A program made the translations under genes and the position numbers. Below are positions 1 through 24,421 of a stretch of 24,421 nt of DNA, one piece after another. A model generated the notes under the pieces. It had not been told where the DNA came from, did not search any database, and was given only the letters and a program-made list of their open reading frames with translations. Source of the stretch: a virus; the IMG/VR virus record IMGVR_UViG_3300037488_000914, positions 1 through 24,421 of that record; one strand, written 5' to 3'. Every line of letters begins with the position of its first letter. Within the stretch, counting starts at the first letter, position 1.

Positions 1-76
1 TATTTCGATCATAATAAAGTTTAATAATTGGACAGTTTTGATTATTGTAATTTAGATTTTCGATACAATTATTCAT
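1..76 (-). CDS. Possible 5' end of a leftward gene (partial)
   Basis: On the minus strand an ATG at 74-76 opens a frame that stays open for 25 codons to the window edge. The peptide begins MNNCIENLNY and is Asn-rich. A TAA lies in frame 15 codons before the ATG. There is no Shine-Dalgarno sequence. Support comes from context only: the neighbours on the right read leftward, and a sigma70-like promoter at 207-234 points this way, which would leave a leader of about 125 nt. Twenty-five open codons in AT-rich DNA can occur by chance, so this is tentative. Confidence 0.25.
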   Translation of the reverse strand, partial: MNNCIENLNYNNQNCPIIKLYYDRN

Positions 77-206
77 ATAGAGTATGAATGACGTTTGTTT
101 GTCGATTAAGTTGTTTTGATGTTATTTGGTTGTTTTGAGGAATTAAAGAGTCTTAAGATTATTAAGTATTCTTCTTATGAGGACTCATTTTCCGCAGATC
201 ACCGCT

Positions 207-234
207 ATTCTAACAACAAAAAAGCAAAAGTCAA
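207..234 (-). promoter_or_regulatory. Sigma70-like promoter pointing left
   Basis: Read on the minus strand there is a -35 box TTGACT (229-234), a 16 bp spacer and a -10 box TAGAAT (207-212). Each box has one mismatch to consensus. It points into the gene-poor left edge, so its target is probably outside the window or the short frame starting at 76. Confidence 0.4.
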
Positions 235-402
235 GAGAAAAATGCACTTGTCAAGAACTTTTTTTAAAATAATATTGGCTGTTTAAAAATATGAAAGCTA
301 TTGCAAAGATAATTTTAAAGATATGCTCAGTGTCTAATGTGATCAAAACTGTTAAAAGTGCGCCTATAAGATATTGTTTTTGTTATGAAATAAAAACGGT
401 TT

Positions 403-852
403 TTAATGTTTTATACTTCTTTTGGGATCAATCTCGTTTAAAATCTGAACTGCCATTTCATTAGCTTCTTCAGACCCAAAATTCTTTTTAAGCGTTCGTT
501 TTTGCTCCATTTTTTGACGTTGTTCGATGACAAATTCGTTATATTGTGCTAAAATTTTAGTGTTTGGGGTAGCCAATGTTATGATTTTGTTCTCTGGAAG
601 CGGTATAATGATATCTTCGGCATGAGGAAGATAAAAAGCCAAAGTTGACGAAATATACATATCCTCGGTTAAACGGTATATAATTTCGACAGGATTAACT
701 AATAATAACAGACTATCTTGACAAAACATACTATCTTGATCAAGATTTTCAGTCTCCCAGATAGATTTAAGGTGTTTTTCTAATTCACGAACTTTATAAG
801 CATCAGCAATGATAGTTTGGGCGGATACGAGTTTTATTAATCTAAATGCCAT
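403..852 (-). CDS. Sm/LSm-like phage protein (hypothetical)
   Basis: A 149-residue protein. Its opening (MAFRLIKLVSAQTIIADA) and a later stretch around residues 75-105 (an Ile/Pro-rich strand followed by ITLATPNTKILAQYNE) recall the Sm-like proteins of aquatic T4-like phages. Those begin with a strand of the form K-L-x-x-G-x-x-I-I-A and end with an I-x-x-x-x-P-x-x-x-L-x-x-Y segment. The Sm Gly is replaced here by Ala (VSAQT). The C-terminal 40 residues are charged (Lys/Glu) and probably extend beyond the fold. It lies directly downstream of uvsW in the same direction, with a perfect TATAAATA at 883-890, so it is probably expressed late. An RNA-binding role is inferred only from the family resemblance. 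Confidence 0.5.
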   Translation of the reverse strand: MAFRLIKLVSAQTIIADAYKVRELEKHLKSIWETENLDQDSMFCQDSLLLLVNPVEIIYRLTEDMYISSTLAFYLPHAEDIIIPLPENKIITLATPNTKILAQYNEFVIEQRQKMEQKRTLKKNFGSEEANEMAVQILNEIDPKRSIKH

Positions 853-882
853 AAGTAGAATTTAAAAACAAATTTCTACTTA

Positions 883-890
883 TATTTATA
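883..890 (-). promoter_or_regulatory. T4-type late promoter (TATAAATA)
   Basis: Perfect TATAAATA on the minus strand between the uvsW stop and the start at 852. Initiation about 7 nt downstream would leave a leader of roughly 24 nt for the Sm-like gene. Confidence 0.55.
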
Positions 891-893
891 AAT

Positions 894-2396
894 TTATAAT
901 GGTATCTGATAGATGTTATAATCGAAGTCTTCGGCGTCGTAGATCTTAGCCCGTTCGATGAAATGCTTTAAGACAAAATTTCGATGTTTCTTATATTGCA
1001 TATCATCAACGATGTCATAGAGGGTTGCCTTGTCCGATCTACCAATTCTTAATACTCTTCCGATACTCTGAAGAACCCGAATACGACTCTTTGACGGAGA
1101 AGCAAATATAATATTATCTAAGTTCTTAATATTCACACCAGTAGAAAAAACCCCGACACTTGCAACTATAATAGCATCCGTTTCGAGTTCTGTTATTTCC
1201 CGGACTTTTTCACGATCTTCCATTTCAGTGCCGCCATATATAAAGAATACTTTACGGGTCGAGTGAATTTTTTGAGAAATCATTTCGTGTAGTAACTTTC
1301 CATGTTTTGCTACATACTGAAATAATACTAAGGTATTTCCTTTTTGTGAAACTGTTAAATTTCTAATAAACTTATTGCGTTTTTCATTAGCAATAATCAT
1401 TCCTATTTCATCGGCATATTTTAGTTTACGAACAGTTTGACAATCTTCTTCATTATGTTTAAGAACAATACAATTGATTTTTAATTTAGCCAGTGTATTA
1501 GTATCCATCAATTGTTTGGTGGTAGTTGCTTGAAATACTGGCCCCGTTAAACCCTCAATCAACATCGAATCTGATTGAGCGCCGTTCAAGGTTCCAGTTG
1601 TACCAAATCGCCAATTGGCACCGGTGCATTTTACCAATATATTTTTAATCGAATTTGCCTTAGCCATATGACATTCATCAACAAGCACAAAACCGAACTG
1701 CTGAAAAAATGCTGGCGGTAAACGGTGTAGACTTTGCCATGTACTAATAACAATCTGTTTGTTTGTGGTTTTATCTTGTCCAGAATATATTTGATGTATT
1801 AATGCTTCTGTTTTAAATTCACGAGTTTCGTCGTATTTTTTAGCATATGTAATAAAATCATTAGTCATCTGAGATATCAAATTCAACGTAGGTACAATAA
1901 CCAAAGCTTTTCGACTATCTTTATCTATAAAGTGCTTTGTTAGAAGATATATCACACTACTTTTGCCACTAGCCGTTGGGGAAATGAATAACGTCTTGCG
2001 TTGTTCTAAACCTCGTTTAAAACAATTGAATTGATAATCTCGCAATTCAAACGGCAATTGCAATGATTGTATATATTCTTTTAAATCGTTGTCATCGATC
2101 TTTGTTGTCAACCAATTATATTCTATAGTATACTCTCTATCGTTTGCAAACTTTTCAATATGTTTGATAAGTCCACAATAGATGGTATTGTTTATACGAT
2201 TTAAAAATCTAATTCGTCCATCCCACATTTTCATTTTGTATGTTGGCATGAAATGGGCATTTGGAACTTTGAAAGTGAATGCGTCTGACAGCTCTGCTAA
2301 TATGGAAGGTTCAGCTTCAACACGAAAAAAAACTTGATCTATTTGGGTTAGTTTGATATCAGACACCAGAAGACCATTTTGTAAAATCGACCGCAT
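894..2396 (-). CDS. uvsW: UvsW-like recombination DNA helicase
   Basis: A superfamily 2 helicase of 500 residues, close to the 503 of T4 UvsW. UvsW unwinds branched recombination intermediates and R-loops and helps switch replication from origin-dependent to recombination-dependent. Visible motifs are Walker A SPTASGKSS (residues 139-147), motif II VDECH (239-243), motif III GTTGTL (265-270) and motif VI QSIGRVLRIGR (443-453). The first ~115 residues form a separate N-terminal part, as in UvsW. The start at 2396 overlaps the end of uvsY by 38 nt, so the two are likely cotranscribed and coupled. A UvsW-UvsY pairing is typical of T4-like phages. Confidence 0.93.
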   Translation of the reverse strand: MRSILQNGLLVSDIKLTQIDQVFFRVEAEPSILAELSDAFTFKVPNAHFMPTYKMKMWDGRIRFLNRINNTIYCGLIKHIEKFANDREYTIEYNWLTTKIDDNDLKEYIQSLQLPFELRDYQFNCFKRGLEQRKTLFISPTASGKSSVIYLLTKHFIDKDSRKALVIVPTLNLISQMTNDFITYAKKYDETREFKTEALIHQIYSGQDKTTNKQIVISTWQSLHRLPPAFFQQFGFVLVDECHMAKANSIKNILVKCTGANWRFGTTGTLNGAQSDSMLIEGLTGPVFQATTTKQLMDTNTLAKLKINCIVLKHNEEDCQTVRKLKYADEIGMIIANEKRNKFIRNLTVSQKGNTLVLFQYVAKHGKLLHEMISQKIHSTRKVFFIYGGTEMEDREKVREITELETDAIIVASVGVFSTGVNIKNLDNIIFASPSKSRIRVLQSIGRVLRIGRSDKATLYDIVDDMQYKKHRNFVLKHFIERAKIYDAEDFDYNIYQIPL

Positions 2397-2796
2397 TCTT
2401 GATCACAAACGCCCGTGAATGTATAGACTTGATAATATCTTTTAGAGCTTCAGTTTTTTCTTTTTGTAAAGAAACTTTAAGTAGAACGTCAATTAGATCT
2501 TTGTCGGCGTTTAGATATACATCTAAATCCTGTCGCATCAATTTTAAATCAAATTGTTGCCAACCAAACTCTTTTAATTCTTCGTCTGATAGCCGCCCAT
2601 AATAATATTCAGTTTTAATTTTTAATAACCGCCGGTATTCATATTCAGTTTTTGTGAGAAGTAGATTTTCTCTGGTATACATCTCATAATACTTGGCATG
2701 AAGTTTAGGAATCTTCAAAGATTCGTTTGCTAAATCGGTATTGTCGATGTTACAATCACCTTTCCAGGAATCGATAATTTCTTCAAGTTTACTCAT
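2359..2796 (-). CDS. uvsY: UvsY-like recombination mediator
   Basis: A protein of 145 residues (T4 UvsY has 137). UvsY loads the recombinase UvsX onto single-stranded DNA coated with gp32. The C-terminal pattern IKSIHSRAFVIKNAVDF lines up with T4 UvsY's IKSRGFAIKHIQDM segment, and the middle LNADKDLIDV matches LSADKDVLKV. A YYYGRLSDEE segment matches the YYSGRGDGDE region. The protein is helical and rich in Lys and Glu. It overlaps uvsW downstream. The assignment rests on remembered T4 sequence and on gene adjacency. No uvsX is visible in this window. Confidence 0.88.
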   Translation of the reverse strand: MSKLEEIIDSWKGDCNIDNTDLANESLKIPKLHAKYYEMYTRENLLLTKTEYEYRRLLKIKTEYYYGRLSDEELKEFGWQQFDLKLMRQDLDVYLNADKDLIDVLLKVSLQKEKTEALKDIIKSIHSRAFVIKNAVDFTKWSSGV

Positions 2797-2826
2797 AATA
2801 TATTAATTATACACTTAAATGATTAA

Positions 2827-3192
2827 TTAAGCAAGCTTTGTTTTTTTAAGTTTATCCTGAAACCATATAAGCAGTTTTGGATTATCTTTAAACAGGGTCA
2901 ATATAACGTCAGCATATCGCGTTACATATTCTTCTTCTTGTATATCGTTCTTAAATTTGATCTTATGAACTTCGTTGACGGCATGAAGTATTTCATGCAG
3001 TACGGTATTCGCAAACTCATCATCGCCCTGTTTACCAAATACTCGCAAGGTTTGTGCACTAAAATCACACTCTCCCATATCAATGTACTTCCCTTTTCTT
3101 TTAGTTTTATCTATATCAATTTTTTTGGAAACATGACGAAGTTTATAAACCGCGTAGCCGATCTTAACTTTCTTGGGAAGATGTTTTGACAT
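2827..3192 (-). CDS. Small HExxH zinc-metallopeptidase-like protein
   Basis: A protein of 121 residues with the zinc-metallopeptidase signature HEILH at residues 66-70 (TVLHEILHAVNEVHK). The two His would bind zinc and the Glu would activate water. The third ligand is not obvious; candidates are His-76 and acidic residues around 85-92 (IQEEEY). There is no signal peptide, so it should act in the cytoplasm. Similar short phage peptidases resemble the SprT or ImmA/IrrE type, and I cannot choose between them. The gene ends 30 nt before uvsY and has its own sigma70-like promoter at 3241-3269. Whether it cleaves a host regulator or is a structural relic is not shown by sequence. Confidence 0.65.
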   Translation of the reverse strand: MSKHLPKKVKIGYAVYKLRHVSKKIDIDKTKRKGKYIDMGECDFSAQTLRVFGKQGDDEFANTVLHEILHAVNEVHKIKFKNDIQEEEYVTRYADVILTLFKDNPKLLIWFQDKLKKTKLA

Positions 3193-3240
3193 ATTAGACT
3201 ATGTTATGATATATTAAAAAATCACATAACCCTAATACCT

Positions 3241-3269
3241 ATAATAATATATTTAGAATTATAAGGCAA
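3241..3269 (-). promoter_or_regulatory. Sigma70-like promoter for the metallopeptidase/uvsY/uvsW group
   Basis: On the minus strand there is TTGCCT (3264-3269), a 17 bp spacer, and TATTAT (3241-3246). The predicted leader to the ATG at 3192 is about 42 nt. It suggests that the peptidase, uvsY and uvsW are transcribed by host-type polymerase early or mid infection. Confidence 0.5.
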
Positions 3270-3328
3270 GTTAAAAGTGGTTGAAAATATTCAATGATAT
3301 GGTAAGAATATGAGTGTTTTTTATCAGT

Positions 3329-3336
3329 TATAAATA
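3329..3336 (+). promoter_or_regulatory. T4-type late promoter (TATAAATA)
   Basis: Perfect TATAAATA on the plus strand 13 nt before the ATG of the HNH gene at 3350. Initiation would fall only about 7 nt before that ATG, so the endonuclease message would be nearly leaderless. The promoter also serves the coupled tail gene at 4171. Confidence 0.55.
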
Positions 3337-3349
3337 ACAATAGATTAAT

Positions 3350-4174
3350 ATGCTGCAAAATAAATATTCAAAACATTATTGGTTATTGATAGAAAAAGCC
3401 AAGAACCGTGAAGTTCCAGCCGGTTATGTAGAAAACCATCATATTATACCCAAATCATGTGGTGGGGCGAATACATTAGACAATTTGGTTCACTTGACGG
3501 CCAGAGAACATTTTGTGGCCCATTTGCTGTTAACTAAGTGTTATGATAGTGTGGAACGCGGAAAAATGTTTTGTGCCTTACACTACATGGTTCATGGTCA
3601 ACAAAAGAAATATCATCAAATAAATTCTAGATTATATGAATATTATAAAAATGGTATTTCAATAACCGTTTCACAGGTTCACATGGGACGAAAGCGTTCA
3701 GAAGAAACAAAAAAGAAAATGCGAGATAGGTGGTCAACCCCGGAATTTAGAGACAAGATGTATAGATCACGGGTTGGAAAAAAACATTCAGAAGAAACAA
3801 AAAAGAAAATGTCGAAATCTATGAGAGGACTAAAACGTTCAGAAGAAACAAAAAAGAAAATGTCGAACTCCTGGACCAAAGCCCGTCGACTAAAACAATC
3901 AAATCGTACCATATCAAAAAAAACTCGAGATAAATTGTCAAACTCCCTCATGGGACACGTACTTTCTGAAGAAACTATAAACAAAATCAGGGAAGCTCAT
4001 ATTACCAATTTTTATAAAATACAATGTCCAGATGGTAATATAATCAAGATTTATAATTTACGAGATTTCTGCCGACGACACCCAACTATAAATCGGGCAA
4101 ATTTGCGCGGCACAATAACAGGCCGATATAAACATTCCGCTGGATTTAAAATTTTAGAAATAGGTAAAATATGA
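3350..4174 (+). CDS. HNH homing endonuclease with NUMOD3 repeats
   Basis: A free-standing homing endonuclease of 274 residues. The N-terminal HNH nuclease domain has NHHIIPKSCGG (residues 29-39) followed by NTLDNLVHLTAREHFVAH, the usual layout of phage HNH proteins. Residues ~112-220 hold repeated DNA-binding modules of the NUMOD3 type (GRKRSEETKKKM, GKKHSEETKKKM, GLKRSEETKKKM and a weaker LSEETINKI copy), which grip the target around the cut site. The C-terminal ~50 residues are a further basic region. The stop overlaps the start of the tail gene at 4171 in an ATGA, so the two are translationally coupled. It sits between a late promoter and that structural gene, which marks it as an insertion of a selfish element. 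No SD is seen before its ATG. Confidence 0.88.
   Translation: MLQNKYSKHYWLLIEKAKNREVPAGYVENHHIIPKSCGGANTLDNLVHLTAREHFVAHLLLTKCYDSVERGKMFCALHYMVHGQQKKYHQINSRLYEYYKNGISITVSQVHMGRKRSEETKKKMRDRWSTPEFRDKMYRSRVGKKHSEETKKKMSKSMRGLKRSEETKKKMSNSWTKARRLKQSNRTISKKTRDKLSNSLMGHVLSEETINKIREAHITNFYKIQCPDGNIIKIYNLRDFCRRHPTINRANLRGTITGRYKHSAGFKILEIGKI
3697..3862 (+). repeat. Three identical 25-nt repeats inside the HNH gene
   Basis: A 25-nt unit occurs without change at 3697-3721, 3787-3811 and 3838-3862 (spacings of 90 and 51 nt, both multiples of three). It encodes the SEETKKKM core of the NUMOD3 modules. A decayed fourth copy follows near 3965. Because silent positions are also identical, the copies look recently duplicated or homogenised. 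Confidence 0.85.
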
Positions 4175-4713
4175 CAGTTTCAAATATTAATTTCTTGAGC
4201 CAATTCGGGTTTCGTCTAGTTATAGCTAGATTGCCAGAAATCGAATATTTTCTTCAAAGGATAAATCTGCCTGGACTTAATCTTCCGGCGGCTACAAGAG
4301 CTACGCCCTTTGCATCACCCTTAGCATATCCCGGCGATATCAGTTTTAACGATCTAACATTAAGTTTCAAGATAGACGAAGATATGAAAAATTATCTTTC
4401 GATTTGGAATTGGATGGTGCAGCTGGGATTTCCACAGAACTTCAATCAATACAAACAAATTGCGACACGCAATACAGCATTGCAAGCATTTGAAGAGGGT
4501 GAAGTTACCAGCAACATTCGATTGATTGTTCTTGACAACAAACATAACTGGAATTACGAAATCGAGTTTACGTCGTGTTGGCCAACAAGTCTTAGCGATT
4601 TAAATTTTGGAAGTACAGACCCTTCAGTACAATATCTGACTGCGGAAGTTACGTTCAAATATCATTACTATACTATTACACCGAATACAGAAGCGTTACC
4701 CTGTCAGAGATAA
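4171..4713 (+). CDS. Tail-tube-fold structural protein (second gp19-like protein)
   Basis: A protein of 180 residues. It opens with a segment (FGFRLVIARLPEIEYFLQ) followed by INLPGLNLPAATRATPF and GDISFNDLTLSFKIDEDM, then a Trp-rich segment (YLSIWNWMVQLGFP). This pattern is known from tail-tube-like proteins of T4-type aquatic phages. The DEDMKNY segment corresponds to the NDEDFSVR region of the bona fide gp19 in this window (18338-18931). It could be a baseplate-proximal tube initiator (gp54- or gp48-like role) or a minor tube protein; sequence alone does not decide. It is translated from the HNH message by ATGA overlap and is encoded on the opposite strand to the main tail module. A gene follows convergently after 3 nt. 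Confidence 0.65.
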   Translation: MTVSNINFLSQFGFRLVIARLPEIEYFLQRINLPGLNLPAATRATPFASPLAYPGDISFNDLTLSFKIDEDMKNYLSIWNWMVQLGFPQNFNQYKQIATRNTALQAFEEGEVTSNIRLIVLDNKHNWNYEIEFTSCWPTSLSDLNFGSTDPSVQYLTAEVTFKYHYYTITPNTEALPCQR

Positions 4714-4716
4714 CAA

Positions 4717-4995
4717 CTAAGGTTTAACGTCACCGTTTCGCAAAATAGCTAAGTCCTCATAGCTCCCAGTAAATCGTCTATACCATTCCTGTTTGCAACA
4801 CTCTAACATTCCGACAATTTCGTTATGCACGGAATAGCAATATCTATCTTTATAAACCTGTTTTATCAATGAAGTTATAATATAATTAAGTTCACCACAT
4901 TCTTTTCCAGGTTTAGTAATAGCTTTTAAATTCTCGGCGAGTTTTGATATATTTTCATCATAAACAATTCTATTAACCGGATCGATGTATGGCAT
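4717..4995 (-). CDS. Conserved small protein, DUF6899-like
   Basis: A protein of 92 residues starting MPYIDPVNR, with GELNYIITSLIKQ, a MLECCKQEWYRR segment and an NGDV ending. This arrangement (MPYID, GELNY, LECAK-x-E-x-YRR, YE..K...NGDV) matches the small DUF6899 family, which is widespread in phages and has no established function. The start codon overlaps the stop of the upstream gene by one base (TAATG), so the pair is coupled. The protein is probably helical and cytoplasmic. Confidence 0.7.
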   Translation of the reverse strand: MPYIDPVNRIVYDENISKLAENLKAITKPGKECGELNYIITSLIKQVYKDRYCYSVHNEIVGMLECCKQEWYRRFTGSYEDLAILRNGDVKP

Positions 4996-5423
4996 TATTT
5001 TGATTTCCTTTGTTCTAATATTTTAGTTTCCATTTCTCTGATTTTGGAAACATCGCCAGATTTAACTTCTTCGAGTGTGACATAGCAGATTGGCATTTTA
5101 AGTTTCTTAGCATACTTGATTTCGGCTGTAACACCAATCGACTTATCCCAACCATCTAACATCAAAACAATCAAACCGTCACATCGGTCTAAAAAATTCT
5201 TATCAAATTGTTCCCAAAAAATCCAATCACCAGGAATGAAGAACTTCTCCCAGTGGTAATTGTAGGGTATAGGCGCGAAAACGTGAATATCGGCATTTAA
5301 TAGCCTTACCGCTGCCTCCGTTGAATCATAAGCCCTTTGTAGTTTAACCTCGTGGTCTTTGTGACTATAGGGGTTCGCCAAATAATGTAACAGTCTAACT
5401 TTTTCTTTTTTTCTGGGAGCCAT
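4995..5423 (-). CDS. DUF1937-like protein (nucleoside deoxyribosyltransferase-like fold)
   Basis: A protein of 142 residues. LLHYLANPYSHKD near the N-terminus, DWIFWEQFDKNFLDRCDGLIVL in the middle and a GWDKSIGVTAEIKYAKK segment match DUF1937-type proteins, which share the fold of nucleoside 2-deoxyribosyltransferases (YLAxPYS; CDxLIVLxxxGWxxSxGxxxEIxxA). The GW-S-G-E segment lies where those enzymes carry the catalytic Glu. A role in nucleotide salvage or modification is therefore possible but unproven. It has a strong SD (GGAGGA just before the ATG) and a sigma70-like promoter at 5444-5471, implying early expression together with the DUF6899-like gene. Confidence 0.7.
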   Translation of the reverse strand: MAPRKKEKVRLLHYLANPYSHKDHEVKLQRAYDSTEAAVRLLNADIHVFAPIPYNYHWEKFFIPGDWIFWEQFDKNFLDRCDGLIVLMLDGWDKSIGVTAEIKYAKKLKMPICYVTLEEVKSGDVSKIREMETKILEQRKSK

Positions 5424-5443
5424 CTTTTCCTCCGTATATTTTC

Positions 5444-5471
5444 ATAATACACTAAAATCTCTAAGAGTCAA
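5444..5471 (-). promoter_or_regulatory. Sigma70-like promoter for the DUF1937/DUF6899 pair
   Basis: On the minus strand there is TTGACT (5466-5471), a 16 bp spacer and TATTAT (5444-5449). The predicted leader is about 14 nt and contains the strong GGAGGA SD. Confidence 0.6.
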
Positions 5472-5518
5472 CATATTTTTAATTACATGAAAATTCCATT
5501 TTTTACTAAATATATTAT

Positions 5519-5532
5519 AGATGTTAACATCT
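5519..5532. promoter_or_regulatory. 14-bp perfect palindrome in a divergent intergenic region
   Basis: AGATGTTAACATCT is perfectly self-complementary. It lies between the leftward DUF1937-like gene and the rightward phoH. Its position and symmetry suit an operator for a dimeric repressor, but no regulator gene is seen in the window. Confidence 0.35.
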
Positions 5533-5555
5533 GTTAAACATACTTTTCTGCCCTT

Positions 5556-5577
5556 ACACCAGCCAAATGGTGTTTTT
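5556..5577 (+). terminator. Hairpin with T-run upstream of phoH (possible attenuator)
   Basis: ACACCA (5556-5561) pairs with TGGTGT (5568-5573) across a GCCAAA loop and is followed by TTTT. It is terminator-like but short. No gene ends on this strand nearby, so if real it would attenuate a phoH leader transcript. Confidence 0.3.
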
Positions 5578-5626
5578 CAGTTCGATCTTATCAAATCAGA
5601 TTTACCGAATAAAATAAGGAATTTAA

Positions 5627-6379
5627 ATGGGACGTAGAAACAGACGTGCTAAGGAACCCTTATACGATGAAGAACTGCTGCGTGAATTTCAGGACATGGA
5701 GGAAATGAGACAAAGAAAGCTAGATGGACCCAAAATTAAACAAATGTCCCTGAAAAGTGTCGTACCATTAACAGAAAACCAAACAAAAACGTTTCACGAA
5801 TACGACAAGAACCTAAACTTAATACTACACGGGGCAGCAGGATCTGGTAAAACCTTCATTGCAATGTACCTAGCACTGAAAGAGGTTATTGAAAGAAAAT
5901 ATTCAAGACTTATAATAGTTCGCAGTGCTGTGCCGACTCGCGACATTGGATTTCTCCCTGGAACATTGGAAGAAAAAATCGCAATATATCAATTACCATA
6001 TGTTGATATTTGCGCTAAACTGTTTGATATCGGAGACGCTTATATAAGGTTACAGAAATTGGAATATATAGAATTTGTTACAACGTCACACGTTCGGGGA
6101 ATGACGTTTGATGATGCAATTATTCTTGTTGACGAGTGTAACAATTGCAACTTTCACGAATTAGATTCTGTCATCACAAGACTTGGACAAAACAGTAAAA
6201 TCGTATTTTGCGGCGATCATGCTCAAACCGACTTGGTTGGAAAAGAAAGTCAGGGTTTGATTGCTTTCATGAACATTGTGTCGGGTATGAAATCTTTTAG
6301 ACGGATAGATTTCACGAAGGATGATATAGTGCGCAGCGCAATCGTAAAAGAATATATTATAGCGCGAGATAAACTATAA
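5627..6379 (+). CDS. phoH: PhoH-like P-loop ATPase
   Basis: A protein of 250 residues. The Walker A motif is GAAGSGKT (69-76), Walker B is IILVDE (165-170), and a sensor-like FCGDHAQTDL lies at 195-203. The RSAVPTRDIGFLPGTLEEK segment (100-117) is diagnostic of PhoH ATPases, which are related to the N-terminal part of superfamily 1 helicases. Phage PhoH proteins are common in aquatic T4-like phages. Their role is unsettled: phosphate-stress response and RNA metabolism have both been proposed. The N-terminal ~40 residues are highly charged. The gene stands alone on the plus strand. Its stop overlaps the stop of the convergent gene at 6374. No clear promoter is visible; an AAGGAA SD precedes the ATG. 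Confidence 0.9.
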   Translation: MGRRNRRAKEPLYDEELLREFQDMEEMRQRKLDGPKIKQMSLKSVVPLTENQTKTFHEYDKNLNLILHGAAGSGKTFIAMYLALKEVIERKYSRLIIVRSAVPTRDIGFLPGTLEEKIAIYQLPYVDICAKLFDIGDAYIRLQKLEYIEFVTTSHVRGMTFDDAIILVDECNNCNFHELDSVITRLGQNSKIVFCGDHAQTDLVGKESQGLIAFMNIVSGMKSFRRIDFTKDDIVRSAIVKEYIIARDKL

Positions 6380-6745
6380 TTGTTTTTTTATTTGGTTGGC
6401 GATCTCTATTTTTTCTTTCCACGTCATACATTTGGTATGATAATCGGCCAAAGCATCATATGGTAATAACCGTCGACCGACCCGTTTTGGATCTTTAAGC
6501 GCCTCTAAACTAGCATTTATTAACGCTTGATGATATTTTTCTTCTTCTGGATCAGGAAGTATATTAGATTCTGTTTTATCGTCGGTATATTCAATCACAT
6601 ATAAATTTGTTATTAGACTTTGAATTCGATAATCTAATACTTCTGATAAAGCATGAAGTACTTCTGATAAAGTATGAAGTTTCCATATAAAACAAGAAAG
6701 TTTTTCCAAAAATTTAATTTTTAATTTCCATATAAGATTTTTCAT
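6374..6745 (-). CDS. Hypothetical protein with an internal 21-bp duplication
   Basis: A protein of 123 residues that I do not recognise. The N-terminal ~22 residues are basic and hydrophobic (Trp/Leu/Lys-rich). A heptad-like repeat HTLSEVLHALSEVL follows and is encoded by the tandem repeat at 6638-6679. The C-terminal half is acidic, then polar, with EEEKYHQALINASLEAL and a Lys-rich end. It probably contains a short coiled coil. An AAGGAT SD precedes the ATG. It is last in a leftward group with the gene at 6755 (9 nt apart) and the deaminase. Confidence 0.6.
   Translation of the reverse strand: MKNLIWKLKIKFLEKLSCFIWKLHTLSEVLHALSEVLDYRIQSLITNLYVIEYTDDKTESNILPDPEEEKYHQALINASLEALKDPKRVGRRLLPYDALADYHTKCMTWKEKIEIANQIKKQL
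6638..6679. repeat. 21-bp tandem duplication
   Basis: Two adjacent 21-nt units (6638-6658 and 6659-6679) differ at one position (GCATG versus GTATG). The repeat is in frame and adds one LSEVLHA heptad to the encoded protein. Confidence 0.85.
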
Positions 6746-6754
6746 ATAGTATCC

Positions 6755-7114
6755 TTATAGTTTACAACTACGCATATCCATGTAATACTTCATGTAACCT
6801 TCAGACTTGCCTACGATAGCTTGCATCAGATCGCCCCAAGCTCGCCAAGAGAAAGCTACGATATAACCATCATCAAACACAAAACAATTATCATTACAAA
6901 AATCTTCGGCAAATGTGCCGACCATATTTTTTTCTTCAATAACCTTACGAATTTCTTGTAATCTTGGCCGAAGAAAATCGTTAAAACCATCTACATATTC
7001 TTCCCATGTAGGGTTTGTATCATCACCACCAGGAAGAACTATATACTTCTCATCATCTATGTTTGGATATTGATCTGGCGCAATCTTACACGGCATGTTA
7101 GTATTTTTTACCAA
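6755..7114 (-). CDS. Conserved hypothetical protein
   Basis: A protein of 119 residues. The C-terminal half is distinctive: VGTFAEDFCNDNCFVFDDG, then VAFSWRAWGDLMQAIVGKSEGYMKYYM. I recall this pattern from short conserved proteins of phages and bacteria whose function is unknown. It is rich in acidic and aromatic residues, has no membrane segment and is probably cytoplasmic. An alternative start is Met-7 (MPCKI). Its first 17 nt overlap the 3' end of the deaminase gene, so it is probably translated from the same message driven by the promoter at 7693-7721. Confidence 0.6.
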   Translation of the reverse strand: MVKNTNMPCKIAPDQYPNIDDEKYIVLPGGDDTNPTWEEYVDGFNDFLRPRLQEIRKVIEEKNMVGTFAEDFCNDNCFVFDDGYIVAFSWRAWGDLMQAIVGKSEGYMKYYMDMRSCKL

Positions 7115-7679
7115 TTTTTTGATATAATTTGAATGGCTCTAACGCTCTTTTAGTTCTTCCGAATTTAGGAATGTGTTGTAATTTTTTATTATCTTTAGCA
7201 ACTTTCCATAGAAAATCGCCAATATGAGATATGGTATTTTCTCTTGCGATAAAATATTTTGGACACTCATCAAAACCCACTGCTTCGGCATCCTCACGAG
7301 TTGCCGCAGAATAAACTTCTTTGATTCCAGACCAATAAATAGCCCCAAAACATTGTATACACGGTTCACAGCTTGAATATAATATTAAATCGTATTGAGA
7401 AAGATCGTGAGTTCCAAATTTTTTCTCGGCTCTTCTGATGGCATTAATTTCTGCATGGGCAGTAGAATCACATTGGTCGATGACGTTGTTATAACCCAAT
7501 GTAATTATTGTACCATTTCCATTAGCAATAACAGCACCGAAAGGTCCACCACCATGTTTAACGTTTTCAATAGCAATATCAATAGACAATTTCATTAAGT
7601 TATCAGAATATAAGGTTTTTTCCTTGGGTATAAGGTTTGTTATATAGTCTGGTATATCTTTTTTGAAGAAAGAAAACAT
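7098..7679 (-). CDS. Guanine-deaminase-like enzyme (CDA fold)
   Basis: A zinc-dependent purine/pyrimidine deaminase of 193 residues. The zinc site is HAE (75-77, with Glu-77 as proton shuttle) and SSCEPCIQC (102-110, with Cys-107 and Cys-110). GGPFGAVI (44-51), GAIYWSGIKEVY (112-123) and EAVGFDE (132-138) resemble bacterial GuaD guanine deaminases (GGPFGAVI, GAIYWAR, AGFDD) rather than dCMP deaminase. The expected reaction is guanine to xanthine; other substrates are possible. The N-terminal ~28 residues extend beyond the usual family start, so Met-29 (MKLSIDIA) is an alternative start. Neither ATG has a good SD. A near-consensus sigma70 promoter (7693-7721) would place the RNA start only a few nt before the first ATG. 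Confidence 0.78.
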   Translation of the reverse strand: MFSFFKKDIPDYITNLIPKEKTLYSDNLMKLSIDIAIENVKHGGGPFGAVIANGNGTIITLGYNNVIDQCDSTAHAEINAIRRAEKKFGTHDLSQYDLILYSSCEPCIQCFGAIYWSGIKEVYSAATREDAEAVGFDECPKYFIARENTISHIGDFLWKVAKDNKKLQHIPKFGRTKRALEPFKLYQKIGKKY

Positions 7680-7692
7680 ATTAATTAATGCG

Positions 7693-7721
7693 ATGATATC
7701 AACAATTTAATAACCTGTCAA
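7693..7721 (-). promoter_or_regulatory. Near-consensus sigma70 promoter for the deaminase group
   Basis: On the minus strand there is a perfect TTGACA (7716-7721), a 17 bp spacer and TATCAT (7693-7698, one mismatch). It drives the deaminase and the two genes downstream. The predicted start is about 7 nt from the first ATG. Confidence 0.6.
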
Positions 7722-7735
7722 GACTTATTACTTAT

Positions 7736-7743
7736 AATAAATA
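7736..7743 (+). promoter_or_regulatory. Late-promoter-like AATAAATA for the fibre genes
   Basis: AATAAATA, one mismatch from TATAAATA, lies 27 nt before the first fibre-like ATG (7771), with an AAGG SD in between. The same AATAAATA variant precedes gp22, gp19 and gp18 here. Confidence 0.45.
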
Positions 7744-7770
7744 TAACGAGATTATTAAATAAGGTTCTAA

Positions 7771-8373
7771 ATGTCTGCACAACGACTAGGTTCAATATTA
7801 ACTAACATAACAGGCACGAGTGGTCAGATTTTGCGTGTTAATACGGCAGAAACTGGATTTGAATTTGTGTCTCCACCAGTAATGCCAGTTTATACAATCA
7901 CTAACGATACTACAGATCGTATCATAGACGCCAATAACTCAAATTTAGACGAATTGTCAGATGTGCTCAGTACACTAATTAAAGATGTTAATACAACTTA
8001 TATCGGCGCGGGGGGCATTTCCCCCTTTACTTGGTCGACGTCGGAGCAGACTTGGCCATTTGAGAAAGGGCCAAGTGGCGAAACCCTATATGCTAAAGAA
8101 ATTAGTTTAGGAGCCTTGCCAAATAGCGGAGAAAAAGATGTCGCTCATGGTATAAGCAATTTTAATGCTGGTGATGACACGTTTTTCCTCAACGTTCACA
8201 TGAGAGTAAGTTCAACTGTTTGTAGACCCCTGCCATATTGTTTAGTCGACAATTCACAACTATCTGGCCAAATTTGGGTTGGCATCTATAGCACGTATAT
8301 TTTTATTCTCGATGCCGTAAATTATTCATCGTATACTGCGGTTGCACGAATTATATACAAAAAAAGTGGTTAA
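7771..8373 (+). CDS. Fibre/adhesin-like structural protein, paralog 1 of 3
   Basis: A protein of 200 residues. The N-terminal block (QRLGSILTNITGTSGQILRV and on to ETGFEFV) resembles short modules common in phage tail fibres, where GTSGQVL-type strands precede a distal domain. TITNDTTDRIIDAN, WSTSEQTWPFEK, a LPNSGEKDVAHGISNFNAGD segment and the C-terminal IYKKSG are shared with the next two genes. The LPN...VAHGI segment is typical of C-terminal fibre domains. The region just before IYKKSG differs most from the paralogs (VCRPLPYCLVDN). Host recognition or a decoration role is inferred. The gene is on the plus strand, opposite to the head and tail module. Confidence 0.6.
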   Translation: MSAQRLGSILTNITGTSGQILRVNTAETGFEFVSPPVMPVYTITNDTTDRIIDANNSNLDELSDVLSTLIKDVNTTYIGAGGISPFTWSTSEQTWPFEKGPSGETLYAKEISLGALPNSGEKDVAHGISNFNAGDDTFFLNVHMRVSSTVCRPLPYCLVDNSQLSGQIWVGIYSTYIFILDAVNYSSYTAVARIIYKKSG

Positions 8374-8392
8374 TTTTAAACAAAGGTAATTC

Positions 8393-8986
8393 ATGGCCGC
8401 GCAACGATTAGGTTCTATATTAACGAATGTAACTGGTACTAGTAAACAAGTGCTCCGAGTTAATGCAGCTGAAACCGGTTTCGAATTTGTATCGACTGGT
8501 AGTTTACCAACATATACAATTACAAACGATACAACAGATCGCATTATCGATGCCAATGATGTAACGTTAGATAAATTTTCAGACGTTCTTTGCACAACAA
8601 TCAAAGATATTGGTACAGTATATAGTGGAGGTGGCGTAAGTACATTCCAATGGTCTACTTCAGAACAAGTTTGGCCTTTTGAAAAAGCCAGTGGTGGGGC
8701 AACTCTCTACTGTAAAGAAGTAAATTTTGGCACACTACCGAACGCAACAACCAAAAACGTAGCACACGGAATTAGCAATTTTAACGCCGGTGACGATTTA
8801 TTTTTTATGAACGTTATTCGCAAAGTAAGCACAACACGATATATACAAATTCCATGTCCAAGACCAGATAATATGGCCTATCAAGCTTACGCAGGGGTGG
8901 ACAGCACAAACATTAATATCTGGAATGGATACGACATGTCTTCTGATACAGCTATTGTTAGACTTATATACAAAAAAAGTGGTTAA
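8393..8986 (+). CDS. Fibre/adhesin-like structural protein, paralog 2 of 3
   Basis: A protein of 197 residues, a close paralog of its neighbours. Conserved blocks are residues 3-33 (QRLGSIL to EFV), 41-55 (YTITNDTTDRIIDAN), 85-98 (FQWSTSEQVWPFEK), 114-131 (TLPNATTKNVAHGISNFN) and the IYKKSG end (192-197). Residues 145-180 are divergent (STTRYIQIPCPRPDN). It starts 19 nt after paralog 1, behind a leader with an AAAGG SD that is nearly the same as the leader of paralog 3. This suggests that gene and spacer were duplicated together. There is no signal peptide or membrane segment. Confidence 0.6.
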   Translation: MAAQRLGSILTNVTGTSKQVLRVNAAETGFEFVSTGSLPTYTITNDTTDRIIDANDVTLDKFSDVLCTTIKDIGTVYSGGGVSTFQWSTSEQVWPFEKASGGATLYCKEVNFGTLPNATTKNVAHGISNFNAGDDLFFMNVIRKVSTTRYIQIPCPRPDNMAYQAYAGVDSTNINIWNGYDMSSDTAIVRLIYKKSG

Positions 8987-9006
8987 TTTTTAAACAAAGG
9001 TAATTC

Positions 9007-9603
9007 ATGTCTGCTCAGAGATTAGGTTCAATACTTTCCAATGTTACAGGAACCAGTAAACAAGTATTTCGTGTTAATACAAGCGAGACTGGATTTGAAT
9101 TAGTCACGCCTGCCACTCTGCCAACCTATACTGTAACCAACGATACTACAGACCGTATCATAGATGCCAATAATGTTAATATTGATAAAGCTTCAGATGT
9201 TCTTAGTACGTTGGTTAAAGATGTAACAGCCATTTATAATGGAACGAGTGGATCGTCGACATTTCAATGGTCAACCAGCGAACAAGTGTGGCCTTTTGAG
9301 AAGGCATCTGACGGTAGTACATTATACGCTAAGCAGATTAATTTTGGCAGTTTGCCCAACAACGGTCAAAAAAATGTTGCTCATGGTATAAGTAATTTTA
9401 ACCCAGGCAATGATACATTTTTTATGCACGTTTTACGAAAAGTTAATTCAATATATTTTATACCAATACCATCAGCAAGATGTGATAATATTGTTATTCA
9501 AATACAGGCAGAAATAAATGGAGCAAATGTAGCCATTTATGATGGTTATGATGCATCGGCGCAATCTGCAATCTTTAGAGTAATATATAAGAAAAGCGGA
9601 TAA
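9007..9603 (+). CDS. Fibre/adhesin-like structural protein, paralog 3 of 3
   Basis: A protein of 198 residues with the same block order as paralogs 1 and 2: QRLGSILSNVTGTSKQV, TVTNDTTDRIIDAN, FQWSTSEQVWPFEK, a LPNNGQKNVAHGISNFN segment, and IYKKSG. Like the others it is most different near residues 145-185 (SIYFIPIPSARCDN and IYDGYDASAQ). By eye it is closer to paralog 2 than to paralog 1 in the middle region. It begins 20 nt after paralog 2 and is followed by hairpins and a terminator at 9602-9660, so it closes the rightward unit. All three may form hetero- or homotrimers; that is inference. Confidence 0.6.
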   Translation: MSAQRLGSILSNVTGTSKQVFRVNTSETGFELVTPATLPTYTVTNDTTDRIIDANNVNIDKASDVLSTLVKDVTAIYNGTSGSSTFQWSTSEQVWPFEKASDGSTLYAKQINFGSLPNNGQKNVAHGISNFNPGNDTFFMHVLRKVNSIYFIPIPSARCDNIVIQIQAEINGANVAIYDGYDASAQSAIFRVIYKKSG

Positions 9604-9630
9604 CAACCTTGGGTTGTTGGTCGTCAACAA
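9602..9630 (+). promoter_or_regulatory. Two mutually exclusive hairpins after the fibre genes
   Basis: AACAACC (9602-9608) can pair with GGTTGTT (9612-9618). Alternatively TTGTTG (9614-9619) can pair with CAACAA (9625-9630). The two structures share bases, as in an attenuator-like switch, and begin at the stop codon of the third fibre gene. Confidence 0.35.
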
Positions 9631-9643
9631 ATTCGAAAACAAA

Positions 9644-9660
9644 GGGGGCATAAAGCCCCC
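9644..9660. terminator. Bidirectional intrinsic terminator between fibre genes and capsid gene
   Basis: GGGGGC (9644-9649) pairs with GCCCCC (9655-9660) over an ATAAA loop. On the minus strand the stem is followed by TTTGTTTTC, a good U-tract for ending the capsid transcript. The plus-strand tail (CTTGTC) is poorer. It lies between the convergent ends at 9603 and 9690 and is GC-rich in an AT-rich genome. Confidence 0.75.
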
Positions 9661-9689
9661 CTTGTCATTCATATGTTGAATTTATTATA

Positions 9690-10976
9690 TTATAACAAAT
9701 TCAAGACCTTAACACGTCTATAGTAAATATTAGTATTAACAGTTAGCGATCCATCGCTATTACCGTCAACATTACTAAACGGATTAGCCACAATTCCATA
9801 TCTGGTTTTGAAGCCGATCTTCGGTTGGAAGGTCGCAGGATCTAATGCTTTTACAAGCTGTAATGGAATGTAAGGACAATAGAAAATACCTGCATCATAG
9901 GCGTTTTTACCCTTATAACCAACCACGTAGAAATTATCATTGGTGGTGGAAACATAAGGATCGATATAAACATCTAAACGACCATTCAAACGACCGACAA
10001 AGGTATTACCAGTGTCGTCAACAGAGAGTTGGTCTTTCAGATGATCGCCGTAATCAAGTAAGCCAGCCATTGACAAGGCGCTCGCCACATCGCTAGATGT
10101 TAGCAATACATTGCCCTTTCCACGTCTGGTTTCTTTTGCGATTTGGTTAGCGTCGCGTTCAATCTGGAACATAAGTCCCTTGAACTTCTCAACCAACCAA
10201 CGACCATTCGAGTCAATATCTAAATCAAATGAACCAGGAACGGTTACATTATTCTGGGCACCAGCAACGGCGCACATATAGATAGTACGAATGACTTCGC
10301 GATTAATTTCGGCATTGATTTCAGCTGACAAGATGTTAGCTAACTCGGACTCGGCATCGAGGCCATGAATAGCTTTCAAATCTTGCTGTAATTCAACGGT
10401 GAATTCAGCTTTCAAAGCACGGGTCTTAGCAGTTACGCTAATACGATCAATCGAGAACGCCATTTCTGGAATAGCGGTCGGATTACCTAATTGCTCACCA
10501 ACTGCGGCAGCTAAACCACGACCGGTGTTTAACGCTGGATCATTTGGATCAAGCGGCAAAGTGTGGGTGCCAGTTCCCGAAAAAGCCGTATCAGCTTCCT
10601 TGAACAAGGCTTCTTGCCCGTTCTGTGCGCTATAACGACTCTTCAAGGCGAAAATCAACCCAACTGGAGCGTTCATCGGTTGTACACCGCAAAGATCAAA
10701 CGCGATCAGGTTAGGCATCATACGGCGGACCATGGCGATTAGCACTGGATCATATCCCTTCAAATTGGCATTACCGTTATAGGTAACCCCAGCGCCTACT
10801 TGGTTTTGGATCGTTTCCACTAGCATACCATCGGTGTTGGCTTCTCTCAACGCTTTTTCTTCGTTTTCAAGAAGGACAGCCGTGACCGCTTTGCGGAAAG
10901 GATCATTAATCTTCCCAATCTCAGGGCTATCTAATAGTTGGCCCCATTTCTTGGAAAGGTTGTCGATATTATACAT
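9690..10976 (-). CDS. 23: Major capsid protein (T4 gp23-like)
   Basis: A protein of 428 residues (T4 gp23 has 521). The signature PNLIAFDLCGVQPMNAPVG is nearly identical to the T4 segment PNLIAFDICGVQPMNSPTG. The N-terminal ~54 residues correspond to the scaffold-binding propeptide. LVE at 52-54, followed by Thr-55, fits the T4 prohead protease rule (Leu/Ile-x-Glu) and sits at the position of the T4 cleavage site; LLE (35-37) is another candidate. It forms the hexamers of the capsid. It starts 19 nt after the gp22 stop behind a strong AAGGAG SD, so it is translated from the gp22 message. A terminator follows at 9644-9660. A gp24-like vertex protein is not seen in this window. Confidence 0.95.
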   Translation of the reverse strand: MYNIDNLSKKWGQLLDSPEIGKINDPFRKAVTAVLLENEEKALREANTDGMLVETIQNQVGAGVTYNGNANLKGYDPVLIAMVRRMMPNLIAFDLCGVQPMNAPVGLIFALKSRYSAQNGQEALFKEADTAFSGTGTHTLPLDPNDPALNTGRGLAAAVGEQLGNPTAIPEMAFSIDRISVTAKTRALKAEFTVELQQDLKAIHGLDAESELANILSAEINAEINREVIRTIYMCAVAGAQNNVTVPGSFDLDIDSNGRWLVEKFKGLMFQIERDANQIAKETRRGKGNVLLTSSDVASALSMAGLLDYGDHLKDQLSVDDTGNTFVGRLNGRLDVYIDPYVSTTNDNFYVVGYKGKNAYDAGIFYCPYIPLQLVKALDPATFQPKIGFKTRYGIVANPFSNVDGNSDGSLTVNTNIYYRRVKVLNLL

Positions 10977-10995
10977 ATAAACTCCTTAAGTTTAA

Positions 10996-12357
10996 TTATT
11001 GTCTAATTTTTTTAATAACATTCAAATAAGAAGCCATGTTCTCATCAGCGAATTCTAATTTCTTTTCAACTTCCGGCTTCTTCTCGGCTACTTCTTCAAT
11101 CGGATCAGCTTTCTTTGCTTTCTGAGAAAAATAATTCTCTTTAATCACAGTTAGCTTTTCCTTGTAAGATTCATCATACTCTAAGCTTGAAGCCAACGAC
11201 TTCAATTTTTCAATTTCGGTATCTGCCAAACCTTCACAAATCTGTCTGAACGTCTCGGTCTTTTTATATTCATTTAGTTTCTTGTGTAGGGTCATGGTCT
11301 TCTTCGTTTGGTCGTTAAGATCTTTTTCAAGTTTTTCAACTTTAGAAGATAACGATTCAACCAAGTTTTCCTTACCCTTTGGAATCATAATATTATGAGT
11401 TTCAAATAGATTGCGAAGATCTGTTAAAAATTCTTCTGTAATTTCTGTGCGAAGTCCATGTTCAACAGAAAGTTTATTCTGTTCCATCCACTCTTCAACA
11501 ACATAGTCCATATAGCTATCAACCTTAGCAACGAGCTTTTCTTCAATCTTGGCCTTTGCAGCAACAAGACGATTGTTATATCGTTGTTTTAAAGTAGTAG
11601 CATATTGCACAACTTTCTCGCGTACAGCCGCTTCAAAAATTGTTCTTGCTTTCTTTTGGAAATCCTCGGTTAGAGTTTCGCCATTAAATAAAGCATTCAT
11701 GTGCTCTTCAATGTTCATAGTTGGCTTTGTTGCCTGAACACTCTCTTCTTGTTTTTCCACTTTCTCTTCTTCTTTCTCTTCCTTAGATTCTTTCTTTAGT
11801 TCTTCTTTTTCTTCTTCGTCTTCGTCTTCTTCTTCTTCTTTAACTTCTTCTTTTTCTTTCTTTACTTCGGCATCACACTCTTTGACTTCTTCTTTCTCTT
11901 TTTCTTCTTCTGACTCTTCTTCTTTTTCTTCGAGTTCCTCGTCGCCTTCTTCTTTTTCTTTATTTTCAAGTGCGGCGACTTCTTCATCGTCATCTAAGAA
12001 GATGTCTGATGCATCATTGATATCAAACTCTTTTTCTAGGTCATCAACTTCTGGAGCCGCAGCAGCATCATCAACCGCCGGTTCTTCCTTCGCCGCATCT
12101 TCCATATCAGCTTCTTTGACTTCCTCTTCTCCGTCCAATTCTTCTTTATCTTCTTCTTTCTCTTTCTTTTCTTCTTCCTCGGAGTCCTCTTCTTTGACTT
12201 CTTCCTTGTCAGAATCTTCGGGCATTTTGTCTGCTGCCTCGGCCTTTAGCTCTTTCTCTAGCTCCGCCTCTAATTTCTCAACATCTTTCTCATCGACTTT
12301 CTTCAACTCTGCGTCTTCTCTGAGAAGTTCACGAATCTTACTAATACGCTTTGCCAT
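10996..12357 (-). CDS. 22: Prohead core scaffold protein (gp22-like) with a long acidic N-terminal extension
   Basis: A protein of 453 residues, against about 269 for T4 gp22. The C-terminal ~240 residues, from MNIEEHMNALFNGE (about residue 214) onward, are helical and coiled-coil-like (LSSKVEKLEKDLNDQ; YLNVIKKIRQ at the end), as in gp22. Residues ~15-212 are low complexity, mostly Glu, Lys, Asp and Ala with long Glu runs. This extension resembles the very acidic T4 core protein gp67 in composition, so a gp67-gp22 fusion or replacement is possible. Scaffold proteins are cut by gp21 and leave the head. The position between gp21 and gp23 matches T4. A late-promoter-like site is at 12407-12414 and a GGAG SD precedes the ATG. 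Confidence 0.88.
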   Translation of the reverse strand: MAKRISKIRELLREDAELKKVDEKDVEKLEAELEKELKAEAADKMPEDSDKEEVKEEDSEEEEKKEKEEDKEELDGEEEVKEADMEDAAKEEPAVDDAAAAPEVDDLEKEFDINDASDIFLDDDEEVAALENKEKEEGDEELEEKEEESEEEKEKEEVKECDAEVKKEKEEVKEEEEDEDEEEKEELKKESKEEKEEEKVEKQEESVQATKPTMNIEEHMNALFNGETLTEDFQKKARTIFEAAVREKVVQYATTLKQRYNNRLVAAKAKIEEKLVAKVDSYMDYVVEEWMEQNKLSVEHGLRTEITEEFLTDLRNLFETHNIMIPKGKENLVESLSSKVEKLEKDLNDQTKKTMTLHKKLNEYKKTETFRQICEGLADTEIEKLKSLASSLEYDESYKEKLTVIKENYFSQKAKKADPIEEVAEKKPEVEKKLEFADENMASYLNVIKKIRQ

Positions 12358-12406
12358 TGTTAACTCCTAAAAAGATTAAAAACGAAAATATACAATTCGT
12401 TATAAC

Positions 12407-12414
12407 TATTTATT
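12407..12414 (-). promoter_or_regulatory. Late-promoter-like AATAAATA for gp22-gp23
   Basis: AATAAATA on the minus strand in the gap between gp21 and gp22, with a predicted leader of about 43 nt. It would drive high late expression of scaffold and capsid. Confidence 0.5.
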
Positions 12415-12421
12415 AAAGATA

Positions 12422-13084
12422 TTATTTTAACTCTATTTTTCTTAAGAAATCATTGAATATTCCTAAGACTTTTTCTTCAGTCTTAATTCTTTTGGCTGTA
12501 TTCAATTCTTTCTTATACTCTTCAATTTGTTTAGCTTTTATGATACCATTTTCATAGATCCATTCACGCGCTTCTAAAACACCTTCGACAAAGGCTTCAG
12601 GAGCACTTGGATCTGCAACGATATCAATAGCATTCAATTGAAAATCGTCTTGCACAGTTTTAATACCAGAACTATCTTCTTTCAAAGAACCTAAACCCCT
12701 TGAAGATACTCCTAATTTTACACCCTCATCTACTAAATTTTTAGCAATACGACCATATGGCGTATCCATCAACTTTGCTTTTCCATGAACCTCGCAACCA
12801 TCAATTCTCAATTCCTTAATCAAATGGCTAACTCTCTCTAAGTTAACTTGAGGGGTTTCCGGATGTCCAAGTTCGCCCATACCACGATTTTGTTTAATGT
12901 AATCGCGGTTATAATTTTCAACTTCGCGTTTCATTATGTCAACTGGATACACTCTATTGTTTCGGTTAGGTTTATCCGCTTGCATGAAAATACCAGCAAT
13001 GTAATAACACTTCTCTTTGGTCTTTTCATCTTCTTCTTTAATCAATTGAACAGACTCAATAAATTGTTCTGTGATTAATTTCAT
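12422..13084 (-). CDS. 21: Prohead core protease (gp21-like)
   Basis: A serine protease of the T4 gp21 / herpesvirus assemblin type, 220 residues (T4 gp21 has 212). It cuts scaffold and capsid proteins during head maturation. RNNRVYP (41-47), then GMGELGHPE (68-76) with the catalytic His-74, and LGVSSRGLGS (124-133) with the catalytic Ser (127 or 128) are clear. NAIDIVADPSAPEA (151-164) follows and includes conserved Asp residues. The start overlaps the previous gene's stop in an ATGA, so translation is coupled. The C-terminal 30 residues are Lys/Glu-rich and may be removed by self-cleavage. Confidence 0.93.
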   Translation of the reverse strand: MKLITEQFIESVQLIKEEDEKTKEKCYYIAGIFMQADKPNRNNRVYPVDIMKREVENYNRDYIKQNRGMGELGHPETPQVNLERVSHLIKELRIDGCEVHGKAKLMDTPYGRIAKNLVDEGVKLGVSSRGLGSLKEDSSGIKTVQDDFQLNAIDIVADPSAPEAFVEGVLEAREWIYENGIIKAKQIEEYKKELNTAKRIKTEEKVLGIFNDFLRKIELK

Positions 13085-13407
13085 ATGATTACTTCCTTTC
13101 CGTAATTAACCGCCTGTTCAAAATCTCGCATAACTCTTTTTTCATCGGCGTCTCTTGGAATATTTTGGAAACGCTTTATCAATTTATCAACAAGTTCCAT
13201 TTTGCGAAGCTGCAATTCTTCAATTTTATTCTTATTTTTATAAATTGTAATCATCAATTTTGATTGATCTGGCGACATTCGAAGCTTTAGTTCATAATCT
13301 TTAAAACGCTCTTCGGTCGAACTAAGTCCAATTCCATTATCTGGAATAGGGAAAAAGTGCAAATCCTTGCTCAATAGAAATTGAATGGCGTCTTTATTGT
13401 CAATCAT
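13081..13407 (-). CDS. Hypothetical small head-module protein
   Basis: A protein of 108 residues that I do not recognise. It opens MIDNKDAIQFLLSKDLHFFP, has a PDNGIGLSS turn and a beta-like LKLRMSPDQSKLMITIY stretch, then a charged helix (EELQLRKMELVDKLIKRF). It is coupled to gp21 downstream by ATGA overlap and follows the acidic gene upstream by 3 nt. The position just before gp21 is that of T4 gene 68 (prohead core). A core or protease-associated role is inferred from position only. Confidence 0.6.
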   Translation of the reverse strand: MIDNKDAIQFLLSKDLHFFPIPDNGIGLSSTEERFKDYELKLRMSPDQSKLMITIYKNKNKIEELQLRKMELVDKLIKRFQNIPRDADEKRVMRDFEQAVNYGKEVII

Positions 13408-13410
13408 ATA

Positions 13411-13935
13411 TTATTTAACGATCTCAAGATTTTCTTCTAAATCTTTTTTTAATTCGTCTTCTTCTTTATCTTCTTTCTCTTTCTTTTCTTCCTTAGCTTC
13501 CTTTTTCTCTTCGGGTTTTTCTTCTTCTTTTTCAACCTTCTCTTCTTTTTCTTCTTTTGGCTGAAGTTCGTTGATCTCATTCTGTATTGCATCTATTTTA
13601 CTGAGCAACTCGTTTTTCTTTGCTTCGTGATCGGCTGCTCGTTGTCGAATTTCTTGAAGTTTAACCTCAATTTCCGACAACTTACTCTCCTCTCGTGTTA
13701 ACATGGTCTTAGCCTTATCAACAAGTTTTTGCTGGTTTTCATATCCTTTCTCAAGACCAGAACCGTCGGTCATTTCCCCCTTGAACAGACCATCGTAATC
13801 TTTTAAATGACCACGAAGTAGTTGAATCATTTCCTTCTTTTTCTTGACCTTTTCTTTTACGTCGGTATTCCCTTCGGTTAAAATATCTACAACCGACTGC
13901 AACAAAGCGTCTGAAAAAAGTCTCTTGCTAAACAT
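13411..13935 (-). CDS. Acidic coiled-coil protein, probable prohead core component
   Basis: A protein of 174 residues. After an N-terminal helix (MFSKRLFSDALLQSVVDIL) residues ~30-125 form a predicted coiled coil (KLVDKAKTMLTREESKLSE). The last ~50 residues are nearly all Glu and Lys with Asp, in the same style as the acidic part of gp22. T4 places its acidic core protein gp67 between gp20 and gp21, so by position and composition this is a candidate internal core protein, though longer than gp67 (80 residues). Tightly packed with neighbours (1-3 nt gaps), so part of one operon. Confidence 0.6.
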   Translation of the reverse strand: MFSKRLFSDALLQSVVDILTEGNTDVKEKVKKKKEMIQLLRGHLKDYDGLFKGEMTDGSGLEKGYENQQKLVDKAKTMLTREESKLSEIEVKLQEIRQRAADHEAKKNELLSKIDAIQNEINELQPKEEKEEKVEKEEEKPEEKKEAKEEKKEKEDKEEDELKKDLEENLEIVK

Positions 13936-13936
13936 G

Positions 13937-14269
13937 TTATTCCTTTATATTCTTTAAAGCTTCTTTAATTTTCGTAACAAAATTTGGTGTTGTAATTTTA
14001 AAACGATCTATAGCGTTTTTGGTTTTGCGATCTATAAACTCAACACGAATTTCCTTTTCGAGTGGAGACAAAATAATATTCATATCATCAAGTTGCAGTA
14101 TGGGTTCGTCTAACGTGTTGCGTTCCCATTTGGTAGTAAAATTTTTTAGAAGCTGAAGTAAAGAAGCAACTGCTTTAGTATCAGCTTCATCAGCATTAGC
14201 CCAAAGCGTGGTGGCTTCTTTCAATTCTTTTCGCATTGTTTTTAAATCTTTCATTGAACCTGTTTCCAA
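13937..14269 (-). CDS. Hypothetical head-module protein
   Basis: A protein of 110 residues with no recognised family. The N-terminal half is helical (KDLKTMRKELKEATTLWANA). The C-terminal half contains LDDMNIILSPLEKEIRVEF followed by IDRFKITTPNFV, probably a small beta/alpha domain. The first 19 nt overlap the upstream gene. Met-5 (MKDLKT) is an alternative start. It belongs to the four-gene insert between gp20 and gp21. Confidence 0.55.
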   Translation of the reverse strand: METGSMKDLKTMRKELKEATTLWANADEADTKAVASLLQLLKNFTTKWERNTLDEPILQLDDMNIILSPLEKEIRVEFIDRKTKNAIDRFKITTPNFVTKIKEALKNIKE

Positions 14270-14658
14270 GCAAAATCAACGACTTTTAAAAATTCTTGAG
14301 TATTTTGGCTCATACGTTCTATCATTTTATCTTTATTTTCAGCATCCAAAGCATTCATAACCGTCAATAATACATTGGCAGTTGGTGGATCGATATCAAT
14401 ACTATCACCATTGGTTAAAGTAACTTTAATCAACTGATTACTATCAACAACGCTCTGAATATCATTCAAAAGATCTTCTTTAATTGGCTGCTTATTCTCT
14501 ACTTTTTTTTTAGAGAGAAACATTCCTTTAGCAATCTCTTTCTTAATTGTATCTAATTTGGATGTTGCTTTATCGGCAATTCCACACGAAAAAAGTTTTC
14601 CTAGCTTGGAAGCCTCTCCGTTTTTAATACAGTTAATAAGTTCTTGTATTTTATTCAT
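14251..14658 (-). CDS. Hypothetical head-module protein
   Basis: A protein of 135 residues, not recognised. It opens MNKIQELINCIKNGEASKLG. A central segment, IKVTLTNGDSIDIDPPTANV, looks like a small beta unit, and a helix follows (LLTVMNALDAENKDKM). No membrane or signal sequence. A late-promoter-like AATAAATA (14681-14688) lies just upstream, so the four small genes plus gp21 may form a late unit separate from gp20. A weak GTGAG SD precedes the start. Confidence 0.55.
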   Translation of the reverse strand: MNKIQELINCIKNGEASKLGKLFSCGIADKATSKLDTIKKEIAKGMFLSKKKVENKQPIKEDLLNDIQSVVDSNQLIKVTLTNGDSIDIDPPTANVLLTVMNALDAENKDKMIERMSQNTQEFLKVVDFAWKQVQ

Positions 14659-14680
14659 AGTTACTCACAATTTACTAAAC

Positions 14681-14688
14681 TATTTATT
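14681..14688 (-). promoter_or_regulatory. Late-promoter-like AATAAATA for the small head genes and gp21
   Basis: AATAAATA on the minus strand, 22 nt before the ATG at 14658, inside the 76-nt gap after gp20. Confidence 0.5.
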
Positions 14689-14734
14689 TTTATTCTCTTT
14701 TTCATCCAACCGGCTTCGTGTCCAAAAAAAACCA

Positions 14735-16345
14735 TTAAATTCCAGTATCTTCTGGAGTTTCTGGAACTTCTTCAGTAGCAGGTTCAGCCAGATCTGCGCC
14801 GGTATCTGAGACTTCGGCGTCTGGTGTTGGTTCAGCTTCTATACCACCTTTAGCTTCCGTGTTGGTATCTTCGTCAGACTTCCCCAATTCTCTATCAATT
14901 TCTACCATTTCCTGATCTGTTTGTTTTAGAACCTCTTTACGAATATAGTTCTCAGAAAAATACTTACCAACATATGGGTCTGCTTGATCGACAATTTCCA
15001 ACCGCGACTTCATGATTTCAGTTTTCTTTAATTCGGCAAAATAGGAATCTGACAAGAAATCATAATAGATGTTTTCTTTAATCATATTCCAATCTTCAGG
15101 CGTTGTGATATTTTTCAGTATAAGCTGTTTCTGTAAGATTTCGTCGAATAGACGACTAAATTTGTGTCTCAGCCGTGTAATAAATTTTGAAAACTTTACT
15201 TCTTCTCTTGATATCTCTGCCGATCTACCAATATTATAAGCGCTGGCAGAATCTAACCGAGTTGTTGGAATGTTTAAAGATTTATAAAGCTTTTTTTGAA
15301 AATATTCAATGTCTTGTATTTCACTCAGATTTTGGCCGCCCGGCAGTGTTGTCACTTCGCTATTCCGCTCGCCGCGCTTCGGAAACCAAAAATCTTCTAA
15401 AATGGTCGAGTGTGAGCGATCATCGCGAACCTCGCCCGATTGTGGATTGTATACAAGCTTATTTCTGTAGCTTCGCATAATATCTTCAATATACTGCTTT
15501 GCTTTAGCGGGTGGCATATCGCCGATATCAATGTTGAAAATCCGCCTTTCTGGAGCACGAGTAATACGATATATTACCAACGCATCTTCCATTGCACGAA
15601 GATTATTGAACGGTTTAATTGCCTTATGCAAGTGAGAAAGAATCATTGTATTGTCTTCGTTTAATAACCCCGAATGACAAAACACAATACTATCTGAAGT
15701 AATCTTGATACCTTGATTCGAATCAACTTCACGAATTTCCAATCCATCTTTGTTATAAACATAATATTCTTCGGTATCGACAATGCGATCAACCCCGTTT
15801 TTATCTTTTTCTGTCTTAACTTCTTTAATTTTTTTAATACAGCGTGGATCGATGTATCGAAGTTCTTGAATACCTTTAGCGGGCTTTTTTTCATCTATTA
15901 AAATTTGATAATACAATCTAGCATCGACATACCAACGCCGTACAACATCATACGCATTATCTTGAAAATTTAATAATCGTAATACGTTTAAAAATTCTTG
16001 TTGAATTTTTTCCTTTAAAGCGTCTGACATTTTCAAATTATCACCGATGACGACTTGCACCGGTGGCTGTTCTTGATCAACGACAATCACGTCATTGATA
16101 ACTTCATCGATAGCAATTTCAACTTCCGATGAAAGCGACATCTCGCGGTATTTCTTAATGAGATCCGATTCGCTATTGATAATACCGTGTAGATCAAAAA
16201 TATACTTCTGAAAAGCCCCAGAATATGGACCTTTATCGATAATAATTGCAGCATCATCATTTGTGGGCGGTACGAAAGATTTTGTTTTATTTGCTTGAGA
16301 TACTTCATCGCGCCCAAAACGAAAGCCAAAGAATTTAAATGCCAT
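14735..16345 (-). CDS. 20: Portal protein (T4 gp20-like)
   Basis: A protein of 536 residues (T4 gp20 has 524). It forms the dodecameric portal at the special head vertex, nucleates prohead assembly and is the channel for DNA packaging. Supporting segments are MAFKFFGFRFGR at the start, LIKKYREMSLSSEVEIAIDE and INDVIV (about 60-85), the clip/stem region with ITRAPERRIFNIDIGDMPP, and KSLNIPTTRLD with AYNIGRSAEISREE, a hallmark of gp20 portals. The C-terminal ~70 residues are acidic and Pro-rich and probably disordered. It follows the zinc-ribbon orphan; no clear NATAAATA site precedes it, so it may be read from upstream promoters. Confidence 0.94.
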   Translation of the reverse strand: MAFKFFGFRFGRDEVSQANKTKSFVPPTNDDAAIIIDKGPYSGAFQKYIFDLHGIINSESDLIKKYREMSLSSEVEIAIDEVINDVIVVDQEQPPVQVVIGDNLKMSDALKEKIQQEFLNVLRLLNFQDNAYDVVRRWYVDARLYYQILIDEKKPAKGIQELRYIDPRCIKKIKEVKTEKDKNGVDRIVDTEEYYVYNKDGLEIREVDSNQGIKITSDSIVFCHSGLLNEDNTMILSHLHKAIKPFNNLRAMEDALVIYRITRAPERRIFNIDIGDMPPAKAKQYIEDIMRSYRNKLVYNPQSGEVRDDRSHSTILEDFWFPKRGERNSEVTTLPGGQNLSEIQDIEYFQKKLYKSLNIPTTRLDSASAYNIGRSAEISREEVKFSKFITRLRHKFSRLFDEILQKQLILKNITTPEDWNMIKENIYYDFLSDSYFAELKKTEIMKSRLEIVDQADPYVGKYFSENYIRKEVLKQTDQEMVEIDRELGKSDEDTNTEAKGGIEAEPTPDAEVSDTGADLAEPATEEVPETPEDTGI

Positions 16346-16384
16346 ATTAATTCCACCCTAAGTAAATATAATCATCTTGTATAT

Positions 16385-16780
16385 TTAGTTCTGTTTATGG
16401 TCGTCACATGCAGTGTACCACCATCCATCAGTGTACAGTTTTCCAGGTTTACCACAAACCTCGCAAACAGCACTCGATTTTCTTTCAGTCTCATCAACAA
16501 GTTTTAACATCTCATCATTACCATAATGGTTAGTATAGAAACATAATTCGCCATATTTTTCTTTGATTTGAACCGCTTGTATCGGACAATCTTGATTTTG
16601 TTGATTATATTGTTCAAGTTTTTCCGAAAGGTTATATATCAATTCAAACCAACCATCACCACACTCAACACCAAAAAGAGTAATTGGCTCGCAAATCTCG
16701 CCTTTACCTGGTCGATATGCCATAACCTGATACACTGAAGGAAATTTTTCTAATAAGAGTTGCTGTTTTTCAAGGTCCAT
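16385..16780 (-). CDS. Zinc-ribbon-containing conserved orphan
   Basis: A protein of 131 residues. FGVECGDGWFELIYNLSEKL in the middle, a QIKEKYGELCFY segment, then CEVCGKPGKLYTDGWWYTACDDH with CxxC plus a downstream Cys and His, suggesting a small zinc ribbon. I recall proteins of this plan (GDGWFxLI, VKEKFGxLRFY, CEVCGxPG) from many phages and bacteria, without known function. It begins 1 nt after the Vsr-like endonuclease gene, with its GGAG SD inside that gene's 3' end. The two could form a mobile cassette, or this may be an older resident gene between gp19 and gp20. Confidence 0.6.
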   Translation of the reverse strand: MDLEKQQLLLEKFPSVYQVMAYRPGKGEICEPITLFGVECGDGWFELIYNLSEKLEQYNQQNQDCPIQAVQIKEKYGELCFYTNHYGNDEMLKLVDETERKSSAVCEVCGKPGKLYTDGWWYTACDDHKQN

Positions 16781-16781
16781 A

Positions 16782-18287
16782 TTATCTCCAAATATATACT
16801 AAATTACCACAATCAAAAAGTTTATAAAATCCGTGTTCTTCCATCATTTGAAATTCTGTTTTATTGTCATCATAATCATCAAACAGTTTTTTAAGTTTAT
16901 GTTTCTGAAACTTGTTCCGTGACATTAACTTTAAATCATTTTCATGATAATAAAAATAATTAGAGGTAGTTTTGTGAGATAGAACAAAACCAATTGCGTT
17001 ATACATTTTTCCAGTAGAGAACCTTCTGTCAGCATACGATACTACACTTTTCGGTTGATATTTATTAGTATAATATTTAAATAGTTTTGAAGCTCCACCA
17101 ATTACAGTTGTATATATTTTATTACAGAATCTAGTTAATTCAATATCGCACGATTTTAAAAATCTTGGCTTAGCAAAACACATCACCGCTACAATTTCAT
17201 TATTATACTTTAGCGCCAAATTAACACTAGAATTCATTACGCCTTGACGATGGTTTTGTTCTAAAAATAAATTGGCTTCTTTAGCCTTAATTTCCACAAC
17301 TTGGCACTCTCGGCCATATAGGCGCTCTTTGAATATTCCAAGATGTGCGGCTATGATAGATTTACAGATTTCTTCTTTGAGCAACCATTCATTTTCAAAG
17401 AACTGTAGAATTTTAATACCCTTTTGTGTACATTGTTCTAATTTATGCAATTGGCCTTCTTTGTCGTTTCGGTGCCAATAGCAGCCATTGTATTCAATTG
17501 CAAGTTTTCTTTCTGGTAAATATATGTCAAGTTCTTTTGGACTTATAATAAGTCGCGTGTTCTCTTGAACTTCTCCAGAATATATAGATTTGATATAGTC
17601 AACTATTTGTTTTTCTTCTTTTGAAATTTTACAATAATTGTTTGTTGGTACATTATATCTTTTACATAGTTGGTCAATAAGAGCAGACGATACTCCATTT
17701 TCTTGAGCAATGACAGTATGCGGCTTTTGATTCACGACGTGTTCGGTATATAAAAGATCTCTATTAAATTTATCCGATATCTTGGGCACTTTGGCCCGCT
17801 CTTCTCTATATTTTTTAGACTGAAGATATGAACAATGCCCGTATTTTTCTTGACACGTTTCTTTGATTTTCTGTTTAGTAATATCTAATAAGTTTGGATT
17901 TTTAACGCCGTATTTTTCTAAACAGGTCTGTTGAGCTTTTTGTATCTTTAAAGAATCTTTATTGACACAATCTGACGAACAATACACGTTAAATACTTGA
18001 TTAACCCTCGAAAATCTTACTGGGTTTCCACACACCTTACATTTTGGCTGTTCTTTGATATCATTTAGTATACAATATACCCGAATGCGAATTGAAGAAT
18101 TTTCTGGTAAAAAGTTGGTATTGTTAATTATGTCATGATATATATTTGTCCAATTTCTTTTTTCCCACCAATCGATACAACAAGCCCGCGCATTAAATTT
18201 GTCATTTGGATTAATCAAAAGAAAACGAATATTTGTTAGAAACGTTTTCAAATCAAAAAATAGTTTATTGTCACATTGCATAGTCAT
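16782..18287 (-). CDS. Vsr-like (EDxHD-type) homing endonuclease
   Basis: A protein of 501 residues. There is an N-terminal zinc finger (CKVC at 83-86, then C103 and C107) and two YG-type DNA-binding repeats (CLEKYGVKNPN and CQEKYGHCSY, 122-153). A helix-turn-helix-like segment follows (TVIAQENGVSSALIDQLCKRYNV). The nuclease core is KELDIYLPERKLAIEYNGCYWH (251-272), with Glu, Asp and His as in very-short-patch-repair-type homing enzymes such as I-Bth0305I. A C-terminal domain carries GGASKLFKYY, SYADRRFS and FQKHKL, frequent in phage Hef-like endonucleases. It interrupts the conserved gp19-gp20 order, has its own TATAAATA at 18330-18337 and a hairpin before its start. The start is MTM (second ATG two codons on). 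Confidence 0.8.
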   Translation of the reverse strand: MTMQCDNKLFFDLKTFLTNIRFLLINPNDKFNARACCIDWWEKRNWTNIYHDIINNTNFLPENSSIRIRVYCILNDIKEQPKCKVCGNPVRFSRVNQVFNVYCSSDCVNKDSLKIQKAQQTCLEKYGVKNPNLLDITKQKIKETCQEKYGHCSYLQSKKYREERAKVPKISDKFNRDLLYTEHVVNQKPHTVIAQENGVSSALIDQLCKRYNVPTNNYCKISKEEKQIVDYIKSIYSGEVQENTRLIISPKELDIYLPERKLAIEYNGCYWHRNDKEGQLHKLEQCTQKGIKILQFFENEWLLKEEICKSIIAAHLGIFKERLYGRECQVVEIKAKEANLFLEQNHRQGVMNSSVNLALKYNNEIVAVMCFAKPRFLKSCDIELTRFCNKIYTTVIGGASKLFKYYTNKYQPKSVVSYADRRFSTGKMYNAIGFVLSHKTTSNYFYYHENDLKLMSRNKFQKHKLKKLFDDYDDNKTEFQMMEEHGFYKLFDCGNLVYIWR

Positions 18288-18300
18288 GGCACTCGCCCAA

Positions 18301-18330
18301 AATAAAACTCACTATTACGTGAGTCTTATT
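18301..18330 (-). terminator. 12-bp hairpin between gp19 and the homing endonuclease
   Basis: On the minus strand AATAAGACTCAC pairs with GTGAGTTTTATT over a GTAATA loop (one G-U wobble), and TTTTGGG follows. The U-rich 3' arm makes it a likely terminator for gp19 transcripts, or a structure that masks the endonuclease start 13 nt downstream. The late promoter at 18330-18337 abuts its 5' arm. Confidence 0.55.
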
Positions 18331-18337
18331 ATTTATA
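18330..18337 (-). promoter_or_regulatory. T4-type late promoter (TATAAATA) for the homing endonuclease
   Basis: Perfect TATAAATA on the minus strand directly after the gp19 stop. Initiation ~7 nt downstream would fall inside the 5' arm of the hairpin at 18301-18330, removing its outer base pairs. Confidence 0.55.
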
Positions 18338-18931
18338 TTATAAGATTGGTCGCGGATCGTCCGTTTCTGTCTGAAAGTAATCATACATCAAGGTGCATGT
18401 AAATTCTTCAATTGTGTCGTTTGTGTCCCAAGCCAAGTCTATCGCCGATACTTCTGAAGGATACATACCAATAAATTTATACCTAGCAATCACCTCACCC
18501 TTTTTATCATAATGAACCACAGAGGCGTCCCTCTTATACGAGCTACCGGGGTTGTCTGCGACAATATTATATGGAACCACGCGTATGTTTTCGTTATGAA
18601 GGTTAATCTTGTTATTCCACGTCTCAAGTGCCCGGCGAACGCTAAAGTCTTCATCGTTCAGTATGGTAACAGTCCATTCAGCAAAAGTTCTATCACCAGC
18701 AACCTTAATCTTGCGACCAAAATAAGGAACCTCAATTGTTCCTACCGTCATCGCTGGAATACTGGCAGCACGACAAGTAAAAGTTAACTTGGTTTCGCTA
18801 GGCGCACCGGGAAGGGTCGCCTCTCCATTAGACATCAAATCAAGTTGTACCCGGAACAAGTTCGGCCTTGCGCCACCTGCCGCAAAGTTTTTCTTGAAGT
18901 CTTCGATATTAAAAGAATATTTGTCAACCAT
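18338..18931 (-). CDS. 19: Tail tube protein (T4 gp19-like)
   Basis: A protein of 197 residues (T4 gp19 has 163). It forms the hexameric rings of the inner tail tube. FAAGGARPNLFRVQLD corresponds to the T4 FESGDFARPNLFQVEI segment. FTCRAASIPAMTVGTIEVPYFGRKIKVAGDRTFAEWTVT is the core of gp19 (T4: FQCKATALPAG and NRKINVAGDRTFDDWTVT). LNDEDFSVRRALETW and MYPSEVSAIDLAWDTND follow as in T4. Extra length comes from the N-terminus and a short insertion. A strong AAAGGAG SD precedes the ATG and a late-promoter-like AATAAATA is at 18952-18959. It follows the sheath gene by 26 nt. Confidence 0.94.
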   Translation of the reverse strand: MVDKYSFNIEDFKKNFAAGGARPNLFRVQLDLMSNGEATLPGAPSETKLTFTCRAASIPAMTVGTIEVPYFGRKIKVAGDRTFAEWTVTILNDEDFSVRRALETWNNKINLHNENIRVVPYNIVADNPGSSYKRDASVVHYDKKGEVIARYKFIGMYPSEVSAIDLAWDTNDTIEEFTCTLMYDYFQTETDDPRPIL

Positions 18932-18951
18932 GTGGGTTCTCCTTTAGAAAT

Positions 18952-18959
18952 TATTTATT
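18952..18959 (-). promoter_or_regulatory. Late-promoter-like AATAAATA for gp19
   Basis: AATAAATA on the minus strand overlapping the sheath stop codon, 20 nt before the gp19 ATG. It would give a short leader that keeps the AAAGGAG SD. Confidence 0.5.
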
Positions 18960-20859
18960 AAAACTTTCCAACAACTTCTTCAAATGCAACACCGGTTCTA
19001 ACTGCGATGAAGTTCAATTGAATGAAATTGATAGAACGCGCTGGCTTAATGTAAATATCACCAACAAACTGATTGCTATCAATAATTTCTGGTGTATTGT
19101 TTGTTGCATCACAAACAACCCTGAAATCATATACGCCTCGGCCAGCCTTCACTTGTCTCAGATATGGCTCAACCATATTCTTGAATGATGCACGGGTGAA
19201 ATCGTCATTGAACTCAAACAGCAAGAATCTAGCTGCCAGAGCAATAGCCTTTTCAAGCACGATGAACAATCTACGAACGTTAATACGATCAAATGCACTT
19301 GGTTTACTTAATAGAGTTTTGTCACCAAAGAGCACGATGCCCTGACCCGGTAAAGAAACCACTGGGTTAACGTTGTGCATGTACAGATCGTCTCTATCAG
19401 CCTTGTCAGGATTATAAGCCAACTTGATGGCATTTTTAATCTGACCGCGATTCAAACCGGCAGGCGACCACCAAGGATCTCTTTGAGTGTCGGTTCTAAC
19501 ACAAAGCCCGGCGATGTCACCATTCAACGGAACCCAACGATAGGTATCATTGTACTTGTCGTACATATACTTCCAGTTGTTGTCCATGACGGCATAAGAA
19601 GTCGAGATTTGAAGATCTTCGCGATCTAGCAAAACTGATGTTAGAGGATCTTGCTCACCAACTACGGAATCCATTTTTGGTGAAACAAGTGCAATACAAT
19701 CTTTGCGGCTTTCGCAGATGTTATTAATAACGTATCTTGCTACATTGGTGCTATAATTCGCCAACATTACAAGAGCAACATCTACCAATTCTGCATTCGC
19801 AAACATATCGTATCCACTCTCCACATCGCCATCGGTCGGAGTGCTATCAGCACCACTGCCAGCGGCGAACTGTTCGGTGATTGGAGCGGCATCAATAAAC
19901 GCAGTTGTCGGATCAGTGTTTGTTAAAGCAGCAGGAACGTTCGAATCGATTGTATTTTCCAAAATGCGAACATAGCGCGATTTTTGATTCAAAACATTGA
20001 CCCAATAATTCCCAGCACCATCTTCTTTCTTAGCCGTAGTAACCTTTGACATGAAAGAATATTTCTCGAGAACTTGGCCCTTCAACCCAGAAACCTTTCC
20101 AACGCCATCAATCACTACTGCGTGAATTTCGTCGTTGGTTCCGCCAGCATTTTCGATATAAGGCGAAGTCGATGGAGCAATACCAAAAACCTCATAATAT
20201 TCCCATCGGAACTGTACGCTGCTACCAAGAGCAATATACGGAGTCGCAACAGCAGAATCTAGTTGCCACTCGGTTGCGGAAACTCTTGCAATGATAGTTC
20301 GTTCAACAGTAGCACCACTAACCGTGGCCGTCATTCTAGAACCAACAGCAAGAAAATCGTCTGCACCAGCCGCAAAAACAATTTTATCAGCTTCACCTGA
20401 ATTTTTTGTCTCAACGTTTGTTACAATAGTTTTGAAAGCTTTAGCAGATGGACAAATAGAAATTTTAAATCCATCGCCAAATGATCCAGGATATCTTGCG
20501 CACGATACATCAGAAATACCAAAAGGACCTGCAATTGCAAAGTCGCTGTCGTTTTTAACTAGAATCGTACCAGAAGATTTATTGGCATTCTTAGCATCGG
20601 ATTTAATAACGCGAACAAGCCGCAATTTATTTCCATATGCCAAAAAGCTTGCTGATGTAAACCATACAGCAGCATTATCAGTATCTGGTCGACCGTACGA
20701 AGAAACGAGTTCATCTTCAGAACTAACTAAAATTATTTCATCGCATGGACCCCAACGAAAATCGCCCACTATTGCGCCGTCAGTTGTTGATACGGCAGGT
20801 ATGATAGTAGTTAAATCGATTTCGGTAACATTTACGCCTGGACTAAGTGAGAATGCCAT
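18958..20859 (-). CDS. 18: Tail sheath protein (T4 gp18-like)
   Basis: A protein of 633 residues (T4 gp18 has 659). It forms the contractile sheath around the gp19 tube. It begins MAFSLSPGVNVTEIDLTTII with VSTTDGAIVGDFRWGPCDEI, the standard N-terminal strand-exchange segment. In the C-terminal half, RWVPLNGDIAGLCVRTD, DPWWSPAGLNRG and FDRINVRRLFIVLEKAI with a FEFNDDFTR segment are hallmarks of contractile sheath proteins. The middle (about 100-350) is variable and likely the surface-exposed domain. A GGAG SD precedes the ATG and a late-promoter-like site lies at 20916-20923. Confidence 0.95.
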   Translation of the reverse strand: MAFSLSPGVNVTEIDLTTIIPAVSTTDGAIVGDFRWGPCDEIILVSSEDELVSSYGRPDTDNAAVWFTSASFLAYGNKLRLVRVIKSDAKNANKSSGTILVKNDSDFAIAGPFGISDVSCARYPGSFGDGFKISICPSAKAFKTIVTNVETKNSGEADKIVFAAGADDFLAVGSRMTATVSGATVERTIIARVSATEWQLDSAVATPYIALGSSVQFRWEYYEVFGIAPSTSPYIENAGGTNDEIHAVVIDGVGKVSGLKGQVLEKYSFMSKVTTAKKEDGAGNYWVNVLNQKSRYVRILENTIDSNVPAALTNTDPTTAFIDAAPITEQFAAGSGADSTPTDGDVESGYDMFANAELVDVALVMLANYSTNVARYVINNICESRKDCIALVSPKMDSVVGEQDPLTSVLLDREDLQISTSYAVMDNNWKYMYDKYNDTYRWVPLNGDIAGLCVRTDTQRDPWWSPAGLNRGQIKNAIKLAYNPDKADRDDLYMHNVNPVVSLPGQGIVLFGDKTLLSKPSAFDRINVRRLFIVLEKAIALAARFLLFEFNDDFTRASFKNMVEPYLRQVKAGRGVYDFRVVCDATNNTPEIIDSNQFVGDIYIKPARSINFIQLNFIAVRTGVAFEEVVGKF

Positions 20860-20915
20860 TTTCTATCTCCTATAATAAAAAAGACTTTAGAATCTTTCGT
20901 CATTCTATACATCTT

Positions 20916-20923
20916 TATTTATT
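20916..20923 (-). promoter_or_regulatory. Late-promoter-like AATAAATA for gp18
   Basis: AATAAATA on the minus strand within the 87-nt gap between gp17 and gp18, leaving a leader of about 50 nt. Confidence 0.5.
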
Positions 20924-20946
20924 AAAAGCAAAAACTTCACAAACTA

Positions 20947-22596
20947 TTATCGTTCTTTGTCCTGGGGAAATAACCAGGCCGATTCGGAGACTATATACAA
21001 ATCTCCAGGTTCCAACACTTCCATTTGATTTAAATTGCTCTGATGGTCGTCTACTATAACAAAAGGTATATCCTTAAAGACTTCCTGTTGATTCGCAACC
21101 AAAGATTCCCTGATATTACTATTAGTTAGGTCTTTGAAATTCTTTTGGTTTGATAACCAGCCAAATAAAACCAGTGTCATTACTAAATCGTCATTGGTGC
21201 CAGAATCTCCCGCGAATGAGCCAAGTTTTGATACAAAGGTTGTCATTTCAGAAATAGTATCAAAATCAGTAACTATTAATTGATCATTTTCGATCAACGT
21301 CTTAAGGTTTACACACCCGATATTCTTAGTTTTTTTGGTTGTCATCACACCAATTTTACCCTGAGAAAACGACATTTCTTGTGTTGAAAGTCTAGTATTT
21401 TTAACAGTGTATATAAGATTTTCATATTCTAATTCATACTTTAAAGCATCAGCCACTTGAGAACCAGCGTCGTTGGTTTCAATTAACAACCAAGCATTAT
21501 TATATTTTTGACCAATTTCAGCAATAACATTTGGAAAAATTAGCGGTGGAATTTTGTTTGAACGATATTTGGCTACAAATTTAAATGGTAGCTGTGTCAC
21601 GTCAATAATCGACATCACAGAAAAATCGTTAGCATCACCGCGAGCAACATCAACACATGCAACATAGGTGTGTTTAGGTTGTGGTTTTTCGTAAACATCT
21701 AAACATTCCTGTGAATATGTTGGTTGTTGGAAAACCAAATTTTTAAGTTTCGAACTAGCAATTAAAGTGTTACTAACTGAACCGAAAAAGGAGCAGCCAT
21801 ATTCTTGATCGAAAGCTTCAGCACCTATGTTCCTAATCGTTTCGTCGCGCCATTTGTCATCTCTTCCTGGAACTTCACTCCAGTGCATTGTGAAAGGCAC
21901 GTACCGATTCTGTTTTTTCTCAGCTTCAGTCCAGAGCTTATAAAATAAATTTACACCCTTTGGAGTTGATACAATAATAATTTTTGTTGTGGTTCCTGCC
22001 GTAATTGTGGGATAGACCGATTTCATAAAATCGTCTGACACATTGTTGTGGACATGTGCAAATTCATCTAGTACAAGACAATTTATACTTCCAGATCGCC
22101 CAGTTGAACCCGATGTAGAATCAGATGAAATTTTTGAACCATTCTCTAATTCAATCGACGATTTATTCCACTCGATGACACCTTGTTGAATCCACTTAGG
22201 TAAATTTTCATATGCCAATTTAACACGATATAAAATTTCTTTAGCTGTTTTATTCCTATTAGCTAAAACAACAATGTTTTGACTGTCTTTAAATATTGAT
22301 AACCACAGCACATAACCCACGTAACTAATTGTTTTTCCAATCTGTCTTGGACATAACATAATCGAAAATCGATTATCGTTGAAATTGCGAATCATTTTTT
22401 CTTGATATGGTCGTAATTGACACTGAATCAATCCTGCATCAAGATTAACAATTTTAAGATAATTGTTAATAAAATATATGGGATCTTTTGAACATTTAAG
22501 AATTTCTTGTATCTGTTCCGCAGTAAAGTCAAGCTTCACTCCCGCTTTTTTCAGTCGCGGGTTGGCTAAATATGTCGATTTAAAAAGTGATGTCAT
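20947..22596 (-). CDS. 17: Terminase large subunit (T4 gp17-like)
   Basis: The DNA-packaging ATPase and nuclease, 549 residues (T4 gp17 has 610). LRPYQEKMI (61-69) is the adenine-binding-like segment. Walker A is LCPRQIGKT (81-89), Walker B CLVLDEFAHV (173-182) and the coupling motif VSTPKG (209-214). The C-terminal RNase-H-fold nuclease begins with VACVDVARGDANDFSV (312-327) carrying the first catalytic Asp, and LLIETNDAGSQVAD supplies the next acidic residue. The N-terminus is shorter than in T4. It lies 27 nt after gp16, as in T4. A TATAAATA at 22603-22610 is only 6 nt from this ATG. Confidence 0.96.
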   Translation of the reverse strand: MTSLFKSTYLANPRLKKAGVKLDFTAEQIQEILKCSKDPIYFINNYLKIVNLDAGLIQCQLRPYQEKMIRNFNDNRFSIMLCPRQIGKTISYVGYVLWLSIFKDSQNIVVLANRNKTAKEILYRVKLAYENLPKWIQQGVIEWNKSSIELENGSKISSDSTSGSTGRSGSINCLVLDEFAHVHNNVSDDFMKSVYPTITAGTTTKIIIVSTPKGVNLFYKLWTEAEKKQNRYVPFTMHWSEVPGRDDKWRDETIRNIGAEAFDQEYGCSFFGSVSNTLIASSKLKNLVFQQPTYSQECLDVYEKPQPKHTYVACVDVARGDANDFSVMSIIDVTQLPFKFVAKYRSNKIPPLIFPNVIAEIGQKYNNAWLLIETNDAGSQVADALKYELEYENLIYTVKNTRLSTQEMSFSQGKIGVMTTKKTKNIGCVNLKTLIENDQLIVTDFDTISEMTTFVSKLGSFAGDSGTNDDLVMTLVLFGWLSNQKNFKDLTNSNIRESLVANQQEVFKDIPFVIVDDHQSNLNQMEVLEPGDLYIVSESAWLFPQDKER

Positions 22597-22602
22597 TACA
22601 AA

Positions 22603-22610
22603 TATTTATA
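22603..22610 (-). promoter_or_regulatory. TATAAATA immediately before gp17
   Basis: A perfect late-promoter core, but only 6 nt before the gp17 ATG, so transcription would start at the start codon. It is either a leaderless arrangement or a chance match in AT-rich DNA. Confidence 0.3.
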
Positions 22611-22623
22611 ACAAAAATGACGA

Positions 22624-23118
22624 TTACTTCGCGGAATTGTCTTTAATAAATTTTAACAATTCAGAAGTTGTTAGAAACAAATTATTATTCGTAACACTCA
22701 TGTCGCCAGATACATTGGCTGACTGATTACCAGGAACGCTTTCTTTTTTTAGATTTTTCATTTTCTGATGCAATTCAAATAGTTCGCGGGTACTATCCGC
22801 AATATTCTTCATCAATTCGCCAACAATTTCATGACATCTTGGTGTTGCAGAATCTTCGGCCATTTGTGCTAAGTTTTCAAGGGCCATTTTACCTATATCA
22901 ATAACATCATGTAAATTTTGTCTAGCATAATTGAAGTCGTCTTCGGCAAGCTGATCGTTTGTTTTTTCTTTGGTTGATGCGATTTGGACTTGAGGTTTTT
23001 GTACAACCGTTGGACATCTTTCGGATGTTTTTTCGGTTACAAGAATCGTCTCTGGTGGCGTATCAAAAATTTCACTCAATTCGTCTTTCAATTCAAACTC
23101 ATTAATCTTTTCAGACAT
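22624..23118 (-). CDS. 16: Terminase small subunit (T4 gp16-like)
   Basis: A protein of 164 residues, the same length as T4 gp16. It forms rings that recognise DNA and regulate gp17. The central helical hairpin DDFNYARQNLHDVIDIGKMA followed by ATPRCHEIVGELMKNIADST and RELFELHQKMKNL aligns with T4 gp16 ([47 protein letters not shown]). The N-terminal ~50 residues are acidic and less conserved. A late-promoter-like GATAAATA (23137-23144) and an AGAGG SD precede it. Confidence 0.9.
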   Translation of the reverse strand: MSEKINEFELKDELSEIFDTPPETILVTEKTSERCPTVVQKPQVQIASTKEKTNDQLAEDDFNYARQNLHDVIDIGKMALENLAQMAEDSATPRCHEIVGELMKNIADSTRELFELHQKMKNLKKESVPGNQSANVSGDMSVTNNNLFLTTSELLKFIKDNSAK

Positions 23119-23135
23119 AATAAACCTCTAATAAT

Positions 23136-23933
23136 TTATTTATCAGTAATAGTAACCTTTATATCATATACATCATCTGGTCCAGCAGTGAACGGGTCGA
23201 CCTCTGTTTTAATTTCAACATTGACGGGTGTATTTGCAATCTGTTCATCGGTAATACACGATTGTGTTCCGCCCTGTGGTACGCGCAAGTTTTCAAAAAC
23301 CCGTTTGATAACACCCTGTTCTTTAACAGGTCCATATACCCAACCCTTCATGACAAAATTTAAAGTCCAAATAATCAATCGTTTATCTTCAAATCCCGTT
23401 TCAAAATTGTCATCGATTGTAGTTGAATTTAATATTACTGGAACGTCATGGGCGATACCAAGTTCTGGTATTGTATTTACGGTCACTGTATATTCGGGAG
23501 TAAAAAAGGGGGCGATCTGCTCTAGAATTTGCGTACCATCATCATAATATTCTGTTAGAATAAAAAAAGAAAAATTATAATCATAAGGAACCGGCACATA
23601 CTGCTTTCCTTTAGACACATTTGAGAACACTTTTTCGTTGTAGACAGTTGATTGCAGTTTACGTTCTGGATCATACACCAACGAATCTAACATGAACGAC
23701 ATGCGAGGAACAACAATTGCCAGGTTGCCCGCTTCTAGTACAGGATTTTGTAATATACGAGTTAACCATTTTTGTTTTGGCGCATATGATAGTGGAACTA
23801 ATATATGCTTCTCTACTTCATCGGTTGTCTGAGTTTTTGAGCGTTCTATATAAACGTCTTGAAACAGCGAACCAAACGCTGTTACCATTTTGCGAATTGT
23901 GTGGTGTTTGAAGATTTCGTGGCCGAGCGTCAT
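23136..23933 (-). CDS. 15: Tail completion / sheath terminator protein (T4 gp15-like)
   Basis: A protein of 265 residues (T4 gp15 has 272). gp15 caps the tail and joins it to the neck. Matching segments to T4 are MVTAFGSLFQDVYIER (T4 LMGDLFSNIQIKR), LVPLSYAPKQKW (IRVPITYASKEHF), VVPRMSFMLDSLVYD (TILPRINLHLVDFSY), then QILEQIAPFFTPEYTVTVNT and IIWTLNFVMKGWVYGPV (IEWSLTFEVNGWMYPPV). Order next to gp16 and gp14 is that of T4. An AGGAGAT SD precedes the ATG, 9 nt after the upstream gene's stop. Confidence 0.92.
   Translation of the reverse strand: MTLGHEIFKHHTIRKMVTAFGSLFQDVYIERSKTQTTDEVEKHILVPLSYAPKQKWLTRILQNPVLEAGNLAIVVPRMSFMLDSLVYDPERKLQSTVYNEKVFSNVSKGKQYVPVPYDYNFSFFILTEYYDDGTQILEQIAPFFTPEYTVTVNTIPELGIAHDVPVILNSTTIDDNFETGFEDKRLIIWTLNFVMKGWVYGPVKEQGVIKRVFENLRVPQGGTQSCITDEQIANTPVNVEIKTEVDPFTAGPDDVYDIKVTITDK
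23137..23144 (-). promoter_or_regulatory. Late-promoter-like GATAAATA for gp16
   Basis: GATAAATA on the minus strand (one mismatch at the first base), overlapping the gp15 stop and 18 nt before the gp16 ATG. Confidence 0.4.
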
Positions 23934-23942
23934 GTATATCTC

Positions 23943-24421
23943 CTAAACTGGATCACCAAAAGGATTTTTTTCAGTCCAATCGATAATATTTTGTGATTCT
24001 GTTTTAATCTTTTTGTTATTAGCTATTGGAGAATTTGGTAATTCTTTTTCGTCAAACTGTGCAATAGTATATTCAACACCCGATGTATTGCCTTTGATGG
24101 AAAGTGTATTATCAAAAAATCCGATAACATCTTTAACTTTTAGAATTTTGTTATCTCTATCATACCATATTGCTTTAGCTTTGGCAGTTGCTGTTGCTAA
24201 ACTTGCGCCTTGATAAACTTCCTCTGCGACAACATAGCGACCAGTGCCTGTGGCTAATTGAAATTGTATTGCATGAACATTCTCGTTTTCAAAACGGTCG
24301 ATATAGGCAACGCCCGTGCGTAATTGTTGATTTGAATAATTCATCAGATCAATTTTCATGCTATAGACAGTATTTGCTATCATACCAACATTATGAAACA
24401 GTTTTTCGTGTTCTACGAAGG
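23943..24421 (-). CDS. 14: Neck protein, probably gp14-like (5' end cut by window)
   Basis: The frame is open to the right edge. The first internal ATG (24383) is not the true start, because the upstream codons read FVEHEKLFHNVG and continue naturally into MIANTVYSMKID. The visible 159 residues contain a beta-rich repeat-like region (VVAEEVYQGASLATATAKAK, then ILKVKDVIGFF) and end with NIIDWTEKNPFGDPV, a tail I associate with neck proteins of aquatic T4-like phages. Position directly before gp15 is that of T4 gene 14. gp14 works with gp13 to join the head to the tail. The name rests mainly on synteny. Confidence 0.6.
   Translation of the reverse strand, partial: FVEHEKLFHNVGMIANTVYSMKIDLMNYSNQQLRTGVAYIDRFENENVHAIQFQLATGTGRYVVAEEVYQGASLATATAKAKAIWYDRDNKILKVKDVIGFFDNTLSIKGNTSGVEYTIAQFDEKELPNSPIANNKKIKTESQNIIDWTEKNPFGDPV

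Follow-up and report, generated by a model that had tools for sequence, protein, structure and literature searches.

A Mob-type HNH homing endonuclease gene between a T4-type late promoter box and an inverted gene 3 homologue in an uncultured T4-like phage

In an uncultured T4-like phage, a free-standing HNH homing endonuclease gene lies between a T4-type late promoter box and the homologue of gene 3 (gp3), and its stop codon overlaps the gp3 start. We think it fairly probable that a Mob-type HNH homing endonuclease gene (HEG) was inserted at or next to the gp3 start, downstream of the gp3 late promoter, that the unit of promoter, HNH gene and gp3 was inverted, and that gp3 would now be read as a second cistron.

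Results

Gene layout of the window

The stretch analysed here (the window; 24,421 bases) is a whole IMG/VR virus record and a single uncultured metagenomic contig. It is that of an uncultured bacterial virus related to phage T4. Its minus strand carries gp17 to gp23 and uvsY/uvsW, and the nearest gp23 in a phage collection was the major capsid protein of Pelagibacter phage HTVC008M (59.4% identity). An earlier, sequence-only reading of the window had described a late box, an HNH gene and a tail gene in this order on the plus strand, with the HNH stop overlapping the start of the tail gene. The box, both open reading frames (ORFs) and the shared ATGA are present as claimed (Table 1), and library matches agree with the identity of the two genes (PHROG 655 and, for gp3, PHROG 45). 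Elsewhere in the window, three tandem plus-strand ORFs of 200, 197 and 198 aa, similar by eye, occupy 7771–9603 between a deaminase-like gene and gp23. A second homing endonuclease gene (PHROG 3339) lies at 16782–18287, between gp19 and the genes preceding gp20; TATAAATA occurs at 18337–18330 and is followed by a hairpin that, by eye, is terminator-like.

Table 1. Features around the HNH gene and gp3, in window coordinates
Feature	Position	Strand	Evidence or remark
uvsY	2359–2796	-	Pfam UvsY, 1.8e-25; in other loci downstream of gp3 and codirectional with it
Divergent neighbour, PHROG 1233	2827–3192	-	Flanks the inverted unit
Sigma70-like promoter candidate, 5' of HNH gene and gp3	3186–3215	+	Consensus scan
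TATAAATA, T4-type late promoter box	3329–3336	+	Predicted +1 near 3342
Free-standing Mob-type HNH homing endonuclease gene	3350–4174	+	PHROG 655, NUMOD3 repeats
TATAAACA, one-mismatch late box in HNH gene	4127–4134	+	Candidate internal promoter
AGGT, SD-like site of gp3 in last HNH codons	4162–4165	+	Anti-SD duplex -3.7 kcal/mol
ATGA, HNH stop overlapping gp3 start	4171–4174	+	ORF list
gp3 homologue, tail terminator/tail completion, tail-tube fold	4171–4713	+	Inverted relative to gp23, uvsY and uvsW
Convergent neighbour, DUF6899	4717–4995	-	Ends 3 nt from gp3
gp23, major capsid gene	9690–10976	-	In other loci on the same strand as gp3 and upstream of it

The HNH protein matched the homing endonucleases of PHROG 655 (E = 1.6e-43) and Pfam NUMOD3 above the cut-off (6.1e-12); Pfam HNH scored 20.5 bits, just below its cut-off of 21.4. 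The catalytic motif is intact, with H30, H31, N45, H54 and H58 invariant across eight aligned HNH sequences. Seven aligned phage relatives have the HNH residues in common with the window protein, to which they are 38–42% identical. All seven end in a cysteine/histidine stretch, which we take to be a zinc finger; the window protein has no such C-terminus. The gene contains four 51-nt repeat units of 61–100% identity. Alignment searches returned at least 80 HNH relatives, and a scan of viral contigs for close ones gave two partial relatives among the matches listed. By these matches the gene belongs to a homing-endonuclease family, and its product is a predicted endonuclease. The HNH start has no Shine–Dalgarno (SD) sequence (anti-SD duplex +0.4 kcal/mol). 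Folding of RNA 3270–3400 gave a z-score of -1.67, equalled in 10 of 200 shuffles; this is suggestive only of an I-TevI/mobE-like hairpin that would conceal the HNH start in longer transcripts.

The protein encoded by the overlapping gene matched PHROG 45 (tail tube; E = 1.5e-34). Among the 40 matches listed, many of the annotated relatives were gp3, tail completion or sheath stabiliser proteins, and others were tail tube proteins. The gene occupies the place of gp3 between uvsY and gp23, but it is inverted and other genes are interposed. On these grounds its product is assigned to gp3, the tail terminator, of the tail-tube-fold family.

Promoter candidates

TATAAATA occurs four times in the window, an ordinary number (3.22 expected). 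All four copies are located no more than 60 nt ahead of an ORF start on their own strand, in zones that make up 3.8% of strand positions, and the chance of such a placement at random is ≈ 2e-6. The 8-base late box of T4 begins at -13 according to the available part of PMC2988020. If the box runs from -13 to -6 here as well, transcription would begin near 3342, which leaves 8 nt to the HNH ATG. In sequence and placement the upstream box fits a T4-type late promoter.

This box had been called the only visible promoter for the tail gene, which goes too far. The sigma70-like site upstream (TTGACA-18-TATATT) agrees with the consensus at 11 of 12 positions, with a TG ahead of the second hexamer; such a consensus match is not evidence of function. 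This strong site overlaps the start codon of the divergent gene. One-mismatch late boxes are also present inside the HNH gene, for example TATAAACA 36 nt before gp3. They occur in 29% of 60-nt pieces of the gene and, being so frequent, are no evidence of a promoter, yet they forbid the word "only"; as an internal gp3 promoter, TATAAACA is possible but unproven. Upstream of gp17 (terminase; window 22594–22610), TATAAATA ends 6 nt before the ATG with no SD, which makes the gp17 mRNA a candidate for a leaderless or near-leaderless message. None of 10 relatives had a late box at the gp17 position.

Late boxes stand against gp3 in relatives without an insert

For comparison we gathered loci with gp3, uvsY and gp23, plus two HNH matches and three phage records. 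We left out locus L060, which is the window itself, four duplicate views of included contigs, and the HEG-derived loci L143 and L147–L232. The set comprised 146 distinct regions upstream of gp3 in which gp23 was also visible, and the 100 with a gp23–gp3 gap of up to 250 nt were taken as insert-free. The first M of the ORF was used as the gp3 start; it is wrong for some loci (e.g. L062 and L065), so that some gaps are too long.

ATAAATA was found within 40 nt of the gp3 start in 62 of the 100 insert-free regions (49 of 60 in a smaller set). Another TAAATA stood within 40 nt in 32 of the remaining 38, and six had not even TAAATA. By these counts a late-type box usually stands against gp3 in insert-free relatives, a favourable outcome of the check that the sequence-only reading had proposed. 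No close, HNH-free sister of the window was among the matches listed, which came from non-exhaustive scans with a few peptide patterns; the best identities to the window among them were 44% for gp3 and 62% for gp23. We therefore infer the exact insertion point from distant relatives.

The insert-free regions have two kinds of gp3 leader. The box ends 4–7 nt before the gp3 ATG in 18 of the 100 (at exactly 5 nt in 16), and not one of the 18 has an SD of -3.5 kcal/mol or better. It ends 8–40 nt before the ATG in 44 regions, 36 of which have such an SD. Spacer class and SD presence were thus strongly associated (Fisher 8e-10; the contigs are not fully independent). A 4–7-nt spacer was also present in five of the 46 regions with larger gaps, one of these five with an SD. 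Close spacing was rare at other starts: of 13,459 ATGs on the plus strand of such loci, a number that includes the gp3 starts, 23 had ATAAATA 4–6 nt upstream. At gp23 a box at 4–7 nt was found in 0 of 129 cases, being mostly 24–44 nt away where present, and at gp20 a box at 5 nt was found in 1 of 25. With T4 geometry, a 5-nt spacer would put +1 on the A of the ATG and give a leaderless mRNA. Judged by this spacing, the gp3 late mRNA of some relatives appears to be leaderless. Candidates with TATAAATA, a 5-nt spacer and no SD include L072, L095, L127, L130, L136 and L138.

The HNH leader in the window reads TATAAATA-ACAAT-AGATTAAT-ATG, and the gp3 start reads AAAAT-ATGACA. Removal of AGATTAAT and the HNH gene would give TATAAATA-ACAAT-ATGACA, which matches the 5-nt class and is our proposed empty site.

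The gp3 unit is inverted

Comparison of gene orientation across loci revealed an inversion of gp3 that is absent from the sequence-only reading. gp23, gp3 and uvsY were codirectional in 161 of 161 other loci with all three genes (some contigs are near-identical, so independent cases are fewer than 161), and the window was the lone exception (1 of 162). The order gp23, gp3, uvsY was found in 153 loci by strict ORF limits and in eight with overlapping stop-to-stop limits. A further 34 one-anchor loci agree; one, L139, shows gp19 instead of gp3. The relatives' order is gp23, gp3, uvsY, uvsW, and the promoter–HNH–gp3 unit of the window is inverted against it, so read-through from gp23 cannot serve gp3. 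We looked for inverted repeats as inversion points and found none convincing; the best pair flanking the unit (2795–2820 and 5493–5518) is 26 nt, AT-rich and 73% complementary. The available part of PMC3037559 attributes small synteny breaks in T4-like phages to mobile elements, which agrees with an inverted unit beside a homing gene.

Translation of gp3

An in-frame TAA at 4165–4167 makes the ATG at 4171 the sole possible ATG start of gp3. The duplex of its AGGT is close to those of the tandem genes at 7771–9603 (-3.9 to -4.0 kcal/mol), and its score is equalled by 13% of 783 other window ATGs, which makes it a moderate SD. Around the start, predicted folding is weaker than in most shuffles (z = +1.38); in the RNA fold prediction a weak centroid hairpin encloses the AGGT and AUG. 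Inside the HNH gene, gp3 thus has a moderate SD of its own; the candidates for a separate promoter there are the one-mismatch boxes.

Start overlaps did not distinguish HEGs from other genes. In a set of 88 loci, ATGA was found in 10 of 68 codirectional HEG-to-neighbour pairs (window counted) and in 45 of 392 other pairs (Fisher 0.42), and all start overlaps in 24 of 68 versus 105 of 392 (Fisher 0.19). SD strength in overlaps was equal to that of controls (median -4.2 versus -3.7). The overlap was therefore discarded as a special HEG feature. The SD-like AGGT and the little predicted start structure indicate that gp3 initiation independent of HNH translation is possible and that strict dependence on it, as had been claimed, is unlikely. 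Since a late box abuts gp3 in insert-free relatives, transcription of gp3 probably comes through the HNH gene. The related claim, that loss of the HNH gene would be punished, is accordingly plausible for transcription; for translation, the AGGT and the empty sister phages described below speak against it.

The gp23–gp3 gap as a landing site

The gp23–gp3 gap exceeded 250 nt in 46 of the 146 distinct regions, some of them inflated by a wrong start. Twenty-five ORFs were compared with Pfam, PHROGs or both: 24 from the 31 insert ORFs that, after deduplication, had a length of 90 aa or more, and one small ORF of L099. Ten of the 25 had no match at E 0.001 in the libraries tried. The others included homing endonucleases of PHROG 314 (L016 and L119) and PHROG 3339 (L018), a GIY-YIG protein (L275), a T5orf172-domain protein with weak GIY-YIG similarity (L134), and cargo consisting of an ammonium transporter (L022), a NifU-like protein (L061), a fatty acid desaturase (L267) and a peptide deformylase (L297). 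Judged by these matches, homing endonucleases and host-like cargo have entered this gap repeatedly. Among other gp3 loci, a window-like HNH ORF between gp23 and gp3 was present in L032 only, where it sits upstream of the gp3 late box. That relatives always have the HNH gene at this place is thus false. Elsewhere, the uvsW homologue of L097 (12815–15129) is divided in two, with an intervening HNH ORF, a candidate intron or intein.

ATAAATA remains within 40 nt of gp3 in 14 of the 46 insert regions, L018 and L032 included; another 17, among them L275 and L134, carry it solely at a greater distance upstream, and it is missing from the gap in the other 15. L018 and L032 carry HEGs in the gap and still have a late box against gp3, so that an HEG there need not displace the box; L016 and L119 have no ATAAATA in the gap. 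The order in L275 is TATAAATA, GIY-YIG gene, small ORF, gp3, with no box near gp3. Like the window, L275 has an HEG between late box and gp3, but the HEG is of another type and there is no inversion. As evidence on insertion, L018, L032 and L275 cut both ways. The box of L134 stands ahead of four ORFs, the last of which overlaps gp3 as TAATG, and in L099 a non-HEG ORF with ATGA lies between late box and gp3; an upstream ORF overlapped the gp3 start in 4 of the 146 regions. The gap HEGs (L016, L018, L032, L119 and L275) resemble that of the window in lying in the same gap upstream of gp3. They differ in being codirectional with gp23 and, L032 excepted, in being of GIY-YIG or PHROG 3339 types.

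Related HEGs at the gp4 junction

Six of the seven aligned HNH relatives head the gp4–gp2–gp3 late operon, and that of RB16 precedes gp6. HEGs at the junction of late promoter and gp4 were found in Klebsiella phages UTI-K1 and R3_1, Providencia PSTRCR_121, Morganella Rgz1 and E. coli UPEC03. These five are of the same endonuclease family as the window protein (38–41% identity). Like the window gene they head a late operon, their stop overlaps the next gene (gp4, by 11 nt; in UPEC03 by 1 nt) and the SD of that gene lies inside the HEG tail; unlike it, they target gp4 instead of gp3, show no inversion and have a different C-terminus. The UTI-K1 and PSTRCR_121 HEGs also have their own SD, unlike the window HNH gene. 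The HEG of Clarke_MM3 is annotated without overlap, and that of PSTRCR_127 is flanked by a late box on both sides, again without overlap.

Empty sisters of two of these phages were available. Klebsiella JD18, which is empty, reads CTTATAAATA...TATTTATAAGGAGGCCACT-ATG of gp4 (TATAAATA...GGAGG...ATG). UTI-K1 has nearly the JD18 sequence up to the second box, followed by the HEG, whose last codons hold TAAGGAG just before gp4. EC-F1 (empty) and UPEC03 (with HEG) form a second pair, in which no TATAAATA was seen. An HEG on the promoter side of a virion gene, overlapping it and holding its SD in the HEG tail, is by these comparisons a recurrent arrangement, and HEG-free phages exist.

In both pairs with and without the HEG (loci L149/L309 and L150/L308), identity reaches 99% on the upstream flank of the HEG and falls to 88–90% on the downstream, gp4 side. 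In UTI-K1 (L150; 2458–2502 and 3153–3603) a stretch of 36–45 nt precedes the HEG and gp4 is annotated as two pieces. The stretch is common to most Escherichia/Shigella among the matches listed and is perhaps a promoter carried with the HEG.

Discussion

Origin of the arrangement

In the explanation that we favour, a free-standing Mob-type HNH gene would have inserted at or beside the gp3 start codon of a T4-like phage and taken over the late promoter of gp3, which would have become the second cistron of the late mRNA. Translation of gp3 would begin at the SD-like site within the HNH tail, whether or not assisted by ribosomes terminating at the overlapping stop, and the unit, inverted relative to the relatives' order, would receive no read-through from gp23. 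We infer the transcription starts and the order of insertion and inversion. Insertion is supported by the late box within 40 nt of gp3 in most insert-free regions, by the 17 of 46 insert regions (L275 among them) with ATAAATA only farther upstream, by the related HEGs at the late promoter–gp4 junction with empty sisters (UTI-K1/JD18 and UPEC03/EC-F1), and by the invariant HNH motif together with an SD-like AGGT for gp3 and none for the HNH gene. It is weakened by the 38 of 100 insert-free regions without ATAAATA within 40 nt, and the inversion by its occurrence in a single metagenomic contig.

A more detailed but less probable history can be put forward tentatively. gp3 may once have been leaderless (TATAAATA, 5 nt, AUG); an HEG landing at the AUG would have captured the promoter and would now supply the SD, and the unit would then have flipped, with the endonuclease driving or fixing the rearrangement.

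It is unlikely that the HNH gene brought TATAAATA along, or that gp3 uses an HNH-internal promoter, so that the upstream box would be the HEG's own and nothing was displaced. Insert-free relatives have a late box at gp3, and the ACAAT after the window box resembles the relatives' 5-nt spacers before gp3. Late boxes with one mismatch towards the 3' end of the HNH gene nevertheless suit such an origin, as do the extra stretch before the UTI-K1 HEG, recurring in other T4-like phages, and the embedded promoters known for seg and mob genes from the available part of PMC2988022.

We consider addiction by coupling quite improbable. Under this hypothesis gp3 translation would require ribosomes arriving from the HNH gene, loss or breakage of that gene would deprive the phage of a tail protein, and the selfish gene would be kept for this reason. 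The ATGA overlap suits the hypothesis, as do the location of the best gp3 promoter candidates upstream of the HNH gene and an AGGT that is only a moderate SD, enclosed by a weak predicted hairpin; promoters embedded in HEGs are described as favouring retention in the accessible text of PMC2988022. Against it, gp3 has an SD-like AGGT where the HNH gene has none, its start folds less than shuffles, overlaps are neither enriched after HEGs nor stronger in SD than controls, and empty sister phages exist in the gp4 case. Precise loss of the HNH gene would put the promoter back against gp3.

An assembly artefact is a poor explanation of the inversion. The contig is a single uncultured IMG/VR record and 1 of 162 loci, but no gene on either side is broken, 3 nt separate gp3 from its convergent neighbour, and the best inverted repeat is the short, imperfect one described above. 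We regard it as very improbable that the HNH gene has lost its mobility and been domesticated as a fixed partner of gp3 (e.g. a late regulator), in spite of its tight packing with gp3 and a C-terminus unlike that of the aligned relatives, given that the one window-like HNH ORF at other gp3 loci (L032) lies upstream of the gp3 late box.

The arrangement illustrates how the promoter of a virion gene may be appropriated by a selfish endonuclease gene, apparently with no lethal effect on the phage; the virion gene retains a start signal in the parasite's tail. The JD18/UTI-K1 and EC-F1/UPEC03 pairs make promoter takeover testable in cultured phages. The inverted gp3 connects a homing gene with the disruption of a gene order that is constant elsewhere. 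The comparison also brought to light a group of relatives with seemingly leaderless gp3 late mRNA.

Comparison with known systems

Literature searches on homing endonucleases with late promoters, translational coupling, inversion or gene order, and ribosome sites or downstream genes, as well as on leaderless late mRNA in T4-like phages, yielded no description of the arrangement apart from what PMC2988022 says. A virion gene parted from its promoter with its SD in an HEG tail, or an inverted gp3, was not found in the portions of the literature available to us. The available parts of PMC3037559, PMC9004378, PMC2988020 and PMC3468402 held nothing further on it. In its available part, PMC2988022 describes inserting HEGs that displace promoters, several that harness upstream promoters, and promoters embedded in seg and mob genes, which favour retention of the HEG. 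To this extent the general idea that HEG insertion displaces or harnesses promoters is already in print.

The same part of PMC2988022 offers two close comparisons. MobE of T4 and Aeh1, between nrdA and nrdB, is like the window gene a free-standing HNH HEG in a polycistronic unit, with a start/stop overlap and an upstream promoter. Unlike in the window, the start of the HEG overlaps the stop of the upstream gene (mobE overlaps nrdA as UAAUGA), and the downstream gene has its own promoter. SegG of T4 resembles the window gene in that expression of an essential neighbour is entangled with the HEG. It differs in that the gene 32 promoters are embedded in the HEG, with no separation of gene and promoter, and in that the Seg proteins are GIY-YIG enzymes.

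Follow-up and report, generated by a model that had tools for sequence, protein, structure and literature searches.

The question raised by this locus is what kind of protein is encoded by three tandem genes lying beside the gp23 gene of a T4-like virus, and what the differences between the three copies mean. The whole stretch of DNA analysed (hereafter the window) is a virus record of 24,421 bases, a fragment of a T4-like virus of bacteria. PHROG matches were obtained for UvsW, UvsY, a tail-tube-like protein, PhoH, dCMP deaminase, gp23, scaffold, protease and portal proteins; terminase, sheath and tube genes at 18338-22596 were named by inspection of the open reading frames. The nearest relatives of the window gp23 are those of Pelagibacter and Methylophilales myophages, with 57-59% identity. 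A second tail-tube-like protein is encoded at 4171-4713 on the plus strand (phrog_45, 1.5e-34), separately from the gp19-like ORF at 18338-18931, and ORFs resembling homing or HNH-type endonucleases were seen by inspection amid the structural genes (3350-4174, plus strand; 16782-18287, minus strand). The array of paralogs lies beside gp23 on the opposite strand, as an earlier note on this DNA had stated, with the UvsY/UvsW side on its other flank. The evidence set out below makes it likely that the three genes encode short, late-expressed fibre proteins of the virion, each consisting of an N-terminal module, a helical stalk and a C-terminal beta-sandwich, with binding ends that have diverged between the copies.

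The positions of the three genes and of the associated elements are listed in Table 1. The genes are co-oriented paralogs of 200, 197 and 198 codons with one block order, which confirms their earlier description, and the proteins encoded by copies 2 and 3 are 63% and 60% identical to that of copy 1. All three ORFs are intact and have their start and end blocks in common. The terminal IYKKSG, previously described as invariant, is found in the three window copies, but the copies of the relative described below finish in IYAK. P1-P3 had no match in Pfam at E<=1 and none in NCBIfam, and matches in PHROGs were marginal only. Searches of cultured-phage records by tblastn gave a best E of 0.01 for P2 and of 10 for P3, which amounts to no match, and weak partial matches only for a copy from the relative. 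No relative was found in the genome contigs searched, nor by sequence in the PDB.

Table 1. Features of the paralog array and its surroundings, in window coordinates.
Feature	Position	Strand	Remarks
AATAAATA, T4-type late-promoter-like motif	7736-7743	+	Some 28 bp ahead of copy 1
Copy 1 (P1), fibre-like, 200 aa	7771-8373	+	N-terminal module 1-38, coil module ~39-75, C-terminal beta domain ~85-200
Junction 1/2: last P1 codons, spacer, P2 start	8351-8395	+	Equals junction 2/3 save one inserted T
Copy 2 (P2), fibre-like, 197 aa	8393-8986	+	P1-type architecture; C-domain model pLDDT 93
Junction 2/3: last P2 codons, spacer, P3 start	8964-9009	+	Near-identical to junction 1/2
Copy 3 (P3), fibre-like, 198 aa	9007-9603	+	P1-type architecture
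Terminator-like G+C hairpin, between P3 and convergent gp23	9642-9663		Consensus match only
gp23 major head protein	9690-10976	-	phrog_138, E 1.8e-142; convergent neighbour of the array

Profile comparison and structural modelling show that the C-terminal domain (C-domain) of these proteins belongs to a widespread family of phage fibre ends. Carriers of the domain were collected with a degenerate DNA pattern for G-x-LPN-xxx-K-x-VAHG-I, which matched 115 viral DNA stretches. In nearly all of them the C-domain, which belongs to tail and fibre proteins of uncultured phages and has the consensus YSTxExxxGxWxDGxxxYxKxIxFGALPNxxxKxVAHGI, makes up the final ~110 residues of the chain, and most carriers have N-termini unlike those of the window copies. 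A dereplicated viral profile of 90 sequences matched P2 (2.5e-19), P3 (1.3e-17), P1 (3.3e-16) and R1, a copy from the relative described below (4.4e-12), the best of 1000 shuffled copies against the same profile reaching 0.019. The match covers residues ~98-197, the end strand included, and R1 was matched by the profile even though the VAHGI portion of the motif is absent from it. With the motif masked as a guard against circularity, P1, P2, P3 and R1 scored above every shuffle and R2, the other copy from the relative, did not. Pfam, PHROG and NCBIfam contain no model for the C-domain; its region in the other carriers tested had no Pfam match and one weak minor-tail match in PHROGs, and a literature search found no paper describing the domain by its motif. 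On the three contigs inspected the C-domain gene comes after tail or virion structural genes, including that of the tape-measure protein. A second C-domain protein was present within the fetched flanks of 0 of the 115 stretches, although a search of whole records does show tandem carriers. One protein of 455 aa (L049) has three C-domain copies in a single chain.

For the C-domain of P2 (residues ~85-198), AlphaFold2 with 19 sequences predicted a seven-strand beta fold with pLDDT 93.2 and pTM 0.84; in the full-length model, residues 1-84 are of low confidence. Comparison of an earlier full-length model with viral predicted structures by Foldseek gave 16 matches at E<=0.001, among them a collagen-like protein and a tail fibre, and the BFVD matches include small proteins consisting of little but the C-domain. 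Matches to solved fibre tips were weak, with Z of 4-7 and under the trust level; the best among solved structures, at Z 5-7, were the C-terminal domain of a pseudaminidase, P1 baseplate proteins and the ends of phage or pyocin fibres. In the R-pyocin, the C-terminal domain has a lectin-like beta-sandwich fold and is carried by a trimeric fibre, with AP22 gp53 and the end of the Sf6 tailspike as structural relatives (PMC6116203). The R-type pyocin fibre and AP22 gp53, both with a C-terminal beta-sandwich at the fibre end (PMC6116203), are among the top structural matches of the window domain, but they have no detectable sequence relation to it and Z is too low for a common fold family. These matches, 4mtm (Z 5.4) and 6cl6 (Z 5.2), with 87 residues aligned at rmsd 3.6-4.4, are below the trust level, and a PDB search with the 19-sequence profile returned no pyocin or gp53 chain at E<=1. 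According to the note supplied with the fold tool, a Z under 8 may reflect a common arrangement only, and therefore membership of the lectin-like family is not claimed. The earlier note had regarded an enzymatic fold as incompatible with a fibre function; the fold predicted here is a beta-sandwich, and sequence searches of the window proteins against Pfam, PHROGs and NCBIfam matched no enzyme family.

Scans of IMG/VR with the full protein and with the N-terminal module found a single full-length relative, on contig 3300032053_000260, and otherwise gave only loose fibre-linker matches. The two copies of the relative flank a gene for a gp13-like head-tail adaptor (phrog_211, 1.1e-36), in a setting of structural genes and ahead of an interrupted gp17. 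The C-domain, which ends all three window proteins, is found beside gp23 here and beside gp13/gp17 in the relative. These two copies are 86% identical over their N-terminal and coil parts and 28% identical over the later C-domain. The same contig also encodes a collagen-like protein of 583 aa (PF01391) which begins with the same 38-residue module and finishes with the same coil module. The coil module is also present at the ends of other phage proteins. Looser forms of the N-terminal motif occur within one long, repetitive protein, fibre-like as read from its sequence, and in another whose N-terminus, judged in the same way, resembles that of T7-type tail fibres. Copies within each genome are more alike than copies compared between the window and the relative, which points to independent duplication or concerted evolution. 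By inspection, gp17 of the relative (L001:8250-11524) is apparently split by an insertion that resembles an intein and contains an endonuclease-like ORF.

Gene positions in the two genomes bear on the place of these proteins in the virion, since the hoc and wac slots of T4, taken as analogies, keep a role in head or neck decoration open beside that of a tail fibre. In T4, hoc belongs to an opposite-strand block between gp24 and uvsW, and the window array occupies the corresponding slot, from the gp23 side to uvsW; wac directly precedes gp13 in T4, and one copy of the relative is in that position. It is thus possible, though less likely than not, that the paralogs are fibres decorating the capsid or neck, with a role like that of Hoc or the whiskers and no primary role in host choice, and that their diverged ends would allow loose attachment to cells, glycans or particles. 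However, T4 has a single hoc as compared to three window genes, the window proteins are much shorter than fibritin and have a different C-terminal domain, and for them Pfam (E<=1) and PHROGs gave no Hoc or Ig-like family match, and Pfam, PHROGs and NCBIfam, within the cut-offs applied, no fibritin match. Hoc and fibritin were accordingly rejected as families on sequence and are retained as candidates by role. Furthermore, in the contigs inspected the other carriers of the C-domain lie in tail modules, and the slot of a gene is a poor guide to where its product lies in the virion.

The differences between the copies are not evenly distributed. Divergence was measured in a five-sequence codon alignment, with invariance counted among the three window copies. 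Columns 143-195 contain 8 invariant columns of 46 comparable ones, compared to 24/38, 23/37, 40/66 and 7/10 in the other blocks (~62% outside this stretch), and a 40-column window equally poor in invariant columns was produced by 0 of 20,000 column shuffles. These data bear out the earlier observation that the N-terminal and central blocks are kept and that divergence is concentrated toward the C-terminus. The variable part had been placed in the ~35-40 residues before the end; its late C-terminal position is correct, but it spans about the second half of one domain. It extends over about 46 columns, indels included, and corresponds to about four strands of the predicted seven-strand beta-sandwich, no small tip loop being involved. 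Greater variability of the second half was not shown for the C-domain family as a whole (mean 1.97 bits before the motif and 1.93 after it in the 90-sequence alignment), and the contrast is therefore claimed for paralog sets only.

An independent set of this kind was found when the whole records of twelve C-domain carriers were searched for arrays. The unrelated viral contig IMGVR_UViG_3300028591_000118, 122 kb long, contains at least six adjacent or near-adjacent C-domain genes (L144:5811-10574), which provides an array with another copy number, as had been proposed as a check. In two pairs from this array the heads, through the GKP-YQ(K/R)T strand, are identical at 46/57 and 50/61 positions, the next 80 columns at only 16/69 and 12/69, after which identity climbs again. 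The array resembles that of the window in its adjacent C-domain genes, conserved heads and divergent C-domain, and differs from it in having unrelated N-terminal modules and, in some members, extra domains around the C-domain. One member carries PF07484, Phage Tail Collar (4.8e-15), together with a tail collar fibre PHROG. Among the titles listed in literature searches, no paper on this kind of array was found. The occurrence of conserved heads with a divergent domain both in the relative and in the unrelated array supports a scaffold with varied ends. Of the original proposal that a common scaffold presents different binding tips, the architecture is thus sustained by the fibre-end family, the predicted beta-sandwich and the recurrence of the pattern, and the different ends are putative binding tips.

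The analysis of dN/dS per domain, suggested along with that proposal, gave dN of 0.52-0.76 for the variable stretch, compared to 0.14-0.22 for the N-terminal and coil modules. With pS of about 0.75 across the whole genes, synonymous sites are almost saturated, which indicates that the duplications are old and leaves dN/dS with little power. Positive selection was not detectable, and dN/dS, at <=0.5 wherever computable, indicates relaxed constraint at most. These values, with no excess of nonsynonymous change, would also be expected if the ends had diverged by relaxed constraint or drift after duplication and binding had not been functionally diversified. Such an explanation seems unlikely in view of the conservation of the three reading frames, of their common first and last blocks and of the match to the family profile, and in view of the divergence of the same half of the domain in independent sets.

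The array had also been explained by duplication of each gene together with its leader. This holds for the two inter-gene leaders, which match each other, but not for gene 1, whose leader is different (AAATAAGGTTCTAAATG). The leader AAACAAAGG is common to both inter-gene junctions only, with TTTAAACAAAGGTAATTCATG at 8375-8395 and 8989-9009, and the spacer sequence is absent from the rest of the window. The junctions agree over 45 bases bar the single insertion, though the flanking genes are near synonymous saturation. Of 20,000 codon-block shuffles, 318 gave a single exact run of 23 such as is found at the junctions; this test took that run only and left out a further run of 22 next to it. The identity of the junctions could be due to gene conversion, to cassette exchange or to a local constraint on the leader that binds the ribosome. 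A more speculative reading, to which we give little weight, is that the array is a recombination cassette in which the near-identical junctions serve as homology for swapping whole fibre genes among related phages; one virion would then have a changeable set of interchangeable tips.

Late expression of the array is suggested by the motif upstream of copy 1. The window contains 12 sites of WATAAATA, which is the core of the T4-type late promoter, including those at 883-890, 7736-7743, 12407-12414, 18952-18959 and 22603-22610. Their number by itself is not above chance in the window; only their placement before genes is, 9 of the 12 being followed within 65 bp by the start of a gene on the same strand, as compared to 56/272 for permuted motifs (p 8e-5). 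WATAAATA is likely to be the late promoter of this phage.

The remaining two explanations are of much lower probability. Small genes present in several copies near structural genes might encode fibre assembly chaperones or adhesin caps instead of fibres, but this is very improbable, given that the N-terminal module, the coil and the terminal beta domain are shared with a collagen-like fibre and with tail proteins. Least credible of all is that the genes are targets of a diversity-generating retroelement, which could concentrate variation near the C-terminus of a fibre-like protein; this was rejected, as a template-like second copy of the variable region is absent from the window and from the relative contig (both fragments), no reverse transcriptase was recognised among the window ORFs by inspection, and the variation is spread over many columns with indels.

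The preferred reading is therefore that of short virion fibres, which are probably trimeric. The N-terminal module of ~38 residues probably docks the fibre to a virion partner, the short helical stalk module probably trimerises it, and each protein finishes in a beta-sandwich of ~110 residues from the fibre-end family. Following an old duplication, the base and the stalk remained constrained and the copies diverged in the second half of the end domain. As a result, the phage probably shows several binding surfaces, alternative to or complementing one another, on a common scaffold, and the ligands are most likely host-surface glycans or proteins.

If, as is most likely, the genes encode such fibres, the array is a genuine though rather ordinary means for a phage to vary what it binds. 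The present analysis describes an array of small fibre genes from a T4-like lineage about which little is known, and connects it with a fibre-end domain that is widespread but for which the libraries searched have no model. Were the C-domain made a named family, many uncultured phages could have their fibre ends annotated. Should the cassette interpretation of the junctions be true, they would offer a testable route for gene-by-gene change of the binding repertoire of a phage.
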